DNA from: a virus
Virus record (IMG/VR): IMGVR_UViG_3300037246_002669
Span: 30,913-94,912 of that record
Strand: one strand, 5' to 3'
DNA length: 64,000 nt
The notes below the pieces were generated by a model that was given only the letters and a program-made list of their open reading frames with translations, searched no databases and was not told the DNA's origin. The translations under genes and the position numbers were made by a program. This document shows, in pieces, positions 1 through 64,000 of this stretch (positions are counted from its first letter, which is position 1; the number at the start of each line of letters is the position of its first letter).

Positions 1-788
1 TACCTGTTAATGGCCTCGTTGATCTCGTAGATCATACCGTCCAGCAATTCACACACTGGGCATACTCGCCTGTCATTCATTGCGACGACTTGCACTGTCT
101 TGACCCCATTTCGAATACCTTCTTGCAAGGCAGCATGATGCCAACAATAGCCAGACTGCACTTCACAGTTGGCCTCATGGTAAAAAGCAGGCATGAGCGG
201 GATGCGGGCAATTCGGGCTTGGAGTGCCGCCTTATCCACTAATCGTTTGGTCGGATCGGTACGCACTATCTCTTCCAGCCGCGTTATCTCATTTGTCATA
301 GCATCGGCGAGACCATATGCCATGATGGAATGCACGTTAACAGCATACGCCCTTGCTACGTAATCTTCCCATTCTTCCAGCGTAATTTTGGCTGCCTTGC
401 CTGATTGCACACGAACCCGTTCTTGTGACTTAATAATCACTTTCCGAAACACACCGGCCATTTCATCCCGGGCCGCATATCCAATGGATAATCCCATGTC
501 GAAAGGAATAGCAGCCAATGCCCCAGCTATGATCTGTGAATTCACTGAGAAGGTGTCACCGTCAACAATGAATGCATTTTTCACAGCATCCAGCGCCTCC
601 CCTATGACTTCGTTCGTCAGCCTGGAGAGTAGCATGGACAGTAGAATGGCTTCCGGTCCCCAGAACTTAATAGCCGGGTTGTCTTTCAGTGCCTCTTCTG
701 CCAGTTTGCCCACATTTCCTGATTTGATAGTGAACATGAGATCCACCGGGGTCATCTTGACAAATGACTCTTCAGTGGCTAATTTCAT
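1..788 (-). CDS. Head morphogenesis protein (SPP1 gp7 / Mu gpF-like), 3' end outside window
   Basis: About 262 residues are visible, starting at MKLATEES; the stop lies beyond the left edge. Near the visible end is the motif RRVCPVCELLDG, typical of the C-terminal part of phage minor head proteins of the SPP1 gp7/Mu gpF family. These sit next to the portal and help prohead assembly or carry DNA-ejection functions. The ATG overlaps the portal stop by 4 bases (ATGA), which implies translational coupling and fits the usual portal-minor head gene order. The family call rests on the motif and the position. Confidence 0.8.
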   Translation of the reverse strand, partial: MKLATEESFVKMTPVDLMFTIKSGNVGKLAEEALKDNPAIKFWGPEAILLSMLLSRLTNEVIGEALDAVKNAFIVDGDTFSVNSQIIAGALAAIPFDMGLSIGYAARDEMAGVFRKVIIKSQERVRVQSGKAAKITLEEWEDYVARAYAVNVHSIMAYGLADAMTNEITRLEEIVRTDPTKRLVDKAALQARIARIPLMPAFYHEANCEVQSGYCWHHAALQEGIRNGVKTVQVVAMNDRRVCPVCELLDGMIYEINEAINR

Positions 789-2536
789 GCGACTACTCCC
801 TTCTGTGCCGTTTCTTGCAGAAGGCACAAAGTTTTGTAAATGGTGATATCTTCAGAAGTGAATAGTGTACCTTCGGTTTTTTCGGCAGCATTCGAGGGAA
901 GCGTGAGCAGACTGGAAGAGGTGGTGTCAATCTTTTCAGCAATTTCCTCAATTCCTTTCAGTCTTCCCTGTTTTGCCAGTTCAAGGACAATAGGGAGGGG
1001 GTAACTTGCCCATTCCTGGTCGAAAATACTCATCTCCAGTCCGAATGCTTCGTTTGCCCTGGCAATGGCGTGGTTGACAGTGAAAGCCCCAACGTCAGCA
1101 AATGACTTTACACCGGCACTTGTATCTTTGGAGCCGACAATACGCGGTCCCATGGAGCAGAACTTCCAGTCGAGGACGTTAAACTCCTTAAAGACAAGAT
1201 GAAGGTTCACCCATGTATCGAAGTCTTCACGTTCCGGAATGAACACCTGTTCTTCAGCAACGGTCTGCGCAGCCTGTGCAGTTGCATGGGTATAACCATC
1301 ACTCTGCCCAAGGTAAAGATCAGGAAGACGAAAACGGTACCGGATAGTCTTGTAGGTGTCAGTTAAATACCGGTTAAACATGCCGTCTTCTGCCCTGTAC
1401 TCCCCGAGGGGTTTGATCTCGATTTTAGCCTGTCCCTTGTCATCCAACCCGACACTTTCTACATTCGATTCAAGCAGGAGGACTTTGTTCCAGTTTTCCA
1501 CTCCCCTCATGCCCAGGATCATGCTTTCCAGATCTTCTACGGATTCATCCGTAAGCGTTCCTCCACTTACAGTGATAACCATGGGAGGAATGCCTTGGGA
1601 ATCGAAAAGATCGTAGTTAACATACTGTGCCTTTCTTCTGCCTTTGATATCCAAAACAGCGCCGATCCACCGGGGAACCCCATAAGAACTTGTGCCGAAG
1701 TCCTCCCGGAAGTGTTTGATTTCTGAAGCAATGAAGAGTGGTTTCTTTTCTTTTTTGATGAGACTGATGTCTTCGGGAGTCAGGTACTTCCCTGTCATAT
1801 AGTCCATCACGCGCGGATCTCCATATTCCTTGAACCAGCGCAGCGTTCTCCCGTCTGGGCCAATCTGTGCAAATTTCCGGAAGGATTTACGCATCGTAAT
1901 ACGGACCACTTCCCCGTTACGACGAAGTGGAACTGTAACCTCTATGCGATTTCTGTCCACTCTGGTAAGCCGAATGTTCTTGAAAGGCAGGCGGAACATC
2001 ATCTGTATTTCTCCAACTGCGTTCCTCACAATTTCCACAGTAGAGTTACCTGTGCGCTCCAGATCCTTACGCAGTTTTTTGCGCACGGCCTTAAAATCTT
2101 CAGCATCGTTCACCTGCCCAAAGAAGTCAGCAAGTTTAACCCTGTTCTTCTTAGCGTTAGGTTCCTCTGCCATTTTCGTGTCTTCTCCCAGATAATGGAA
2201 GGTGTGCCCGAATCCGTCAACATTTTGCACCATGGCATCAATGTTTGACTGCAGGGCATCAGACTCTTCGTAGATTTCGAACAAACGACTGATATTGTAG
2301 GGAGGTTCAATCAAATTTTGAGCACCGTAGAAATCTACAAAAAGATCCTCGTCGAAATCTACAGCGCGGGAAAAAATTCCAGGAGTACCGGCATCCCCGT
2401 ATGCCTGTTCCAGTTTCTGAGCAATTCGCATTCGCATAGCTCTCAATTTTTGCCGGTTATCCTTACTGGTTGTGCCTGATATTTGCACTCCCGGCACAGG
2501 AGGGGCGTTTTTGGTTTTTACTACTTTCTCTGGCAT
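785..2536 (-). CDS. Portal protein
   Basis: 583 residues. It forms the dodecameric ring at the capsid vertex through which DNA is packaged and tails attach. Residues around 88-115 (EESDALQSNIDAMVQNVDGF) and 285-350 (PRWIGAVLD, then QYVNYDLFDSQGIPP) resemble PBSX/SPP1-type phage portals, and the length is in the usual range. AAAGGAG lies 10 bases before the ATG. A sigma70-like promoter overlaps the end of the upstream polymerase gene, so this gene and the minor head gene probably form their own late unit. The gene is about 28 kb downstream of the capsid genes, which is unusual. Confidence 0.88.
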   Translation of the reverse strand: MPEKVVKTKNAPPVPGVQISGTTSKDNRQKLRAMRMRIAQKLEQAYGDAGTPGIFSRAVDFDEDLFVDFYGAQNLIEPPYNISRLFEIYEESDALQSNIDAMVQNVDGFGHTFHYLGEDTKMAEEPNAKKNRVKLADFFGQVNDAEDFKAVRKKLRKDLERTGNSTVEIVRNAVGEIQMMFRLPFKNIRLTRVDRNRIEVTVPLRRNGEVVRITMRKSFRKFAQIGPDGRTLRWFKEYGDPRVMDYMTGKYLTPEDISLIKKEKKPLFIASEIKHFREDFGTSSYGVPRWIGAVLDIKGRRKAQYVNYDLFDSQGIPPMVITVSGGTLTDESVEDLESMILGMRGVENWNKVLLLESNVESVGLDDKGQAKIEIKPLGEYRAEDGMFNRYLTDTYKTIRYRFRLPDLYLGQSDGYTHATAQAAQTVAEEQVFIPEREDFDTWVNLHLVFKEFNVLDWKFCSMGPRIVGSKDTSAGVKSFADVGAFTVNHAIARANEAFGLEMSIFDQEWASYPLPIVLELAKQGRLKGIEEIAEKIDTTSSSLLTLPSNAAEKTEGTLFTSEDITIYKTLCLLQETAQKGVVA

Positions 2537-2597
2537 ATGACCGTATCTCCTTTATCTTCTGTAAAAAAAATGACTGCTACTTGTAGGTAACAGCCAC

Positions 2598-2626
2598 ACT
2601 ATAACTCAGGTTGCCTTACAGGTCAA
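2598..2626 (-). promoter_or_regulatory. Sigma70-like promoter upstream of the portal
   Basis: On the minus strand, TTGACC at 2626-2621 and TATAGT at 2603-2598 are separated by 17 bases. The -35 overlaps the last codons of the polymerase gene. It sits about 60 bases upstream of the portal ATG, so the head genes can be transcribed independently of the polymerase. Confidence 0.6.
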
Positions 2627-5300
2627 AGTCTTTCATATCTGCCAAATTGGGGCCTATGGAAACATCGGAAAGTAATGGGACACTCAACTTTATTCCAAAA
2701 TCCCTTTCGATGGGAGGATTCTCCAATGCGGTTTTGATAATTCTTGCGTAGTATGGTAGATCAGCATCGGCCTTGACTTCGTAAACAAGTTCATCATGAA
2801 TGAACAGGATAGGACGGAAAATCTCAGGGTCATGGCCTTGTTTCCGAATTTCATTTGCTGCCATGAGTACCACATCCGACGAAGGGGCCTGTATAGGATG
2901 GTTAATCGCCTGCCGTTCAGCCTCCCCCCTTATGTAGGGATCATTTGAATTGATTTCAGGCAATCTACGTTTCCGTCCCAATGGAGAGATAACATAACCA
3001 TGACGCCTGCAAAAATCAATGGTATCCCGGTGAAAAGTTTTAATACGTTTGTAGTTCCCAAAGAATTTGGCGATCCATGACTCCGCTTGATCTATGGTAA
3101 GGGCAAGTCCGTACTCTTGTTTTGCATATTGCACAAAACCCTTTGCGCTCATTCCGAACACTAATCCAAAGTTAACCGGCTTGGCATTCTGCCGGGCCTT
3201 TTTCTTTTCCTTGTCATTCATATTATTCCACTTGGCACCACTTAGTACTTTGCCAGTAGCCACATGAATGTCCTCCCCGGACCGGAATACTTTAATCATG
3301 GCAGGATCGCGGGACTGGTGGGCAAGCCACCTCAACTCAGACTGGGATTCATCAGCAGCTAACAGAACGTATCCTGGTTTGGCGGCAATAAGACTTCGGA
3401 CAATTCGCGCGGAAGGGCCTCGCTTGGGTATGTTCATTAAATTTGGGTCCGATGAATTTATTCTCCCGGTAACTGCCATGCACATACCGTATCTGGTATG
3501 AATACGCCCATCTGCCTTGATCGCTTTTTTGAATCCCCGTAGGTAGCGACTCCACAAAGTATGGTACATTTTGAACAACTCAAGGTTTTCCAGGAATGTT
3601 CTTGCTTTGGGAGGCAAGCGCATATCCAGCAGTAACTTTCTAACATTCTTATCAACACTGGGTTCTTTGGCCTTAGTGCGTTTGATTACTTTCAGCCCGT
3701 ATCCCTCGTCGGAAAACAGAATATCCCGCACTAACGTATCCCTCGTGAACTTTATGCCTTTGGCCTGATGGACTTCTTTCTCCAGTACCTCCCTGGGAAT
3801 GCATCCTGAGCACTGTACAGCAGCATCCTCCATGAGTAAAGCAACTTCTTTGGTGGCAATGGGGAGTTGATCCTTATCCACATATGCGCCGATTTCCTCC
3901 ATTTCGAAAAGGGTATGTAGCGTAGGCATGGCAAATGTCTTAAAATAGTGTAGTGCCTCGGTCTCGTTTCGTTCTTTGAGAAACCGCATCATGTTATGAT
4001 AAGCCTGAAAGGTCACATCGGTATCGGCGCACGCGTACTGGGTTCTCTCATCCAGGGGAACGGCTATCATGTCCCCCTTTTCGTACTTGGCCCCAAATTC
4101 GGAGTTATAGTTCCCTTTCATGGTCGTGAAACTTTTTTGCACCTGTTCCAGACTCGCCATCTTGTAGATATTTTCTTCTATCAAATGGGCAAGCACCTGC
4201 AACTCTGCCTCCCATCCCCTAATAGGAATACTGACTTTCGAAATTCGACGGAAGAGAGTCCGAAAAACATGATAATCGAATGCACCATTGAGGAAGGACT
4301 TCTTTATATCCTCATTCAGGAGCAACTGTGCCAACTCCCTTACTTTTTGCGCGAAGTCGGGTGTCTGTCTTGCCCCGATTGTAACCTCCTCTTTCTTCCG
4401 TTTGCCTTTCTCGTTAATTGCCCACCGATCCTGTTGCCACTGGATCACACACTCGTCGGAGTTGGGATCACATTCTTCATAAAATGTGATACTGTATCCG
4501 GTTCCGGTTTCGTAAGTCAGACTGTAACTGATCATGACATATTCGGGATTTGCCCAGTCGAGCCCCTGCCCCTCAGTATCCAGGCCGATTAATTTCCCTT
4601 CGAGAAAATCAGCCCAGTCTTCTCCCATCGGGCGTTCACTGTCAGTTCGGACCATCCGTACTCCGGGTTTTGGTTTCTTTTTTGGACGGTGCATCTCCGC
4701 CAGCGAAGTTATCTCACGGTAGGATGAATTGGTTTCGATTACTGGCGGTTGAAAGTCATTCTCTATCAGTTCCGATAACATCCGGATGTCTTCAATCAAC
4801 TGGGCTTCCATCGCCATGTTGCGCATAATGAAATTGGGGTGCAAGGTAGCGATCACCCAGCAGGCGAACTCCTCGTTCCAGAACCACTGCCCGCGATTTT
4901 TCTTAATGCCGGACTTTCTCATGATCTGCCTGAATGCGAAATCTCCTGCACACAAAATAACCTTGGGTTTCACTTGATAGATAACCGATTCGATGTAATG
5001 GCGGCAACTACTCAGTGTAGCAGTGACTTCTTTCCCGGATAATGTCCTTTTGTCCATTACACACCTGGACGCGGTCACGATAAACATTTCTCGCCAGTTG
5101 ATACCATGTTGCTGGAGACGACTTTTCATCATCTCCCCACTATCTCCCTGTAAATGACCATCCCTTCCATGACTGCCACGCCCAAAAAAAGCGGGGGAAT
5201 CGTCCACCAGTAATATATCGGCAGTGCGACTCCCCATGTAATACTTCTTCTGTACAGCTCCATGAAGGGGGCAATCGTGAAATTTACACTCTCTACTCAT
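2616..5300 (-). CDS. Family A DNA polymerase with N-terminal uracil-DNA glycosylase-like domain
   Basis: 894 residues. Residues 1-185 look like the UDG superfamily (family 4/5 type). The glycine-rich motif A region is diverged (LLVDDSPAFFGRG), there is a TLHPN motif near 154, and Cys5, Cys10, Cys80 and Cys99 are spaced roughly like the four Fe-S ligands of family 4 enzymes. A 3'-5' exonuclease follows (LDTEGQGL at about 240, LNGAFDYH, YACADTD). The polymerase domain has motif A LAADESQSELR, motif B KPVNFGLVFGM and motif C FIHDELVYEV. The ATG at 5300 is chosen over the GTG at 5303 because GAGGAG is 8 bases upstream. It is the probable phage replicase. No 5'-3' exonuclease domain is present. 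Confidence 0.9.
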   Translation of the reverse strand: MSRECKFHDCPLHGAVQKKYYMGSRTADILLVDDSPAFFGRGSHGRDGHLQGDSGEMMKSRLQQHGINWREMFIVTASRCVMDKRTLSGKEVTATLSSCRHYIESVIYQVKPKVILCAGDFAFRQIMRKSGIKKNRGQWFWNEEFACWVIATLHPNFIMRNMAMEAQLIEDIRMLSELIENDFQPPVIETNSSYREITSLAEMHRPKKKPKPGVRMVRTDSERPMGEDWADFLEGKLIGLDTEGQGLDWANPEYVMISYSLTYETGTGYSITFYEECDPNSDECVIQWQQDRWAINEKGKRKKEEVTIGARQTPDFAQKVRELAQLLLNEDIKKSFLNGAFDYHVFRTLFRRISKVSIPIRGWEAELQVLAHLIEENIYKMASLEQVQKSFTTMKGNYNSEFGAKYEKGDMIAVPLDERTQYACADTDVTFQAYHNMMRFLKERNETEALHYFKTFAMPTLHTLFEMEEIGAYVDKDQLPIATKEVALLMEDAAVQCSGCIPREVLEKEVHQAKGIKFTRDTLVRDILFSDEGYGLKVIKRTKAKEPSVDKNVRKLLLDMRLPPKARTFLENLELFKMYHTLWSRYLRGFKKAIKADGRIHTRYGMCMAVTGRINSSDPNLMNIPKRGPSARIVRSLIAAKPGYVLLAADESQSELRWLAHQSRDPAMIKVFRSGEDIHVATGKVLSGAKWNNMNDKEKKKARQNAKPVNFGLVFGMSAKGFVQYAKQEYGLALTIDQAESWIAKFFGNYKRIKTFHRDTIDFCRRHGYVISPLGRKRRLPEINSNDPYIRGEAERQAINHPIQAPSSDVVLMAANEIRKQGHDPEIFRPILFIHDELVYEVKADADLPYYARIIKTALENPPIERDFGIKLSVPLLSDVSIGPNLADMKDFDL

Positions 5301-5332
5301 CACGCTGTCTCCTCATTAATCAACTGCAGCCA

Positions 5333-6043
5333 TTACTCTACGGGACACGGAAGCCCGGATCTGTCAACGCACCCCAGCATACTAACCACATTCATATCTG
5401 TTACTCCGTGGTTAGTTACCCTGCCGATAAGGATGTTATTTTCCAGGGAACCGTACTCGGCGAAAAAACGAACTGACTTGAACCGTAATTTCAAGTAATC
5501 CGTGTAGTATGCATTCACCAGAACTCCTGTCTCTCTCTCTTCATCACATAGCCACACATAATCGGGGTACGCATATCGAGAAACCACCCACATATGGGGC
5601 GTGACTTCGACCAACTTCTTTTTCATGACCTCCGTACTCAACTTGTCCGTAATACGAGAAAGTGTCCCAACGGGGGTTTTGATGGCCTTCATCTTTGTAA
5701 TATGTCGGGCGAAGATAACCATGCCAAGATTAGCGCAGAAGTGCTTCTGCTGGAAGGTGCCCTTCCACCACTTGTTATCAGGGTGGTCTTCGAATAGTGC
5801 CGTAAGGATCTCCTCTTTGGTACGTGCCCTTCTGGTATCCCATGCAACTCCTTTCTTGAGATTTTCCAGCCGCTCCGCCAATTTTACTGAGATCTCGATC
5901 CCAAAGGGAGTCAATTTACCAAGACCGCAAATTAAATCCTGTCTGTGCAAATTTTTGGTGATTTCATCCTCTGACAACTGGGGACTCTCCTCAGTATGGG
6001 AAGCAAGTGCGTCCATTTCCATACGAGACAATTTTAAACTCAT
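5333..6043 (-). CDS. Unknown protein upstream of DNA polymerase
   Basis: 236 residues starting MSLKLSRMEMDAL. I do not recognise a family. The N-terminal 100 residues are mostly charged and helical; the C-terminal half has aromatic beta-like segments (HMWVVSRYAYPDYVWLC). The start is fixed by GGAGGAATAAATATA before the ATG. A longer frame starting at 6091 would begin upstream of the predicted transcription start of the 6074-6102 promoter. The gene ends 32 bases before the polymerase, so a replication-associated role is possible, inferred from position only. Confidence 0.75.
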   Translation of the reverse strand: MSLKLSRMEMDALASHTEESPQLSEDEITKNLHRQDLICGLGKLTPFGIEISVKLAERLENLKKGVAWDTRRARTKEEILTALFEDHPDNKWWKGTFQQKHFCANLGMVIFARHITKMKAIKTPVGTLSRITDKLSTEVMKKKLVEVTPHMWVVSRYAYPDYVWLCDEERETGVLVNAYYTDYLKLRFKSVRFFAEYGSLENNILIGRVTNHGVTDMNVVSMLGCVDRSGLPCPVE

Positions 6044-6073
6044 TATATTTATTCCTCCATTGGGTTTTACCCC

Positions 6074-6102
6074 ATCATAGCCCCGGTTCAAAGTAATTTC
6101 AA
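6074..6102 (-). promoter_or_regulatory. Sigma70-like promoter directly abutting a TTGCAA palindrome
   Basis: TTGAAA (6102-6097), a 17-base spacer, then TATGAT (6079-6074) on the minus strand; each box matches 5 of 6 consensus bases. The palindrome at 6103-6122 touches the upstream edge of the -35. It would drive the 5333-6043 gene and the polymerase. Confidence 0.6.
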
Positions 6103-6122
6103 ATTTGCAATTTATTGCAAAT
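6103..6122. repeat. Dispersed TTGCAA palindrome, copy 1
   Basis: A 20-bp perfect inverted repeat, ATTTGCAAT-TT-ATTGCAAAT on the plus strand: two TTGCAA cores exactly 10 bp apart. The epimerase stop codon lies inside it. The window has 17 copies in total, nearly all just 5' of a minus-strand gene. Confidence 0.9.
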
Positions 6123-7089
6123 AACTCGCAACTGTTGCCCCAAGTCCTTCCGTAAATCCTACCTGCGGGCGATATTTGAGTTGATCTTTGGCCTTATAGA
6201 TATCAGCCTTGGAATGTTTGATATCCCCGATTCTATCCGATGTATGTTCGAATTTCCGGTCAACTCCAGTTATGCTGGAAATGGCAGACACAAGGTCATT
6301 CAATGTATGAGATTCTCCCATAGCAATATTATAGGATTCTCCACTGGGTAACCCTGCTATTGTCAGCATAGCTTTGAGATTTGCGTGAACTACATTGTCC
6401 ACATAGGTAAAATCGCGGGACTGTTTTCCGTCTCCATGGATCTTAAACTTGTAATCCCCATCACGGCACGCCCGGATGATTTTGGGAATCACGGCAGCGT
6501 ACTCGGACTGGTCCGACTGTCGGGGACCAAACACATTGAAGTAACGCAAACACACTGTGGACAGTCCATGCATCTTCCAGTACATGTGCATGTACTCTTC
6601 AGATATGCACTTCTGCGCGGCATAGGGTGTTTTGGGGTTGAATGGCAGGGTTTCCATTTTGAATTCACAGTCCACATCTCCATACACCGAAGAGGACGAA
6701 GAGAACACAACTCTCTGCACTCCTGCAGACTTACAAGCATGCAATAGGGCAAGTGTACTTGTGGAGTTCGCCTTGTGGCTGTCCATGGGTTCCACAATGG
6801 ACCTGGGAACCGAACCCAATGCAGCTACATGAAATACATAGCGACATCCGGACACTGCCAGTGCCGTGGCAACTTCATCTTCCACGTTGCCTATAATCAC
6901 TCGGGGAGAGGAAACATCAAGTCTTTTTCCGTCCTCGCCCATCATTGCAGCCTCGACGTTCTCCATACTTCCGGTGGATAAATTGTCCAGTATGACAACT
7001 TCATATCCATACTTCAGCAAATGGTGCACCAAATGAGAGCCAATGAACCCGGCCCCTCCGGTAACGAGAACTTTTATATTATCACTCAT
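6112..7089 (-). CDS. NAD-dependent UDP-sugar 4-epimerase, WbpP/GalE-like
   Basis: 325 residues, extended SDR fold. The NAD-binding loop GGAGFIG is at residues 11-17 and the catalytic YAAQK (Tyr156, Lys160) follows a serine run at 130-134. The segment LRYFNVFGPRQ followed by YAAVIPK and SRDFTYVDNV closely resembles UDP-GlcNAc 4-epimerases of the WbpP type, which make UDP-GalNAc. The start is set by AGAGGATAAAG and lies two bases after the stop of the GT27-like gene, so the two are translated together. It probably supplies a UDP-HexNAc donor to that enzyme. Substrate specificity (UDP-Glc or UDP-GlcNAc) is inferred. Confidence 0.85.
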   Translation of the reverse strand: MSDNIKVLVTGGAGFIGSHLVHHLLKYGYEVVILDNLSTGSMENVEAAMMGEDGKRLDVSSPRVIIGNVEDEVATALAVSGCRYVFHVAALGSVPRSIVEPMDSHKANSTSTLALLHACKSAGVQRVVFSSSSSVYGDVDCEFKMETLPFNPKTPYAAQKCISEEYMHMYWKMHGLSTVCLRYFNVFGPRQSDQSEYAAVIPKIIRACRDGDYKFKIHGDGKQSRDFTYVDNVVHANLKAMLTIAGLPSGESYNIAMGESHTLNDLVSAISSITGVDRKFEHTSDRIGDIKHSKADIYKAKDQLKYRPQVGFTEGLGATVASYLQ

Positions 7090-7091
7090 CT

Positions 7092-8021
7092 TTATCCTCT
7101 TTTCCATGTATCGGCCCACTCTCGAATGTCGTAAATGGCCTGTTTCTTGATATACTCGCGGTGTTCTCCACATTTACGAGTTACTTCCTCCAATACGGAA
7201 CGGTGATGTCGGTTACTTCCACGCATACTGTCCGCGTGCTTTGCCGCCAAGGACTTTCCACCAAAGAGGTAAGTGGCGATAAGGCGATTTCTGTTAAAAT
7301 CATCGGCATTCCACGAGTATCCCCTTTTCTCCCCGTGGTGGTGCAATGGAAGAGAATTAACGATCCACTTCCGCATCCCGAGAACTGCCATGGTAAAGTT
7401 AATGAAGTTTTCCCCACCTCCATAGATGCCAAACTCCGGGTGCCATCCACCTAACTTCTCATAAATGGAACGGTGCATCATCATACCGCAGGTACTCATG
7501 CAGGGCACTTCTGTAACGGAATTGCCGGGATCTCTGAAACTGCAGAAAGTATAATGGAAGACTCCCTCATTCCTTTTATCCACGAGAGAATACTGCAGCC
7601 GCTTCTCCTCCATGATGTGATAAGTTAAGGGCAAATGGAAGGTGCCATTCATGTAATACTTTTTGTCACTCAGGTACGCATGGAACATGTTCCGCAAGAC
7701 TCCGCGTGGGACATAGCAATGAGCATCACAAAACCAGAATACATCACCGGTTGCATGTTGTATGGCAAAGTTCTTTGCTTGCCAGTGAGACAACTTGTCG
7801 GTATACCGGAGGTTGATGATGTTCTTGTGTTGCCTTTTTATCTCCTCCATGTAAGGCCAGCACCGATCAGACTCCCTGCCGATATTGGGACAGTGAGAAT
7901 TATCAACTGCAATCAACTCCCACTCAAAAGGAGCCTCCCTCAGTTCCTCGATTATACTACGCAAGGTGAACGGAAGAACTGGCCACTCGTTAGCGTAAGG
8001 CACTATCACTGATAGTTTCAA
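7092..8021 (-). CDS. GT-A glycosyltransferase resembling polypeptide GalNAc-transferases (GT27/GT2)
   Basis: 309 residues. The N-terminus LSVIVPYANEW is a GT-A nucleotide-binding start. The metal-binding motif is D99-A-H101-C (FWFCDAHC), the DxH form seen in GT27 rather than DxD. GGWHPEFG followed by GGGEN (201-205) matches the Gal/GalNAc-T motif of polypeptide GalNAc-transferases, and LPLHHHGEKRG (about 224-234) lies where those enzymes have their third metal-ligand histidine. Known GT27 enzymes attach GalNAc to Thr/Ser of proteins. The TTG start follows AGGAGG by 8 bases and overlaps the upstream gene by 32 bases. Threonine-rich virion proteins are likely acceptors (inference). A GT2 sugar polymer enzyme is the alternative. 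Confidence 0.85.
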   Translation of the reverse strand: MKLSVIVPYANEWPVLPFTLRSIIEELREAPFEWELIAVDNSHCPNIGRESDRCWPYMEEIKRQHKNIINLRYTDKLSHWQAKNFAIQHATGDVFWFCDAHCYVPRGVLRNMFHAYLSDKKYYMNGTFHLPLTYHIMEEKRLQYSLVDKRNEGVFHYTFCSFRDPGNSVTEVPCMSTCGMMMHRSIYEKLGGWHPEFGIYGGGENFINFTMAVLGMRKWIVNSLPLHHHGEKRGYSWNADDFNRNRLIATYLFGGKSLAAKHADSMRGSNRHHRSVLEEVTRKCGEHREYIKKQAIYDIREWADTWKRG

Positions 8022-8427
8022 AATTTGCTCCTCCTTTTCTTAATCCTCTCAACTGCAGCAGGGCAGCTTTGAATGCGGGAAATCCCATTATAAGGGAGGG
8101 AGTTCCCAGTGCAGCAATATCTTCAATGCGAAGTGATGCAAAATGCACTACAGTTGTCTGAATACCCCTTATCTGATAAGGAGCCATGTACTTTCCTTTG
8201 TGATACTTTAGGAAACCCTTACTTTTCTTGTAGTGCCCGTAATAGTCAATTGCAAATGAAATTTCATGGGGATGTACTTCGCCAATTTTCTTCCCGAATG
8301 CAGTTACGGCAAGTTTTCCCTGGCGCACGGATAGCATCTCCACTTTGCCAAGTTTCCCAGTAGCAATACCGTCAATTATCATGTTTTCCAGTTTCTGCAG
8401 ATACTCCTCGAATGACATGGTATTCAT
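7990..8427 (-). CDS. Small protein inside the glycosyltransferase operon, unknown
   Basis: 145 residues starting MNTMSFEEYLQK; AAAGGAG is 8 bases upstream. A short helical start precedes a compact alpha/beta region and a basic C-terminus (QLRGLRKGG). No family is recognised and no membrane segment is seen. It lies between the GT9 gene (14 bases upstream) and the GT27-like gene (32-base overlap), so it is probably part of the same glycan pathway. Confidence 0.75.
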   Translation of the reverse strand: MNTMSFEEYLQKLENMIIDGIATGKLGKVEMLSVRQGKLAVTAFGKKIGEVHPHEISFAIDYYGHYKKSKGFLKYHKGKYMAPYQIRGIQTTVVHFASLRIEDIAALGTPSLIMGFPAFKAALLQLRGLRKGGANFETISDSALR

Positions 8428-8441
8428 TAGATTTACTCCTT

Positions 8442-9200
8442 TTACAGATGCAGACCGAACTCTTCTGCATAGTCCTCCACTTCCTGTGTTACACGGTCCA
8501 CGGTAATCTCTTTCATACATATTTTGTCACTGATACAAGGACGGGGACTGTAACATCCCTCGGAGCACGACTTTGTGTTGACGATATTCCGGTGTACTGA
8601 ATATCCCGACCACATGGGCAACGCAAATCCGCCGAAAATTACCACTGCAGGAGTTTCTACAGCACGGGCGATGTGCGAGATGGCCCCTTCCGCACATACT
8701 ACCATTTTCAAGGAGGAAATGTGCTGCACAAGTTGTTTGACATCGTGGAACTTCGGGATGGGAGCGAAGCCGGTCTGTACTGCCAGTTCGTCAAATTCAT
8801 CCCATACTTTTTTACCATGCCACTGTCTCTTATGCATAACCTGAACTCCAACATTTTTGAACTTGTCCCTCTCCTCCCGATAGCAGTATATCTCAGGTCT
8901 AAGCACGGGATCGCAGTTGAAGAGCAGATCATATGCTTCTTTCACAATGCAAAAATCTGATATGATATGATGCACCCCGGGAGCTACTGCATGGATTGGA
9001 TCTGGGTATCCCAGAAATACGCCAGCGTTAACTCTCCCCACTTGATCCACATAGGGATTTCTTTCCAGCAACTGTGGATAATTGGTGTTAACCACCACTT
9101 TGCAATCGGGATAGACTTCCTTAACCCGTCGCAGAGTAGGGGTAACGAAAAGAAGATCACCGATACCATTGAATGATTTAATCGTAACTACCTTACCCAT
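8442..9200 (-). CDS. GT9-family glycosyltransferase (heptosyltransferase-like)
   Basis: 252 residues. It starts with VVTIKSFNGIGDLLFVTPTL, the signature of ADP-heptose:LPS heptosyltransferases, and ends with the donor-site region VVCAEGAISHIARAVETPAVVIFGG. It is shorter than bacterial heptosyltransferases (about 320-350 residues), having a reduced N-terminal Rossmann domain. It carries AGGAGGAG before the ATG. It may extend a glycan begun by the neighbouring enzymes, or modify host LPS for superinfection exclusion; the sequence does not decide between these. Confidence 0.85.
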   Translation of the reverse strand: MGKVVTIKSFNGIGDLLFVTPTLRRVKEVYPDCKVVVNTNYPQLLERNPYVDQVGRVNAGVFLGYPDPIHAVAPGVHHIISDFCIVKEAYDLLFNCDPVLRPEIYCYREERDKFKNVGVQVMHKRQWHGKKVWDEFDELAVQTGFAPIPKFHDVKQLVQHISSLKMVVCAEGAISHIARAVETPAVVIFGGFALPMWSGYSVHRNIVNTKSCSEGCYSPRPCISDKICMKEITVDRVTQEVEDYAEEFGLHL

Positions 9201-9229
9201 AATAGGAACTCCTCCTGCGTGCGGTTAGT

Positions 9230-10543
9230 TTATTTCTGGAATGTACTGCCGATCACTGGAAGGTAGTAGTTGCGATATATGGCGTCCCAGTTGTAGGTCA
9301 CTCTCGCATGAGTTTTGGCCGTAAGGGAATTGTCGTTGTGCATACTGCCGAGGATCACCTGCACCACATCAGAATAGTACTGATTCTCGTCGGACGGTTG
9401 ATGATGCATGTGATAGGAACCGAAGTCAAAATACAGTCCAGTCCCCCCATTGACTTCGGCCTGCATACATAAAGACTTGTTCAGGACCATGAGTACCCCT
9501 GACATTGCAGCTTCAGGAGCCACCAGACCGAAACTTTCTTCTCTCGTGGGGAATATGAATAGATTGGACAGCACAAACAGTTTGTTCAGCATGCCACGCG
9601 GAATGCCAGTCTCGTACCGGGCACACCACATCGAAGTGAAAATCACTTCCTCATGGGGAATGAGGCCGCACCTCTTCGCAATTTTGAGATACTTATCAAC
9701 ATTTTCCTTGCCATTTCTACCAGTGGCCCACTGGTTGGCGATCACCAGACATACAGACTTTCCACTGGCTTTGATTTGAGCAAACATTTTTATGATAACG
9801 TCTACTCTTTTCGCAGTGAGTCGGTCAGAACTTGCGGGATATATTTGCACCACATCGGCGGACAGGACTTTAGGGAACTCCCATACGAATGCGCAAGTTT
9901 CCGAATCAAATTCAAACCATGTGCGAGGGTCTTTGATATGAGGGATCACAACCACATCTTCAATAGCCCCGTGATACTGTTCTGCAACTCGCAATCTGTC
10001 GGTAGCATTGGGATACACTATCTTGTGGTTCGGGCGTAGCCCCTGTATTCTCCACCAGTCCCGACTTGCGGAAGGAACGGAGTGCACCCAGTGAAACCAT
10101 CTGCAGTCAGCCACTTCCTGATTTCTTGAAGTCTCGATACAGCCCATGCCGTAAGGGAGAAACCAGCCAGTGAAAAGAAAGTCATGTGTGAATATGACAT
10201 CTCCCGGTTTCAGGAAATCCAGAAGAACTTTTTCGGTTTTCTTCACCACTTCCAAGTGTTCCGGGGTGACATCGTTAATGGAAGTATAATCCTTGAGATG
10301 AGCGAAAGGGATCTTCTGGTGAAGATTAATAGGAACCATGCCCCGTTCCTTATCTTCGGGCGTGAAGGGGGGAAAGAGACTGGAAACGTTGGAAGCATTG
10401 AACTTTTCATTCACGAAAATATGAACCTCATGCCCAAACTGCTGCAGCATTTTCGCTTGATCCACGACAATCCCGGTAAGACTGTAGCCAGGATTGAATT
10501 CCATGAAATTTGTGAGGATGGCAATTCTCTTCTTCTTAATCAT
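9230..10543 (-). CDS. GT4/GT1-type GT-B glycosyltransferase
   Basis: 437 residues. N-terminal Rossmann domain KKKRIAILTNF with GYSLTGIVVDQAKMLQQFGHEVHIF. The C-terminal donor domain has IYPASSDRLTAKRVD and the E-x7-E motif in FPTREESFGLVAPEAAMSG. This is a retaining GT4-like architecture of normal length. The start at the ATG after GGAGGACCG is preferred over a TTG that overlaps this ribosome binding site. It is the first gene of the five-gene sugar operon and has its own promoter at 10645-10673. Confidence 0.87.
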   Translation of the reverse strand: MIKKKRIAILTNFMEFNPGYSLTGIVVDQAKMLQQFGHEVHIFVNEKFNASNVSSLFPPFTPEDKERGMVPINLHQKIPFAHLKDYTSINDVTPEHLEVVKKTEKVLLDFLKPGDVIFTHDFLFTGWFLPYGMGCIETSRNQEVADCRWFHWVHSVPSASRDWWRIQGLRPNHKIVYPNATDRLRVAEQYHGAIEDVVVIPHIKDPRTWFEFDSETCAFVWEFPKVLSADVVQIYPASSDRLTAKRVDVIIKMFAQIKASGKSVCLVIANQWATGRNGKENVDKYLKIAKRCGLIPHEEVIFTSMWCARYETGIPRGMLNKLFVLSNLFIFPTREESFGLVAPEAAMSGVLMVLNKSLCMQAEVNGGTGLYFDFGSYHMHHQPSDENQYYSDVVQVILGSMHNDNSLTAKTHARVTYNWDAIYRNYYLPVIGSTFQK

Positions 10544-10606
10544 TCGGTCCTCCAATCATTGTGGTTACGCTATTGCGCCCACTTTTTATGAAAAAATGGA
10601 TACCCT

Positions 10607-10626
10607 ATTTGCAATTTATTGCAAAT
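10607..10626. repeat. Dispersed TTGCAA palindrome, copy 2
   Basis: Perfect copy. Here it lies downstream of the predicted -10 and about 65 bases before the GT4 start codon, a position where a bound protein would block transcription. Confidence 0.9.
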
Positions 10627-10644
10627 TTATTCAGATACCCATCT

Positions 10645-10673
10645 TTATTAGTACATATTCCATTTATTGTCAA
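10645..10673 (-). promoter_or_regulatory. Candidate promoter of the glycosyltransferase operon
   Basis: TTGACA (10673-10668), 17 bases, TAATAA (10650-10645) on the minus strand. The -35 is perfect and the -10 is weak. It overlaps the end of the small membrane-protein gene at 10676. Confidence 0.45.
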
Positions 10674-10675
10674 AC

Positions 10676-10975
10676 TCAGTGGGGTTTTTTCACTACATAG
10701 GTGGCGCACAAATAATGTGCCAAATACCCTACTGCAGCGTCCACTGGAACAAGTGCGAGTGTAATTGCCAGTATACTGGGGAAATCAGGTGATGAAGAAC
10801 CTTCAAAAAACAGCAGTCTGATGCTCAGTATTGCAGCACACCATGCAACTGCAGCAAAAAATGCTATCATGCCAATTCTCAATTTTCCATTGCGTGATAT
10901 GAAAAAAACCCACGACACGGTTAGGGAGAAGATAATCAGCATCCCCAGCAGGATCTCCACGAGCAGAAACTCCAT
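10676..10975 (-). CDS. Small three-TM membrane protein, holin candidate
   Basis: 99 residues with three hydrophobic stretches (about 3-26, 34-54 and 64-90) joined by short charged loops (SRNGKLR, FEGSSSPD). Size, membrane topology and location after the virion genes fit a holin. It is preceded by AAGGAG and follows the 104-residue coiled-coil membrane protein by 15 bases. No endolysin is next to it, so holin is an inference. Confidence 0.6.
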   Translation of the reverse strand: MEFLLVEILLGMLIIFSLTVSWVFFISRNGKLRIGMIAFFAAVAWCAAILSIRLLFFEGSSSPDFPSILAITLALVPVDAAVGYLAHYLCATYVVKKPH

Positions 10976-10990
10976 TCCACTAATCTCCTT

Positions 10991-11305
10991 TTAATTGTTA
11001 TTGATACGGCGTTCAATGGTTTCAAGGGTTGCCTTTAAATCGGAAACCACTGAAGTCCCTTTTTCGGTCACTTCAATCAGGGAAGTAAATTGCTTTGAGG
11101 CAATCTTCGCGGCTTCGTCCCTGTCATCCTTCGCAAACTTTCTAAGTTCCTCCCTTTCAGATTTGTGATTTTTAAGCAGTTCCACCCTTTCTTTGTTGTG
11201 GGTGGTTTGTAATGTTTTTATGTAAAAGCCGAGAGCCAGTATCATTACTCCCAGAATCCCATATTCCATAAACTTTTCGACTATCGTAATCTCTACGCTT
11301 GCCAT
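10991..11305 (-). CDS. One-TM coiled-coil protein, holin/XhlA-like or spanin-like
   Basis: 104 residues: a transmembrane helix at about 13-32 (MEYGILGVMILALGFYI) followed by a long charged coiled coil (HNKERVELLKNHKSEREELRK onward) to the C-terminus. This matches the layout of XhlA-like lysis accessory proteins. It is paired with the three-TM protein downstream, giving a plausible membrane-disruption pair. Confidence 0.6.
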   Translation of the reverse strand: MASVEITIVEKFMEYGILGVMILALGFYIKTLQTTHNKERVELLKNHKSEREELRKFAKDDRDEAAKIASKQFTSLIEVTEKGTSVVSDLKATLETIERRINNN

Positions 11306-11346
11306 AGTGTCTCACCTCTATATGCTGCACTATACGAAAGGCCCAT

Positions 11347-11529
11347 CTATGCAGCGTTTACATTGTAAACTGTCCCCCCGATTCGAACCCTGACTCTTGA
11401 AGCGGCAGTATTCACCCATAAGTTGACATCATCCGGGACATCTGCATCATCATCGGCGAAGGGAACTCTCGGAACTCTACTCTTGACATCCCCCGATCGT
11501 GCGGGAACTTTTACAACTCCGGTCTTCAT
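11347..11529 (-). CDS. 60-residue acidic/basic hypothetical protein
   Basis: MKTGVVKVPARSGD start after AAAGGAGAAAATT. The centre is acidic (FADDDADVPDDVN) and the C-terminus looks beta-stranded (SRVRVRIGGTVYNV). Unknown family. It sits between the Thr-rich gene terminator and the lysis candidates, so it may be a minor virion protein. Confidence 0.6.
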   Translation of the reverse strand: MKTGVVKVPARSGDVKSRVPRVPFADDDADVPDDVNLWVNTAASRVRVRIGGTVYNVNAA

Positions 11530-11551
11530 AATTTTCTCCTTTGCAATTAAT

Positions 11552-11589
11552 GGGTAAAATATCTCCCTCCTTAGTCACGAGGAGGGAGA
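11552..11589 (-). terminator. Rho-independent terminator after the Thr-rich tail genes
   Basis: A 10-bp perfect stem (TCTCCCTCCT / AGGAGGGAGA) with an 8-base loop, then TATTTTA on the minus strand. It marks the end of the tail/fibre transcription unit. Confidence 0.75.
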
Positions 11590-11609
11590 CTTGGCACACT
11601 TAAATTACG

Positions 11610-12032
11610 TTAGGTTGTCGTTGTGGTGGTCGGTGCCGCAGTTGTCGTCGTTGTGGTCGGAGCAACTGTCGTCGTCGTTGTGGTCGGAGCTACCGTTGTT
11701 GTCGTAGTGGTCGTCGGGGGTAAAGTAGTGGTAGTGGTCGTCGGGGGTAAAGTAGTGGTAGTGGTCGTAGGTGCCACTGTCGTCGTGGTCGTTGCAGCAG
11801 AAACCTCCGTCAAATTGAAGGCCACTACTGCCCCATCGGGTTTTCTTATTTTCAACTTTTTCTGTGGATCATTTAGCCACATGGAAAGCCATTTCTGCGT
11901 CGATGCATCCGGATCTGACTGCAAAACCGGCAAGGTAGCGGTATGTTCTTTAGGATCTCCCGAGAAAGTTTTATAGGGTGCCGTCCCTCCCTCCCGGACA
12001 GTAGCGGACTCGTTGTACACTTGTTTCTTCAT
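11610..12032 (-). CDS. Small virion-type protein with mucin-like threonine-rich C-terminus
   Basis: 140 residues. Residues 1-80 form a folded domain (VYNESATVREGGTAPYKTF, KKLKIRKPDGAVVAFNL). About 60 residues follow of Thr runs separated by VAP, LPP or AAP. Thr codons are mixed (ACC, ACA, ACG, ACT), so the protein sequence rather than a simple DNA slip appears to be maintained. The start overlaps the LamG gene stop (TGATG). The tail could be an O-glycosylation acceptor or a spacer. Confidence 0.75.
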   Translation of the reverse strand: MKKQVYNESATVREGGTAPYKTFSGDPKEHTATLPVLQSDPDASTQKWLSMWLNDPQKKLKIRKPDGAVVAFNLTEVSAATTTTTVAPTTTTTTLPPTTTTTTLPPTTTTTTTVAPTTTTTTVAPTTTTTTAAPTTTTTT

Positions 12033-13372
12033 CACTCCTCCGTTCCCAGCAGACTGACCGGGCCTATGTGCAAACGATTAGTGGAAGTTGCAATCCATAT
12101 TTGGTCATCTTCCGTCTCACTCACAATCTCAGTCACCCCGATCACTATTACATTACCTTGAGGTACCCCACTAAATACTGCCTCTCCATTTTCAATCTCT
12201 CGCGGCACTGTTATTTCAATACCCGTTAAATCCAAGGTCGTCGTTGTCGTGGTGGGTCCTACTGTGGTGGTTGTGGTGGGTCCTACTGTCGTTGTGGTGG
12301 TAGGCGCGACTGTTGTGGTTGTGGTCGGCGGTAAAGTGGTCGTGGTTGTGGTCGGCGGTAAAGTGGTCGTGGTTGGAGCCACTGTCGTTGTAGTCGTAGT
12401 CGGTGCCACTGTTGTAGTCGTAGTAGTGCCGGGAATTGTGGTGGTCGTAGTGGTGGGGGCCACTGTAGTAGTGGTTGTGGTGGGGGCCACTGTGGTCGTA
12501 GTAGTGCCGGGAATTGTGGTGGTCGTAGTGGTGGGGGCCACTGTAGTAGTGGTTGTGGTGGGGGCCACTGTGGTCGTAGTAGTGCCGGTAATTGTGGTAG
12601 TAGTGGTCGTGGCCGGTGCCACTGTGGTCGTAGTAGTGGCCGGGGGACTTTGGTAGGGAGTTGTCGGAGGAGTAAAATTTTCTGACCAAACGGCTTCCCC
12701 TGTCACGACACGGAATTGATCCATAAACCCGTTGAGGTAGCCATTTCCTCCAATTTGCCTTCCAAGACGCAAGTAAGTAGGGCATACATTAGAGGAAGTA
12801 TTTAACCAAGTACCGTCAGCAATCCCATCAATATATAGGGTAACTGTGGCAGCTTTCCGGACTACGGCAATGTGATGGAAAACATCATCAGTTATATCAA
12901 TTGTGCCCTCTATTTTACGGGCACTGCGGTAATAAACAATAACTCCGCCAGTTATGTTGTTAATATTTGCCTGGGTTGCGTCTTCGGAGTTCTCTCCGAA
13001 AGCCCAAATCCTTCTGTGGTTACCTCCCGAAGTAGATTTTACGGCAGTTTTGAGCCAACACTCGACAGTGTAATCTCCGGTGGCTAAGACGAATAAAGGA
13101 TCAGTGGGGACATCTATATAAGAGTTAGTGCCATCGAAGTGAATGGATGATGTGCCAAACTTGGCAGCGGCAGTGGCGTGCTGCACGTCTCCATAAAGAG
13201 AGAGAATATGAGCATGAGGGGAACTGTCAACAATGTCTGTAGATCCGTCTGTAGTATCTGACTGAATGCATATACTACCTAATTCATACATGTCAATGGT
13301 AGTGGTGGTAGTGGTAGTGGTAGGGGGTAACGTTGTCGTTGTTGTCGGCCCTACTGTAGTTGTCGTTGTCAT
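12032..13372 (-). CDS. LamG/concanavalin A-like virion protein with Thr-rich linkers
   Basis: 446 residues in four parts: an N-terminal Thr-rich stretch (1-26); a LamG/ConA-like lectin domain (about 28-240: FGTSSIHFDGTNSYIDVP, YTVECWLKT, VTLYIDGIADGTW, LRLGRQIGG, MDQFRVVTGEAVWSENF); about 150 residues of VAPTTTTTT-type repeats, including a 26-residue unit present nearly three times; and a C-terminal beta domain (VPREIENGEAVFSG). LamG domains in phage appendages usually bind glycans on the host. GGGAGGGG precedes the ATG. Confidence 0.82.
   Translation of the reverse strand: MTTTTTVGPTTTTTLPPTTTTTTTTIDMYELGSICIQSDTTDGSTDIVDSSPHAHILSLYGDVQHATAAAKFGTSSIHFDGTNSYIDVPTDPLFVLATGDYTVECWLKTAVKSTSGGNHRRIWAFGENSEDATQANINNITGGVIVYYRSARKIEGTIDITDDVFHHIAVVRKAATVTLYIDGIADGTWLNTSSNVCPTYLRLGRQIGGNGYLNGFMDQFRVVTGEAVWSENFTPPTTPYQSPPATTTTTVAPATTTTTTITGTTTTTVAPTTTTTTVAPTTTTTTIPGTTTTTVAPTTTTTTVAPTTTTTTIPGTTTTTTVAPTTTTTTVAPTTTTLPPTTTTTTLPPTTTTTVAPTTTTTVGPTTTTTVGPTTTTTTLDLTGIEITVPREIENGEAVFSGVPQGNVIVIGVTEIVSETEDDQIWIATSTNRLHIGPVSLLGTEE
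12426..12660. repeat. 78-bp tandem repeat in the Thr-rich linker
   Basis: The marker GTGCCGG recurs at 12426, 12504 and 12582, giving a 78-bp period and about 2.9 copies. Each unit encodes 26 residues of PG, VAP and Thr runs. Near-identity of the units points to recent tandem duplication, so length variation between strains is expected. Confidence 0.85.
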
Positions 13373-13390
13373 CTATCTTCCCCTCCCATG

Positions 13391-13410
13391 ATTTGCAATA
13401 AATTGCAAAT
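13391..13410. repeat. Dispersed TTGCAA palindrome, copy 3
   Basis: Perfect arms, with AA instead of TT at the centre on the plus strand. It fills the 40-base gap between the stop at 13413 and the LamG ribosome binding site, leaving no room for a promoter. Confidence 0.9.
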
Positions 13411-13412
13411 TT

Positions 13413-13937
13413 TTAGATGAGACCGGCATTCAGGGTAACCCCATTAGAGGTACCGGCAATACTACTGATATGTAGGGCGATTTTCTCCGTTCCTTGGGTT
13501 TTCCATACTAATGTGGGGGATAGATAATTACCGGAAGATGACCCTTTACGAAAAGCAACTGATCCTATGCCCGAAGATTTTGACTCCAAAACTGCAATAA
13601 CTGTAGTGCCTGTGGAATCAAACACAAGAGGAGTCACCACTACATCTCCGTCCACGGCAGAATGTTCCGGGTGTACCACGAGAACACTGTTGTCTCCCAC
13701 ATCCAGCACATTGTCAGTAAGATCAGCCGACAGGTTGGTGAGATCTACCCCATCCGCAACAGTGACTGGGGTACTGCCTCGATTAGCCTCAGGGACGAAC
13801 TGCCTGGACGCGGTATCTACCACCTGTATATGCCTTGTGTTAGCACTCCCGTCCAATTCTGCCGCCTCGCGTGTTGCTATGTTGGGGCCAGTGGTAGCTT
13901 CTCTGACTTGAACTGATGTATTACTCTCAAGTGTCAT
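13413..13937 (-). CDS. Beta-rich structural protein, unknown
   Basis: 174 residues, Thr/Val/Ser rich with regular strand-like segments (RHIQVVDTASRQFV, NSVLVVHPEHSAVDGDVVVTPLVF, EKIALHISSIAG). Very low Lys/Cys content and the location between two large tail genes suggest a virion decoration or fibre-associated protein. AAGGAG precedes the ATG. Confidence 0.65.
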   Translation of the reverse strand: MTLESNTSVQVREATTGPNIATREAAELDGSANTRHIQVVDTASRQFVPEANRGSTPVTVADGVDLTNLSADLTDNVLDVGDNSVLVVHPEHSAVDGDVVVTPLVFDSTGTTVIAVLESKSSGIGSVAFRKGSSSGNYLSPTLVWKTQGTEKIALHISSIAGTSNGVTLNAGLI

Positions 13938-13991
13938 GTCTGTATTCTCCTTGATTAAGATTCACGCTATGTAGATTAAATACCATATTAT

Positions 13992-14432
13992 CTACTGCCG
14001 GTCAATTGCCTCTTGCTGGGCAAGACTATACTCCTCCTCGATGTCCTCTGTACTGTACACCTCGAAAGAACAGGCCATACATTCCCACACACTTTTGTAG
14101 CCGTAGATGTTTTGCCTTCCTTTCGGGCGAGTTACTTTTCTGAGCCACATATCAGAGTCACACTTTTCGCAGTATTTTGCGGCTGAAGTATCATTGTGTA
14201 CTGGAGGGTTTAAGTTTAAGCCGGAATCAGGTAAAACTGTTCCTTCAGGAATTTTTGCCAGTTCCTCATTGTACATTTCCTTTCGGTTAACGATGTACTG
14301 TTGCAATTCTCCCACTGTCACTCCCCTGGTCAGAATACCCTCCAGCATGGTAATCATATCTTCAACTTTCCCGAAGGAATAAGGAGCGAGTACCATTTCT
14401 ATGATTTTCAATTTTTCTTTATGTAATTCCAT
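13992..14432 (-). CDS. Zinc-ribbon protein in the tail gene block
   Basis: 146 residues starting MELHKEKLKIIEM. The N-terminal half is helical (KVEDMITMLEGILTRGVTVGELQQYIVNRKE). Two CxxC knuckles follow, YCEKCDSD at about 101 and WECMAC at about 124, spaced like a zinc ribbon. AAAGGA is placed for the ATG at 14432; a longer frame would overlap the 1260-residue gene. Unknown role; possibly an assembly chaperone. Confidence 0.65.
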   Translation of the reverse strand: MELHKEKLKIIEMVLAPYSFGKVEDMITMLEGILTRGVTVGELQQYIVNRKEMYNEELAKIPEGTVLPDSGLNLNPPVHNDTSAAKYCEKCDSDMWLRKVTRPKGRQNIYGYKSVWECMACSFEVYSTEDIEEEYSLAQQEAIDRQ

Positions 14433-14445
14433 CAGTATTCCTTTC

Positions 14446-17400
14446 TTAGTCACACCACCACTCATAAACGGAAAGAGATGCCTGCGGTTTTCTACAACCA
14501 GTGCCCATTGTACACTGTGAATCGGAAGCACAGTGCCCGAAGCCGCCACACGAGGCGCAATACCCATCTGGCCACGTATTAGGTAGACACTGAGTCCTTC
14601 TGACAACTCGTTTACCTGCCTCTACAGTATCAGAATGGAATCCTGGGCCAGCGCCTCCGCAGCCTGCGGTGCGGCCATCAGAACATATCCAATGCCAACT
14701 TCCGCCAACTGTTAGTATGTAACCATGGGCTAATTTGCCACACCTATCAGTAACGGTCACATGCGCCACTCCGCAATATCCCTCTACCGTACTAACTGTG
14801 TTATATCCCGAAGCGCCGGTATATTCAGATCCAATTGCAAATCCAGCGGATACTTCCCAGCGCAAAGGAGCTGTTCCTCCTATTACGTGGACACTACAAA
14901 TGCCCTCTATAGTTTCGGGGCCATCCCACTCCATAGTTGGGAGTGTTTTCTCCATTGATTTAGAATCAGAATACCCGCAAGCCCCTTCCGCAGAAACTGT
15001 TACTAACTCAGTACAGGGATCTTCTTCCGCAATTTGGTTGGATTGACCCCCGGTCACCTCCTGGCCTAACGTCCATCCATCACTAACATCCCACACGTAA
15101 TTTGGCCTGCCTCCCACTATGCTAACACCCTGTTTGTCTCCACTGTAAGTTTCAGGCAATGTCATTACCATGTCCTCAATGGGAATTATAGGAATTTCCA
15201 AGTCAACAACCTCTTCGCAGTAGTCAACGACAGTAACTGTCACATCCCCTTCAGTACATTCCTCAGTACCATGCATTTTGTTGGTGGTACGGTTGGTTAT
15301 TGGCATATCAAATTCAAATCCATTGGTGGCAGACCACTCATATGGGGGCCTCCCGCTACCTTCGAGGAGTAACTTTACAACTTGCAAAGCAGATACTTCG
15401 TCAGAAGAAGATGAGAGGACCAAAGGACCGTCTTCCCCCTCCACCTGTATTGCGAGGGAATCACTTTCATCGCAATCATCCGTAGCGGTAACTGTAATCT
15501 GGTCACTTATAGAACAGTCCTCGTTCGGAATTATTGTGTTTATCCTGCCATCTGCATCTGGTTCAGCCAGTTCAAACCCAGATCCTGAGAGGTCCCATTC
15601 AAAAGGTTCCATGCCCCCTCTCACACTAACTGCTTTACTAATTCCGTGAAATATAGTCTTCGGTCCCTTAACTACCACTTTCGGTTCTGGAGGTTGAACA
15701 GTGAATACCACTTCGGTATTACAGGCATCGGTGACGGTTACCTCACATATATCATACTGACTGCACGTACCATCCAGGGTAATATAATTGGTATTCCCCA
15801 TGGTTTGCGCGAAAGCTACGTTAAATCCCGCACTGACTGACCAGTTGAGAGGTTTCTTGCCTCCAACTGTGCCTACAGATACCCCTGCCGATGACGGAAA
15901 CTTCGATGGGTTACCTGGAGATGCTGCAAATTGGGGGTTACCTCCCAACTGGACCGTACATGATACCGAATCATCGCAAATATCAGTAACTGTAATTGTT
16001 ACTTCTTCGCCTTCCGCACCAGTGCACCCAGAGGGAGCATGTAAAATATTTGTTCGATAACTTGTCGTAACATGTGCTAAAGTGCAGTTACCCCCACTTA
16101 CTTCCCACGTAAAAGGGCCTGTACCGTAGATAATGGAAATGTCCTCCGATGCATTGGGCGCGATAAGTTCCGGGTTGGAATCACTGCACTCTATTGGGAG
16201 AGATTCCGGAACGTTGAGGGTGGTGGATATTGTATCAAAGCAGGCATCTTCACATTCTACTGTGATATTTCCTTCAGCACAGATATCTCGGAATACCACA
16301 TTATGGCGATCCCATGTCTCCAGCGTAACTATGTGTCCGTCTCCAGAAACCACACTCCACTGGAACGGTGGCACTCCATTTTCCAAATACAGTTCGGCAT
16401 ACCCGAAACCGTAAGTCCCAGTCCATGTGTCTTCATGCCATTTAAACTCCAGGGGCTCCGAAGTAACATGACAGTTCAACTGCGATTCGCAGGCATCTGT
16501 AGCCGCCAAATCGAAACCACCGGATGCCGCGCTACAGGGATCATCGGCCACGACTGTCACTTCCCGCCCTACTGGTAATGGGCCAGTTTCGGGGTTCTCC
16601 GGGTCAGAAGATACAATGTGGAAATCATCAGATCCACTCAGTTCCCATATTATATCCAAAGCTCCCCCAACTACCCTAAAAATAGCGGAACCGGAGGGAG
16701 GGAATTCTGTCGGGTTGTCGGGGTACCATTTAAATTCCTGTTCGTCTACTTCCACAGTAATACTTGCAGTCTGGTCACAGGCGTCTGTCAGCGTAACACT
16801 ACATGTGGGTTCTATGCACTTTACGCTACTGGGAGTAATATAGTTGGTAGGGGCACTGGTGGAAGGCCACTTTAATACCCATCCAGGAGCACCGGGAGTT
16901 ACTTCCCAGGAGTAGGGAGGTTTTCCCCCTCTAAAGTCCACCCGGTATTCTTCTCCGCGTTCTGCTTTATACTCTACCTCGAATACAGACTCACTACTCG
17001 GTTCAGGGGAACTATAATGGATGCAGCACGTGTTTCTGGGAATTTCTGTGACAGGTATGTCGCATACTCTTGCACACTCATCTTCACATCTGACCACAAT
17101 TGGGCCACATAACTCCGCATCTGACCTATGTAAACACACAACTGGCCCAGTGTCATGATCCCTAAACTCCACACCCGATCCTTCTTCCACTGACCAACTG
17201 TATCCTGTACAAGTCGGACCGTCCACAGGGAGCACGCCCACGAAATCGACGGATTCCGGATTATCGTGTATCTCAACCGGCAGGTAACTCCTGTCTACCT
17301 TCAAATCCCCCACACAGCACAGTTTGGAAATTTGAATTCTTACAATGCAATCAGTGCCGCAATCATCTGTCACTGTCACACTTCCTTCAGCCCCTTCATT

Positions 17401-18228
17401 AGGATCACGGCAGGCACACTCACTTGCCCGCAATGTATTAGACATATCAAAAGAAGGGGGGCCGGGAAGCCACTCAATAGGATCGGTTTCGAAATGGCGA
17501 GGGGCTTCCACATCAGTAGCCATCCGCAGCCAGCCACCACTTGCGGTCCATGTGTAAGGAGGACATCCCCCGGTGATAGTAAGCAGCACTCCCCTTGCAG
17601 GATCTACTTCCACCACCAGATTAGTTACGAGTTCTGTTTGGTGATATATGTCGATGACTTCGGAGTCACATTGATCGCAGCACGTCTTTTCCTTCACTTC
17701 ATAAGAATCCGTGGTGACCAGATTCCCTTGACATACTTGAATGTGTGCAGGAGTAGGTTCGTGCGCATCCGGAGTGGCCTGCACTTCCATATACTCCTTG
17801 TCATATTCTATCACCAAAACACCAGTCACAGGTCGGGATAATGACACTTTAAGTCCCTGGATTACGGGAGGGGGTTCAAATCCATCCACAGTGCCTTTCC
17901 ACCAGTACGCTATTACAGCAGTGACTAAATTACTCAGGACTCCGGTGTCCTCTTCAATGAAGACAACTTCGCAGGCGGATTCCTCTATTTGGATCACCTC
18001 ATTTACCACTATGGCCCCGTTGGTGGTACCTGCCGTGACAGGGAGTTCTGGCATATTGGTATAGTAACGAAAACGGGCAGTCTCCCCTACGTCATAGGGA
18101 GGCCCGTTGATCCCGTTTTCTTCACAATTTTCTAAAACTGAACTTAGGTGAGCGGACAATTCAGCATAGATGTCTTCCTCTTCATCAGGAATATATGCCC
18201 GGAAAATGATGTCCAGAGTTTTCAGCAC
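14446..18228 (-). CDS. Giant virion-type protein with about eleven tandem Ig-like domains
   Basis: 1260 residues with a GTG start after GAGGAGG. After a 190-residue N-terminal domain come about 11 repeats of 75-110 residues. Each has GG-x-x-P-(Y/F)-x-W-x-(V/L)-S-x-G near its start and usually ends Cys-...-VTVTDxC, for example GGKPPYSWEV, GGRPNYVWDVSDG and GGTAPLRWEVSAG. Paired cysteines suggest disulphides in an extracellular particle. The C-terminal 85 residues are Cys-rich (CGGAGPG, CASCGGFGHC, CTMGTGC, ending YEWWCD). This is probably a long tail-tip or side fibre that reaches the cell surface. The domain type resembles bacterial surface Ig/SprB-like repeats, not a family I can name exactly. 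Confidence 0.8.
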   Translation of the reverse strand: MLKTLDIIFRAYIPDEEEDIYAELSAHLSSVLENCEENGINGPPYDVGETARFRYYTNMPELPVTAGTTNGAIVVNEVIQIEESACEVVFIEEDTGVLSNLVTAVIAYWWKGTVDGFEPPPVIQGLKVSLSRPVTGVLVIEYDKEYMEVQATPDAHEPTPAHIQVCQGNLVTTDSYEVKEKTCCDQCDSEVIDIYHQTELVTNLVVEVDPARGVLLTITGGCPPYTWTASGGWLRMATDVEAPRHFETDPIEWLPGPPSFDMSNTLRASECACRDPNEGAEGSVTVTDDCGTDCIVRIQISKLCCVGDLKVDRSYLPVEIHDNPESVDFVGVLPVDGPTCTGYSWSVEEGSGVEFRDHDTGPVVCLHRSDAELCGPIVVRCEDECARVCDIPVTEIPRNTCCIHYSSPEPSSESVFEVEYKAERGEEYRVDFRGGKPPYSWEVTPGAPGWVLKWPSTSAPTNYITPSSVKCIEPTCSVTLTDACDQTASITVEVDEQEFKWYPDNPTEFPPSGSAIFRVVGGALDIIWELSGSDDFHIVSSDPENPETGPLPVGREVTVVADDPCSAASGGFDLAATDACESQLNCHVTSEPLEFKWHEDTWTGTYGFGYAELYLENGVPPFQWSVVSGDGHIVTLETWDRHNVVFRDICAEGNITVECEDACFDTISTTLNVPESLPIECSDSNPELIAPNASEDISIIYGTGPFTWEVSGGNCTLAHVTTSYRTNILHAPSGCTGAEGEEVTITVTDICDDSVSCTVQLGGNPQFAASPGNPSKFPSSAGVSVGTVGGKKPLNWSVSAGFNVAFAQTMGNTNYITLDGTCSQYDICEVTVTDACNTEVVFTVQPPEPKVVVKGPKTIFHGISKAVSVRGGMEPFEWDLSGSGFELAEPDADGRINTIIPNEDCSISDQITVTATDDCDESDSLAIQVEGEDGPLVLSSSSDEVSALQVVKLLLEGSGRPPYEWSATNGFEFDMPITNRTTNKMHGTEECTEGDVTVTVVDYCEEVVDLEIPIIPIEDMVMTLPETYSGDKQGVSIVGGRPNYVWDVSDGWTLGQEVTGGQSNQIAEEDPCTELVTVSAEGACGYSDSKSMEKTLPTMEWDGPETIEGICSVHVIGGTAPLRWEVSAGFAIGSEYTGASGYNTVSTVEGYCGVAHVTVTDRCGKLAHGYILTVGGSWHWICSDGRTAGCGGAGPGFHSDTVEAGKRVVRRTQCLPNTWPDGYCASCGGFGHCASDSQCTMGTGCRKPQASLSVYEWWCD

Positions 18229-18242
18229 GATTTCTTCCTCCT

Positions 18243-18854
18243 CTACTCTTCCTCGGCGGCACCAACTGCAAATTGATAAGTGGTTTGTTTGTACTTTTCA
18301 CCCTGGTCAGGAATTATCTGGCGCACTACCAGCAAAGCAGTAGCATCATACTCGTCCGGCAATACGGTAGGTTTGGGGTCGAATATCACCATAATGGCAG
18401 TTGCCCTGGTCAGATAGGTTACTTTTACAATGCCTGTTACTACTGATGAAGTATTCGCAACCACAGAATTTGCGACAGCGTCATACAAAATGGGAGGTTG
18501 TGGCCGCATAGGTTCACAGCCAGTTATAACTTCTCCGATCCATTCCATGGAAGTAGGAGGTTCGAATGGTACTTGTGTTAATTCTCCTCCAGTTCCCTGA
18601 GTGATAGCGACTACTTCCTCAACTAATACTCCGGACGTGTACAGAATCCTGGCGGTTCCTCCTATCAGACTAACTTGCACAGGAGTGGCAAGTGGGGTTG
18701 TGTACAAGACCTCATATTCAACACCATCCACATAAGGACCTTCGACAGTAGGTTCGAGTGACGTGTGAATTTCATCTACTGTCAGAACCCCATCATCAAC
18801 TTCGATGACTGTCTTTCTAAACACTACAGTAGTTACATCGGTAATCTTTGCCAT
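18243..18854 (-). CDS. Beta-rich tail protein, unknown
   Basis: 203 residues (MAKITDVTTVVFRKTV). It alternates hydrophobic strands and has EWIGEVITGCEP, echoed by YEWIGDN in the next gene downstream, so the two may be distant paralogues. It lies in the run of tail-tip genes between the giant Ig-like protein and the hub-like protein. No catalytic motif is seen. Confidence 0.65.
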   Translation of the reverse strand: MAKITDVTTVVFRKTVIEVDDGVLTVDEIHTSLEPTVEGPYVDGVEYEVLYTTPLATPVQVSLIGGTARILYTSGVLVEEVVAITQGTGGELTQVPFEPPTSMEWIGEVITGCEPMRPQPPILYDAVANSVVANTSSVVTGIVKVTYLTRATAIMVIFDPKPTVLPDEYDATALLVVRQIIPDQGEKYKQTTYQFAVGAAEEE

Positions 18855-18862
18855 GACAGTAT

Positions 18863-19405
18863 CTACCCTCCGATTACCATAACGATCACTGTAAACTCAT
18901 CTTGCGATTTAGTTGAAATGGATAAAGAGTAGCGGGAGAAAGCGGCTTTATAATTTAAATCCAGTACTCCCAGGGCCGACTTGGAAGCAGTCACAGTGGT
19001 CCCTTCAGTGGCAATGGCCCCAAGGTTATCCCCGATCCATTCATAGTCTACAACCGACTTTATCGGTTTGGTAGCCGATACAGAATTAACCCCGGAAGTA
19101 GTTGTAAACTGCAGTGTGTCATTGGAGGCAGCCAGTCCTCCCTCCCCCGTCACTCCACTCCCTTCGGAACGGATTGCACCCGGATCAGTGCTACTCACAC
19201 TTGTCTTGATGACGATAGGCATATCTGCAGGGTATTTATATACACGAAAATACGCCTTCTCCCCGTAAAGGAATGTACTTTTTTCCTCTCCGTAGATTTC
19301 AATATGTTTTTCCGCGTCCAGTTCCACCACCAGTATTTGACCTTCTTCCAATGTTGTGGTACCGAACGTTACGACTATACTCTGTTTTGCCCCTATATCA
19401 ACCAT
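18863..19405 (-). CDS. Beta-rich tail protein, possible paralogue of upstream gene
   Basis: 180 residues (MVDIGAKQSIVVTFG). It has Ig-like strand periodicity, a Gly/Ser/Thr-rich middle (SEGSGVTGEGGLAASND) and the YEWIGDN segment resembling EWIGEV of its neighbour. The start overlaps the end of the 85-residue gene by 8 bases. Probable tail-tip component. Confidence 0.65.
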   Translation of the reverse strand: MVDIGAKQSIVVTFGTTTLEEGQILVVELDAEKHIEIYGEEKSTFLYGEKAYFRVYKYPADMPIVIKTSVSSTDPGAIRSEGSGVTGEGGLAASNDTLQFTTTSGVNSVSATKPIKSVVDYEWIGDNLGAIATEGTTVTASKSALGVLDLNYKAAFSRYSLSISTKSQDEFTVIVMVIGG

Positions 19406-19655
19406 CGATTATGACCTCCATTTTGGCATTTTGAGACGCCAAAGATAGCACATTAAGAATCACATTCTCGCCCCCCACAACCAGTGCATAGGTAACTTCT
19501 GAATTAACTGAGATCTTCTCATAAGATCTCGCTATTGTCAAACTGGTTCCAGTACGAATCCTGTACCGAAGGTTTCCTATATCTCCCTCAACAACTCCAG
19601 TGTGTACTTGCCGACTGTTCGGGGAATCATTTACTAAGAAGTCTATACCTGCCAT
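19398..19655 (-). CDS. 85-residue tail-tip associated protein, unknown
   Basis: MAGIDFLVNDSPNSRQ start, overlapping the hub-like gene by 13 bases. It is a small beta protein (LRYRIRTGTSLTIARSYEKI, NVILNVLSLAS). Tight coupling to the larger tail genes on both sides supports it being real and a virion component. Confidence 0.65.
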   Translation of the reverse strand: MAGIDFLVNDSPNSRQVHTGVVEGDIGNLRYRIRTGTSLTIARSYEKISVNSEVTYALVVGGENVILNVLSLASQNAKMEVIIDG

Positions 19656-21589
19656 TGTGTCACCTCCATAGTATGCAGTACTTTCGGTCCTGTTATCGCG
19701 ACGACTACACTTTTTACCTGAAAGTTCCCCAATGCGGATATTTCGGCATCGTCTACGTGAACTATGTCCCCGTCCATTATTGAGATTTCGTAAGGGGCAG
19801 AAATAGATACAGTCTTCCGGTCATACCTGACAGTATCCAGGGCAGCAGTACCTGCAACCACTGCAATGGCTGGAGCGGCCAACAATTCATCATGAAGGGG
19901 CGGAGCTGCCACATCCCCCGGGGGAATTGTAACATTCAGCGCCACATCTGTTTCTCCTGAAATACTCAATACTGCTAAAAGAACTTCCACTGAATGACCC
20001 GTCAGGAGAAGGCGTTCGTACTCAGTGGTGTAAGTCAACTTGCACACTCCGTCTTGATTGTCAGGAATGGCGATTTCTCTACTGTTCACATTAAAAACTG
20101 GTTGGCCGTACTGCTTACCGAACCACTCCACTCCCCCAGGTTCAAGAGTTTTTATCGGTCGGGTAGTTTCGCCAATGCCATTCCGGACTATGACAGTCTC
20201 ATCCTCAATTTCTTCGATGAGTCCGCTCCCGAGACCCTGAACTGTCCCATCGGTGACAAACTGCACCGGGCCTCCAGGTGGACGATTGCCTGCCCAATAT
20301 AGGCGCACGTGCGTAGGTTCCCCCACATCAGGACTTTCTTCCTCTATTCGGTAATCTGGCAACTCAATCGCTGTTGTCTGACGAGATACTTCAATCGTGT
20401 TTGCCCCTGTCCCTCTTTCGTAATCAGTGGACACAGTTATCATGTTGGATCTGTCATATCGGGCAACTGCAGCAGTCGTGGGAATATGGATGGGCCGGGC
20501 AGTAAATTTACTTCTCACAATTAAAGTGCCGTCTGGTTGTGAACGAACAACGGCACCAATGGCTTCCGCAATTTCTGAAATTCCGGCAAGTGGTTGCCCG
20601 TTATATGAATAAGTTTGAGGAAGTACCCAATCTTCGCAATCCCATACAATGACTACGGGGTCCATTCCCGAATTATCGTTCAACAGAGTGGTAGCCACTG
20701 CACTTGCGAGTGCGGGAACTTCCAATGCCAAGGCAATTTCTTCGCGGTAGGGAGCATCCCATAATGCAGACTTACTTCTTCCCCACAAACTGAATAGATC
20801 CTCGGTACCATGTTGGTCTTCCAGTATGTAATCGTACACTTCCTCATTCAATATAATTTGGAGAGTATGCGCCCCCTCCGTAAGACTACTTTTCCGGAAC
20901 AGGTCACTGGAAATAGAAGCCAGTTCTATTTGATTGTGGATGTCGTCTTCGGTGAAGGACATGGACATGGATGTCACTTGATTTGTGATGTCCCCTCCGT
21001 CCAGTAATATACTCCATGTAACATTCGGGGTAATAGGGATCACGTTTTGCAGGGCATTTATACTTCGCCGAGTACCTGAGATATAATCCACTAATGCCAG
21101 ATCATTAAGATGACTGAATATGTTAGATATGGGATTGCCGGACATTGCATTCCTGAACTCATGGATACCCCCGACACCTTCTGATAGTGTCAGCAGCGAA
21201 GACTTCAGCCCGGTTAATTCCCCTGATAGGTTATTTGCAATAAATTGCAAATTTCCAATAGGATCTCCCTTCAGAAGAGAGGACATTACCAGTTCAATTC
21301 CAGTAATGGCTTCCGATAGTTTATTAATGTGTACTTGTTGTCCGGAAAGATCTCCGGAAAGGGAACTTCTTATGACACGATCTCCGGAAACAGGATCGCC
21401 GTATAGTAGAGAATTGATCGCCTTGCGAAAACTACCAGTGGCCTCCAATAGACCAAGGGGGATAGATTGGTTCCCCTGCAATCCAAATCCTACCATAATT
21501 ACAGGGGAGCCACTGGTTCCTAAAGGTCGGAACACTATACGACTTCCCGTGTACTGTTCACCTGTATTGAATAAAAGTACAAGGGACAT
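19643..21589 (-). CDS. Tail hub / tail-tip protein
   Basis: 648 residues. The first 190 hold repeated short units (DPVSGDRVIRSSLSGDLSG, DPIGNLQFIANNLSGELTG), a coiled or beta-helical linker. Residues about 195-330 (WSILLDGGDITNQVTSMSMSF, TLQIILNEEVYDYIL) and ISEIAEAIGAVVRSQPDGTLIVRSKF resemble the baseplate-hub type domains found downstream of tape measures in siphoviruses. The C-terminal part is beta-rich. A TTGCAA palindrome lies inside its coding sequence. Confidence 0.7.
   Translation of the reverse strand: MSLVLLFNTGEQYTGSRIVFRPLGTSGSPVIMVGFGLQGNQSIPLGLLEATGSFRKAINSLLYGDPVSGDRVIRSSLSGDLSGQQVHINKLSEAITGIELVMSSLLKGDPIGNLQFIANNLSGELTGLKSSLLTLSEGVGGIHEFRNAMSGNPISNIFSHLNDLALVDYISGTRRSINALQNVIPITPNVTWSILLDGGDITNQVTSMSMSFTEDDIHNQIELASISSDLFRKSSLTEGAHTLQIILNEEVYDYILEDQHGTEDLFSLWGRSKSALWDAPYREEIALALEVPALASAVATTLLNDNSGMDPVVIVWDCEDWVLPQTYSYNGQPLAGISEIAEAIGAVVRSQPDGTLIVRSKFTARPIHIPTTAAVARYDRSNMITVSTDYERGTGANTIEVSRQTTAIELPDYRIEEESPDVGEPTHVRLYWAGNRPPGGPVQFVTDGTVQGLGSGLIEEIEDETVIVRNGIGETTRPIKTLEPGGVEWFGKQYGQPVFNVNSREIAIPDNQDGVCKLTYTTEYERLLLTGHSVEVLLAVLSISGETDVALNVTIPPGDVAAPPLHDELLAAPAIAVVAGTAALDTVRYDRKTVSISAPYEISIMDGDIVHVDDAEISALGNFQVKSVVVAITGPKVLHTMEVTQWQV
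21233..21252. repeat. Dispersed TTGCAA palindrome, copy 4, inside a gene
   Basis: Perfect palindrome within the hub gene, where it encodes NLQFIAN. Its retention inside coding sequence suggests a role beyond local promoter control. Confidence 0.88.
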
Positions 21590-21601
21590 ATTGAGTTCTC
21601 C

Positions 21602-23026
21602 TTACTCTGCGTACCATCCAGCTACGGTCAAGTTGTCAGGTTCGGCACCTGTGCCTGCAGGGACATCTTCCTTCCACCAAATAGGCAAGGCTGCAGGACT
21701 GGTGGTGAATGTCACGGTATCACCTTCAAGCCACGTTCCACCCCATACTGCAGAAAGTACTGTGAAATATGGGGTTCCTGATTCGGGATTATTGGGAGCG
21801 AAATTGGAGCCGGTACTTCCAGACCCCACACTTCCTGATTTGATGCCAGCACATGAGAAGGTACTACCCGTCAGAAAAGTGAGCGTGAAATCATCCTGTT
21901 CCGTTCCCTTGTTACTCAGCGTCAAGGGATTCGTGGTATCGTCGAAAGTTCCGGAGGCAGAAGTCACTACCCCGGAGGTTACTTCCGGAGACAACTCCGC
22001 CTGGGAGACACATCCAGCAACAAAGGTGTCCGCGATGTCGTAACTGCCAGCTACCTGTGCGGCCAGTTCCACGATGACATCATTGGTGGCAGGAGTGTAC
22101 AGAAAGCAGTTCTCACGATATGTGACCACTACATCCGAGGCACTGTCGGGAGCGGCCAGCCAATTGATATCGACGGTCCATACTCCTGTCGCCATATTCA
22201 ACTGTCCTGCATCACAGTATCCGGAGCACAACCCGTTGTGATCCACGTTCACGGTTTTCTCCACCGCCCCGATAGTGGCAGTAACAACCGGGAGACTCCC
22301 TTCCTGCGTGCATACTCCGTTGGTCACATTGGCCAAGGTGGTTAGCGGAAGGTTTGTGGTGGCACCATTTCCAGTGGCAATCACTTCTCCAACGGTTTCC
22401 TTTTCCGCCAACTGAATCCACTCCTCGTCGGCGGAAGCATGAAAAGTCATCACCATATCGTTCCCGATATAAATACCGTTGGGATAAGTGATATCGTCCG
22501 TCTGCGCAATTTTGAGCCATGTGTCCACGGTGTACTGTACTGAATCTCCTGCTCGCACACCGGAATCGATAGTCTGTCCCGTCAAAAACTTGTTACTGAG
22601 ATGGACGATGCCTCCATTGGTAAATTCCGCATCGTTATTTTCCATAGTAAGGGAAAGGGAGGACTCCCCTCCCTCTAAGGCAACTTTTAAAATGCCTGTC
22701 CCTACCCATGTATAGTTCCCGGTGGCCAAATCTGCCTGGGTGTCCGTATGGGTGCCCCTTGCCTGCAGAAAGGAGTCCCCGCCGTTGGACTTCATTTCCT
22801 GAAAGTACAGAGGATCATAAGCGGGGTCGTCATCTGCATTTTCATTTGTCATAAATTCCTTGCGATAGCGGTCGAGCCCGGCGATTCGCTGTGCTTTGGA
22901 TACTCTCGGAAACAAGGAATGCCGAGCACCGGATATAACTTCCGATCGTGATTTTCTCCCGCCATTTGAAGCGGAATCCGTGACCACTTCTGACTTGTAA
23001 AATTTGATGTCACTCGCAGTTAACAT
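21602..23026 (-). CDS. Tail protein downstream of tape measure
   Basis: 474 residues starting MLTASDIKFYKSEV, chosen because TGGAGG precedes this ATG by 8 bases. A polar N-terminal region (RKSRSEVISGARHSLFPRVSKAQRIAG) is followed by beta-rich domains with aromatic residues (WLKIAQTDDITYPNGIYIGND) and a Gly/Ser-rich segment (GSVGSGSTGSNF). By position it is a distal tail or baseplate-like structural protein; I do not recognise the exact family. Confidence 0.7.
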   Translation of the reverse strand: MLTASDIKFYKSEVVTDSASNGGRKSRSEVISGARHSLFPRVSKAQRIAGLDRYRKEFMTNENADDDPAYDPLYFQEMKSNGGDSFLQARGTHTDTQADLATGNYTWVGTGILKVALEGGESSLSLTMENNDAEFTNGGIVHLSNKFLTGQTIDSGVRAGDSVQYTVDTWLKIAQTDDITYPNGIYIGNDMVMTFHASADEEWIQLAEKETVGEVIATGNGATTNLPLTTLANVTNGVCTQEGSLPVVTATIGAVEKTVNVDHNGLCSGYCDAGQLNMATGVWTVDINWLAAPDSASDVVVTYRENCFLYTPATNDVIVELAAQVAGSYDIADTFVAGCVSQAELSPEVTSGVVTSASGTFDDTTNPLTLSNKGTEQDDFTLTFLTGSTFSCAGIKSGSVGSGSTGSNFAPNNPESGTPYFTVLSAVWGGTWLEGDTVTFTTSPAALPIWWKEDVPAGTGAEPDNLTVAGWYAE

Positions 23027-23028
23027 CG

Positions 23029-23406
23029 TTAAACCTCCATGAGTTTGAGCCATACGTTATTGTAATTATCCGTACCCTCCGGGTTTGGGCGACCTACGAC
23101 CGGATCTGCTTCGATCACAGGATGGTTTTCATGCCGAAATCTCACAGTGTAGGTTGTACCTTCATAAACTAATGAGTAGACCGCACGGGCAACACTGGCA
23201 AGTGCCCATAAACTGTCGAGAGTAGATTTGTCAATCCATCCACTGTCATTTCCTCCCAAAAGATCAATAAGAGTACCGCCCACGGAACTCTGTTCCCATA
23301 TAATCGGAGTACCATCCATCGCGGTCTCCGTTACTGCCTTTACCGGGGCAGCGCCCGTAACTGATCGGATCAGATCCGGCAGGGTTATTCCTTCCAGTGC
23401 TATCAT
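23029..23406 (-). CDS. Small tail-tip protein
   Basis: 125 residues, overlapping the tape measure stop by 4 bases. A start like MIALEGITLPD, an acidic Gly-rich centre and YTVRFRHENHPVIEADPVVGRPNP resemble small proteins encoded right after tape measures that help start tail assembly. Assignment is by position. Confidence 0.65.
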   Translation of the reverse strand: MIALEGITLPDLIRSVTGAAPVKAVTETAMDGTPIIWEQSSVGGTLIDLLGGNDSGWIDKSTLDSLWALASVARAVYSLVYEGTTYTVRFRHENHPVIEADPVVGRPNPEGTDNYNNVWLKLMEV

Positions 23407-26400
23407 CTTTTCCTCCCATTTGCCAGCCCTTTCCGTTTTAGGGCAATTCCCAGTGCTGATAATACATCAGTGTTACCTGCTACTGGATATTCGTTTCCGT
23501 CCACATGCAGTTTCATTATCCCCATGTTTTGCAGTTCAGGAATCTCCACAGAAGTGGCACGATTAGAAGTCGGGGCCATTGCCAGTGCGGGTACTTTAAC
23601 GTCCGGAATATTAAAGGCAGGAGTAAGGGGACCTCCTTCTCGTAATTTCATTATTCCTGGAAATTGACTTGCAGATACGGCCATCCTGTTGAGCATGTCA
23701 AAGAATCCCATACCGTATCGTCTAACAGCTTCTTTCCGAATCATGAACTCCCCGGATTCCCCAAGAAACGGAATCTTGTCGCCCCCGCCATAGCCGCCCC
23801 CGGTCTTTCCTCCTCCGGTAATGTCCCGCCCTGTGGAAAGTGGTCCACCAGTTTTCAAGCCGGTAGGTTTACCTGTTGTCTTGTACCTTGTGGTGATAGT
23901 GATGGTTTTACTCCGCAGTCCGTCAATTTCTCGTTTCAACTTTCTCAGGGTAGTTAGAATATTGGAAGGAGTCAGAACCACCCTGACACGAGAAGTACTA
24001 TTTTGAGGGAGAGCGCGAATCAGTTTCTTCAACTCCTTAACTTTTTCAGAACCGGTGGTCTCTGCAACAACGTCAATAGACCTGTCCATAACGGACAGGA
24101 TAAGTTCCTGCAGGTACTCTACATCGTCATCTCCTCGCACGTTAGCAACTACGGCAATTTCCTTTCCATCCGGAAGATCATCTATAAGGGTTTTCGCCTG
24201 TTTGAGATCATCTTCACCGTCCACCCTGATATCGACAGCAACTTCTGCATCTTCGATATCGTCGAGTTGGTTCGCCACTTCCTTAAGAGTCTTTGTAACC
24301 TCCCTTCCGTCCACATTAATTTTCAGTTTCTCGCCGGTCACGCTATCGGTGAATTCTTTATATTTTCCCTTAATCTCATCAAGTTTTTCGATAAGAGGTT
24401 TCTCGGAAGAGGCAGTGCCAGTAAATTCAATAACTGCCTTTAGATCTTTTTCCTCCAGGGACTTGTGAAGTGCAGTGATCTCACTCATGGCCTTTTCGAA
24501 ATCTTCTATGGAAACCCGGACCTCCACATCGCTGAGTTTCTTCGACATCTCATCCCATTTGGCCATGATTTTATTGGCGGCAGATTCAAAAGCCTCCGCG
24601 CCTTCTTCTGCGGCTTTCTTCTGCGGTTGCAGTACATTGACAAGGATCTCTTCCCGAAGAACTTTGTACTGTCTGATTGCTTTCTCGTTGTTGATTTCCA
24701 GAGGCACGACAACGGTATCTGTGCCTTCTTTGATTTCCGTTGCCTGTTGCATGATCAGGTTCTGGACTTTGTTGTAGTACTGTTGGGCAATTTGGAAATC
24801 TTTAGCAGCCGCAAGTTTACGGGCCTGAGTAGTAAGACGGGCGATCTCTTTTTCCCTACTTGCATACTGTTCTACATCGGTCATGGTACGGCGTTTGTAT
24901 TCCTGGATGGAAGTTTCCGTTGATAGGTTGAAGGAAGCAATAACCTCGCCAAGTTTCTCGGCTACCTTTTTGTAATTCTCGGCAGCCTTCATCGCCTCTT
25001 TGTAGGATTTAACAGCTTGCTTTTCGAATGACTTCAACCCTTCTTCCACATTCATCAGCGGTTTGTTCAGGTCACCTACTGCACCACCCGCCTTCTCCAC
25101 TTCTTTTTGCATTTCGATGAAAGCTCTTCTCAGCGGATCTGCCAAATCTGCCAAACCAGGGAAGGCGGAAACCAGTTGGATAAAGTCCTCAACGTTGTCA
25201 GTGAGATCTATGTTCCCAATTTTTACTCCCTGTTTTACAAAGTCTTCTGCAAAACGATTTATGGCAGCCTGTGCAGCTTCGGGTCGGTTGTTGAATTCGT
25301 CCCAGTAAGCAGAGATTTCACCCTTGGAACCCATGATCTGCAATTTTACCTGCGCAAGTTTGTCTCCCAACGTACCTACGGTCTTGCCGGTTCTCGTACC
25401 ACTCTCCGATACTTCCCGCAACTTTTCTGCCAGTAACTCAGCAGCAGCCGCGCCTTCTTGGAACTGTACTCTACCAAGAACAGTTTCATACTCTTCAAGG
25501 GCCTTTCCCCCATCTTTCAATTCCCCGGTAATACTGTTGATGGATGCCGCAGCGTTACTTGCAGCAACTCCAAGTGATCCTTCGGTAGTATCGGCCACCG
25601 CTATCAAATTATCACGAAGTTTTAATGCAGTGGTCCCGAATAGGACATTGTTGCCTCTCGCGATGTCAAGGGCTTTTGTGAAGGAAAGAAAAGCATCAGC
25701 AGCATCTCTCGTTTTTGCAGCCACTTTACCTTGTACTTCAATCTGTTCATCGGTACTTTTACCCAAAATGGCAAAAGCAGCAACCACTACGCCGACTGCG
25801 GCAGCAATGGCGAAAAATGGGTGAGCGATTATCAATGCCCACAGGCCAGCCAAAGCAGTCTTTACCACCGCAACTGCTCCAAGAGCGAAAGCTATCAATT
25901 TCGCCTTTAGAGCACCTATCACTAAGCCGAATGCCTGAAACATACCGGCTCCTTGAATCAGGAAAGTGAATCCCATTTCTGCTACAAGGAAAGCAAATGC
26001 CTTCTGCAGACTACCCACTGCGAGTGCCACAGTTCCAATGGATATCACAAGCAATCCCAGTCCCCCAATGAGTCCGGTTATAAGTCCCGCGATCAATGGA
26101 AACTCATTTGCCAAATCAGCCAGGAGGGACAAGAAATTTGAAATGGTGTTCATGACTTTCGATAAAACTCCGAGCAGGGGTTTACCCAAGGCAGTCAGTA
26201 ACCCGTCCAGTGCTGACTGAAACAGCGTGAAAGATCCAATCAGGTTATCTTCCATCACCATTGCCATGGTCTTCGCAGCACCGGCTGAAACATGATTTGC
26301 CACAGTGAGTTCTGTCAACTTCTCGATAGAGACTGACATTGCAAGAGCACCAGCGGCGGCAGTACGGCGGAAAATGGCAGCAGCAGATGCCAAGTCCAGG

Positions 26401-27272
26401 TTGGCATCTCCGAGTCTTCTCATCGTCTCAGTGAGATTTATAGATCCATCTGCATTTTTGGCAACGGTCACTCCCAGTTTATCCATCGCCTCTCTTGCTT
26501 TTTTGGTGGGATCGGATAGTGATATCATGATACCACGTAACTGAGTTCCTGCAGAACTTGCTTGAATACCGTTGTCACCCAGAATACCAATGGCGGCGGC
26601 AACTTCCTCCAGTGGTACTTTAGCGGCAGCAGCAGCCGGTCCTACGTAAACCATTGCTTCTGCCATTTGAGTGATATCAGTATTTGCGCTTGAAGCAGTG
26701 TTTGCAAGTACATCTACGACATGCCCCAACTCCTCCACTGGGAGTCGCATTGCTGACAAGATATTTGAGGCAATATCTGCAGCGGACGCAAGATCAAGGC
26801 CACCTGCGGCTGCAAGTTCCAGGGAAGGACCAATGGTCTTTATAACTTCATTGGCCGTAAATCCTGCCTGTCCGAGAAATCGCATACCATCTGCTGCTTC
26901 GGACGCGGAAAACTTTGTGGTCCTTCCAAGTTCTGCGGCTTTTTTGGATAGGGCATCAAATTCACGTTCAGCATCGGTGGTTACTGCCAGCACTCCTGAC
27001 ATTGACTTTTCGAAGGTGGCTGCGGCTTTAATGGGGAAAAATGCTGCGGTGGCAAGTCCGGCTCCTACAGCCACGAGGTTTCTGCCCATCGTGAGCAAAT
27101 TATCACCGGACTGCCTTAATTCGTCTATCTTCTTTTTTGCTTTGGCTGAAGAATCCCCAAAACCATCCATTCCCTTCTGAAGACCGGTGATCCTTTTCCG
27201 CAACAACTGAAGGGAACGTTCGGCTTTATCTTGCGCCGTAATAAGAAGTTCTAACTTTGCTTGAACTGTCAT
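23403..27272 (-). CDS. Tail tape measure protein (TP901 type)
   Basis: 1289 residues. The N-terminal coiled coil is followed by the TP901 core (about 85-330: FEKSMSGVLAVT, FSASEAADGMRFLGQAGFTANEV, NTDITQMAEAMVYVGPAA, GIQASSAGTQLRGIMISLSDP). A hydrophobic stretch at about 385-510 holds several membrane-inserting helices. Long coiled coils and a Lys/Arg-rich C-terminus complete it. It sets tail length and helps DNA entry. If the helix rise is 1.5 angstrom per residue, the tail would be roughly 190 nm. The start lies inside the frameshifted end of the chaperone gene. Confidence 0.93.
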   Translation of the reverse strand: MTVQAKLELLITAQDKAERSLQLLRKRITGLQKGMDGFGDSSAKAKKKIDELRQSGDNLLTMGRNLVAVGAGLATAAFFPIKAAATFEKSMSGVLAVTTDAEREFDALSKKAAELGRTTKFSASEAADGMRFLGQAGFTANEVIKTIGPSLELAAAGGLDLASAADIASNILSAMRLPVEELGHVVDVLANTASSANTDITQMAEAMVYVGPAAAAAKVPLEEVAAAIGILGDNGIQASSAGTQLRGIMISLSDPTKKAREAMDKLGVTVAKNADGSINLTETMRRLGDANLDLASAAAIFRRTAAAGALAMSVSIEKLTELTVANHVSAGAAKTMAMVMEDNLIGSFTLFQSALDGLLTALGKPLLGVLSKVMNTISNFLSLLADLANEFPLIAGLITGLIGGLGLLVISIGTVALAVGSLQKAFAFLVAEMGFTFLIQGAGMFQAFGLVIGALKAKLIAFALGAVAVVKTALAGLWALIIAHPFFAIAAAVGVVVAAFAILGKSTDEQIEVQGKVAAKTRDAADAFLSFTKALDIARGNNVLFGTTALKLRDNLIAVADTTEGSLGVAASNAAASINSITGELKDGGKALEEYETVLGRVQFQEGAAAAELLAEKLREVSESGTRTGKTVGTLGDKLAQVKLQIMGSKGEISAYWDEFNNRPEAAQAAINRFAEDFVKQGVKIGNIDLTDNVEDFIQLVSAFPGLADLADPLRRAFIEMQKEVEKAGGAVGDLNKPLMNVEEGLKSFEKQAVKSYKEAMKAAENYKKVAEKLGEVIASFNLSTETSIQEYKRRTMTDVEQYASREKEIARLTTQARKLAAAKDFQIAQQYYNKVQNLIMQQATEIKEGTDTVVVPLEINNEKAIRQYKVLREEILVNVLQPQKKAAEEGAEAFESAANKIMAKWDEMSKKLSDVEVRVSIEDFEKAMSEITALHKSLEEKDLKAVIEFTGTASSEKPLIEKLDEIKGKYKEFTDSVTGEKLKINVDGREVTKTLKEVANQLDDIEDAEVAVDIRVDGEDDLKQAKTLIDDLPDGKEIAVVANVRGDDDVEYLQELILSVMDRSIDVVAETTGSEKVKELKKLIRALPQNSTSRVRVVLTPSNILTTLRKLKREIDGLRSKTITITTRYKTTGKPTGLKTGGPLSTGRDITGGGKTGGGYGGGDKIPFLGESGEFMIRKEAVRRYGMGFFDMLNRMAVSASQFPGIMKLREGGPLTPAFNIPDVKVPALAMAPTSNRATSVEIPELQNMGIMKLHVDGNEYPVAGNTDVLSALGIALKRKGLANGRKR

Positions 27273-27866
27273 TTTTGGCCTGTCCTTTGTCTTCGGCGAC
27301 TTTATTAGCGGTGATAATCCGGGAGGATGTCAAGTGCACGAAAAGAACAAGTTGAGGAAGACTGTACTCCCGGATATCAGACAGGAAGTGGCCGTTCGAA
27401 ATAAGGAACTCTATACTTTCGGCAATTCCCCATTCGAACCCTTTGTTCCTGTTTTGCTTGCCGTCTTTTTTATGTCTTTGGTTGCGTTGTCGACCCTGAC
27501 CGTGAGATCTTCCACTACCGTCTCGATCAGGGTTGTCCAGTTTTTTATTGTTTCGTCCGTCAAGTTCATGGAAAGAAACATCTGGAAGAACTTCGGCGCA
27601 TCCGTAAAACTGATGTTCTCCACGGGATAGTCAGTGCAAAAAGGCAGAATTTCCAGGAAGGAGGCAAGTCCCTTCTGAATCATCTTATCAAGGCCCAGTC
27701 CCTGTTTCCGCAACTCCCACAATTCCTTCATCTGTGGGATCAGAGGAGCGACATGGATCAACTTTAGGGTATGCATGGTGACTTCGGTGCCATCGGCTGC
27801 GGTAAACTGGTGATCGACCGCCAGTAGAGTGGAGAGTACTGCAGTATCCTTCTTCTGGTCAGACAT
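27226..27866 (-). CDS. Predicted -1 frameshift product of the tail assembly chaperone (gpGT-like)
   Basis: A -1 shift at A_AAA_AAG (27471-27465) or A_AAG_GGT (27444-27438) joins the chaperone to an open frame with no stop until 27226. This gives about 213 residues ending with WGIAESIEFLISNGHFLS and SLPQLVLFVHL. The frame bridges to and overlaps the tape measure start, exactly as lambda gpG-T does. Both heptamers are in the correct X_XXY_YYZ register. Confidence 0.75.
27411..27866 (-). CDS. Tail assembly chaperone, unshifted form (gpG-like)
   Basis: 151 residues (MSDQKKDTAVLSTLLAVDHQF). It lies between tail tube and tape measure, where siphoviruses encode the chaperone that coats the tape measure. 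It is mostly helical, with a Lys-rich end (ATKDIKKTASKTGTK) encoded over the two slippery heptamers. TGGAGG precedes the ATG. Confidence 0.8.
   Translation of the reverse strand: MSDQKKDTAVLSTLLAVDHQFTAADGTEVTMHTLKLIHVAPLIPQMKELWELRKQGLGLDKMIQKGLASFLEILPFCTDYPVENISFTDAPKFFQMFLSMNLTDETIKNWTTLIETVVEDLTVRVDNATKDIKKTASKTGTKGSNGELPKV
27438..27471 (-). promoter_or_regulatory. Two slippery heptamers for -1 frameshifting
   Basis: A_AAA_AAG at 27471-27465 (the dnaX type) and A_AAG_GGT at 27444-27438, both in the zero frame of the chaperone gene, 21 codon-register bases apart or more. Which is used cannot be told from sequence. Confidence 0.7.
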
Positions 27867-27942
27867 ATTATGGAACCTCCATTATTAGCATTCTACATTT
27901 GCATGTAGTGCATAAGTTAATGTTACTCAAAGACTGCAAAAA

Positions 27943-28551
27943 CTATGTGGTAGTCGTCGTGGTCGGTGTCGCAGTAGTCGTCGTGGTCGGTGTCGCAGTA
28001 GTCGTCGTGGTCGCATCAGGGTCCACTAAGGTCACGTCAAAGTACGGAGATGTGGGATGGTTGGTGAGATCGGCCAGACCTGAACCACTGAATCCCATTT
28101 CTGACCACTCATCACTGATAAGTGACAGACTGCCATCTGGAGACAGTTTGACTCTCCATAAAGCCCATATTTCATTGAGACCTTCAGCGTTATCGGAAGT
28201 AAATCTGACAGCATACTCCGCCGCAAGATTCGTGTTCGCGGAGATAACATTCCCGACGATTGTCCCCTTCAGAAACATGGCAAGGTTGTAGAGGGACTTC
28301 TCGTCCAGGGTAAGAGCGAGGTCATATCCGGACTCGATAATCACTGTCTTATCCAGGAGACGGGTGCCGGAACGTGTTGTGAAGTGTTCCTTTATCTCCT
28401 CCGTGACGGTGACGGTAAAATCTGTCACATTACCCACATCCGTAAATTCTGCGGGATATGCTGGAGGCGTGGTTCCATCCCACTCGCCTATTTCCACCAC
28501 TCCTCGTCCGAGGGCATAAAGTGCGGTTGATGGACTTGCGGGTATAGCCAT
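27943..28551 (-). CDS. Major tail tube protein with threonine-rich C-terminal tail
   Basis: 202 residues. Residues 15-110 (VVEIGEWDGTTPP, VGNVTDFTVTVTEEIKEHFT, TVIIESGYDLALTLDEKSLYNLAMFL) have the beta-sheet plan of siphovirus tail tube proteins. Position before the chaperone supports this. The last 25 residues are Thr runs separated by ATP, from an exact 24-bp tandem repeat at the 3' end of the gene. A surface-exposed tail on a protein present in hundreds of copies would cover the tail tube. Confidence 0.82.
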   Translation of the reverse strand: MAIPASPSTALYALGRGVVEIGEWDGTTPPAYPAEFTDVGNVTDFTVTVTEEIKEHFTTRSGTRLLDKTVIIESGYDLALTLDEKSLYNLAMFLKGTIVGNVISANTNLAAEYAVRFTSDNAEGLNEIWALWRVKLSPDGSLSLISDEWSEMGFSGSGLADLTNHPTSPYFDVTLVDPDATTTTTATPTTTTTATPTTTTTT

Positions 28552-28568
28552 ATCTAAACTCCTTTCCT

Positions 28569-28588
28569 TTTTGCAATAAATTGCAAAT
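28569..28588. repeat. Dispersed TTGCAA palindrome, copy 5
   Basis: One outer mismatch, AA centre. It occupies the 36-base gap between a stop codon at 28588 and the tail tube ribosome binding site. Confidence 0.88.
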
Positions 28589-29037
28589 TAGTTAAACAGG
28601 GTTTCTAAGTCATCCATGAACTGTATTTCAAATACCAGCCCAATACCAGCCACTGGAGCGCCGATGGGAGGCCGCAAGACTCTACTGGTCTCCTTCTCGA
28701 TGATAGATGTGCAGATACCATCAAGAGTTGCGTTCCTGCCTGCATAGATCACTTTTTTAACTTCCTTCACAAAGGCATATAGTGCCTTCGTACTCGCAGG
28801 TTCCGAAGTAGCAAGCGCAAAGCACTCAACGATCACTTCCATTTCTTTGAACAGAAGGGGAAGTTTGTTGCCCCGAGTTTTAATGTTGATGGTCTTCTCG
28901 GGAAATTCAAAGATATGAATGCAATCAAAGTCATCTGCAGTAGGATGGTCTTTCGGATTTCTCGCTACCATCCCAACTCCAGGAACAGTTACCATCCGTT
29001 TGTGCAACTCCGACAAAATGTTATCTCTCTGAATCAT
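28588..29037 (-). CDS. Tail terminator-like protein (gpU-like)
   Basis: 149 residues. Compact alpha/beta sequence (DCIHIFEFPEKTINIKTRG, MEVIVECFALATSEPASTKALYAFVKEVKKVIY, GIGLVFEIQFMDDLETLF). Size and place just before the tail tube match the tail terminator/minor tail gene that stops tube growth. It overlaps the upstream gene by 4 bases. Confidence 0.65.
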   Translation of the reverse strand: MIQRDNILSELHKRMVTVPGVGMVARNPKDHPTADDFDCIHIFEFPEKTINIKTRGNKLPLLFKEMEVIVECFALATSEPASTKALYAFVKEVKKVIYAGRNATLDGICTSIIEKETSRVLRPPIGAPVAGIGLVFEIQFMDDLETLFN

Positions 29038-29489
29038 CGCTGCAGTGCCCTTTCTATCATCTCCACAATATTCTGCGCAATATCTGCGCGTAAAGTTTCA
29101 TCTTCTATCAGTGGTTGGAGTATTCCACCAACAGCTTGCCTTGAATAAACATTGTCACCACTTCGGGCGGTACGAGGACCAACACCCGGATATCTACCTT
29201 CTTCGAGCACTTCACTATAGGGTACTGTGTTATCGAAGGTGAACCCTCCTTGCACCATACTGACTGCAGACCAATCCTGCTTCATCTGGCCTGCGTGGGG
29301 ATCTCGCCGCATAGTTCTTGACCTTCGCCCGGAATATCCCCGAGGGGTGTTCCTCTTTGCAAGGGCACGAATTGTTTTAGCTCCGTCTTCCATCCCGGCA
29401 TAAACTGCCTCCGGGACATTAGCCAGTGCCTCAAACAGCGGCGGGTCTCCTATCAATTCTATGTGAAGTATATTGTCTCGTATCGGCAT
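29034..29489 (-). CDS. Neck / minor tail protein (HK97 gp10-like)
   Basis: 151 residues. DGAKTIRALAKRNTPRGYSGRRSR then a middle segment with NTVPYSEVLEEGRYPG and a helical C-terminus (RADIAQNIVEMIERAL) match HK97 gp10-type head-tail joining proteins, which share an AKxxTPxxTGxLxxS-like start and YAxxvExG. It overlaps both neighbours. Confidence 0.75.
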   Translation of the reverse strand: MPIRDNILHIELIGDPPLFEALANVPEAVYAGMEDGAKTIRALAKRNTPRGYSGRRSRTMRRDPHAGQMKQDWSAVSMVQGGFTFDNTVPYSEVLEEGRYPGVGPRTARSGDNVYSRQAVGGILQPLIEDETLRADIAQNIVEMIERALQR

Positions 29490-29887
29490 CAGGTGAAGTC
29501 TCCCTTAACGGTGACACTGATTAGCAAGTCGAAGATGAAGTCCACGTGAAAGACCTTGTACTTGTCGCCGGTCGCTACAACTTCAATGAGATCCTTACTC
29601 CCGGCATTCATAAGGTCTGCGGAATACTGCAGCAAAATGTTCATATCCCCAATTTCCACTTCAGAATTTGAGGATGCCGCTACAGATTCCTTGGTGTGTC
29701 TTAACTTCAGCATACGGGTGGAAATGTCTTGGGTCAAAGTAGGTTGATATCCAAGGACATCATCATACTCACCTTTCCCCAGGAACATCTTGTACAGGAT
29801 GTCAACTGCCAGCACTTGGTCCTTAAACAGCCCATCAATTACCGGTGCTACAGTCTTCTTTGCCATCCCATAAAGATTAGTAAGCAT
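29489..29887 (-). CDS. Head-tail connector protein, unknown subfamily
   Basis: 132 residues, starting MLTNLYGMAKKTVAP after GGGAGTGAGAA. Acidic and beta-rich, with GDMNILLQYSADLMN and ATGDKYKVFHVDFIFDLLISVTV. Its place between the DnaT-like adaptor block and the neck protein is that of a head closure/stopper protein. Confidence 0.65.
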   Translation of the reverse strand: MLTNLYGMAKKTVAPVIDGLFKDQVLAVDILYKMFLGKGEYDDVLGYQPTLTQDISTRMLKLRHTKESVAASSNSEVEIGDMNILLQYSADLMNAGSKDLIEVVATGDKYKVFHVDFIFDLLISVTVKGDFT

Positions 29888-29908
29888 TTCTCACTCCCGT
29901 TACCTGCG

Positions 29909-30295
29909 TTAGGTTGTCGTTGTGGTGGTCGGTGCAACTGTGGTTGTGGTGGTCGGTGCAACTGTGGTTGTGGTGGTCGGAGCAACTGTCGTCGTCGTTG
30001 TGGTTGTCGGTGCAACTGTGGTTGTGGTGGTCGGTGCAACTGTGGTTGTGGTGGTCGGTGCAACTGTGGTTGTGGTGGTCGGAGCAACTGTCGTCGTCGT
30101 TGTGGTTGTCGGAGCAACTGTCGTCGTCGTGGTTGCGGTAATTGTCGTCGTAGTGGTTGTCGGAGCCACAGTGGTTGTGGTAGTTGTTGGATAAAACACC
30201 TTGCACCGGTCAGTTCCTGGTGAAATCGCGGAACCAGACCGTGACTTTCTCCTGCCGATACTGCTGGTGATTTTCGTACTCCTGCCTATAGGCAT
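29909..30295 (-). CDS. Short basic protein with about 90-residue threonine-rich tail
   Basis: 128 residues. Only the first 36 are non-repetitive (MPIGRSTKITSSIGRRKSR, SGSAISPGTDRCKVFYP). The rest is Thr runs broken by VAP or ITA. The last 29 bases of the coding strand match the end of the 11610 gene exactly, showing exchange of the cassette between virion genes. It may be a detachable mucin-like capsid decoration or a linker protein. AGGAGAAATTCCTC precedes the ATG. Confidence 0.65.
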   Translation of the reverse strand: MPIGRSTKITSSIGRRKSRSGSAISPGTDRCKVFYPTTTTTTVAPTTTTTTITATTTTTVAPTTTTTTTVAPTTTTTVAPTTTTTVAPTTTTTVAPTTTTTTTVAPTTTTTVAPTTTTTVAPTTTTTT

Positions 30296-30307
30296 GAGGA
30301 ATTTCTC

Positions 30308-30895
30308 CTATGTTGTGGTAGTCGTGGACTGGGCTACGGTCGTGGTAGTCGTTAACAATGTGGTGTCACGTGTATCAACCGTTCGCCCTCGAACTTGGGT
30401 GATATACTTTTGCAATTTCAAACTTGTGGTAAACACCAATGAACGGGTGATTTTCTCCACTGCAGACCCAGCGGAAGAGGACTTTCCAGAAAGACTGACC
30501 ATCAGAACCCCACCGAGGGAAATCTGGGTAGGACGAAGTCCCTCGTTGTCTCCTTCCGATACTTTAGCCATGTTGACCAATTCACGGTGAATTAGGTTAT
30601 AAGCAAGTTCCACTTGCGCCTGTTTCACCACATCTGGTACGATCCTTGGATCATCTTGCGCGGTGCGAGGAAAAACTAACGCCTGTCCCTGATAAGCACG
30701 CCATCCCCGAAGCCGGAAAAATCCCAGAGCCTTTGCCCCAAGAATTAAGCGTTGTTCCTTCCCGGAAATGGTAAGTGCTAACCACTCTGTCGCATCATCA
30801 GGAAACAACTCCGCTATGAGCACATCAGCTTCTTCAACTGTCACGAAACTGTTGGACTCCCTTCCTCCGGTATTCGTAAATAGGTTCGTGCTCAT
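30308..30895 (-). CDS. Head-tail adaptor of the DnaT-like family with Thr-rich tail
   Basis: 195 residues. ESNSFVTVEEADVLIAEL then WLALTISGKEQRLILGAKAL, followed by WRAYQGQALVFPRTA and a helical VPDVVKQAQVELAYNLIHREL, is the pattern of phage DnaT-like / gp6-type connector proteins. The C-terminal 15 residues are TTTTTVAQSTTTTT. It sits two genes after the capsid protein. Confidence 0.8.
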   Translation of the reverse strand: MSTNLFTNTGGRESNSFVTVEEADVLIAELFPDDATEWLALTISGKEQRLILGAKALGFFRLRGWRAYQGQALVFPRTAQDDPRIVPDVVKQAQVELAYNLIHRELVNMAKVSEGDNEGLRPTQISLGGVLMVSLSGKSSSAGSAVEKITRSLVFTTSLKLQKYITQVRGRTVDTRDTTLLTTTTTVAQSTTTTT

Positions 30896-30898
30896 TGT

Positions 30899-31177
30899 TT
30901 AGATCCCCAGTGCATTTTGAGTAGGTCGTCCGCTTACATTCTGCCCTACTTCCGCCAGCGCATTCTCTTCCGGCCCGTAGGCTTCCTTCGGCAGGTTCAC
31001 CGGAGCCGGTTCAGGGATCTCAGCCTTGAAGACAGGTTGCCCGTTTTCTCGTAAACGCAACAAAGCCTTTGCTTCTTCGTCTGTAACTTCCTGAGAATGA
31101 CCCCCAGTGAAGTTGATCTTCCGGGCGGGAAGCATCATGATACGCTTGTCGTTTGTCAGCAGTGTAACTTTCGGCAT
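30899..31177 (-). CDS. Small capsid-adjacent protein, unknown
   Basis: 92 residues (MPKVTLLTNDKRIMMLPARKINFTGG). A beta-rich N-terminal half is followed by a Pro/Glu-rich disordered C-terminus. Genes of this size between capsid and connector often encode head fibres or decoration proteins; this is by position only. Confidence 0.65.
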   Translation of the reverse strand: MPKVTLLTNDKRIMMLPARKINFTGGHSQEVTDEEAKALLRLRENGQPVFKAEIPEPAPVNLPKEAYGPEENALAEVGQNVSGRPTQNALGI

Positions 31178-31209
31178 AACTCTATTCCCCCTACAATTGG
31201 AACTTTAAC

Positions 31210-32172
31210 TTACGTAGTCGTGGTGGTGGCACCGAGGGGGTTCAGCCCGATACACTTGACCACAGCATCGACTTCCTCGTACTTCACGTCGAGACGCATG
31301 GTAAGAACGACGATGAGAACACGGGCACGGATGTCACGGTCGGTTTCCATGGAGATCTTTCTCTGTACACCCATGATCAGGTTCTTCGGGTGGGTAAAAA
31401 GAAAACTGTTATCGGGCATGAGCGCCACATCCCGCAGGGGAATGCCGAAGGGAGAGTTGCCCTGCCAGTCGGACTTGACATTTTTGTCACCGAGGGTACT
31501 GAGCCTATCGCCCAGGTAATCCGCGTACTCCAGTTCCGTTGCCGGGGAGGAGAAGAAGGACATCTTTTTTCTGTTGCGAAGATATTTGTTCGGCATCGCA
31601 TGAATGCCTTCTTTAAAGACCGCCCTGGAGATAGCCACGGGGGAAGCGGAATAATCCACCACATGACTTGTGGCCTGTTTGAGCATACCGTCCAGAAGGG
31701 CAAGGTAATCATCGAGGGAGTCGGTATCACCGAGGAGAAGGAGTTCTTCGAGATCCAGAGCGGCACGCTCCGCGATCAGGGACATGATGGTATCTTCGAT
31801 GTTACCTCGTTCGATGTTGTCTTCCAGAACATCATAAGGAATGTGAACTTCGGCGATAACTTCCTTGGTAGTTAGTTCCACCTTATCGGTGGTGGGAGCG
31901 GAGCGGTCACCGGAAGCGAGGGCAGTGCCTGAAACCGGGGCCTTCTTCAAAATCCTCTGTCCGAAGCCGATCTTGTTGATCTGCATCTGGGGAGAATTCA
32001 TGGGAACGGTGCGAATCTGGTTGATGAGCGTGGGCTGATCAATCAGCATCCTGAGAAAGGTGTTGGTTTGGGCGGGGTTAAGGTAACCGCCATTGGATAC
32101 GAGCTGACTTACCGCCAAATCCGCTTTCTCAACTGCGGAACGGGCGTTGACGATGGTAAGGTTGGTAGACAT
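31210..32172 (-). CDS. Major capsid protein (HK97 fold) ending in five threonines
   Basis: 320 residues. FLRMLIDQPTLINQIRTVPMNSPQMQINKIGFG (N-arm and E-loop region), KVELTTKEVIAEVHIPYDVLEDNIER, and a C-terminal PKNLIMGVQRKISMETDRDIRARVLIVVLTMRLDVKYEEVDAVVKC follow the order seen in HK97-fold capsid proteins. Position after protease and scaffold fits. The protein ends GATTTTT, with codons ACC ACC ACG ACT ACG, a miniature version of the Thr tails on other virion proteins. Confidence 0.88.
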   Translation of the reverse strand: MSTNLTIVNARSAVEKADLAVSQLVSNGGYLNPAQTNTFLRMLIDQPTLINQIRTVPMNSPQMQINKIGFGQRILKKAPVSGTALASGDRSAPTTDKVELTTKEVIAEVHIPYDVLEDNIERGNIEDTIMSLIAERAALDLEELLLLGDTDSLDDYLALLDGMLKQATSHVVDYSASPVAISRAVFKEGIHAMPNKYLRNRKKMSFFSSPATELEYADYLGDRLSTLGDKNVKSDWQGNSPFGIPLRDVALMPDNSFLFTHPKNLIMGVQRKISMETDRDIRARVLIVVLTMRLDVKYEEVDAVVKCIGLNPLGATTTTT

Positions 32173-32215
32173 ATAAAAATCTCCTGTACTTTAGGGTGAA
32201 ATTCAAACTGGTAAA

Positions 32216-32235
32216 TTTGCAATTTATTGCAAATC
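32216..32235. repeat. Dispersed TTGCAA palindrome, copy 6
   Basis: Perfect copy between the scaffold stop and the capsid gene start, about 45 bases upstream of the capsid ATG. Confidence 0.9.
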
Positions 32236-32250
32236 ACTTGGAACCGAATA

Positions 32251-32637
32251 CTACCCTGCCCCACCCATGGAATTGTCGAAGCCTTCAGCTCCATTGAACA
32301 TTCCGGAAAAAACAGACCCGCGCTCACCCTTCTCGGCGACATTTACCTTTGCCGGGGGAATGTCGTCTGTAACGCCTTCGGTGCCTGCGGGAACGGTTCC
32401 GAGTTGTTCGGACTTTTCAGCCACACCGGTCAGTTTCTCGCCCATTTTCTCCACGGTGGAAGCCAGGGTGGTCACGGTGTCGGTCAGTTTCTCCATATCG
32501 GTCTTCTCGGACTTCTCAGCGGAACCGCCGAGGATAGCGCCCAGTTCGGTTTTTACGGCAGGACCGGTGGCTTTTACTACGGCATCCGTGATAAAAGTTG
32601 CCATTTCTTCCTTGGTGGCAAACAGATCTTTACTCAT
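32251..32637 (-). CDS. Internal in-frame start: scaffold protein (Nu3-like)
   Basis: 128 residues starting MSKDLFATKEEMATF. AAAGGAG lies 8 bases before this in-frame ATG, inside the 387-residue gene; no other reason for such a site is apparent. The product is coiled-coil and acidic (MEKLTDTVTTLASTVEKMGEKL), like scaffolding cores. Lambda C/Nu3 uses the same nested arrangement. Confidence 0.65.
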   Translation of the reverse strand: MSKDLFATKEEMATFITDAVVKATGPAVKTELGAILGGSAEKSEKTDMEKLTDTVTTLASTVEKMGEKLTGVAEKSEQLGTVPAGTEGVTDDIPPAKVNVAEKGERGSVFSGMFNGAEGFDNSMGGAG

Positions 32638-33414
32638 GTCTGATTCTCCTTTTGTTGCAGGAATAACGGGGGTACTGTTACCTGCGGGTTTAGGATCGGT
32701 CTTGACTGCGACTGATCTATCCTGTTTTTGTACATCAACTTTCTCAGTGCCCGCAGCAGTCAAGCCGAGTTCCACAAAATTCCGGAACCCATCAATGGCC
32801 GCAAGTACAGCGGCTTTACGTGCGGCGGGATCAGTTGCCGATTGATTCAGAAGGGACATCACTGCGTCCTCCATGTCCCACAACTCTCCGTAAAACTGGT
32901 CCCTGAACGCGTTTGCCATCTGTGTCGTTGCGTCCGTATTATAGGACAGCGGAGACACAGGCATACCATCTGCCTTTTCCGCCTGGGCAGCACTTATCAT
33001 CAGGGGATTTTCAACTCCCGTGACATCAGTTTTCAGTGCTCCCACCAGTACGTGACCAGCTCCCCCTTCGAGTTTCATCAATACCATTGAGGAGTCATCA
33101 AACTTCTCAACAGAAAGTTGTGTGTAACTGATGAACTCTCCAAACTTGCCTGAATCATCCTTGGCGGCATCTGCAAGCCATTCGTTACCCTTGATAGCGG
33201 CAACGGACTCCAGGGTCTCCCCTTTGGCAGCAATAATGGAGTGAACTACATTTCGAGCGCCCACATTAGTACCTCCCTTATCCTCACTTTTGATCACCTG
33301 AAAAGGTGTTCGGTTAGCTCCATTCCTCACCAGCGACACAAATTTCGGATCTGCGTTGCTCATGAAGGACACTTCCTTTTCGTCTTCTACAGATTCTACC
33401 ACCTCAAGCGCCAT
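32251..33414 (-). CDS. Long-form head maturation/scaffold protein
   Basis: 387 residues. The N-terminal part contains DPKFVSLVRNGANRTPFQVIK, resembling the SLVxxGANxxPF segment that follows the protease domain in XkdF-type proteins. A middle alpha/beta region (GHVLVGALKTDVTGVENPLM, MANAFRDQFYGELWDMEDAVMSLL) and the scaffold-like C-terminus follow. With the XkdF-like gene just upstream it looks like a protease-scaffold polypeptide split into two genes. Confidence 0.72.
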   Translation of the reverse strand: MALEVVESVEDEKEVSFMSNADPKFVSLVRNGANRTPFQVIKSEDKGGTNVGARNVVHSIIAAKGETLESVAAIKGNEWLADAAKDDSGKFGEFISYTQLSVEKFDDSSMVLMKLEGGAGHVLVGALKTDVTGVENPLMISAAQAEKADGMPVSPLSYNTDATTQMANAFRDQFYGELWDMEDAVMSLLNQSATDPAARKAAVLAAIDGFRNFVELGLTAAGTEKVDVQKQDRSVAVKTDPKPAGNSTPVIPATKGESDMSKDLFATKEEMATFITDAVVKATGPAVKTELGAILGGSAEKSEKTDMEKLTDTVTTLASTVEKMGEKLTGVAEKSEQLGTVPAGTEGVTDDIPPAKVNVAEKGERGSVFSGMFNGAEGFDNSMGGAG

Positions 33415-33420
33415 GAGTTT

Positions 33421-34032
33421 TTACTCCATACTTATTAACAGCCGGTGTCCGTGGTCAAATACTGTGCCAGTCGCCGTGGTCTGTATAACTTCGTGGACAT
33501 GATCCAGGGTTTCTTCGGTTTCTGTCTTGATAACTTTTCCTTCATCATTAAACCGAATCGCAACTTTGTGGACATGGGGAGGGAGAAGGCCATTTTCCAA
33601 TGACATTTCTGTAGTCCCTGCCACCTTGACTGCCCGAGTTACCTTTACAAGATGAATTTCCCGGTCCACATCCCCTGCCCATGACAGCCCATTGAGTTCT
33701 CCAGCCAGTACCTTGTCCCACAGATCATCCGGTTCGATGTGAATCACGAGTACCCATGCACCTTCGGGAAAATCATCAGGATCACCTGTTCGGGCAAGAA
33801 ATGATTCCACTACAATTGCCCCTGACTTCTGGTAGTCATGTTTCACATCAATATTGTCAGTGCGCTTATTCGCAAGAAAGGAGTATGCCATTTTCTTGAT
33901 CTCGGATCGAGTCATGGCTTCGGTGTCCGTATCCACCTTTAACGGAGCAAAGACTACGGCGTAAACCAGACGTTCATGTTCCGATTTTACTGCGATGTTA
34001 CGAACTATGGTTTTATTTTCCGAATCACTCAT
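33421..34032 (-). CDS. XkdF-like prohead protease
   Basis: 203 residues. RLVYAVVFAPLKVDTDTEAMTRSEIKKMAYSFL, IDVKHDYQKSGAIVVESFLAR and GAWVLVIHIEPDDLWDKVLAGELNGLSWAG are the conserved blocks of the XkdF putative serine protease family, which cleaves scaffold during capsid maturation. The ATG at 34032 has GGAG 9 bases upstream; the ATG at 34041 directly abuts it. The C-terminus is His-rich (PPHVHKV, LDHVHEV, FDHGHRL), an unusual feature that could bind metal. Confidence 0.78.
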   Translation of the reverse strand: MSDSENKTIVRNIAVKSEHERLVYAVVFAPLKVDTDTEAMTRSEIKKMAYSFLANKRTDNIDVKHDYQKSGAIVVESFLARTGDPDDFPEGAWVLVIHIEPDDLWDKVLAGELNGLSWAGDVDREIHLVKVTRAVKVAGTTEMSLENGLLPPHVHKVAIRFNDEGKVIKTETEETLDHVHEVIQTTATGTVFDHGHRLLISME

Positions 34033-34066
34033 CTCCAGCATCTCCCTAATAAGGTAACTTCTCCCC

Positions 34067-34384
34067 CTAATTATCTACAGTTAAAATCACCAAATGTCCA
34101 GCAGAAAATAAACAATCGGTGAATTTAATGTAAAATCTGCGGGGGGACCGGGTCTTCATGTCCCATTTCTGTACTTGGGCGGTCTCCAACACCCCCATGG
34201 TGAAGTAGGCAGTTTCATTCAATCCGTGACGGATTAACATTTTGTTTCCTACTCCACCAGCATAGGCAATCTCTGAAAGTCTAAACCTCTTCCCCAAATC
34301 AACATCTCCGGTAATATTACTGATATTGATTGTATCTCCGGTCCTTGTCGCATCACAATTTGCAATCATCAAATCTTCAGACAT
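34067..34384 (-). CDS. Small structural protein, unknown
   Basis: 105 residues (MSEDLMIANCDATRTGDTINISNITG). Beta-rich, ends FYIKFTDCLFSAGHLVILTVDN. It lies between the fibre and protease genes and is preceded by GAGGAG. Possibly a decoration protein. Confidence 0.6.
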   Translation of the reverse strand: MSEDLMIANCDATRTGDTINISNITGDVDLGKRFRLSEIAYAGGVGNKMLIRHGLNETAYFTMGVLETAQVQKWDMKTRSPRRFYIKFTDCLFSAGHLVILTVDN

Positions 34385-34425
34385 GATGTGTCTCCTCTAT
34401 ACCTTGAAAAAAGTTCTGACTCATT

Positions 34426-34445
34426 ATTTGCAATTTATTGCAAAA
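34426..34445. repeat. Dispersed TTGCAA palindrome, copy 7
   Basis: One outer mismatch. It lies 42 bases upstream of the 105-residue gene start. Confidence 0.87.
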
Positions 34446-34482
34446 TTAGAGCAGTGAGACGTTTAAGACCCGCAAGGACAAT

Positions 34483-34494
34483 CCCCCCCCCCCC
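34483..34494. repeat. Homopolymer tract of 12 C (G on the coding strand)
   Basis: Twelve consecutive C, followed by GGG, 16 bases 3' of the fibre stop codon. No other tract of this length was noticed in the window. Such runs are prone to slippage and to sequencing error. Confidence 0.85.
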
Positions 34495-34509
34495 GGGTTT
34501 TTAGTTGAT

Positions 34510-36843
34510 TTACTCGCCAAAAAAGGTCACATCTAATTTGGGGATACACACTTCAATACCGGCAGTACCATCTCCTTTACACCAGATCTCTATGGTATCA
34601 TTTTCACTAATCTCGGCTAAAGCTGTGATAGAGATATTACTCATCTTTGATTGTACAGAGAATGTATGAAGTGTTGTCTCGTGAGGTATCACAGAACCAT
34701 TAATAGCAAGACCATAAGTAATAGAACAGGCCTTGTTAACTTCTAAATCAGATACCCCATTAACGAGGAATATAGCTGCCCCTGCTGTCTTGGTTAATGT
34801 GCCTCCCGATACAGTGAAGCCTTGCAATAAATTACCTACCATGCTGTGAATCTTTGTCCAGGTTACGCCGTCATCGTTAAGAACTAATGCAGGTATAGTT
34901 GAAGTTAGGTGAAATTCTGCCAACTGTCTGCCAACTGTCTCAACTCCATTATTGGTGACTGATATAGATTTAGTGCCATCAGGGGATGTTAATTTTGTCT
35001 CACTTGTGTCTACGTTTATCCTATTACGAGTTTCATCATCATAACTCATCCTATCACCTGCAACTCCAAAAATATCTGTCCCATTTGTAGATACAAGTAG
35101 ATTCCCAGTGACTGAAATACCTCCTGCAGCAAGTAGATTCCCAGTGACTGCAGTGTCTCCGTCCTCTTGGACGGTTAAACTGCCCGAAGGATTTGACAAC
35201 ATAGTATTGCCTGCCCTCCGGTTAATAAATCCTATGTTATCGTTACCACTGGACCCACTCCCCAAGTACCAGAGTTGCCGGTTACCATTATTGGAGTTAT
35301 GGCCTGTAATCACAGCATTGGAATTGATAGCAGTGTCGGAATTTCTGACATGTATGATACCGGACTGAAATCCGCCTATGTTGCCTGCAGGACTACCCAC
35401 AAACTCGGCAATAGCTACCGGGGCACTTGTGCCAATTCCGACCTTACCGCCACTTTTAATTATCATCCGTTCGCCTGCAGCAGTGGTAAACCTGATAGTG
35501 TCGTCATCAGTGGTGGCTTCCACTTTGATGTGAGTATCTCCGTCACCGTCAATAACTAATGATTCATCAATTTCAGGGGCGAAGTAGTCATAATCAGTTC
35601 CAGTTACTGTGGTAGAGAAATCCTGTTTAACTGTAACCGTACTTCCCACAAGGGCGGTTTCACCTCCTACAAGTTCACTTTCTGTTCCACCGGCAATAAT
35701 TCTGTAAACATCGCCAACTGTACCGGAAGTAAGGTCATTGAAGTCCTCTACTGTAATACCTCCCTTATAGACCATTACATCCGGATTTGGGTAATCATCC
35801 AGTCTATCCCACAACTCAAGGTTTGAGGCAAAATCAGTTGACTGGACTCCGGTAGTATTGCACTTGTAGATGGTATGTTCTTCGTAGATCCAGTCTCCTT
35901 CAGTAAAACTTCCGGCCTGTTTCCTGTACATATTAAGCCATGACGGAATGGCTACAACATCGTGTACCTGCAACTGAATCTGAGAAAATTTTATGTAAGG
36001 TTTGAAATCCACTCCGGTACCTTGACCACGAAGGGTAACTGAGTTACTAAAAGTCCAAACACTCGGAAAGACTACTCCGGCAGCAACTGCAAACAACTCG
36101 TCCAATTCAACTAAATTATCCCCTTGAACACACACTAAGCCATCAGTAGCACAGTGAAATGCATCAGTGTTTTCATAAACGAGATCTCCGACATCGTTGA
36201 ACACTTGAAATCTTGCTTTAGTGCCTTCCGGTGGAGAGGACTGGATGTCAAATGTTAAACTTTCTATCCCCCTGTTGTCAGTAGTGATGGGGAAATCGAA
36301 CTCGAAAACTGTATTGGTTTTTTCATCAACATCATCGTAATAAATGAGATCCGTGAAACTACTTTCAGGATTCGGATGAACTGCTTGAGTGGCACCACTG
36401 GAAAGCAGGAATAATCTGCCTGAAGTATTGCCCACAGTTACCCCATCAGGATCTGTATTGGCCGGATACATCATGGTCCGTACATTCCCACTGTTATTTC
36501 TGTAGGCGTACTTGCCGTCCCGAGTCATAAGCATGAAAGAACCAGCAACAGCCACATTGCCATTACCTCCCATTGTGCCCTTCAACTCCCATGCACCTGT
36601 CTCATATCTGGAACTGCCCAACTGATCTTCACCGAAAATATGGAAGTACCAATCTCCGTGTTGTGGATTATCAGGATCACCTTTTATCGGCAGTACTCCG
36701 GTTGTTTGGTCAAGATTCAGGTCGTTTTTAATGGCCTCAATCAACGTGATACTTGTAGCAACTCCTGATAACGACAGCACAAGAGCAACTGCCATTGCAA
36801 CTCTGACTACACATTTTCTCCAGTTCAGGACAATCTTCTTCAT
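34510..36843 (-). CDS. Tail fibre / receptor-binding protein with signal-peptide-like N-terminus
   Basis: 777 residues. It starts with a Sec-like signal or anchor (MKKIVLNWRKCVVRVAMAVA, then LVLSLSGVATS), unusual for a virion protein. Beta domains and a lectin-like region follow. GGKVGIGTSAP near 470 is a motif frequent in fibres. Repeated units (DTAVTGNLLAAGGISVTGNLL) lead to a C1q/jelly-roll-like C-terminus (about 660-777: FTVSGGTLTKTAGAAIFLVNG, FSVQSKMSNISITALAEISENDTIEIWCKG). The start overlaps the 50-residue gene stop (ATGA). It is probably the host-binding fibre, possibly exported before assembly. Confidence 0.75.
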   Translation of the reverse strand: MKKIVLNWRKCVVRVAMAVALVLSLSGVATSITLIEAIKNDLNLDQTTGVLPIKGDPDNPQHGDWYFHIFGEDQLGSSRYETGAWELKGTMGGNGNVAVAGSFMLMTRDGKYAYRNNSGNVRTMMYPANTDPDGVTVGNTSGRLFLLSSGATQAVHPNPESSFTDLIYYDDVDEKTNTVFEFDFPITTDNRGIESLTFDIQSSPPEGTKARFQVFNDVGDLVYENTDAFHCATDGLVCVQGDNLVELDELFAVAAGVVFPSVWTFSNSVTLRGQGTGVDFKPYIKFSQIQLQVHDVVAIPSWLNMYRKQAGSFTEGDWIYEEHTIYKCNTTGVQSTDFASNLELWDRLDDYPNPDVMVYKGGITVEDFNDLTSGTVGDVYRIIAGGTESELVGGETALVGSTVTVKQDFSTTVTGTDYDYFAPEIDESLVIDGDGDTHIKVEATTDDDTIRFTTAAGERMIIKSGGKVGIGTSAPVAIAEFVGSPAGNIGGFQSGIIHVRNSDTAINSNAVITGHNSNNGNRQLWYLGSGSSGNDNIGFINRRAGNTMLSNPSGSLTVQEDGDTAVTGNLLAAGGISVTGNLLVSTNGTDIFGVAGDRMSYDDETRNRINVDTSETKLTSPDGTKSISVTNNGVETVGRQLAEFHLTSTIPALVLNDDGVTWTKIHSMVGNLLQGFTVSGGTLTKTAGAAIFLVNGVSDLEVNKACSITYGLAINGSVIPHETTLHTFSVQSKMSNISITALAEISENDTIEIWCKGDGTAGIEVCIPKLDVTFFGE

Positions 36844-36992
36844 CGTTTCGGTACCTCCGTTGTTACTGGTTCCCCATTTTCATCAACTATGGGAGTATTG
36901 TTTTGATCGACTATCTGCACTGTTCGCAGATCGCCGGACGGTTCTTCTCCGCATCCAATTCCAATGGCTATTCCAAGGCCACCTCCTATCAT
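36840..36992 (-). CDS. 50-residue Gly-rich protein coupled to the fibre gene
   Basis: MIGGGLGIAIGIGCGEEPSG then DLRTVQIVDQNNTPIVDENG and EPVTTEVPKR. AAAGGAGGAATAA precedes the ATG, and its TGA overlaps the fibre ATG, so the two are co-translated. The hydrophobic glycine zipper N-terminus could insert in a membrane; no proper lipobox is present. Confidence 0.65.
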   Translation of the reverse strand: MIGGGLGIAIGIGCGEEPSGDLRTVQIVDQNNTPIVDENGEPVTTEVPKR

Positions 36993-37386
36993 TTATTCCT
37001 CCTTTCTGGTACTCACTACTGCCTACAATTTCACGAACTTTCTACAAATCATCTTCATTTTATTTTCCCTGAATTATAATAAAAATAACAAGACTATACC
37101 AACTTTGCAAGTAGTTCACATAATAAATGTTAAAAATAGTTGGATATATAATGATTTAACTTACTTGGGAGGGAGAGAGGAGTTATATAGGAAAATGTTC
37201 CTTTTCCACTCAATTTATTTGCAATTTATTGCAAATTATCGTGGGATTTTATACTGTGGCGGGGACTGGTGGGAAGGGGTACAATTTAGGGAATAATGGA
37301 CCGGAAGGAGATTTGTGCCAACCAACTCCCGGCCCATTAGCGGGGTGAAACCTACTGGGGGCATTTACCCCATTGAAAAGGCAGAA
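36993..37386. other. AT-rich intergenic leader between accessory and virion modules
   Basis: No gene. It contains palindrome copy 8 and, on the minus strand, an AT-rich stretch with TTGGTA-18-TATAAT (about 37088-37059), a candidate promoter for the fibre and capsid block. A GGGG-TAAATG-CCCC hairpin at 37361-37374 has no T-run. Confidence 0.5.
37217..37236. repeat. Dispersed TTGCAA palindrome, copy 8
   Basis: Perfect copy in the leader of the virion module, about 225 bases upstream of the first gene and upstream of the candidate promoter. Confidence 0.9.
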
Positions 37387-37902
37387 TTACTCCAGTTTGA
37401 GAGTGACCTTACCATACCTTTCGACATCTGTCGATATAAAGTCAGACAAAGCATCCTCTCCCAGTATTTTCTTGGCTTCGGTCAATTTCACTTTGGTCAG
37501 TTCATCGAATAAGTGAAACTTGCCTTCGTCCCGGAGGATCTGGGCAAACTCTCTTGTGGTCCCTATTTTGGTTTCAGTTGTGGGGGTGATAATCACTGTC
37601 GCACAGTGCCCGCCAGGAAGTGTTGACCGGGTAGTGACCCATTCGTCTTCCCGTGCCTTCTCCACCATCAATTCCTTGAACCTCTTCAACTCTTTGCCCG
37701 CAGCCTTGACTGAAGCAGTCATTTCGGCATAAGTTACTATCAATTTCTTTACTTCAGCCTCGGACAAAGACTCCTGCGCTTCTTCTACATCCATTTCCAT
37801 GAATCGGGAACGAAGTTCCTTAACAGACTCCTTTGCCTTCATGGAAGTTTGCTGTGTGCCCTTTTTGAGTTGCAGCCTTCCTGCCTTCCTTATTCCTGCC
37901 AT
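37387..37902 (-). CDS. Coiled-coil protein at the end of the ligase/PolX operon
   Basis: 171 residues (MAGIRKAGRLQLKKG). Residues 25-95 are a charged coiled coil (MKAKESVKELRSRFMEMDVE, VKAAGKELKRFKELMVEKA). A beta/alpha C-terminus follows (HCATVIITPTTETKIG). GGAAGGAG supports the ATG at 37902. Unknown; possibly a DNA-repair accessory, inferred from neighbours. Confidence 0.65.
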   Translation of the reverse strand: MAGIRKAGRLQLKKGTQQTSMKAKESVKELRSRFMEMDVEEAQESLSEAEVKKLIVTYAEMTASVKAAGKELKRFKELMVEKAREDEWVTTRSTLPGGHCATVIITPTTETKIGTTREFAQILRDEGKFHLFDELTKVKLTEAKKILGEDALSDFISTDVERYGKVTLKLE

Positions 37903-37903
37903 A

Positions 37904-38473
37904 TCACAATCTCCTTCCAGTGTCCGCACATATCAATCGGTTTGTAGAAACCGGACTGAATGAGCGATCCTTGGGTTCAAGATACCTAACTCCGAGAGCA
38001 CTGAAAATCAACTCTTCAGACTTCCCGGCAATCAGAGTGATGCCATGGTGCAGACCTTTTTGGCCCAACCGCATAGAGAGCTTTTTTGCGCGGGCGTGTA
38101 GGCACTTGTTAAATAGAACTGAACCAGTCATAAGCAACTGCATTGCTCCCACTGTATCAGCAGGTGATGCAAAAACATTAATCATGTAGTCGTTTAATTT
38201 GGCGAAAGTGCGATTGCCTTCTGATCCCATTCGGGTGATGTCGAACTTTTTGCCGTACAATCCGCATAAACAATCCATGGAGTCCGCAGGACCACTACCT
38301 TCAATTACGATCACTATGCCGGTTACCTGCGCAACTCCCCTGCGCAGCCCTCCGCAAATAATGGCGTTATGTTTTTTCATACGCTCAGTTGCCACCATAT
38401 CTTTTGCAAGGGACAGCAACTCTGAACTTGGATGATACACCTTCCGTTCATTTATAAGAACTTTCTTTCCCAT
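37904..38473 (-). CDS. DNA polymerase X-family palm-thumb homologue lacking catalytic aspartates
   Basis: 189 residues. CGGLRRG aligns with GSFRRG of Pol beta, and MTGSVLFNKCLHARAKKLSM followed by VRYLEPKDRSF aligns with [20 protein letters not shown] and WKYREPKDRS. The DMD/DID metal site after GGLRRG is GIV here, and the third Asp (before the MTGS strand) appears to be Asn or Met. All three metal-binding Asp are therefore missing, as are the 8-kDa domain and HhH motifs. Probably a non-catalytic DNA or nucleotide-binding protein. GAGGAGG precedes the ATG. Confidence 0.7.
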   Translation of the reverse strand: MGKKVLINERKVYHPSSELLSLAKDMVATERMKKHNAIICGGLRRGVAQVTGIVIVIEGSGPADSMDCLCGLYGKKFDITRMGSEGNRTFAKLNDYMINVFASPADTVGAMQLLMTGSVLFNKCLHARAKKLSMRLGQKGLHHGITLIAGKSEELIFSALGVRYLEPKDRSFSPVSTNRLICADTGRRL

Positions 38474-38475
38474 TA

Positions 38476-38880
38476 TCACCTCCTCTTTTTCTTGCCATCT
38501 CTCAGTGGGGTATGCGCTACCGCGTACTTACGGGCCGTGATACCTTCCAGATCCACATGACCATTTGCACATATCCACTCCTCGTGGACTCTACGTTGTT
38601 CCGTTCCACATTCCGGGCATACCATGGAGCCCATGGCGGCATTCTCGTAAGTCTCCTCCGGTATCGGCAAGTCAACAAACAACATAGCGGTATCAGCAAC
38701 TTTATGCAATGCCTTATAGATATTCTCCCGGTATAGATTACGGATGCAGACAGGACATGGTTCAGTTTCCAGTTCTTTACTTGCAGGATCGTACTTTACC
38801 ATGCCCGAAGCCACCAACTCTCCATCTTCGCTGACAAGACTCCCAAGTATGTTCCCGCACATCATGCATTTTATTTTCAT
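38476..38880 (-). CDS. Zinc-ribbon protein, unknown
   Basis: 134 residues with CMMC (5-8), CPVC (about 42), CPEC (about 88) and WICANGH (about 102), enough for two zinc sites. The C-terminus is very basic (RDGKKKRR), suggesting nucleic-acid binding. It lies 2 bases upstream of the PolX-like gene. Confidence 0.7.
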   Translation of the reverse strand: MKIKCMMCGNILGSLVSEDGELVASGMVKYDPASKELETEPCPVCIRNLYRENIYKALHKVADTAMLFVDLPIPEETYENAAMGSMVCPECGTEQRRVHEEWICANGHVDLEGITARKYAVAHTPLRDGKKKRR

Positions 38881-38885
38881 AGTAA

Positions 38886-40070
38886 CTATGACTCCATGTT
38901 TTGAAACGATGTTAACACCAGATCTCGAAGGGTTCCCACTCCTTCCCCCAGCGCAGTATGTGCCCTACTTCTCTGCACTCCTACTATCCCCGCCCAGTAA
39001 TACAATTCCCAATCCTCTCCAATCCTTATGACGTGTTCACTCAATTGAGAAACTGTCTGGATAGTAGGACTTATAACTACATTGGTAATTTGTAAAGAAG
39101 TCATGCAATATCGCCAAATTTCAGGTGCGCTATTCACGGCAAAAGGCGGTACCATGTCACCCGTAATTGCAGAGGAGAAAATCCGTAATTCCACTGCTGT
39201 GAATACTCGCAGGTCTACGGTTGCCATCCTCCATGCCGGGATTCGAGCATTTAGGTGCCAAAGTAGCAATGCGCGGGCCGTTGATGGGTCTTCAGCCAAT
39301 ATGGGGTCAAAGTTCATAATTAATAGAAGTTGCACTTTCTCGGCAAAGTTACGAAGAGTATTCCGGGACATCCGCACTATTAGGTCACCTTGTAAGGGAG
39401 ATGGAATAATTTCCTGTGCTGCCCGGAATGATCCGATGGACTGTATAAGCATATCCCTTGACAGTGACTGCATGGGACGACAGCGAGTAACAGTCGTGTA
39501 CGCATCATGAAGCGTATCCATATTCAACGAACTAAGTTGATTTTCCGGCATGGTGATATCAGGTGCCGTGGTGGTAACCTCTTGCACTGTAGGCGGGGCA
39601 GTGTCTCTCATAATAAAGGGATACAGCATTCTTATAACTGCCCCGGAACCGTTCCGGTAGGTTTCCATTAAATCCCTACTGGAGATGCCAAGTCGCCCAG
39701 CTATCCTTCTCGTCATAAGAGATACTGACAACTCTGTTGAGGTTGGGGGAGATGGGGGGCGACTGAAGCGGGGAGTAACTGCCTGTACATTTGCAAAAGG
39801 ATTGTCGATGAACTCGGCTGCCACGGCATCGGCGATGAAGTCATCCACTTCTAACAACTGCACTTTTTTCCTGGCCTCCTCTTTCCGTTCCTCTTCCACT
39901 CCTTCCCGGCACAATGGACATGCCCATACCGTGAACAGATCATCTAACTCTTCTATCGTAGGATCGGGAATCTCGGATGTAGGTGCCTTCCGGTCCCCGC
40001 ACAGCTCACATCTTTGGGGCACAAACTCTTTCCCCAATCGTAGAAGCTTCTTTTTCCCGTCTCGTTTCAT
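38886..40070 (-). CDS. Unknown protein with N-terminal zinc knuckle
   Basis: 394 residues. CELCGD and WACPLC form a zinc site at 21-52. A Pro-rich linker follows (FSRPPSPPTSTEL), then a long helical/beta domain (MTRRIAGRLGISSRDLMETY; FAEKVQLLLIMNFDPIL). Its ATG overlaps the ligase stop by one base (TAATG). No family recognised. Possibly a structural or replication protein unique to this phage group. Confidence 0.7.
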   Translation of the reverse strand: MKRDGKKKLLRLGKEFVPQRCELCGDRKAPTSEIPDPTIEELDDLFTVWACPLCREGVEEERKEEARKKVQLLEVDDFIADAVAAEFIDNPFANVQAVTPRFSRPPSPPTSTELSVSLMTRRIAGRLGISSRDLMETYRNGSGAVIRMLYPFIMRDTAPPTVQEVTTTAPDITMPENQLSSLNMDTLHDAYTTVTRCRPMQSLSRDMLIQSIGSFRAAQEIIPSPLQGDLIVRMSRNTLRNFAEKVQLLLIMNFDPILAEDPSTARALLLWHLNARIPAWRMATVDLRVFTAVELRIFSSAITGDMVPPFAVNSAPEIWRYCMTSLQITNVVISPTIQTVSQLSEHVIRIGEDWELYYWAGIVGVQRSRAHTALGEGVGTLRDLVLTSFQNMES

Positions 40071-41335
40071 TATTTTCTGATCCCTTCACTTCCCACTTGA
40101 TCGGAAAAAACACAATCGCGGAAAGACTTGTCCGGGCGATCTTTTCTGAATCGTGCCCACCGGAACCTGGAGCCATCCCATCCGGAAACAGTCATCTCAA
40201 CGACTTTACCTTTGTACTGGTCATAGTATCGGAATCCGTTGGCTACTTGATCGTCATTCAGGTTCTTCATCTTCCCCACCTGGACAATGTTCTTCCCGGC
40301 GTCATCCAGCATACCCACCGCGAAGGTCGCGGCAGTGCCGTCCGGGATGGCCTTTTTATCATTGACTCCTGAACCTCCGCTGGTGCCTTCGGTGACTCCA
40401 ATGATAAATGCATCCACGGTCTTGTTCGTCTTCAACTTCCACATATTGGAATGAGTGATTTGTCCGGGAATGATCGGATCTTCGTCACATTTCCAAATGC
40501 CTCCCTCCACTCCCCACTCCGCGAACAAGTCCAGGGTCGATTGCGTGTTAGGATACCTCTCCAGTACCTTTATTTTATCACCCATCACTTCTTTCCGCAA
40601 CTGTCCCACCGCGTAAATGGCAGCCTTCCTGCGGTCCCGTAGGGGATAGGTCCGGATGTCTTTTCCCATGAAAAATAAGCAATCCCATACTGCATAGCCG
40701 ACGAAGTATCCCATCTCCTGTCGCTCGATAGTGTACTTGTCATACTTCCCATTTTGTTTAAACGTCTCGGTCAATTCCCCGTCAAGGACAGTTCCCAGCA
40801 GCGCCGGGAACTTGGTCTTTGCCATGGTTGGGTTTTTGTAATTGAGGTGTCGAAACTCCCCGGCTCGCTCCACCCCTTTCAGGAAGTCCTGCCGGTTTCT
40901 CCCTACAAAAAGAGAGTCACTTCCTCGCAACTGCATGGAGGCGCGAAGGCCGTCCTCCTTTAACTCTATAACCCCCGCTCCTTCATTGAATACGTACTCG
41001 GGGGCATCCTCCAAATATGCTCCTTTTGCCCGGGGAAGTATCACATCGCACTGGTTCCGGATATCCGAAAGTTTCTTCATTTCATCAGGATTCATTTCTG
41101 CCGGGTCCAAAATTTTCCTCCTTACTTTTTCGGCTTTGCCATAAGAGTCTTTTCCCGTTTCTCCAGAGCACCCTTCAGGACAACAGGCCATCATATCGTG
41201 GTCTGTTTCACGAAGCCGCCAGTACTTACTCAAAGAGTGCCCCAGGAAAGGCACCGGAACCATATTCACTCCACAATAAATGCATGTGGGCGGTGTCCTG
41301 TTATCCCCGGCGGGGGTCCAGCAGGATTCTATCAT
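40070..41335 (-). CDS. ATP-dependent DNA ligase
   Basis: 421 residues. Nucleotidyltransferase motifs in order: I ELKEDGLRA (Lys nucleophile), III VLDGELTE, IV EGGIWK, V WKLKTNKTVDAFIIG, and a C-terminal OB domain (VVEMTVSGWDGSRFRWARFRKDRPDK). The N-terminal 60 residues add a zinc knuckle (CIYCGVNM, CCPEGC). It seals nicks in DNA during replication or repair. The start at 41335 follows AAGGAG; the operon continues to the PolX-like gene. Confidence 0.87.
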   Translation of the reverse strand: MIESCWTPAGDNRTPPTCIYCGVNMVPVPFLGHSLSKYWRLRETDHDMMACCPEGCSGETGKDSYGKAEKVRRKILDPAEMNPDEMKKLSDIRNQCDVILPRAKGAYLEDAPEYVFNEGAGVIELKEDGLRASMQLRGSDSLFVGRNRQDFLKGVERAGEFRHLNYKNPTMAKTKFPALLGTVLDGELTETFKQNGKYDKYTIERQEMGYFVGYAVWDCLFFMGKDIRTYPLRDRRKAAIYAVGQLRKEVMGDKIKVLERYPNTQSTLDLFAEWGVEGGIWKCDEDPIIPGQITHSNMWKLKTNKTVDAFIIGVTEGTSGGSGVNDKKAIPDGTAATFAVGMLDDAGKNIVQVGKMKNLNDDQVANGFRYYDQYKGKVVEMTVSGWDGSRFRWARFRKDRPDKSFRDCVFSDQVGSEGIRK

Positions 41336-41351
41336 ATTAACTAATCTCCTT

Positions 41352-41371
41352 GTTTGCAATTTATTGCAAAT
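41352..41371. repeat. Dispersed TTGCAA palindrome, copy 9
   Basis: One outer mismatch. It lies 17 bases upstream of the ligase start, next to its ribosome binding site. Confidence 0.88.
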
Positions 41372-41437
41372 TATCCCCTAAAGGATAAAGTGCCGCCCAT
41401 TAAACTTATACAATATAATCACAAAACGCAAGTAATA

Positions 41438-41683
41438 TCAAATGCGACATTTTACGGAACTTCGCCACTCGTTTTTGGGATATGGACACCCCCATCCCAC
41501 ACTCAGGGCCTCTTTGTGTGCTTCTGCAATGTCACAGACATGTTGAGCCCCATCCCACTGCAAGTTATCACAGCCCCGATACTCCCACGAACTTTGGTGT
41601 CGTTGGGGCGATAATCCGCAGGGGGATAAATGACAGCAAAAGCCGCATCGCTTGCATGGAGGGAAAGCCTTACTCTTCATCAT
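41438..41683 (-). CDS. Cys-rich YkgJ-like protein
   Basis: 81 residues with PPCKRCGFCCHLSPCGL, the CxxCGxCC signature of YkgJ-type metal-binding (zinc/iron) proteins. More cysteines follow (GCDNLQ, HVCDIAEAH, GCPYPKN). The start after GGAGTGATTG overlaps the regulator gene by 14 bases. Confidence 0.7.
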   Translation of the reverse strand: MMKSKAFPPCKRCGFCCHLSPCGLSPQRHQSSWEYRGCDNLQWDGAQHVCDIAEAHKEALSVGWGCPYPKNEWRSSVKCRI

Positions 41684-42224
41684 CAATCACTCCAGCTACA
41701 ATTACCCTCGAAATTGCGAGATATTCACGCTGCACAGTAAAAGAGCAACTTTCCAAGCAAAGCATATCAGCCAGTAAGGGGATACTTGACAGCATCAGCC
41801 AATTTTCCCGAAACTTTTCAAGAGCACCTTTCTCTATCTGCTGCACCCGGGAGACTGTTAAGTCGAGTTCAAGTGCAATCTCTGTCAATGACATTCTATA
41901 AAGAGAAGATCGCATGGCCACATCACTTTCAGCATCCCTGAAGTTGGTTTGTCTTTGTTTCTGAGCAATACTGTTGCGGGATTTGGTGCGCATCTTTTGG
42001 CACGCATCGCACCTGGATTTGGTCCACGCCTTCGGTTTCACAGAAACACTCTCCCCACAATCTTCACAAGTCATCATATAATTTCCGATTGCCTGCCAGT
42101 GTTCCCCACAAAGGACAGGGACTTCACTCCGTTCATTTTTAACCATGACACATTCGCATCGATACTGCACTCCGGTTAGTTTGTCGGCAATTTTGGTCGA
42201 ATCAATAAAATCATAGTCTGCCAC
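41670..42224 (-). CDS. Regulator with zinc ribbon and sigma-70 region 4-like HTH
   Basis: 184 residues, GTG start after GGGAGG. It begins MADYDFID. Zinc-type cysteines follow (CECVMV, CGEH, CEDCGE, CDACQK). Residues about 112-142 (MSLTEIALELDLTVSRVQQIEKGALEKFRENW) are a clear sigma region 4-type helix-turn-helix. Regions 2 and 3 are missing, so it is likely a -35-binding activator or anti-host transcription factor. It could act on the repeated TTGACA promoters (inference). Confidence 0.75.
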   Translation of the reverse strand: MADYDFIDSTKIADKLTGVQYRCECVMVKNERSEVPVLCGEHWQAIGNYMMTCEDCGESVSVKPKAWTKSRCDACQKMRTKSRNSIAQKQRQTNFRDAESDVAMRSSLYRMSLTEIALELDLTVSRVQQIEKGALEKFRENWLMLSSIPLLADMLCLESCSFTVQREYLAISRVIVAGVIDDEE

Positions 42225-42247
42225 TGTCCACCTCCCAATGATAAGGT

Positions 42248-42820
42248 TTACCGTTTACCCTGCAATAACAACTCTATCCGAAAAAATGGATCATTCTTTT
42301 TCAGCCATTGAAAAGCAGATGAAGTTGTGTTGCAATTTGGAAAATCGCATTTCTTTTCTGCCTGCCACCGGGCGATAACAGCATCAGTTAAACTGGAAAA
42401 TAACCCAAGATGTATTTGACTCCTATCCACCGTGATTTGTGATTGCCATTTTTGACGAGTCCTGCGCCAACAGACTCCAGTTACCCCGGATGAATTATTG
42501 GAGTGTACGCCCCTGTTCCTATTTTGACACTGGTAGGTCGCTTCTCGCAAATTGGAGATCCAGTTGTGATGTCGAATTCTGTCTTTATGATCAATTGTAT
42601 TTTCGGGGAAACATCCATAATACATCAACCATGCGATGCGGTGCGCGAGATACGTCTTATTATTTATGCGAAGGTAGATATATCCATTATAAAGAGAACC
42701 CGCTTCATCCCCGGCGCGGATCGGTCCCCAGCTTGTTCTGTGGGTAAAAATCCCAGTTCGGGGATCATAATTCAATTTCCGAGGGGCTTCTTGATCGATA
42801 AAATCGTAGTCATCTGCCAC
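42248..42820 (-). CDS. HNH-AP2 homing endonuclease, paralogue 1, with captured leader
   Basis: 190 residues. HRIAWLMYYG, IDHKDRIRHHNWISNLREAT (HNH core) and an AP2-like DNA-binding segment (SGVTGVCWRRTRQKWQSQI). Unlike its two paralogues it begins MADDYDFIDQ, matching the start of the regulator gene downstream, including the ribosome binding site and the GTG start. So it has taken its neighbour's 5' end. Free-standing homing endonucleases nick intron-like or neighbouring loci and spread themselves. Confidence 0.88.
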   Translation of the reverse strand: MADDYDFIDQEAPRKLNYDPRTGIFTHRTSWGPIRAGDEAGSLYNGYIYLRINNKTYLAHRIAWLMYYGCFPENTIDHKDRIRHHNWISNLREATYQCQNRNRGVHSNNSSGVTGVCWRRTRQKWQSQITVDRSQIHLGLFSSLTDAVIARWQAEKKCDFPNCNTTSSAFQWLKKNDPFFRIELLLQGKR

Positions 42821-42856
42821 TGTCCATCCTCCCCAATGTTAGGATTTTATAAAAGC

Positions 42857-42888
42857 AAAAAAGGAGGGATTTTATCCCCCCCTCCCTC
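42857..42888 (-). terminator. Terminator after the GHKL gene
   Basis: GGGAGGG...CCCTCC stem with AT-rich loop, followed by TTTTTT on the minus strand. Confidence 0.65.
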
Positions 42889-42897
42889 GTATGGAAT

Positions 42898-44421
42898 TTA
42901 CTTGAGTTTTTGGATTGCCTTGTAAGCGTAGTGACTCGGCATGGTTTTAAATCGAAGGCGGGACATCTCGCCGACGAACTCTTCGTCATGGTAGCGATAC
43001 TTCATGTGCGCCAGTTCGTGGAGAGCCATTTCTTTCAGGTATTCGACTAACATCCATCGTTTTTTCATCGGAGTCTTACTTCCTCCCAGAATTTTATCGG
43101 GGTTAACCGACACTACCACATTACCGGTGGAGTCCATACGGAAGGATGCTGCCCTGTCGTCGTCAAAGTCAAATCCGGCAGTGAAGGAAATGTAATTTTC
43201 GTCGTCCAGCAAAATCTGCTTTACAATTTCCGTCCACATCTCAGCCAGGACATTACCATACTTGGAGGAGAGGAACTTTTGTACTCTGTCCTCATCACTC
43301 ACTTCATGACTCACGAAGAAATCGGGTTTGTACCCAACGAAGTTCAGTTTAGCAGTGTCCACTTCAGTATCACTGAGGCATCCCCCATTGTCGAAAATTT
43401 CCTTGGCTTCAATCATGATCCGTTCGTAAGCCACGGACTCCGAAACTCCTTCCATCAGGGAAGCTAAGCCCGTCACCATGGAAGCCAGCCCTTTTTTAGT
43501 TTCAGGCAGGATGTCAGAGCGCAGCTGGGAAGTTACCATCCCCGCGCGGAAAGAGGACTGGGTTGCATTGACGTGAACTTTGCCGGTTCCATTCAGTATT
43601 CCTGAGATCATGACTTTAGGGGGATTAAGAATTGCCTTGCGATCGGCGGATATTTTGCGGGTTAACTTTGCGACTTCCTCTGCATAACGTTCCTTTAATG
43701 AGTCGCGGTTGGAGTTCAGGCACTCCACTGAGTTTTTGGAGAGTTCCAAGGTCAACCTTGCGCCGATGTCTCCAATGTGTTCGGAAAACATCCAGACTCC
43801 ATTAATCCTGAAATGCATGTGGGGATCATTCCCGACTTCCTCGTTAATATGAAGTTTTGCCCAATCAAACTCATGGCAGCCGCCATTGCCTTTGGTTATT
43901 TTTGTCTTAATGATCTCACCGTCCACTGAGATTTTGCAAGGCACTTCCATTTTGGCAGCAACGAGCGCGAAGCAGGCGCGAAGTTGGTCCATGTCCTCGG
44001 CTTTGGGAATCCAGATGGAAGCTCGGGTTCCCTGCACAAACTCGTTAGATTCGATGGTATAACCGGCACCCTTACCAGTGACCTTATACCGATCAGTCAG
44101 GATTTGATACCGGGTCCATGAAAAGTAGAGGAGATCTTTGGCTTTCCCAAAACCACCAACTGCATCATCGCCGTCCTTATAGGAACCGCCCAGGGTGAGG
44201 AGTTGGGCCAAAACCGGGCGTTTCATTCCAGAACCATCATCAATAATGTCAATCCGGCGATCACTCGGGACAAACTTCACTTCGATTTCAGTGGCACCCG
44301 CATCAATTGAGTTTTGGTAGAACTCACGAGGAAGGGCAGTTCGATAGTTTCGATAATCGGCTTTTGCCATTGTAAGAAAATATCCGTTCGGTACTGTCAA
44401 GGTGTTTTCATGTTTTGCCAT
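42898..44421 (-). CDS. GHKL ATPase fused to HExxH metallopeptidase-like domain
   Basis: 507 residues. The GHKL (Bergerat) motifs are complete: EFYQNSIDAG (N box), IIDDGSGM (DxGxG), and GGFGKAK (GxxGxG-like). They resemble HSP90/MutL ATP clamps. A middle domain of about 200 residues is unassigned. Near the C-terminus MALHELAHMKYRYHDEEF carries HELAH (about 468-472), a zincin-type zinc site. It has its own promoter cassette and terminator. The combination suggests ATP-gated proteolysis, possibly against a host defence; this is inference. Confidence 0.75.
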   Translation of the reverse strand: MAKHENTLTVPNGYFLTMAKADYRNYRTALPREFYQNSIDAGATEIEVKFVPSDRRIDIIDDGSGMKRPVLAQLLTLGGSYKDGDDAVGGFGKAKDLLYFSWTRYQILTDRYKVTGKGAGYTIESNEFVQGTRASIWIPKAEDMDQLRACFALVAAKMEVPCKISVDGEIIKTKITKGNGGCHEFDWAKLHINEEVGNDPHMHFRINGVWMFSEHIGDIGARLTLELSKNSVECLNSNRDSLKERYAEEVAKLTRKISADRKAILNPPKVMISGILNGTGKVHVNATQSSFRAGMVTSQLRSDILPETKKGLASMVTGLASLMEGVSESVAYERIMIEAKEIFDNGGCLSDTEVDTAKLNFVGYKPDFFVSHEVSDEDRVQKFLSSKYGNVLAEMWTEIVKQILLDDENYISFTAGFDFDDDRAASFRMDSTGNVVVSVNPDKILGGSKTPMKKRWMLVEYLKEMALHELAHMKYRYHDEEFVGEMSRLRFKTMPSHYAYKAIQKLK

Positions 44422-44471
44422 CTTCACTGCCTCCTGTTAAGTTTCGGGTTGTTTCCTGCCATGTTAAATAC

Positions 44472-44500
44472 AATCTAACACCGGTTAAAATCATTGTCAA
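44472..44500 (-). promoter_or_regulatory. Promoter cassette P1 (GHKL gene)
   Basis: TTGACA, 17 bases, TAGATT on the minus strand. The -10 lies within a near-palindrome with arms close to GTGTTAGAT and ATTTAACAC. No adjacent TTGCAA palindrome here. Confidence 0.8.
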
Positions 44501-44519
44501 GGAAAAATCGTCTAAGGCA

Positions 44520-44553
44520 CAAAAAATCCGGGCACCACTGGAAGCACCCGGAC
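44520..44553 (-). terminator. Terminator upstream of P1
   Basis: TCCGGGTGC...GTGCCCGGA stem, then TTTTTT on the minus strand. It ends the unit of genes at 44567-45675. Confidence 0.8.
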
Positions 44554-44566
44554 TCGTAAATGGCGT

Positions 44567-44806
44567 TTAAGTCTGCAGAATCAGGCTTTCGAGCGTTACG
44601 TTTGCCACAGTATCCCCGTCATGGTCAGCTATGTCCAGCCCAAACTCAAGGTCGATGTCGCCCGTCTGCTCCATGGCCATCACTACGTGGGCAGGATACA
44701 CTTCAGCGTAGTTGCAGGAATTCCCTAACTCGCATGTCACTGAGTATCCCGTGTAGTTCTGTTTGATTGCTTCTGCTAAAATAGCCGCGCACTCTACTTT
44801 AGTCAT
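44567..44806 (-). CDS. 79-residue hypothetical protein
   Basis: MTKVECAAILAEAIKQN start, chosen because it overlaps the upstream stop (ATGA). Cys-containing and acidic (TCELGNSCNYAEVYPAHVV, DIADHDGD). Unknown. Confidence 0.65.
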   Translation of the reverse strand: MTKVECAAILAEAIKQNYTGYSVTCELGNSCNYAEVYPAHVVMAMEQTGDIDLEFGLDIADHDGDTVANVTLESLILQT

Positions 44807-45027
44807 GTCACTCTTGTTCCTTCTTTTATAAATGCGGTGTAAGTGCTGGACTTGTTGTCCCATACCCCTCTTGCCACTACTTCCCCGTTGGGTAGCAGAT
44901 ATTCTATGGTATAACCGGCCACTCGGGTGTCTCCATTCCATCCGGCATCCCGAAGAACTTGGCCAAATTTGTGATCCTGGGTTTTCCCCAATTCGATAAG
45001 CGTTACTTCCCTGTTTTTCTCTTCCAT
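44803..45027 (-). CDS. 74-residue hypothetical protein
   Basis: MEEKNREVTLIELGK, alpha/beta, no known motif. AAAAGGAG precedes the ATG and its stop is coupled to the next gene. Confidence 0.65.
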   Translation of the reverse strand: MEEKNREVTLIELGKTQDHKFGQVLRDAGWNGDTRVAGYTIEYLLPNGEVVARGVWDNKSSTYTAFIKEGTRVT

Positions 45028-45042
45028 CTCAATGTCTCCTTT

Positions 45043-45675
45043 TTAAAAGGTCTCACAAGCCTTTGTCTGTTCTTCCGGCCCCATGGAAATCGGCATCAAT
45101 ACCACTTGAAACATGAAATTTTCGAGAAGAACTATGCCATCTCGTAATACAGTGACAGTCAGTTCTGCTTTTCCGATGGCGTTAAATGCATTACAAAATC
45201 TGGGAGCACTGATCGCGGTCCGGTTGTTCACGCACTTGGCAATGCGCCATAAGGTTATACTGGCCCAGTCCTTAGTATCATCGCACAGATACTCTGAAGG
45301 GAGGACAATTTCACACACTGTGTTCCTTGCAGTTTTTTCTGCCAGAATGTACTCGTCTATATCAGGGTAATTGCCCTCTACTTCTCCGGCGTAGACCACT
45401 TCCACTTGGGTTTTCGTGCCTTTTGTGATACCCCAAAGACCGGGAAAATCCAGATCCTCTAAATCCCTATCATGTTTGTAAATCCGTAATTCCATCCCGT
45501 CCGAAAAGTAAGCACGCCGAGACTCCACCGCTATGGATTTATGCCCAGGGACTTCGTACTTAGATGAGCGGTACTTAGGGGAGTGGTATTTCCTACTGTA
45601 GATCCCCATGAAGAACTTCACTGTCTCAGGCCAATGTAAACTGGTTCTCTTGTCCCATGTTCTCTTCTCTCCCAT
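45043..45675 (-). CDS. 210-residue hypothetical protein
   Basis: MGEKRTWDKRTSLHWPETVK. A basic N-terminus with Ser/Tyr/Lys repeats (KYHSPKYRSSKYEV) precedes a beta-rich domain (TQVEVVYAGEVEGNYPDIDEYI). GGAGGATCGGGAAC lies before the ATG. Unknown. Confidence 0.68.
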   Translation of the reverse strand: MGEKRTWDKRTSLHWPETVKFFMGIYSRKYHSPKYRSSKYEVPGHKSIAVESRRAYFSDGMELRIYKHDRDLEDLDFPGLWGITKGTKTQVEVVYAGEVEGNYPDIDEYILAEKTARNTVCEIVLPSEYLCDDTKDWASITLWRIAKCVNNRTAISAPRFCNAFNAIGKAELTVTVLRDGIVLLENFMFQVVLMPISMGPEEQTKACETF

Positions 45676-45691
45676 GTTCCCGATCCTCCTT

Positions 45692-45877
45692 TTAGTGAAA
45701 AACTATTTGAGCCATTTGCAACTTGACCGACAGGACTTGACCGACAGGCATCGCGTCACCTTTCCGCGTACTCCCATAAAATTTCACAATAGGCATGATC
45801 TGGCCTTTTGGTGCGAAACCCTTATAGTCACAGGGTCTCCCTTCCGCTACTACTTTGTACAATTTGTGACTTGCCAT
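45692..45877 (-). CDS. 61-residue hypothetical protein
   Basis: MASHKLYKVVAEGRPCDYKG start after AAGGGGTGGGCA. Small, basic, beta-rich. Unknown. Confidence 0.6.
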   Translation of the reverse strand: MASHKLYKVVAEGRPCDYKGFAPKGQIMPIVKFYGSTRKGDAMPVGQVLSVKLQMAQIVFH

Positions 45878-45902
45878 TGCCCACCCCTTTTTTGTCAAAT
45901 AA

Positions 45903-45929
45903 ATAAAAAAGGACACCCGTTAAGGTGTC
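45903..45929 (-). terminator. Terminator after the 67-residue gene
   Basis: GGACACC-TTAACG-GGTGTCC stem followed by TTTTTT on the minus strand. It isolates the 45940-46143 gene as a single-gene unit. Confidence 0.82.
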
Positions 45930-45939
45930 CCATGATAGT

Positions 45940-46143
45940 CTATCCAATCAACATATTCTGCGCGTCTCGCATCCGGGCAAGTACATCCTGAATTGATACA
46001 TAGCCGTCAAGTTCGTCCCCGCAGTGGAACTTAGTGGACAGAAGATAGGTTTCCAATTCAATCAAAGTTTCCCGCGCACTCTGCTTTTCCGCCTCAAGTT
46101 CAGCCACTCTGTCCTGCAAGGTTTTGATATAATTTTTAGCCAT
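45940..46143 (-). CDS. 67-residue coiled-coil protein
   Basis: MAKNYIKTLQDRVAELEAEK start, with a helical heptad pattern to about residue 38. AGGAGG is 8 bases before the ATG. A monocistronic unit between P2 and a terminator, so it is probably made in quantity early. Function unknown. Confidence 0.68.
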   Translation of the reverse strand: MAKNYIKTLQDRVAELEAEKQSARETLIELETYLLSTKFHCGDELDGYVSIQDVLARMRDAQNMLIG

Positions 46144-46209
46144 CTTCATGTCCTCCTACTAAGGTTCGGGGTTTCAAAGTGCGAGGTGATTTCCCCGCCG
46201 TTCAAGTAC

Positions 46210-46238
46210 AATCTAACACCGGTTAAAATCATTGTCAA
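46210..46238 (-). promoter_or_regulatory. Promoter cassette P2
   Basis: TTGACA-17-TAGATT. The distal operator arm is altered compared with P3. A TTGCAA palindrome lies 16 bases upstream of the -35. Confidence 0.8.
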
Positions 46239-46254
46239 GGGATTTTTAGGAAAA

Positions 46255-46274
46255 ATTTGCAATTTATTGCAAAT
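46255..46274. repeat. Dispersed TTGCAA palindrome, copy 10
   Basis: Perfect copy just upstream of promoter P2. Confidence 0.9.
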
Positions 46275-46288
46275 CCCCTGTAACCAGA

Positions 46289-46543
46289 CTAATGTATGGT
46301 AACAGTCCCGCATAGCAGTTGTTCCCTTATAAGGGAAACGAACTTGTCTGCCTCGGCAGTCGTGCGGAACTTGTATTTGATAAAAACATCCTGCATAACT
46401 CTGCGCTCGCCACTGTGTTGTCCGAAGTTATCCCACGCGATATCCATTACTTTTTTGCGATTCTGCTGCGGTACGTGAAAAAGTTCCACTGTCGTTTCCA
46501 CTGGGTATCTCCCTTCGGTAGACTCAATATGATTAAGTGCCAT
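46289..46543 (-). CDS. 84-residue hypothetical protein
   Basis: MALNHIESTEGRYPVETTVE, then helix and strand segments. The region before the ATG lacks a clear ribosome binding site, so the start is uncertain. Last gene of the P3 unit. Confidence 0.55.
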   Translation of the reverse strand: MALNHIESTEGRYPVETTVELFHVPQQNRKKVMDIAWDNFGQHSGERRVMQDVFIKYKFRTTAEADKFVSLIREQLLCGTVTIH

Positions 46544-46591
46544 ACTTTATAGATTCATTAAAGCACAGCACTCAAGTATTATCCAACAGTT

Positions 46592-46945
46592 TTACCCGTG
46601 GATCTTTCCCCACGGAGGTGACAACCGTTCAAGGTACTCCGGTTTCTTGCAATGGGCACAGAGCACTCCGAGATTACTAACTTTGCCGCACCAGTTGCAG
46701 CGCATTTTATAAGGACGAATATCATCAATGACTTCCGCAACTGATCCGATCATGATGCGCATTCCCTGGTCACTTACTCCCTCGATCGGACCGGTATTGA
46801 ACTGGTCCTTAAACAGGAACTCTGTCTCCACTTCCAAGGTCATACCCTGAATCTTCTCCAATTGTTTCGCCCACTCCCAGTTTATCACAAACTGTTGCTG
46901 TCGAACGTACAGTTCCCCTGCATTGTCTCTGATTCGAATTTTCAC
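46592..46945 (-). CDS. Zinc-ribbon protein
   Basis: 117 residues, GTG start after AAGGAGG. CNWCGKVSNLGVLCAHC near the C-terminus is a zinc ribbon. The preceding domain is beta-rich (MTLEVETEFLFKDQFN). Unknown. Confidence 0.68.
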   Translation of the reverse strand: MKIRIRDNAGELYVRQQQFVINWEWAKQLEKIQGMTLEVETEFLFKDQFNTGPIEGVSDQGMRIMIGSVAEVIDDIRPYKMRCNWCGKVSNLGVLCAHCKKPEYLERLSPPWGKIHG

Positions 46946-46974
46946 TTTCTGCCTCCTTCAAGGTTACTTAAGAA

Positions 46975-47523
46975 TTATCGAAGATATGCCACTCCGTAGA
47001 CACCGCAGCACTTCATGTACTTTTCGGGACTGTCGTAAATGTTGCCTCGCGCATGTTTGGCCGGGGACTTCCAGCCTGCAGGCTTCAAGATGTCGCCGTT
47101 TTCCATGTTCACGAAACAATAAACAGAACGCTGCTCCAGTGTCATACATTCCGAATTTTCGGGAATATACCCGGTAAAGACCTTGACGTACTTTTTGCCT
47201 ACTGAGAAGTCGGTGGACGTGGGAATTACGGAAACAGCGGAACCCCTGGTAGACTCGATCATCCGTTTCAGGTGCTTCATGAATCGCACGCACTTGGTAT
47301 CAAATGAATGGGAGCCGGTAGTCAGTTCGATTTTCTTATCGAAATTGAAAGGCGTTTCCGCTTTCGCCGCCTGTTTCCGCTTTTCCATCTCCACTTCCAC
47401 GTCCGCAGCGAAATAATCCTCCAGCAGTTCGCCCACTCTCGGAATCGCCAGCAACTTGGCTCCGGTAGATTCCGAAATGATATCTTCCAAAATAGTTTCC
47501 ATTTCCTTCGCGTCTGTACTCAT
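46975..47523 (-). CDS. Conserved-looking phage protein, unknown function
   Basis: 182 residues. The C-terminal half contains RSVYCFVNMENGDILKPAGW then KSPAKHARGNIYD, a block I associate with a widespread phage hypothetical family of unknown function. The N-terminus is acidic. First gene of the P3 unit. Confidence 0.72.
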   Translation of the reverse strand: MSTDAKEMETILEDIISESTGAKLLAIPRVGELLEDYFAADVEVEMEKRKQAAKAETPFNFDKKIELTTGSHSFDTKCVRFMKHLKRMIESTRGSAVSVIPTSTDFSVGKKYVKVFTGYIPENSECMTLEQRSVYCFVNMENGDILKPAGWKSPAKHARGNIYDSPEKYMKCCGVYGVAYLR

Positions 47524-47595
47524 GGTAACGACCTCCTGTTAAGATTATGAAAAAATGTGCAAGGTGAGGGAACCGTTTCCCACCGTGTTAAATAC

Positions 47596-47624
47596 AATCT
47601 AACACCGGTAAAAATCATTGTCAA
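47596..47624 (-). promoter_or_regulatory. Promoter cassette P3 with full operator
   Basis: TTGACA-17-TAGATT. The operator palindrome at 47585-47605 has 9-bp arms GTGTTAGAT and ATTTAACAC (one mismatch) around TGT, covering the -10. Confidence 0.85.
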
Positions 47625-47629
47625 GGGAT

Positions 47630-47649
47630 TATTGCAAGAAATTGCAAAT
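47630..47649. repeat. TTGCAA palindrome variant, copy 11
   Basis: GA replaces TT beside the centre; both TTGCAA cores and their 10-bp spacing are kept. It lies 6 bases upstream of the P3 -35. Confidence 0.85.
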
Positions 47650-47677
47650 AAAAAAAGGGATACCCGAAAGCATCCCC
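47649..47677 (-). terminator. Terminator upstream of P3
   Basis: GGGATGC-TTTC-GGGTATCCC stem then TTTTTTT on the minus strand. It ends the HNH paralogue 2 unit. Confidence 0.75.
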
Positions 47678-47701
47678 ATTTTCAGTACTTGACTCCTTGT
47701 G

Positions 47702-48271
47702 TTAGGGGTACTTTCTATCCAGTAATAAATCTATGTACAAAAATGGTTCGTTGTTTTTCAGCCACTGAAAAGATGATGAAATTGTGCAACAATTTGGGAA
47801 ATTGTGTTCCTTTTCTGCCTGCCAGCGAGCGAGAACCGCGTCCGTAAAATTGGGAAAATAACCGAGATATATTGTGATACCATCTACCACGATTTGCGAT
47901 TTCCATTTTCGGGAAGCCTTGCTCCAATGAACTCCGATCACACCGGATGAATTACGGGAGTTTATACCCGCGTTTCTACTCTGACATTGGGGAGTTGCCT
48001 CTCTCAAATTCGTGATACGATTATCGTGCCTAATTCTGTTCTTGTGATCAATTGTGTACTCGGGGAAGTATCCATAATACATCAACCACGCAACACGATG
48101 CGCAGAATACAATTTAGGACCCACATGTAGAACAACATACCCATCGTTAAGGGAGCCCGCTTCTTCACCGATACGGTATCCTGCCCAGTTTGTTTTCCGG
48201 GTAAGAATGCCAGTTTCCGGATTATAATTCCATCTCCGATGGGCTTCTTCATATGTGAGATCTTTTTTCAT
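47702..48271 (-). CDS. HNH-AP2 homing endonuclease, paralogue 2
   Basis: 189 residues (MKKDLTYEEAHRRWNYNPET). HRVAWLMYYGYFPEY, IDHKNRIRHDNRITNLREAT (HNH) and SGVIGVHWSKASRKWKSQI (AP2-like). Over half its residues match paralogues 1 and 3. Inserted between the methyltransferase and the P3 unit. Confidence 0.88.
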   Translation of the reverse strand: MKKDLTYEEAHRRWNYNPETGILTRKTNWAGYRIGEEAGSLNDGYVVLHVGPKLYSAHRVAWLMYYGYFPEYTIDHKNRIRHDNRITNLREATPQCQSRNAGINSRNSSGVIGVHWSKASRKWKSQIVVDGITIYLGYFPNFTDAVLARWQAEKEHNFPNCCTISSSFQWLKNNEPFLYIDLLLDRKYP

Positions 48272-48292
48272 GGATACTTCCCCTTTTTCCTT

Positions 48293-48886
48293 TTAGGGAT
48301 GTAATGTCTTGATCGCTTCCACTCTGAAATCACGATTTCCCATACCGTGTGTCAGTCCAATTCCTACGTGTACAACGTTAAACCCGGCTTCCTTGCAGGC
48401 ATCCGCAGCGGTCTCCCCTGTCCAGCCCGACAAATGCCCCCAATGCGCTCCCCACTTCGTTATGTGTGCGGAGTCGTCCGCGAACATGTGCTGGATGTAT
48501 AATGGAATATTGTTCTGCTTCTCCACGTAAAGTTTGTATGCACCGATCACATCGGGTCCCTCCAGTATCAACTTCCCGCCCGGTCGTAGAATATGGTAAA
48601 ACGACTTCAGCATTTCACGAGCGGCAGGCCGTCTGAAGTGTTCGATCACATGGGCCGAAAGTATTTCCGCGAACGTGTTTTCTTCAAACTTGTCCTGGAG
48701 TTCGGTAATGTTACCGAGCACATCTGTTTCCATTCCCCCATGTTTCATCGTGGCTATGTCGTAATTGACACATTCTTTCTTGATCATCAGGCCACTGCCT
48801 GCATTAAGTTTTGGATTTTTCTTGCAGTCAGGAAGGCACTCCCCTCCATTTTCTATTCTGTTGCATATCGCGCACAACTTAGACAT
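48293..48886 (-). CDS. Class I SAM-dependent methyltransferase with zinc knuckle, copy A
   Basis: 197 residues. N-terminal LCAICNRIENGGECLPDC zinc knuckle, then NPKLNAGSG (motif I), LSAHVIEHF and ILRPGGKLILEGPDV (post-motif region) as in Methyltransf_11-type enzymes. No DPPY/NPPY motif, so DNA amino-methylation is unlikely. The substrate may be a small molecule, glycan or protein. AAAGGAG precedes the ATG. Confidence 0.8.
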   Translation of the reverse strand: MSKLCAICNRIENGGECLPDCKKNPKLNAGSGLMIKKECVNYDIATMKHGGMETDVLGNITELQDKFEENTFAEILSAHVIEHFRRPAAREMLKSFYHILRPGGKLILEGPDVIGAYKLYVEKQNNIPLYIQHMFADDSAHITKWGAHWGHLSGWTGETAADACKEAGFNVVHVGIGLTHGMGNRDFRVEAIKTLHP

Positions 48887-48945
48887 TTTCGACTCCTTTA
48901 CTTGGTATTGTTTGAATAGCAATAGTCCTCAAACTGAATGTCTGA

Positions 48946-48974
48946 AGACTATCGCAAAAACTACTTATTGTCAA
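48946..48974 (-). promoter_or_regulatory. Possible promoter of methyltransferase copy A
   Basis: TTGACA at 48974-48969, 17 bases, TAGTCT. Perfect -35, weak -10; not one of the repeated cassettes. Confidence 0.4.
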
Positions 48975-48982
48975 ACCACTTT

Positions 48983-49213
48983 TTACAGATCAAAGTCCCA
49001 TGATAGCAACCTTGCAGTCCGAATCATCCTGTCTTCCAGAGGTTTCGGAACCCAGCCATCTTCGGGAATGTCAGCAATGCACTTATGGGCGGTTTGTTCC
49101 TTACAGATTTTGCAGACCGGATAACATTCGCCATAATGATTAGTACTAAGTTCTAATTCGCTATCGCACTTTGTGCATCGGTACGCCTTCCAATCTACTT
49201 TGACTTTTGGCAC
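48983..49213 (-). CDS. Zinc-ribbon mini protein
   Basis: 76 residues, GTG start after AAGGAG. YRCTKCDSELEL and YPVCKICKEQTAHKC form a two-knuckle zinc ribbon. Unknown. Confidence 0.68.
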   Translation of the reverse strand: MPKVKVDWKAYRCTKCDSELELSTNHYGECYPVCKICKEQTAHKCIADIPEDGWVPKPLEDRMIRTARLLSWDFDL

Positions 49214-49239
49214 GGTAACTATCTCCTTAAAAGAGTAGA

Positions 49240-49258
49240 GGGAGGGACTTGCCCTCCC
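49240..49258 (-). terminator. Possible terminator hairpin
   Basis: GGGAGGGC-AAG-TCCCTCCC with a weak, interrupted T-run (TCTACTCTTTT) on the minus strand. Confidence 0.5.
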
Positions 49259-49267
49259 GAGTGGATA

Positions 49268-50071
49268 TTAAGGGCATTCCCATATTAAGGTAATCCCGAA
49301 GATCATATTTACTGAGTCCACTGCATTGTCGCCAAACATGGCAGTTGCCCTTCGAATTGCCCGATACTGGTCTTCAGGAAAAAGGTTGACTATGCCTTTG
49401 AAGTAAATGATGTCGCCCTTGCCATTGAGCCACACTACCCCCAAGTTATGGGAGTAGGTGTTGGTATCGGTAATTCGGATGCACTTGCCCTTCCCCACCA
49501 ACTTTTCCACAAGTGCGATGATCTGCTCTACTGAAAGACCGGCATCACTAACTTCTTCCAATATGCACTCCGGTTCACAGTCGCACTGAGTTTCTTTCAG
49601 CCGGATAAGGTGTACAGGATCGGTCACATACTTGCGCACTTCCTCCATGAACTTAGTTTCGTCAGCTTCTGAGAAGGTAAGACCTACATGTACTTGGTCG
49701 AGTTTCTTTTCTGAGAATGCAGGGGACTCCTTCGCCGGTTTGAACACTATCATATCTGAGAAGTCACCATTGACTTTGACCTGTACAAGTATCCCGTCGA
49801 AGAGGACTTCTTCTCCATCCAGCAACTCTATCCCTGAATGATCGAAAGACTTGGGATGAGCACTGATCACTGCGGACTCCTGAATGGCGTAGAACAACTC
49901 GGGTTCCTGCCCTTTTTTCTTCGCTATTTCCGTTTCAAGGGCTACTGCAGTTTTGGGGTCTTCGCCGCACTCCCATGCATACCCTGCTACCGAATGTGCC
50001 GTACCATAGTTGTGCCCGTAAGACTTGCCAAGATCGACTTTGACTCTGGTACCATGATTAACCTGTTTCAT
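49268..50071 (-). CDS. 267-residue hypothetical protein
   Basis: MKQVNHGTRVKVDLGKSYGH after AAAGGAG. Alpha/beta with an acidic Cys pair (TQCDCEPECILEE). No family recognised. First gene of the P4 unit. Confidence 0.68.
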   Translation of the reverse strand: MKQVNHGTRVKVDLGKSYGHNYGTAHSVAGYAWECGEDPKTAVALETEIAKKKGQEPELFYAIQESAVISAHPKSFDHSGIELLDGEEVLFDGILVQVKVNGDFSDMIVFKPAKESPAFSEKKLDQVHVGLTFSEADETKFMEEVRKYVTDPVHLIRLKETQCDCEPECILEEVSDAGLSVEQIIALVEKLVGKGKCIRITDTNTYSHNLGVVWLNGKGDIIYFKGIVNLFPEDQYRAIRRATAMFGDNAVDSVNMIFGITLIWECP

Positions 50072-50139
50072 GATGACTACTCCTTTCAAAAAAGATTAGG
50101 ATTTAAAGGCCGGAATCCATTTCCTGCCGTGTTAAATAC

Positions 50140-50168
50140 AATCTAACATCGGTTAAAACCATTGTCAA
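50140..50168 (-). promoter_or_regulatory. Promoter cassette P4
   Basis: TTGACA (overlapping a TGGTTT spacer start), 17 bases, TAGATT; operator arms nearly intact. Confidence 0.82.
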
Positions 50169-50173
50169 GGGAT

Positions 50174-50193
50174 TATTGCAAGAAATTGCAAAT
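50174..50193. repeat. TTGCAA palindrome variant, copy 12
   Basis: Same GA variant as copy 11, 6 bases upstream of the P4 -35. Confidence 0.85.
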
Positions 50194-50222
50194 AAAAAAG
50201 GGATACCCGCTAAAGCATCCCT
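50194..50222 (-). terminator. Terminator upstream of P4
   Basis: GGGATGC-TTTAGC-GGGTATCCC stem then TTTTTTATT on the minus strand. It ends the methyltransferase copy B unit. Confidence 0.75.
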
Positions 50223-50236
50223 TTTTCAGTACTTAA

Positions 50237-50827
50237 CTACCTTTGCAGTGGATTTTTCCAGGCGACCACTCGAAAACACCGAGGCCACTCTACGGGAGTC
50301 AGCCCGTAGTTACGTATTATAAATGAGAACCCGGCTTCCCTGACTGCAGTCGCCGCAGTGTCCTTTGTCCATCCACTTCTGCAGGCCCACTGGGTTCCTT
50401 TATCATTCCGGTCCCGTTCGGCAAACAGGCACTCGATGTATCCCGGGACATCACAAGAATTCGTCACATAATGATGGAAGGACTTGACCACATCGGGACC
50501 TTCAAGAACTACCATACCGCCAGGACGTAAGATACGGTAAAAAGATCTCAACATTTTCGCTACTTCGGTCGCCCGAAACTGCTGAATTACATGGGCGCAC
50601 CGGATCTCGGCAAAGGTACTTTCCGCGAACTGGATATTAATGTCCACTATGTTGCCGAACATGTCGGTCCTCATTCCGTCGGTCTTTGTCTCCTCGATGT
50701 CGTAATTGATAAACTCCTCCAGCAGTATAGGTCCGCTTCCCACGTTGAGTTTGGGATTTTCTTTGCAATCCTGACTGCACTTAAATCCATTTCTGATCCT
50801 GTGGCACATTTCACAAAGCTTGAGCAT
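50237..50827 (-). CDS. SAM-dependent methyltransferase with zinc knuckle, copy B
   Basis: 196 residues, a clear paralogue of copy A: LCEMCHRIRNGFKCSQDC, NPKLNVGSG, ILRPGGMVVLEGPDVV. HVIEHF of copy A is HVIQQF here, which may alter activity. AGGAG precedes the ATG. Confidence 0.8.
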   Translation of the reverse strand: MLKLCEMCHRIRNGFKCSQDCKENPKLNVGSGPILLEEFINYDIEETKTDGMRTDMFGNIVDINIQFAESTFAEIRCAHVIQQFRATEVAKMLRSFYRILRPGGMVVLEGPDVVKSFHHYVTNSCDVPGYIECLFAERDRNDKGTQWACRSGWTKDTAATAVREAGFSFIIRNYGLTPVEWPRCFRVVAWKNPLQR

Positions 50828-50828
50828 T

Positions 50829-51344
50829 TTAACTCCTATTTAACTTCTCCAGAAACTTTTTACCATATTTACGAATCATTTCGTCGTCTTTGGCAGCCAG
50901 AACTGACTGAGCATCCACCACTTTGGTGACCTCCAGATGGGCTGCGGCTGCGTAAACTCCGAAACTACGCAAACTGCGTAAAATTCGACTTGCGTTTGTC
51001 ACTACTTCAGCTATGGTGACCCCCGATACCATGATCGTACTTTCCGTTCGGAGCAAAGTACCATTTGCCGGGTAGCAGGCAAAAAAGAAGCCACTCTCGC
51101 CAGGACGGGCCAACTGCGTCTTCTTCAGAAACTTGCGCACTTTCTCCTGGAATTGCAATGATTGGTACCGTGTATTGAGCAGACTCAGCCGACTCAGTTT
51201 TTTTGTGCCCCGCAACTCCAACTTTGCGGAAACTACTTTACCAGCGGATACTCTCAATCCGGCATGGGACTCCACTACGGTTACAGACGGAAGGAACTGC
51301 CTGTCAAATATGCGATACCCCATTTCTCTGCAAAATCGAATCAT
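50829..51344 (-). CDS. 171-residue basic protein, unknown
   Basis: MIRFCREMGYRIFDRQFLPS. Lys/Arg-rich throughout (RKFLKKTQLARPGESG), with SLLNTRYQSLQFQEKVRKFL helical. The stop is one base from methyltransferase copy B. Possibly nucleic-acid binding. Confidence 0.65.
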   Translation of the reverse strand: MIRFCREMGYRIFDRQFLPSVTVVESHAGLRVSAGKVVSAKLELRGTKKLSRLSLLNTRYQSLQFQEKVRKFLKKTQLARPGESGFFFACYPANGTLLRTESTIMVSGVTIAEVVTNASRILRSLRSFGVYAAAAHLEVTKVVDAQSVLAAKDDEMIRKYGKKFLEKLNRS

Positions 51345-51379
51345 TCCTATATCTCCGCTTCAAAAAAATGTTATACAAG

Positions 51380-51399
51380 ATTTGCAAGAAATTGCAAAC
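51380..51399. repeat. TTGCAA palindrome variant, copy 13
   Basis: GA variant, 36 bases upstream of the 171-residue gene start and downstream of the 72-residue gene stop. Confidence 0.82.
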
Positions 51400-51618
51400 T
51401 TACGCCGTAGTTATCGCCAGCAGTGTATTCCCGGAAAGTATCTCAACATTAGGAACGAGGGAGTGGTCTTCAGTTGAGCACATTTGCACAAGGTAACTTC
51501 CAGCACCATTGCTCCCGTAAATGGCGGTGACTTCAAACTCGCAATCATAACGGAAATTTACTTTGTCCATCCATTCTGCATTATTTGCCAAGTCACTAAC
51601 TTTGACTAATTGAGCCAT
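51400..51618 (-). CDS. 72-residue hypothetical protein
   Basis: MAQLVKVSDLANNAEWMDKV after AAGGGGG; acidic, beta-rich. First gene of the P5 unit. Unknown. Confidence 0.65.
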   Translation of the reverse strand: MAQLVKVSDLANNAEWMDKVNFRYDCEFEVTAIYGSNGAGSYLVQMCSTEDHSLVPNVEILSGNTLLAITTA

Positions 51619-51668
51619 GATATACCCCCTTAAAAGGTTTGGGTTGATTTCCTGCCTGATTTAAATAC

Positions 51669-51697
51669 AATCTAACACCGGTTAAAATCATTGTCAA
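51669..51697 (-). promoter_or_regulatory. Promoter cassette P5
   Basis: TTGACA-17-TAGATT. The operator's distal arm is partly lost, and the TTGCAA palindrome is absent directly upstream. Confidence 0.8.
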
Positions 51698-51831
51698 ACA
51701 ATTTTTTCATAAAGATTAACAAAAACACAGAAAACTCATAAGCGACTGTTACAGGCAACTTGGCGTGGTATGATAGGGGAAGGAGATCCCCTCTATATTC
51801 CTCATCCACGTAGACGGGCACGCCAGACTCC

Positions 51832-52008
51832 CTACGGGAAAAGAACTCCCGGCAGCAGAGACAAAAATAATCCTCCTGTGACAATCCACAACACGCGGAC
51901 TATGGTAGCAGGCAACTTTATGGCGCGCATCCTTTGAAGTCCTATCAGTATAATCAGCCCACCGATTACCCCTTGAAAAACAAGCGCCGTGAATAATGTA
52001 AACTCCAT
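51832..52008 (-). CDS. 58-residue two-TM membrane protein
   Basis: MEFTLFTALVFQGVIGGLII start after AGGAGGAAAAGTG. Two hydrophobic helices (about 5-24 and 37-56) flank a basic loop (QRMRAIKLP). A candidate for superinfection exclusion or another membrane function; inference only. Confidence 0.65.
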   Translation of the reverse strand: MEFTLFTALVFQGVIGGLIILIGLQRMRAIKLPATIVRVLWIVTGGLFLSLLPGVLFP

Positions 52009-52040
52009 CACTTTTCCTCCTGATACGTAAGGGTAGGGGT

Positions 52041-52610
52041 TTACTCCTTTTTACTCAATAGAAGATCGAGCCACAAAAATGGCTCATTGTCTTTCAGCCA
52101 TTGACAGGAAGATGAAGTTGTGCAGCAATTTGGAAAATCGTATTTCACCTCCGCTTTCCATCGGGCAAGAACGGCATCCGTAAAATTGGAAAATAACCCG
52201 AGAGATATTTGACTCCCGGCAACTGCGATTCGTGATTGCCATTTTTGGTTATTCTTGTACCAGTGGACTCCAGTTACGCCAGATGAATTATTGGATTGCA
52301 TGCTCTTATTCCTCATTTGACATTGAGGACTTGTTTCTCTAAGGTTGGCAATCCAGTTGTCATGCCTAATTCTGTTCCTATGGTCAATTTGATTTTCGGG
52401 GAAATACCCATAATGCATAAGCCAGGCGATGATATGCGCGTAGTACAGTTTATTGTTTATGCCCAAAATGATATATCCGTCACGCCTACGATAGCCGGCT
52501 TCTTCACTTGTGCGACATCGGCCACAACTTATTTTGTAGGTGAAGATCCCAGTTTCAGGATCATATTTAAGTCTCCGATGTACTTTCTCGTAGGTGAGAT
52601 CTTTTTTCAC
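52041..52610 (-). CDS. HNH-AP2 homing endonuclease, paralogue 3
   Basis: 189 residues (MKKDLTYEKVHRRLKYDPET), GTG start. IDHRNRIRHDNWIANLRE and SGVTGVHWYKNNQKWQSRI keep HNH and AP2 features; the helix before it reads HIIAWLMHYG rather than HRIAW. The GTG follows a distant AAGGA. Confidence 0.87.
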   Translation of the reverse strand: MKKDLTYEKVHRRLKYDPETGIFTYKISCGRCRTSEEAGYRRRDGYIILGINNKLYYAHIIAWLMHYGYFPENQIDHRNRIRHDNWIANLRETSPQCQMRNKSMQSNNSSGVTGVHWYKNNQKWQSRIAVAGSQISLGLFSNFTDAVLARWKAEVKYDFPNCCTTSSSCQWLKDNEPFLWLDLLLSKKE

Positions 52611-52731
52611 GGGAACTTTTTCCTTATGATAGATATTTACGAACTACCTTCTTTTTCCTACATAAACATCACAGTGTCTCGCCAATTGGAAAGATACGGG
52701 CCGGAACCCCGACCGACCCGGTTCGGCCGGA

Positions 52732-53994
52732 CTACTTAGGTTTTGTTATTGCGCCACGCTGAATGATGGTGGTCCGGACCTTGGAATATTTATCAATTTC
52801 GTGGTTTTTGACCGTAGCGGTCAAAGCGATTGTCTCACCGATTTCCAACATTTTCTCAGTGTCCTTCCTCCACCAACTCCCGCCAGATTTGAACCACTTC
52901 AGATGGTTACCACTTTCGTCCTCAAAAGTAAGGATGGCGACCGGGCCGTAGTCATTACTGAAGGTGTGTTCCTTAACCAGCCGAACCGCACCGAAGTCCC
53001 TCCGCTCCTTAATATTGCCAATGTACTGACTCGACGATGCGGCCGCGTCCTTCTCCAACTGCAGGGCCTTTGCCTGTTTTGCCAGTTCCCGGTGATGGAA
53101 AGAGAACATACTCGCGGCAAAACCAGCAGACTTTGCCTTGATACTTCCGATACCCACCAAAACATCCAGATGGATTTGGTAATCATTCAAATCATGGCGA
53201 CCATGCAAGGCGGACTTCACACACTCGATTATTTCCGTTGCCTTTTTCCAGTGGCGGGACTGGACTTCTTTGCGAAACCGCTCATTTGCCCTGGGACTTT
53301 CCATAAAATTCATGGCAGTTGCAGAGGTACTACGAAGCGGAAGATCACCGTAATATTCATTTACCTGTTTCCTGGTAACAAAGGAACCTTCCTGTTCCAC
53401 GGTAAGGCAGACTGCGGCAAGGAACTCATGAAGGCAGATGTGGAAGTCACCTCTTGACAGTCGCATTCCGAACTCTTCCTCCTCCATTTCCGGATCGAAG
53501 AACATACTATTGAAATTGACGCCCGACTGGAAAATGATACTCGCGGGGTCATGTCCCAGGTAATCCTTTAAGCACTGTTTGCCCACCATGATCCGATTCC
53601 CGTCCTCATTTTCAAGGATGTAGCCGTACTTGCGTGTTCGGTTGGTATTGCAGTGTTCGCAAGTGACTTTTTCAATTCGTCCTATTTCCTTGCCCGGAAC
53701 CGGATAAACAAGCACTGCATCCCCCTCGGCATCGACAGTTGCGGCAAGGTGCCATCCATTAACCCTTATGTCCGCCCCCCATGTTATGGTTGCATGAATA
53801 ACATCGACTGTGACTTTCGGGGTCCGTGTGGTTGCCTCTAAGGTGATCTCGGAGGACTCGCCCAGTTTGAAGGATACCGTTTCGGGAATTCCCAGTCTGG
53901 CGCATCTCCGGTTAAGAGTTGCGATTTTATTGGTGAAAGATTTAAGACTATAAAGGTCAATGTTACCTGTTGCCGTGTAAATATTTTTAGCCAT
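52732..53994 (-). CDS. 420-residue protein with zinc knuckle and OB-like C-terminus
   Basis: MAKNIYTATGNIDLYSLKSF after AAAGGAG. The middle has VTCEHCNTNRTRKYGYILEN followed by a CLKDYLG segment (zinc site). The C-terminal YGPVAILTFEDESGNHLKWF then IALTATVKNHEIDKYSKVRT could be an OB-fold binding single-stranded DNA. It is the largest product of the P6 unit. Related phage proteins are usually annotated as hypothetical. Confidence 0.7.
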   Translation of the reverse strand: MAKNIYTATGNIDLYSLKSFTNKIATLNRRCARLGIPETVSFKLGESSEITLEATTRTPKVTVDVIHATITWGADIRVNGWHLAATVDAEGDAVLVYPVPGKEIGRIEKVTCEHCNTNRTRKYGYILENEDGNRIMVGKQCLKDYLGHDPASIIFQSGVNFNSMFFDPEMEEEEFGMRLSRGDFHICLHEFLAAVCLTVEQEGSFVTRKQVNEYYGDLPLRSTSATAMNFMESPRANERFRKEVQSRHWKKATEIIECVKSALHGRHDLNDYQIHLDVLVGIGSIKAKSAGFAASMFSFHHRELAKQAKALQLEKDAAASSSQYIGNIKERRDFGAVRLVKEHTFSNDYGPVAILTFEDESGNHLKWFKSGGSWWRKDTEKMLEIGETIALTATVKNHEIDKYSKVRTTIIQRGAITKPK

Positions 53995-54054
53995 CTTGGG
54001 ACTCCTTTCAAAAAAGGTGCGAGGTTAAAGGCCGTTTCCTGCCGTGTTAAATAC

Positions 54055-54083
54055 AATCTAACACCGGTTAAAATCATTGTCAA
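54055..54083 (-). promoter_or_regulatory. Promoter cassette P6 with full operator
   Basis: TTGACA-17-TAGATT. The -10 is inside the complete GTGTTAGAT/ATTTAACAC palindrome. Confidence 0.85.
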
Positions 54084-54087
54084 GGAT

Positions 54088-54107
54088 ATTTGCAATTTAT
54101 TGCAAAA
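54088..54107. repeat. Dispersed TTGCAA palindrome, copy 14
   Basis: One outer mismatch, TT centre. It lies 4 bases upstream of the P6 -35. Confidence 0.88.
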
Positions 54108-54133
54108 ATAAAAAGGGACTCCCGAAGGAATCC
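54108..54133 (-). terminator. Terminator upstream of P6
   Basis: GGGGATTCC-TTC-GGGAGTCCC stem, TTTTTATTTTT after it on the minus strand. Confidence 0.75.
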
Positions 54134-54167
54134 CCATTTTTCGTACTTTGTAGCTGACTAAGTGGCA

Positions 54168-54461
54168 TTACAGGTGAGTGTAAAGTCCGGTAACTTCGGC
54201 GAAGATGGATTGCAATTGATCATTATAGATGTCACTGTGGGAGACTACTTCCGGGCAGTCAAAAGTTTTGCGATTGAACTTGAAAAACTGTACATTGTAA
54301 AGGTCACTACCGTTCAAGGTGACTTTGCACTTGTTGGTTTTCCGGCATCCCTTGAAACTGAATTGTAATGCATCACCACAGTCCATGAAATTCGTGGCTC
54401 CGGTCATTGCCTTAAATTTATTGCCGCCCAATTGCAGAAGTATCGTTTTTGCTACACTCAT
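54168..54461 (-). CDS. 97-residue phage protein of unknown function
   Basis: MSVAKTILLQLGGNKFKAMT, then LQFSFKGCRKTNKCKVTLNG and SDLYNVQFFKF. The GGNKFKAMTGA start and DLYNVQF segment look like a small phage hypothetical family. The last gene of the P7 unit. Confidence 0.68.
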   Translation of the reverse strand: MSVAKTILLQLGGNKFKAMTGATNFMDCGDALQFSFKGCRKTNKCKVTLNGSDLYNVQFFKFNRKTFDCPEVVSHSDIYNDQLQSIFAEVTGLYTHL

Positions 54462-54497
54462 GATCCCTTTCCTCTTACTTTAAAATTGCATGGTAAA

Positions 54498-54515
54498 GGG
54501 CACTCGAAAGTGCCC
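54498..54515 (-). terminator. Weak hairpin after the 81-residue gene
   Basis: GGGCACT-TTCG-AGTGCCC stem followed by only TTTACC on the minus strand; may pause rather than terminate. Confidence 0.45.
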
Positions 54516-54524
54516 CACTGTGGA

Positions 54525-54770
54525 CTACAGGGTGGAAATGTAATGAGCCAGTTCCGGATGCATTCCGACTTTCTCCAGTTTTTTCATGATAACCTTGTTA
54601 CTCCATCCGGCAGCAATCAATTCCGCTGACAACTCCTCTTCCTCCCGTTCAATGGCCGCGCCTATCAGATCCGAGCACTCCCCAGCTCCCATGGGATCGC
54701 TAAATATTTCGGATGTTTCCTTTTTAAACCTACAAATTTTGATTAATGCCTGTGAAATTGTCATACCCAT
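54525..54770 (-). CDS. 81-residue helical hypothetical protein
   Basis: MGMTISQALIKICRFKKETS after AGGAGGAG; acidic helix IEREEEELSAELIAAGWSNK. Unknown. Confidence 0.65.
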   Translation of the reverse strand: MGMTISQALIKICRFKKETSEIFSDPMGAGECSDLIGAAIEREEEELSAELIAAGWSNKVIMKKLEKVGMHPELAHYISTL

Positions 54771-54870
54771 GATAACTGACTCCTCCTAAGATTAAGATTT
54801 AAAGGTTTTTTCATGGAGACTTTTCCTTTAATGGATAGTCAGAATGCCGGTCTTATAAACATCATTTGTG

Positions 54871-55026
54871 TCAGGAACAAATTGCAAATATAAGAGCCAC
54901 CCCCGCCACCACAACGGCTGCAACATCGATGCCTTCAGTGACGGCCAGTCCCGCCACCAGTAATATAAATAAGATCACTGCCAGTGCCACAACAAACTTT
55001 AGGAAAAAATTCATTAACAGTTCCAT
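54871..55026 (-). CDS. 51-residue two-TM membrane protein
   Basis: MELLMNFFLKFVVALAVILF, a second hydrophobic helix after TEGIDVAA. AAAGGA precedes the ATG, which follows the upstream stop by 4 bases. Nearly all hydrophobic. Confidence 0.62.
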   Translation of the reverse strand: MELLMNFFLKFVVALAVILFILLVAGLAVTEGIDVAAVVVAGVALIFAICS

Positions 55027-55030
55027 GGCC

Positions 55031-55297
55031 TCAGGTTCCTTTCAATTTGTCGCCCACTATCTTTCGAAGGGCAGTGTCGATGGGATCATCATTCAGGTAC
55101 TGGGACAACTCATTGAACAGACCACGCCGTTCCTCCTGTGAAAATGCCGCCCGGAACCAATTCCACCGGAAACTCATTGATGTGAATGCGGCCTTTTCGC
55201 GGCACTTCTTCTCCCATTCCACAATACCCTCACCCTTGATCTTGGCACTCAGCATTTTCTCTTTTATCCTATCGAAATGACCAACTTTCATTTTCAT
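55031..55297 (-). CDS. 88-residue basic protein
   Basis: MKMKVGHFDRIKEKMLSAKI after GGGAG. Rich in Lys/Arg/Trp (FRWNWFRAAFSQEERRG). Unknown, possibly nucleic-acid binding. The ATG at 55297 rather than a GTG at 55303 gives the better spacing. Confidence 0.62.
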   Translation of the reverse strand: MKMKVGHFDRIKEKMLSAKIKGEGIVEWEKKCREKAAFTSMSFRWNWFRAAFSQEERRGLFNELSQYLNDDPIDTALRKIVGDKLKGT

Positions 55298-55371
55298 TTT
55301 CACTTTTCTCCCTTTACAAGATAATGGTTCTTGCCGTGATAAGAGCAAACTAACACCGGGTAAAATGAGTG

Positions 55372-55393
55372 GTGCCCGGTAAAGTCACGGGCA
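55372..55393 (-). terminator. GC-rich hairpin after the 98-residue gene
   Basis: GTGCCCG-TGACTTTAC-CGGGCAC stem; followed by CACTCATTTT, so termination strength is uncertain. Confidence 0.5.
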
Positions 55394-55403
55394 CCCGGTT
55401 ACC

Positions 55404-55700
55404 TTAGATGAACAGTAAAACAAATTCCATGCCGTCCTTGATCAGGCGCTTGCGAGTCAGTACATGAGCAGCACTTTCCGGGACGTTTTCATCCTCCATG
55501 GTTTCATAGACAGACTGCCTGTACAGTCCACAGACACACTGGACAGCTTCATGATAGTTGAAAGTAACTGTCACTGCATGTTGCAATCGGGAGTGATACC
55601 GGTTAATATTAGCGCCGAGCCGGGACTCACTTTCCGGGATGCCTAAATTGTCAAAAAGTGCAAGGTCGGACTTCATCCATTCAAGAAAAATAACGTTCAT
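55404..55700 (-). CDS. 98-residue hypothetical protein
   Basis: MNVIFLEWMKSDLALFDNLG after CAGGAG. Helical, includes ANINRYHSRLQHAVTVTF. First gene of the P7 unit. Unknown. Confidence 0.65.
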   Translation of the reverse strand: MNVIFLEWMKSDLALFDNLGIPESESRLGANINRYHSRLQHAVTVTFNYHEAVQCVCGLYRQSVYETMEDENVPESAAHVLTRKRLIKDGMEFVLLFI

Positions 55701-55760
55701 GACTGATCTCCTGCAAAGGTTAAGGTTAGATGCGGGAGTCACTCCCGCCGTGTTAAATAC

Positions 55761-55789
55761 AATCTAACACCGGTTAAAATCATTGTCAA
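55761..55789 (-). promoter_or_regulatory. Promoter cassette P7 with full operator
   Basis: TTGACA-17-TAGATT inside the same operator as P3 and P6. Confidence 0.85.
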
Positions 55790-55794
55790 GGGAT

Positions 55795-55814
55795 TATTGC
55801 AAGAAATTGCAAAT
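55795..55814. repeat. TTGCAA palindrome variant, copy 15
   Basis: GA variant 5 bases upstream of the P7 -35. Confidence 0.85.
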
Positions 55815-55837
55815 AAAAAGGACCCCCGGAGGGGTCC
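55814..55837 (-). terminator. Strong terminator upstream of P7
   Basis: GGACCCC-TCCG-GGGGTCC stem then TTTTTATT on the minus strand. Confidence 0.85.
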
Positions 55838-55846
55838 CAGTGATGT

Positions 55847-56044
55847 TTAGTCCTCCCATTCGACCCCAAGGAGGGTAAGGGAAGCCGAAGGCCAGTAGGC
55901 ACCCGGTTCGAGGGGTTCCTCCGGGACGGTGATGGTAAAGTGCCGAAGAATTGAGGGTTCAATTACGTGCGCAATTTCATCATTACCAGGGATTCCGTTT
56001 TTGTCGTGTATAATGTAGGTGATCGATATAAGTTTTTTTGCCAT
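55847..56044 (-). CDS. 65-residue hypothetical protein (P8 unit)
   Basis: MAKKLISITYIIHDKNGIPG after GGAGGAAAAGTGTC. Beta-rich with an acidic/Pro C-terminus. A single-gene unit between P8 and a strong terminator. Unknown. Confidence 0.65.
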   Translation of the reverse strand: MAKKLISITYIIHDKNGIPGNDEIAHVIEPSILRHFTITVPEEPLEPGAYWPSASLTLLGVEWED

Positions 56045-56101
56045 GACACTTTTCCTCCATTAAGGTTCGGGTTGTAGGCCATTTCCTGCCCTGTTAGATA
56101 T

Positions 56102-56130
56102 AAGATACCACCGGGTAAAATCATTGTCAA
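56102..56130 (-). promoter_or_regulatory. Promoter cassette P8, diverged
   Basis: TTGACA, 17 bases, TATCTT; the operator is partly rewritten while the -35 block is conserved. Confidence 0.75.
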
Positions 56131-56135
56131 GGTAT

Positions 56136-56155
56136 TCGTGCAATTTATTGCAAAT
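56136..56155. repeat. TTGCAA palindrome variant, copy 16
   Basis: GTGC replaces TTGC in one arm; it lies 5 bases upstream of the P8 -35. Confidence 0.8.
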
Positions 56156-56156
56156 G

Positions 56157-56182
56157 AAAAGGCACCCGGTTTCCCAAGTGCC
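56157..56182 (-). terminator. Terminator upstream of P8
   Basis: GGCAC...GTGCC stem followed by TTTTC on the minus strand. It ends the PhaC-like and zinc-mini-protein unit. Confidence 0.65.
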
Positions 56183-56196
56183 TTCATGTCAAACTC

Positions 56197-56283
56197 TCAT
56201 GATATTAAGGACAGGGGATTTCCACACCAGGGGCAGCCTCCCTTTGCCTTTCCTACATAGTCGCACCACGTACAGTGACTCAC
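56197..56283 (-). CDS. 28-residue zinc-ribbon mini protein
   Basis: GTG start sharing a base with the upstream TAG stop. The product is HCTWCDYVGKAKGGCPWCGN between short ends, two CxxC knuckles and little else. Translational coupling and the clean motif argue it is real despite its size. Confidence 0.5.
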   Translation of the reverse strand: MSHCTWCDYVGKAKGGCPWCGNPLSLIS

Positions 56284-56447
56284 TACTTTTCACCATTTCC
56301 CTTTAATATGATATCCGTGCCACTTGTTATGACATCAATGTCCGTTCCGTCATGGCCAAAAGTACTGATTCTTGAGCCGTCCGGTTTACGAAGAGAACTC
56401 GGTGATCCATTGCCCTCTATCCTCTTGATGTACTCGGGTCTCTTCAT
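56283..56447 (-). CDS. 54-residue hypothetical protein
   Basis: MKRPEYIKRIEGNGSPSSLR after AAGGAG; basic start, then an acidic beta tail (GHDGTDIDVITSGTD). Unknown; lies between the PhaC-like gene and the mini zinc protein. Confidence 0.6.
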   Translation of the reverse strand: MKRPEYIKRIEGNGSPSSLRKPDGSRISTFGHDGTDIDVITSGTDIILKGNGEK

Positions 56448-56496
56448 GATAATCATTCTCCTTATGTTGAGGGTTACTTTCTCCGGGCACTATGCC

Positions 56497-57579
56497 CTAC
56501 AAGTGCCGCCTGTCTAACCGCAGCATTCTTTTTGCGATATGCCGTGCGGACGCTGCTTTCAACCGCAGCATCATTCGTTTAAGTTTGACCTGACTCTTCT
56601 TTCCGATGTAAACGCCCATGTGTCCAGCATTGAGAGCGTGTTCGACTACATATTCTGACGCCACTTTATACATAATGGCCCTTGCTGACTCCTTGACGGT
56701 GATGTCGTCAGTCTTTCCCCAGGTGACACCCACGGGAATTGTGATCTTCGAAGGATCGACCAACCTACCGTGTATTTCCAACTTTCCGTTGATCATTTTA
56801 TTGTCACGGAAACCGTCACGGTTGACATCTACGACCCAGCCGCCTTCGGTATCCTGAGGACGGTAAAACCACTTCCTGAATATCGCAGTCTCTTCCAGTG
56901 CCTGACTTCTGCCGTGGACTACATTGTTGACAATCTTGAGATAATCGCCGATGAACCGTTCATAAGGGTTCATCATTACAAAATTGGTCAGGAGCACTTT
57001 TCCCGGCATGATGCCGTCATTGTCCGCAACAATCTTCTCGACCGGGCCGATGCCGAACATCTTGACAAGGTCGTAAAAATAACCTCCCCCTTTATGAAAA
57101 TCTGTCGCGGAAGCCATAAGGTGCAAGGACAAGATATCTGACTCGTCAATGGCAGTATGGCATAACAGGGAGTAACCGCCTTGGCACATGCCGATCAAAT
57201 GAACCGGGCGATCGATGAGCTTGATCACTTCGGCTACATGGTCCACAAGATCTTCAAAATAAACATTTTCATGAGTTCCCGCCGGGTGATAGCATAAGGC
57301 ATAGACGGGACTGTCGGGCATGCAGTTTTTAATGGTCTCGACTGGGGACTTCCCAGGAGACATCGAGAGAAGAACTTTTTCATCATGGCCGGATGTAGGG
57401 GGCCTGAACAAAACTGGATCTCCGGGACCGTCCTGGAACTTCCGAATGTAATACACGGAATTTGAAAAAATAATCTCGTTCTCATCGTAGCATTCTACTG
57501 GTCCTGTTGCGCATGCAGTTGCCCAGAATTTGCCAATATTCTCAAACATGTTATCCCATACGTTAAAATGCTGTTCCAC
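56497..57579 (-). CDS. PhaC-like alpha/beta hydrolase with Cys nucleophile
   Basis: 360 residues; GTG start set by GAGGAG 7 bases upstream. GMCQGG (Cys132) is the G-x-C-x-G-G lipase-like box of polyhydroxyalkanoate synthases. Asp291/292 (GKTDDIT) and His320 (AGHMGVYIG) complete the triad. RKWFYRPQDTEGGWVVDVNR then IHGRLVDPSKITIPVG also follows the PhaC order. Short compared with full PhaC (about 355-590), but near class III. It may polymerise or hydrolyse hydroxyacyl thioesters, or be a repurposed esterase. PhaZ-type depolymerase is the alternative. Confidence 0.75.
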   Translation of the reverse strand: MEQHFNVWDNMFENIGKFWATACATGPVECYDENEIIFSNSVYYIRKFQDGPGDPVLFRPPTSGHDEKVLLSMSPGKSPVETIKNCMPDSPVYALCYHPAGTHENVYFEDLVDHVAEVIKLIDRPVHLIGMCQGGYSLLCHTAIDESDILSLHLMASATDFHKGGGYFYDLVKMFGIGPVEKIVADNDGIMPGKVLLTNFVMMNPYERFIGDYLKIVNNVVHGRSQALEETAIFRKWFYRPQDTEGGWVVDVNRDGFRDNKMINGKLEIHGRLVDPSKITIPVGVTWGKTDDITVKESARAIMYKVASEYVVEHALNAGHMGVYIGKKSQVKLKRMMLRLKAASARHIAKRMLRLDRRHL

Positions 57580-57623
57580 GATGTTACTCCTCTGCCGCCG
57601 AAATATTATTGACGGCATGTTTA

Positions 57624-57827
57624 CTACGTTTTACTATTCCTGACTTTCAAGCACTCCGGGCATGTCACATTATATGACGGAGTCGGAGTGCATATCAGTG
57701 AGACTCGGCGGTCGCACAAAGTATCTGTAGACAATGCATGGGTTAAGTGTATTTCACTACTTCCGCGCACTGATACTCCCATCAGACCATTCCTATCACG
57801 GCCACCTGTTACTGTGCGTCTTCGCAT
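57624..57827 (-). CDS. 67-residue protein with C-terminal zinc knuckle
   Basis: MRRRTVTGGRDRNGLMGVSV, ends TLCDRRVSLICTPTPSYN followed by VTCPECLKV. The LCG/LCD ... VTCPEC pattern is common in small phage proteins. AGGAGG lies 10 bases before the ATG. Confidence 0.6.
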   Translation of the reverse strand: MRRRTVTGGRDRNGLMGVSVRGSSEIHLTHALSTDTLCDRRVSLICTPTPSYNVTCPECLKVRNSKT

Positions 57828-57918
57828 TATCCCACTACCTCCTGCAACCAGTTGAACTTATTGGAAGTTCATTACTTTTATACGATAACTAATTGAGTCC
57901 AGTCAGAAGGGCGCTCCT

Positions 57919-58947
57919 CTACAAATTGGAAGGAGTACTTGTCTTCTCTTCGGGTACCCATTCGCTGGTTTTGAAGTCATACTGATGCACATCGAACAGC
58001 GTTAACTCTGAATCCCAGTCCCCTTCGTGGCCCCGCCAGTTTGAGATAGCCAGCACTGCCCGGTAAACTCCTGGTTTCATATCCGCGCAGTCGCAAGTGA
58101 TATACTCGTTAACTTCAGAAGTGTCACGCCAAAAATCTTCCGACACTTTGTCCTCGTTCAGAATTCGGATCAGGCCACTTGGAGTGAAGATCGCAAGAGG
58201 CGCTTCTCCTTCTGACTCCGGCAGATACGGCGATATGGGCAGAAAGGAACCGGCTGCCTTTAGTACTGGTGCGGTGAGACAAGCCTTCGCTATCTCCGCA
58301 CCCACTTCAATGTAGCATTTATTACAGTGGGCATAATCGTTTCCCAGTATATACTGGTGAGTTCCGACTATCTTTTCCTCGCACTTTATACACCGGATAC
58401 TCCCAGTTTCCTCCATCAAGTCTGACTGAAGTTCCGGCAGAAAGCCTTTTGGGTTGGGTATCACTTCACTTGTCAATTCGAGAGTACCATTCTCCCCTGA
58501 GATGGTCAGGGAATCGCCATCTCGCTGGACAATGTAATGGTGCCATCCGTCATCCTGTATATCTATGGTACCGACCAACACTTTCGCGGTCCCGATATAA
58601 CAACTGACATCAAGTTTGCCGGAACTATTCTGTTCGATAATGATACCGGCGGGTACCGCCTGCTGCGCGCTCATGAGAAGCGCCCGGTTATTACTTGCGG
58701 TTTTCCTCACCCAAAAACCAGCAGCCCACTTGGGAAGAAAAGCTATGTTCTGGACAGACTTTTCACGGACTTCGGGAGTAACATTCTTCCACTCCTCCCC
58801 CGCCATCGCCGAGGCATAACAATTCCTGCAATAGGGATCTGCATCCCCGAATACATAGTAGCATACCCCCACTTCTTTTCCGCATCGGGCGCACTTTGGA
58901 ATGCCACTCTCCTCTTCTTCTTCACATCGCGCACATTTGATACTCAT
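57919..58947 (-). CDS. Two-zinc-ribbon protein with a LamG-like middle
   Basis: 342 residues. CARCEEEEESGIPKCARCGK (N-terminal knuckles), CYYVFGDADPYCRNC, later CIKCEEKIVGTHQYILG and HCNKC give several zinc sites like LIM fingers. Residues 100-165 (VGTIDIQDDGWHHYIVQRDG, SLTISGENGTLEL) resemble a LamG-type strand pattern. Unknown function; possibly binds a host protein. Confidence 0.68.
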   Translation of the reverse strand: MSIKCARCEEEEESGIPKCARCGKEVGVCYYVFGDADPYCRNCYASAMAGEEWKNVTPEVREKSVQNIAFLPKWAAGFWVRKTASNNRALLMSAQQAVPAGIIIEQNSSGKLDVSCYIGTAKVLVGTIDIQDDGWHHYIVQRDGDSLTISGENGTLELTSEVIPNPKGFLPELQSDLMEETGSIRCIKCEEKIVGTHQYILGNDYAHCNKCYIEVGAEIAKACLTAPVLKAAGSFLPISPYLPESEGEAPLAIFTPSGLIRILNEDKVSEDFWRDTSEVNEYITCDCADMKPGVYRAVLAISNWRGHEGDWDSELTLFDVHQYDFKTSEWVPEEKTSTPSNL

Positions 58948-59000
58948 GATCTTCCTCCTGTTAAAAATAATTTGGACGGAACCATTCCGTAAACTGGGCG

Positions 59001-59339
59001 TTAGTCAGGAGTTACGGAACGAAGGTCCCCCACTGCTTCCTCCGGTGAATCTCCGTAACCAGCATCACTTTCCTGCAAATCAACGAAGCCGTCCCTGAAA
59101 GCCACCCACTGCTTCTCGTCTTTCTTGATGTTGATGTCAGAATCCCACCAGTTCGGAACGAAGTGATAAGCAGAGGGAGAAGCATTTGCTTCAGACATCC
59201 TGCAGGAATCGTTCAAGCATCTCCATCCTATACCTGCTCGTTCCATGGTCATGGTCCCACATGCACGACACGGTCCCAGGTTTCCGCCTTCTCCATGTGT
59301 CCAGGTCATCTCGCCCGTATCGTATAATTTTCCCGCCAT
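59001..59339 (-). CDS. Zinc-finger hypothetical protein
   Basis: 112 residues starting MAGKLYDTGEMTW after AGGAGG. CRACGTMTMERAGIGWRCLN with DSC gives a zinc site. Trp/Asp-rich C-terminus. Unknown. Confidence 0.66.
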   Translation of the reverse strand: MAGKLYDTGEMTWTHGEGGNLGPCRACGTMTMERAGIGWRCLNDSCRMSEANASPSAYHFVPNWWDSDINIKKDEKQWVAFRDGFVDLQESDAGYGDSPEEAVGDLRSVTPD

Positions 59340-59428
59340 GATTTTCCTCCTGTTAGAATAATTTGGATAGAACCGTTCCATCCTTTATATACAAAATAAC
59401 ACCATTCCAATTTATTTACAAACGACCA

Positions 59429-59800
59429 CTAATCGAAGACTTCCTTCATGCCTGTTGTTTTGAGCCAGTCTTCATGATACTGTGCCGGATTTGTCCCAGT
59501 TGAACCACCTTCAAACAAAATGTCGAACCATCCTCCTGGGTTCTTTTTGATTTGGGTAAAACCGAACAGGACACTGTAATGAGTCGGCTTAAAGGGGATA
59601 TCCACCACTTCGTCCATACTGACTGGAGGAACAGCCGCATAAATGGCAGACAACTTTGGTTTGCTAATTTCGGGCCGCAAAGATCTGTCTTTTACAAATT
59701 CATCCCATGCCTTCTGGACATCAATTCCCCGGTACTTATAGTCGGCCACCAACTCTTCGGCAGATGCAGTGGCACGATCTCCTCTAACTGTTATTTTCAT
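59429..59800 (-). CDS. 123-residue hypothetical protein, leader shared with downstream gene
   Basis: MKITVRGDRATASAEELVAD after GGAGAGG. Alpha/beta, with FKPTHYSVLFGFTQIKKNPG. Its first codons match those of the neighbouring 125-residue gene (KIT-x-RG), suggesting duplication of the start region. Confidence 0.65.
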   Translation of the reverse strand: MKITVRGDRATASAEELVADYKYRGIDVQKAWDEFVKDRSLRPEISKPKLSAIYAAVPPVSMDEVVDIPFKPTHYSVLFGFTQIKKNPGGWFDILFEGGSTGTNPAQYHEDWLKTTGMKEVFD

Positions 59801-59803
59801 GAC

Positions 59804-60181
59804 TTACCTCTCCTGTCCAAATGGCACAACTTCGTAATCGTCAAGGGACTCCAGCAGACTCTCGGGAATTTCAAGGTTTTTTTCCCGGAAATATTTCAAC
59901 TGTCCGTCGCGGTCCTGCCGGATAGCCTCTTTCACAGCATTGAGCGCATATTCGAATCGTACCGGCTCATCTTCCGCCCAATAAGGGGCCTTGAAAAACT
60001 TTCCCTCCAGATTAAAGGCGATACGCCGTTCTTCCTTGGGAATGTCAGAAAACCATACGACAAAATCTTTGACGCCGAGATAAATGGACTTCCACTTTGC
60101 CACGACTTTGTATGGTGCCGCCTTTGGCGCGGGTGCCTTCGCAATTCCTAAAGACTGTTGGCCTCTACCTGTTATTTTCAC
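59804..60181 (-). CDS. 125-residue hypothetical protein
   Basis: GTG start (MKITGRGQQSLGIAK) after GGAGGAGG. WKSIYLGVKDFVVWFSDIPK and VRFEYALNAVKEAIRQDRDG. Only the leader resembles the next gene. Overlaps the DUF1353 gene by 17 bases. Confidence 0.65.
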   Translation of the reverse strand: MKITGRGQQSLGIAKAPAPKAAPYKVVAKWKSIYLGVKDFVVWFSDIPKEERRIAFNLEGKFFKAPYWAEDEPVRFEYALNAVKEAIRQDRDGQLKYFREKNLEIPESLLESLDDYEVVPFGQER

Positions 60182-60821
60182 GATCCTCCTCCTTTTTTCC
60201 TCCGCTCCCGGTGAATGAGAGACTGGAGCGTAAGTTGGCACCAGCAGCACTTGCCCGTCTGCCGTTGTCACCCAGAATATCCATGAATGCGGCCTCTTCT
60301 CTCCGTTTCTCCAATTTCCGGTTACGCCTCCATGCAAACCCACCGAATGCCACCAGCATACTCCACGCACTGTGTGGTATTACATTGCATCCTGTAACCT
60401 GTTTCGCCACCTCCAGGAAAACCTCATCCCAAAAAGATCTGGGAGTTTTGTGATAATACTCTTCGGGGGCAAAGAAATGACTGTCGTGAATTAGTAAATG
60501 GCCATGCCGGTAGCCATAGTCGTGAATTAGACTGGGTACAAGCAGAATTCCGGTGGGGGATAGCACTGGCCAGAGCAGCCGGGGAATTGATGCTCCATCG
60601 AAAACAAAACCTGCAGGTATAAACACTGTCTGCCGGCGACCTTTAATATCCAGGTCAATTTTCCACGACTCCGCAATTTTCCACTTTCGAGATGCAGTCA
60701 TCCACTGCCGCGTCCTCCCGAAAAAAGACTTTCCAATTGTGGGAATCGGAATAGGTGTCAATTTAAGGCGATCGATTGCTTCCAAAATCTGCTTCTGGTG
60801 GGGATTCAGTTTGTTCTTCAC
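60165..60821 (-). CDS. DUF1353 family protein
   Basis: 218 residues, GTG start after AAGGAGG. FIPAGFVFDGASIPRLLWPV, then LVPSLIHDYGYRHGHLL, is the DUF1353 signature, present in many phages with unknown function. The Asp/His pattern (FDGAS, HDYGY) suggests a metal or catalytic site. Basic C-terminal tail. Confidence 0.78.
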   Translation of the reverse strand: MKNKLNPHQKQILEAIDRLKLTPIPIPTIGKSFFGRTRQWMTASRKWKIAESWKIDLDIKGRRQTVFIPAGFVFDGASIPRLLWPVLSPTGILLVPSLIHDYGYRHGHLLIHDSHFFAPEEYYHKTPRSFWDEVFLEVAKQVTGCNVIPHSAWSMLVAFGGFAWRRNRKLEKRREEAAFMDILGDNGRRASAAGANLRSSLSFTGSGGKKEEDRENNR

Positions 60822-61231
60822 TCTCCACCTCCTTCGGTATGTAATAAATAAGGGAGTTTTCTTTTCAGTGCCGCCGCATCCCAATTGCACCAAACAGACA
60901 ACCACTGTTTAGCTGTCGGGCGTTTGTATAACCGGCCTTCGAGTATTTCACGTTCACGCTTCTTACTTGCCTTCATTGCCAAGTCGTGTTCTCGTCTTGC
61001 GCGCTTGCCCTCCCGGTCGGAAATTATGACTTGCATCTCCTGGTTGGATTTATGCAGTTTTGCAATCCTCTTGTCCCGCGCAGTTAACAGTTGCTCCAAC
61101 TGTGCGATTGTCCTGCCCTTCTTAACTCTCCTGTGAAGCAGCCGCATTTCCTTCAGGGAATCTGCGATGTCTTCTCGCAACTTTTCCAGATGATCTATTT
61201 TCTGCGGAATCGTGATGATTTTCTTACTCAC
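60818..61231 (-). CDS. 137-residue coiled-coil protein
   Basis: GTG start after AGGAGG (MSKKIITIPQKIDHLEKLRE). Heptads with many Arg/Lys to about residue 100, then WLSVWCNWDAAALKRKLPYL. GTGA overlap with the DUF1353 start. Unknown. Confidence 0.65.
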   Translation of the reverse strand: MSKKIITIPQKIDHLEKLREDIADSLKEMRLLHRRVKKGRTIAQLEQLLTARDKRIAKLHKSNQEMQVIISDREGKRARREHDLAMKASKKREREILEGRLYKRPTAKQWLSVWCNWDAAALKRKLPYLLHTEGGGE

Positions 61232-61235
61232 TTTT

Positions 61236-61832
61236 TCACCTCCTGACAGGAATCCATGTATCCACCGTGAAATCGTCTTTCTGCATCGGCATTCTTTTTG
61301 TCGTCGGTCGCAGCCAGCCACCGTAAGCATCAATGAACCTGATCCAGTCGTCTTCTCTCCACCCACTACTGTGAACGGGAGGCGCTTTGAACTTATACTT
61401 GCCAATCCTGTACAACTCACGTTTTTCCTCCAGTGACAACTCGCGTTCCGGTACTTTCTTAGGGTATCGCATCAGAAAGCATCCGGTAGTTCCCGCTTCC
61501 TCGAAGCCGTACCTTTTATATAAGGCAACCAACTGGTCGAAATTCAAAGGACTGCCTGGGTAAGGGGAAGGCGTGCAACAAATTGCAAATCCATTGGCAT
61601 CTGCAATCCGGGTTACGATGCCCAGCAACTCTTTTCCCCGGCCATCTCTGCTATAGGGACACATCACTTTCAGCCGGTTGAAGAAAAGCACCCTTACACC
61701 GGCAATCTTCAACTTGACTTTTGCAAAGTGTTCCTGCACTGGTTCGATAGTAGTCAGCCCGGCGCAAGAAGCATCACCCAGGGACACATGCACTCCGTCC
61801 TTCGTTATACTGATCGTTATTCCGCCATCCAT
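61236..61832 (-). CDS. GNAT-like acetyltransferase
   Basis: 198 residues starting MDGGITISITKDG after GGAGGAAAAG. RGKELLGIVTRIADANG and LVALYKRYGFEEAGTTGCFLMRYPK have the fold order of small phage GNAT-like proteins (helix with R/G-rich acetyl-CoA loop, then the YxRxGF segment). The C-terminal 60 residues are extra. Substrate unknown. Confidence 0.65.
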   Translation of the reverse strand: MDGGITISITKDGVHVSLGDASCAGLTTIEPVQEHFAKVKLKIAGVRVLFFNRLKVMCPYSRDGRGKELLGIVTRIADANGFAICCTPSPYPGSPLNFDQLVALYKRYGFEEAGTTGCFLMRYPKKVPERELSLEEKRELYRIGKYKFKAPPVHSSGWREDDWIRFIDAYGGWLRPTTKRMPMQKDDFTVDTWIPVRR

Positions 61833-61833
61833 G

Positions 61834-62247
61834 TTACTTTTCCTCCGCATTTTTTAAATTCTTAATGAAGTTTTCCAGCGAGGCAGACTTTTTGCGTACC
61901 TCACTCACCTTTTCGCAATTCCTAAAATGTAGCCGCCGATCACCTTGGTCTACTGTAGCACCACATACTCTGCAGGTGAAAATCACTTCTGTGTAATCAC
62001 ACTCAGGCGTCCAACTCCCTCCAGAATGGTGACGTTCTTCCTTGCCCTTGAATATGAACAATGCGTCAAACACTTGGACTTCAGCAGACTCACCCAACTG
62101 ATCATGCCAGAAAGTAGTTAATACTCGGCGGGTGCAGGTGATAAAGGGCAACCCGTGGTAACCATCCATGGCAGTAAGTAGCGCACGGATAATTTCCTTA
62201 GACTCATACTGCATGATAACGTCAAGTTCCTCATCGGAGGACATCAT
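61834..62247 (-). CDS. 137-residue protein with C2H2/C2HC-like knuckle
   Basis: MMSSDEELDVIMQYESKEII start after GGGAGGG. FTCRVCGATVDQGDRRLHFRNC is a zinc finger. Acidic N-terminus. Unknown. Confidence 0.65.
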   Translation of the reverse strand: MMSSDEELDVIMQYESKEIIRALLTAMDGYHGLPFITCTRRVLTTFWHDQLGESAEVQVFDALFIFKGKEERHHSGGSWTPECDYTEVIFTCRVCGATVDQGDRRLHFRNCEKVSEVRKKSASLENFIKNLKNAEEK

Positions 62248-62249
62248 AA

Positions 62250-62468
62250 CTATTTTCCCTCCCATTCTTTGCAGCCTTGAAAAGCAGGCCAATTAATCCG
62301 CATTTTTGCCGTAGGACACCATAACTTCACCATACTTTGGCACCTATCGCAAGTTTCCCGCTCGGGATTCTTAAAACACATGCGCTCATGTTCCACTATA
62401 AACTTCTCGTCCATCGACAACTTGTCGCATCCGTACTGACAGACGTATGCGGTTACTTTTTTCGGCAT
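62250..62468 (-). CDS. 72-residue Cys-rich protein
   Basis: MPKKVTAYVCQYGCDKLSMD after GGAGG. CQYGC, then ERMCFKNPERETCDRCQ and WCPTAKM. Several possible zinc ligands. The start overlaps the next gene by 16 bases. Confidence 0.65.
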   Translation of the reverse strand: MPKKVTAYVCQYGCDKLSMDEKFIVEHERMCFKNPERETCDRCQSMVKLWCPTAKMRINWPAFQGCKEWEGK

Positions 62469-62974
62469 GGCATTACCTCCACAAATGCTCCATCCAAACC
62501 ATATCGGCAACCAAACTGCCGACAAAGAAACGCCGGAGCAGATCGGGGATTCAGCACTTCACCCACTGTCCGATAGAACGGGCCGTCATCTCCTTCTTTG
62601 TACCAGATTACAGCGCCTTCAACTATGTCAGCAACTGTAGCGGGTCGCAAATTATTAGGGAGAGGGGGTTCTACACCCAGTACAGACAATTGCATCGTGT
62701 TTGTTACCTCGCCATACTTTTGCGCCCGTACTGGCAGATGTATGCAGTTACTTTTTCGGCATGACAACTTGTCTCCTTCCAACGGACCAGCATACTCAAG
62801 TCCTTCGGACTCACTTAACGGGAAAATTCTGACACCGCAGTCAAAACAACGAAACCGCAACTGATCGCCTTCCACAACTGCTGCTTCTGTCTGATGAATA
62901 TTATCCCCAACCTCACGGACCAAATACAGCCCATCCACTCTCGGAATTTCCTGCGTCCATGCTAACTCTGTCAT
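62453..62974 (-). CDS. 173-residue hypothetical with Cys pairs
   Basis: MTELAWTQEIPRVDGLYLVR after GGAGG. CFDCGVRIF, CRKSNC and CRQFGC suggest zinc binding. Contains IVEGAVIWYKEGDDGPFYRT. Unknown. Confidence 0.65.
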   Translation of the reverse strand: MTELAWTQEIPRVDGLYLVREVGDNIHQTEAAVVEGDQLRFRCFDCGVRIFPLSESEGLEYAGPLEGDKLSCRKSNCIHLPVRAQKYGEVTNTMQLSVLGVEPPLPNNLRPATVADIVEGAVIWYKEGDDGPFYRTVGEVLNPRSAPAFLCRQFGCRYGLDGAFVEVMPCRKK

Positions 62975-63081
62975 TTTCGCCTCCACAATTTTTTTAGAAT
63001 TACAGACAGTTCAATACTGACACCAATTACAGCCAGGACTATCCCAATGACACTGGCAGCAGTGCACGCTAACTCTATCAT
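62971..63081 (-). CDS. 36-residue single-TM protein
   Basis: MIELACTAASVIGIVLAVIG followed by VSIELSVILKKLWRRK: one membrane helix and a basic tail. AAGGAGGAAATC precedes the ATG, and its TGA overlaps the next ATG. Too short for family assignment. Confidence 0.55.
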   Translation of the reverse strand: MIELACTAASVIGIVLAVIGVSIELSVILKKLWRRK

Positions 63082-64000
63082 TTTTCTGATTTCCTCCTTG
63101 TATAGGCAATGAGATCGAATCCCGGTCATCCGGCAGCATCTTAACGGCCTTCCTTCATTCCTATTGTTTCCTGCATCATGTCCTTTATAGCATGATCAAC
63201 ATGTATTGGCAAACGTAGGTTATTTTCGTGCAATTTATTGCATATCCCCGAAATCGGATTGACAGCGATGGGCAGCGTTGCGCATAGTCCGCCTTTCCAG
63301 GCGTCATAGGCCGGAAGGCAAACCCCAAATTTTTACCCTCATGCATCCCATTATGTTTTATTTTATATGCCAGTGCCCCGTCATGCCTCGTGATACAAGT
63401 GCAGCCCATGTGCATCGACAATCCAAATTTTATGCCCCATGTCCCCCCCTCAAAAATTGGATGGTACTTCTCTCCTTTGTTACCATGTGCATACCCTCGC
63501 TCCGCTCATGTACAGTAACACATGCCGGCATACCCTCGGTGCGTGCATGTGCAAGGCAGTCACGTTAATCCCCAAATGCATATGCGATCTCTACTGACGG
63601 TTACAGTAACAACTGATGTTTACAGTAACAACTGTCATACTTGTGTTGTGCATGTCGGCACTATGCAACTATTGCAAACTTGTGTCTCTACTGATGTTTA
63701 CAGTACCAACTGTCTCTACTGTCGTGTTTGTCGTGCATCAATCCAATTTCAATGTGCATGCAGGTGCAATGAGTGCATGCAAACATACTGTACTGACTGC
63801 AGTGCGAACGTGCCTACTCTCAAAATGCTGGTGAGATTTTTTACACTATGGTGACTGCTACTACTGCGGCGGGGGGTCGAGATTTTCAGCTACTACACCC
63901 CTATGGACAGGCAGCCTTCACTCCCAAAAATCAAACTGGCCAACTTGCGCGCGCTACTACTTCACGACTGACTGCGCGGTGCCAATTAAGTGTACGTGCA
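63082..64000. other. 0.9-kb gene-free region with short repeats
   Basis: No supported gene. It contains palindrome copy 17, TGCATG-type motifs, and an imperfect direct repeat of about 28 bp (TCTCTACTGA...ACAGTAACAACTG) at about 63588 and 63685, 97 bp apart. Further ACAGTAAC units lie at 63508 and 63621. Could be an origin, packaging or regulatory region. Confidence 0.55.
63226..63245. repeat. TTGCAA palindrome variant, copy 17
   Basis: GTGC/GCAT variant in the gene-free right end; not beside a repeated promoter. Confidence 0.75.

What the first reader, a model, noticed from the sequence alone, without database searches (positions are those of the whole stretch)
42898..44421. GHKL ATPase with C-terminal HELAH zinc-peptidase motif
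One protein joins complete Bergerat ATP-binding motifs to a zincin-like HELAH site. I know of no phage protein family with this pairing. It stands alone between its own promoter cassette and terminator, typical of an early anti-host or anti-defence factor.
Basis: partly seen in the sequence, partly recalled or inferred. Interest (0 to 1): 0.8.

Follow-up and report, generated by a model that had tools for sequence, protein, structure and literature searches.

The report
ATP-driven zinc protease of phages
This phage gene encodes one protein that joins an ATP-powered clamp like Hsp90 or phage RIIA to a zinc protease domain like the yeast DNA-repair protease Wss1; the pair is strictly conserved in uncultivated large phages and a few megaplasmids, is almost absent from sampled bacterial genomes, and matches no described family I could find.

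Summary
Window 42898-44421 (-) encodes a 507-aa protein with a complete GHKL ATPase and a C-terminal HELAH-x5-H site. In 42 non-redundant full-length homologues (uncultivated phages, megaplasmids) H468, E469, H472 and H478 are invariant, so the zinc site is as conserved as the ATPase site. Residues 5-267 are homologous to phage RIIA (hhalign 97.9%, E 6e-13) and fold like Hsp90. The C-terminus is predicted as a zincin whose profile best matches Wss1/WLM and proabylysin. Seven RIIA proteins tested lack HExxH, and RIIB was not found in any member record searched. No full-length member was found among 50,697 isolated-phage records; of 385 genomes in one bacterial class only the seed has one. The gene is monocistronic: an exact copy of a seven-fold repeated sigma-70 cassette upstream, a terminator downstream. 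Best reading: an early ATP-switched clamp-peptidase that cleaves host or defence proteins, perhaps on DNA. Architecture is well supported; catalysis, target and timing are inferred. It is a new variant of a known kind: RIIA's 'variable C-terminus' filled by a protease.

The parts
42898..44421 (-). CDS, 507 aa: GHKL/S5 ATPase (about residues 1-267), variable middle (about 268-385), C-terminal zincin (about 386-507)
43621..44421 (-). N-terminal ATPase plus transducer region (residues 1-267), homologous to phage RIIA; RExxQN, DDGSGM, GGFGKAK and SNRDxLK motifs
   Evidence: Pfam HATPase_c_3, hhalign with RIIA 97.9% over 5-267, Foldseek to Hsp90/TRAP1, MutL/MORC/HtpG by profile
42898..43266 (-). 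C-terminal Wss1/minigluzincin-like zincin domain (residues 386-507)
   Evidence: AF2 block pLDDT mostly 90-97 with zincin order of elements; profile A6 matches Wss1/WLM, proabylysin and weakly SPRTN in PDB
42988..43020 (-). Predicted zinc site HELAHMKYRYH: H468, E469, H472, H478
   Evidence: 42/42 non-redundant members identical at the four positions
44472..44500 (-). sigma-70-type promoter cassette TTGACA-17-TAGATT, extended -10
   Evidence: exact repeat, 7 copies in the window, none in shuffles
42856..42889 (-). intrinsic terminator-like stem-loop directly after the stop codon
44430..44434 (-). ribosome-binding site GGAGG, 8 nt before the ATG
   Evidence: read from the sequence

Best explanation
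A single-chain, ATP-switched zinc endopeptidase expressed from its own early-type promoter. The RIIA/Hsp90-like GHKL-S5 half binds ATP and, as in Hsp90, MutL and MORC, dimerises and closes as a clamp; the invariant Arg of the NRD motif (R239) would act like the Hsp90 SRE-motif arginine. The closed clamp holds a protein, or a protein-DNA complex, and the C-terminal Wss1-like zincin cleaves the trapped protein. In the phage the likely targets are host or defence proteins, perhaps on the incoming DNA; on megaplasmids it may protect the element in the same way. Shown here by computation: domain composition, catalytic-residue conservation, predicted fold, monocistronic unit, spread on mobile elements. 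Inferred: ATP hydrolysis, dimerisation, proteolysis, early timing. Speculative: target identity and DNA association.
For: ATPase and zinc residues conserved together. The two halves have co-diverged: pairwise N- and C-terminal distances correlate at r 0.79, 0 of 2000 permutations as high, so it is an old inherited fusion. N-terminus homologous to RIIA with the NRD motif aligned to the RIIA SRE motif and Hsp90-like by structure. C-terminus is a zincin by predicted fold and closest by profile to Wss1/WLM (E 0.001), proabylysin (0.003) and Wss1p (0.009), weakly SPRTN (0.12); Wss1 clears chromatin-bound proteins and is activated by stress or DNA binding (PMC4559962 abstract). Monocistronic unit. 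No conserved neighbour found across phage loci apart from a ligase gene in three close relatives. Found mainly on mobile elements: full-length matches in 1 of 385 and 1 of 198 sampled genomes, both the seeds. Related GHKL-HExxH modules lie inside giant proteins with radical-SAM or C5-methylase domains, as zincins do in polyvalent conflict proteins (PMC5512222).
Against: No biochemical data. WLM and YgjP Pfam matches stay below cut-off. The GHKL half by itself cannot say whether the client is protein or DNA. pTM is only 0.61, so the relative placement of the two domains is not reliable. No RIIB partner found. No conserved genomic partner points to a target. One distant relative, L051, has lost the first zinc His (EEVAH).
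Confidence: 0.55

Rival explanations
1. A DNA-protein-crosslink repair enzyme: a phage/plasmid counterpart of Wss1/SPRTN that clears proteins covalently stuck on the element's own DNA, with the MutL/MORC-like ATPase as DNA clamp.
For: Best profile matches of the zincin are Wss1/WLM and, weakly, SPRTN; best PDB sequence matches of the ATPase are the DNA-acting MutL and MORC; DNA ligase gene nearby in the window and in two relatives.
Against: No DNA-binding domain recognised; the best structural matches are Hsp90; patchy spread does not look like housekeeping repair.
Confidence: 0.17
2. A chaperone-type ATPase whose zincin fold is a structural or client-binding zinc domain without protease activity.
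For: Many GHKL proteins are chaperones or switches (general knowledge); one distant homologue, L051, has EEVAH instead of HExxH.
Against: The catalytic Glu E469, needed for catalysis but not for zinc binding, is invariant in 42 of 42.
Confidence: 0.12
3. A virion-maturation or self-processing protease.
For: Zincins in polyvalent proteins are proposed to process their own polypeptide (PMC5512222), and giant GHKL-HExxH proteins exist.
Against: Here it is a free-standing 507-aa protein with its own early-type promoter, away from the recognised structural genes (portal, tail and head-maturation hits lie between 785 and about 33400).
Confidence: 0.1
4. The HELAH motif is a chance match in a buried helix of an ordinary RIIA-like protein.
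For: HExxH alone is expected by chance in about 1-2% of proteins of this length (own estimate, no tool result).
Against: Invariance of four site residues in 42 of 42, zincin fold, profile match to Wss1, and absence of the motif from seven RIIA proteins.
Confidence: 0.01

Closest known systems
Phage RIIA (T4 rIIA and Schitoviridae/Streptomyces phage RIIA-like proteins)
   Same: Homologous N-terminal GHKL-S5 ATPase through the SRE/NRD motif, hhalign 97.9%, E 6e-13; [quoted passage not shown]
   Different: The C-terminus is a zincin; seven RIIA tested have no HExxH; no RIIB found in 14 member records.
Wss1/WLM and minigluzincin peptidases (Wss1p, proabylysin, Mj1213, SPRTN)
   Same: HExxH-x5-H[DNS]xxF site and zincin layout; best PDB profile matches.
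   Different: Below the Pfam WLM cut-off; fused to an ATPase, and lacking the regulatory tails of the eukaryotic enzymes (the latter from general knowledge).
Hsp90/HtpG/TRAP1, MutL and MORC ATPases
   Same: GHKL and S5 domains.
   Different: No Hsp90 C-terminal dimerisation domain or MutL endonuclease domain seen; a peptidase takes that place.
Polyvalent proteins with zincin MPTase domains
   Same: Zincin combined with unrelated enzymatic domains in phage and plasmid proteins (PMC5512222); giant GHKL-HExxH relatives L088, L089, L056.
   Different: No GHKL, Hsp90 or HATPase term found in that paper's main text, MORC only in a reference; those MPTases use HExxH plus a Glu on the next helix, here a third His follows; the window protein has only two enzymatic domains.
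FtsH (AAA+ ATPase fused to an M41 zincin)
   Same: Comparable principle: an ATPase module followed by a C-terminal HExxH peptidase (from general knowledge).
   Different: Unrelated ATPase class; GHKL clamps do not thread substrates; no transmembrane helix suggested (highest 19-residue hydropathy 1.08).

Membership tests
Phage RIIA | N-terminal GHKL-S5 ATPase homologous to RIIA | tested here: met
   residues 5-267
Phage RIIA | RIIA C-terminal region | tested here: not met
   the match stops at residue 267; the RIIA-profile search finds no full-length RIIA in 13 member records, only weak N-terminal hits in two
Phage RIIA | RIIB partner gene | tested here: not met
   none in the own record or in 13 other member records; four RIIA phages ring, but they are the model's own source, and distant RIIB could be missed
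Wss1/WLM/minigluzincin zincins | HExxH with a third His ligand and a zincin fold | tested here: met
   (fold is a prediction; pocket geometry not measured)
Wss1/WLM (Pfam PF08325) | score above the curated cut-off | tested here: not met
   20.2 bits against 26; 23.2 against 26 for the isolated domain
Wss1/SPRTN function | DNA-activated proteolysis | not testable with these tools
   needs protein
Hsp90/HtpG | GHKL plus middle domain | tested here: met
   (Foldseek E about 1e-12, but whole-chain TM only about 0.3-0.4)
Hsp90/HtpG | C-terminal dimerisation domain | tested here: not met
   the C-terminus is a zincin
MutL | scores as MutL over its length | tested here: not met
   29 bits against a cut-off of 180, residues 32-69 only
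Known defence systems (PADLOC) | match beyond the GHKL core | tested here: not met
   none for the window protein; for relatives only weak matches, mostly in the GHKL core and none in the zincin
Polyvalent proteins | multi-domain conflict protein with zincin MPTase | tested here: inconclusive
   the window protein has two enzymatic domains; giant relatives qualify better

The most novel reading that the evidence does not exclude
A new class of ATP-gated protease in which a GHKL (Hsp90/RIIA-type) clamp rather than an AAA+ ring delivers substrate to a zinc peptidase, used by large phages and megaplasmids to strip or destroy host or defence proteins; it would also suggest that RIIA itself is the targeting half of a modular effector system with exchangeable C-terminal domains.
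Probability: 0.35. Interest if true: 0.85.

Novelty: new variant of a known kind. Interest (0 to 1): 0.62.

Why it matters
RIIA is a classic phage gene whose biochemical function is still described as poorly understood (PMC7824862). A homologue in which the variable C-terminus is a recognisable protease offers a directly testable model for what the RIIA-type ATPase does: hold a target so that an appended effector can act. GHKL-driven proteolysis would be a mechanism distinct from AAA+ proteases. A member sits on the megaplasmid of the genetically tractable Methylorubrum extorquens AM1 (NC_012811.1, about 516303-518756), so it can be tested without culturing the source phage.

Tried and rejected
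Known phage families: no full-length match in 50,697 isolated-phage records by tblastn with P0001, L004, L035, L025 and the module of L088; PHROGs match only the ATPase half. RIIA membership: rejected beyond the N-terminus. MutL: rejected, core motif only. Chance motif: rejected. First AF2 model with 5 sequences was too poor to use (pTM 0.40); the 36-sequence alignment fixed that. Whole-model Foldseek was dominated by the ATPase, so the zincin was tested separately as a sequence profile. Conserved neighbours: none of note except a ligase in three close relatives and an integrase-like gene beside five bacterial or megaplasmid members. Terminase test to see whether the megaplasmids are phage-plasmids: negative for one family (PF03237). 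First genome-contig scan with the close phage alignment found no relatives; an alpha-type alignment found six. A promoter pattern that I mistyped gave zero and was repeated correctly.

Full report
What is there. Window 42898-44421 (-) encodes 507 aa in a 94.9-kb virus record. Upstream is a sigma-70-type cassette at 44472-44500 that is repeated seven times on the minus strand between 44.4 and 55.8 kb, then GGAGG 8 nt before the ATG; downstream is a terminator-like hairpin at 42856-42889. That it is expressed early is inferred from the host-like promoter and its position away from the recognised structural genes.

ATPase half. Pfam HATPase_c_3 is above its cut-off. RExxQN, DDGxGM and GGFGxAK are present. 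In a 42-member non-redundant alignment, D40, G63, M66, K82, G89, F91, G92, A94, G116 and R239 are identical in all, and E33 and N37 in all 41 members with a residue there. Profile-profile comparison with seven RIIA proteins gives 97.9% probability and E 6e-13 over residues 5-267, aligning the family's SNRDxL motif with the RIIA PSRExL motif. By structure the best PDB matches are Hsp90/TRAP1; by sequence MutL, MORC and HtpG. That the aligned arginine corresponds to the catalytic Hsp90 arginine rests on general knowledge and was not tested.

Peptidase half. H468, E469, H472 and H478 are identical in 42 of 42 non-redundant members, most of them only about 20-40% identical to the query. Seven further relatives from bacterial and viral contigs and two giant proteins carry the same kind of site. 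AF2 on a 36-sequence alignment (mean pLDDT 83.6, pTM 0.61) gives helix 387-406, strands 413-419, 425-429 and 435-439, HELAH helix 455-471 and helix 480-504 with H478 just before it, mostly at pLDDT 90 or better. This is the zincin order of elements. A profile of this region alone matches Wss1/WLM (5jig, E 0.001), proabylysin (0.003), Wss1p (0.009) and SPRTN (0.12) in the PDB; one unrelated oxidoreductase also appears at 0.007, and a metzincin only at E 1. The individual E-values are modest; the agreement of motif, fold and the run of minigluzincin hits is what carries the assignment.

Family and spread. Starting from six contigs, a profile scan reached 50 viral loci, on contigs up to 356 kb. 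tblastn found six megaplasmids: Pseudomonas (2), Bosea (2), Rhizobium, Methylorubrum. A second genome scan gave six bacterial contigs. Sampling cellular genomes with the profile gave full-length matches only in the seed genomes: 1 of 385 in the class of G001 and 1 of 198 in the phylum of G002; the remaining hits cover only the ATPase core, and those in the first set look like MutL by extent and ORF length. No isolated-phage record has a full-length member. So this is mainly a mobile-element family that has probably escaped annotation because it lives in uncultivated phages. Counts are lower bounds, since scans rely on short conserved patterns. Some distant GHKL proteins (L052-L055, L056/57, L058) also carry a C-terminal HExxH, and L051 has lost the first His.

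The two halves belong together. Pairwise distances of the N- and C-terminal halves correlate at r 0.79; the largest of 2000 permutations was 0.15. The fusion is therefore old and inherited as a unit. The middle (271-384) is the least conserved part, with no column above 95%, and contains the low-confidence stretch 281-310.

Is it RIIA? It shares the RIIA ATPase half but not the C-terminus, seven RIIA proteins checked lack HExxH, and no RIIB was found in the own record or 13 other member records. It is better called an RIIA-like ATPase fused to a zincin. [quoted passage not shown] The fusion is not mentioned in the passages found there, nor found in the polyvalent-protein survey (PMC5512222). 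The literature library holds open-access papers only, so a description elsewhere cannot be excluded.

How it most likely works. GHKL-S5 proteins bind ATP, dimerise and close (established for Hsp90, MutL and MORC). With a C-terminal peptidase, closure would bring a captured client to the zinc site. Target class is inferred: host or defence proteins for an early phage gene; DNA-bound proteins are attractive because the nearest peptidases (Wss1, SPRTN) act there. A crosslink-repair role is the strongest rival. None of ATP hydrolysis, zinc binding, proteolysis or target has been shown.

Noticed in passing
44472-44500, 46210-46238, 47596-47624, 50140-50168, 51669-51697, 54055-54083, 55761-55789 (-): Seven near-identical sigma-70-type promoter cassettes of 29 nt, five of them exact; they could define an early regulon.
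   Followed up: partly
41670-42224 and 42248-42820 (-): A sigma-70 region-4-like protein and an HNH endonuclease lie next to each other and share a near-identical N-terminal leader (MADYDFID / MADDYDFID), suggesting duplication or HNH insertion.
   Followed up: no
56497-57618 (-): A protein with a PHB-depolymerase C-terminus match (PF06850, above cut-off), unusual in a phage; may mobilise host storage polymer.
   Followed up: no
L088:3346-12297 and L089:2893-10275: Giant proteins (2984 and 2461 aa) containing the GHKL-HExxH module; L088 also has a radical SAM domain. L056 (1761 aa) joins GHKL, HEITH and a C5 DNA methylase.
   Followed up: partly
L051:4914-6431: Distant homologue with EEVAH in place of HExxH: natural loss of the first zinc ligand.
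   Followed up: no
L031:4938-6476 (also L032, L033): Family member with one in-frame stop early in the gene; related contigs L032 and L033 give the same truncated frame. May be stop-codon recoding or a frame problem.
   Followed up: no
L058:1007-2263: A short GHKL protein that resembles small phage GHKL proteins without zincin also ends in HEIVH...HDD; possible independent fusion.
   Followed up: no
L011, L012, L014, L066, L069: A related gene lies close to the family member on the opposite strand in these bacterial and megaplasmid loci; annotated as a tyrosine-type or site-specific integrase in L012 and L014.
   Followed up: partly
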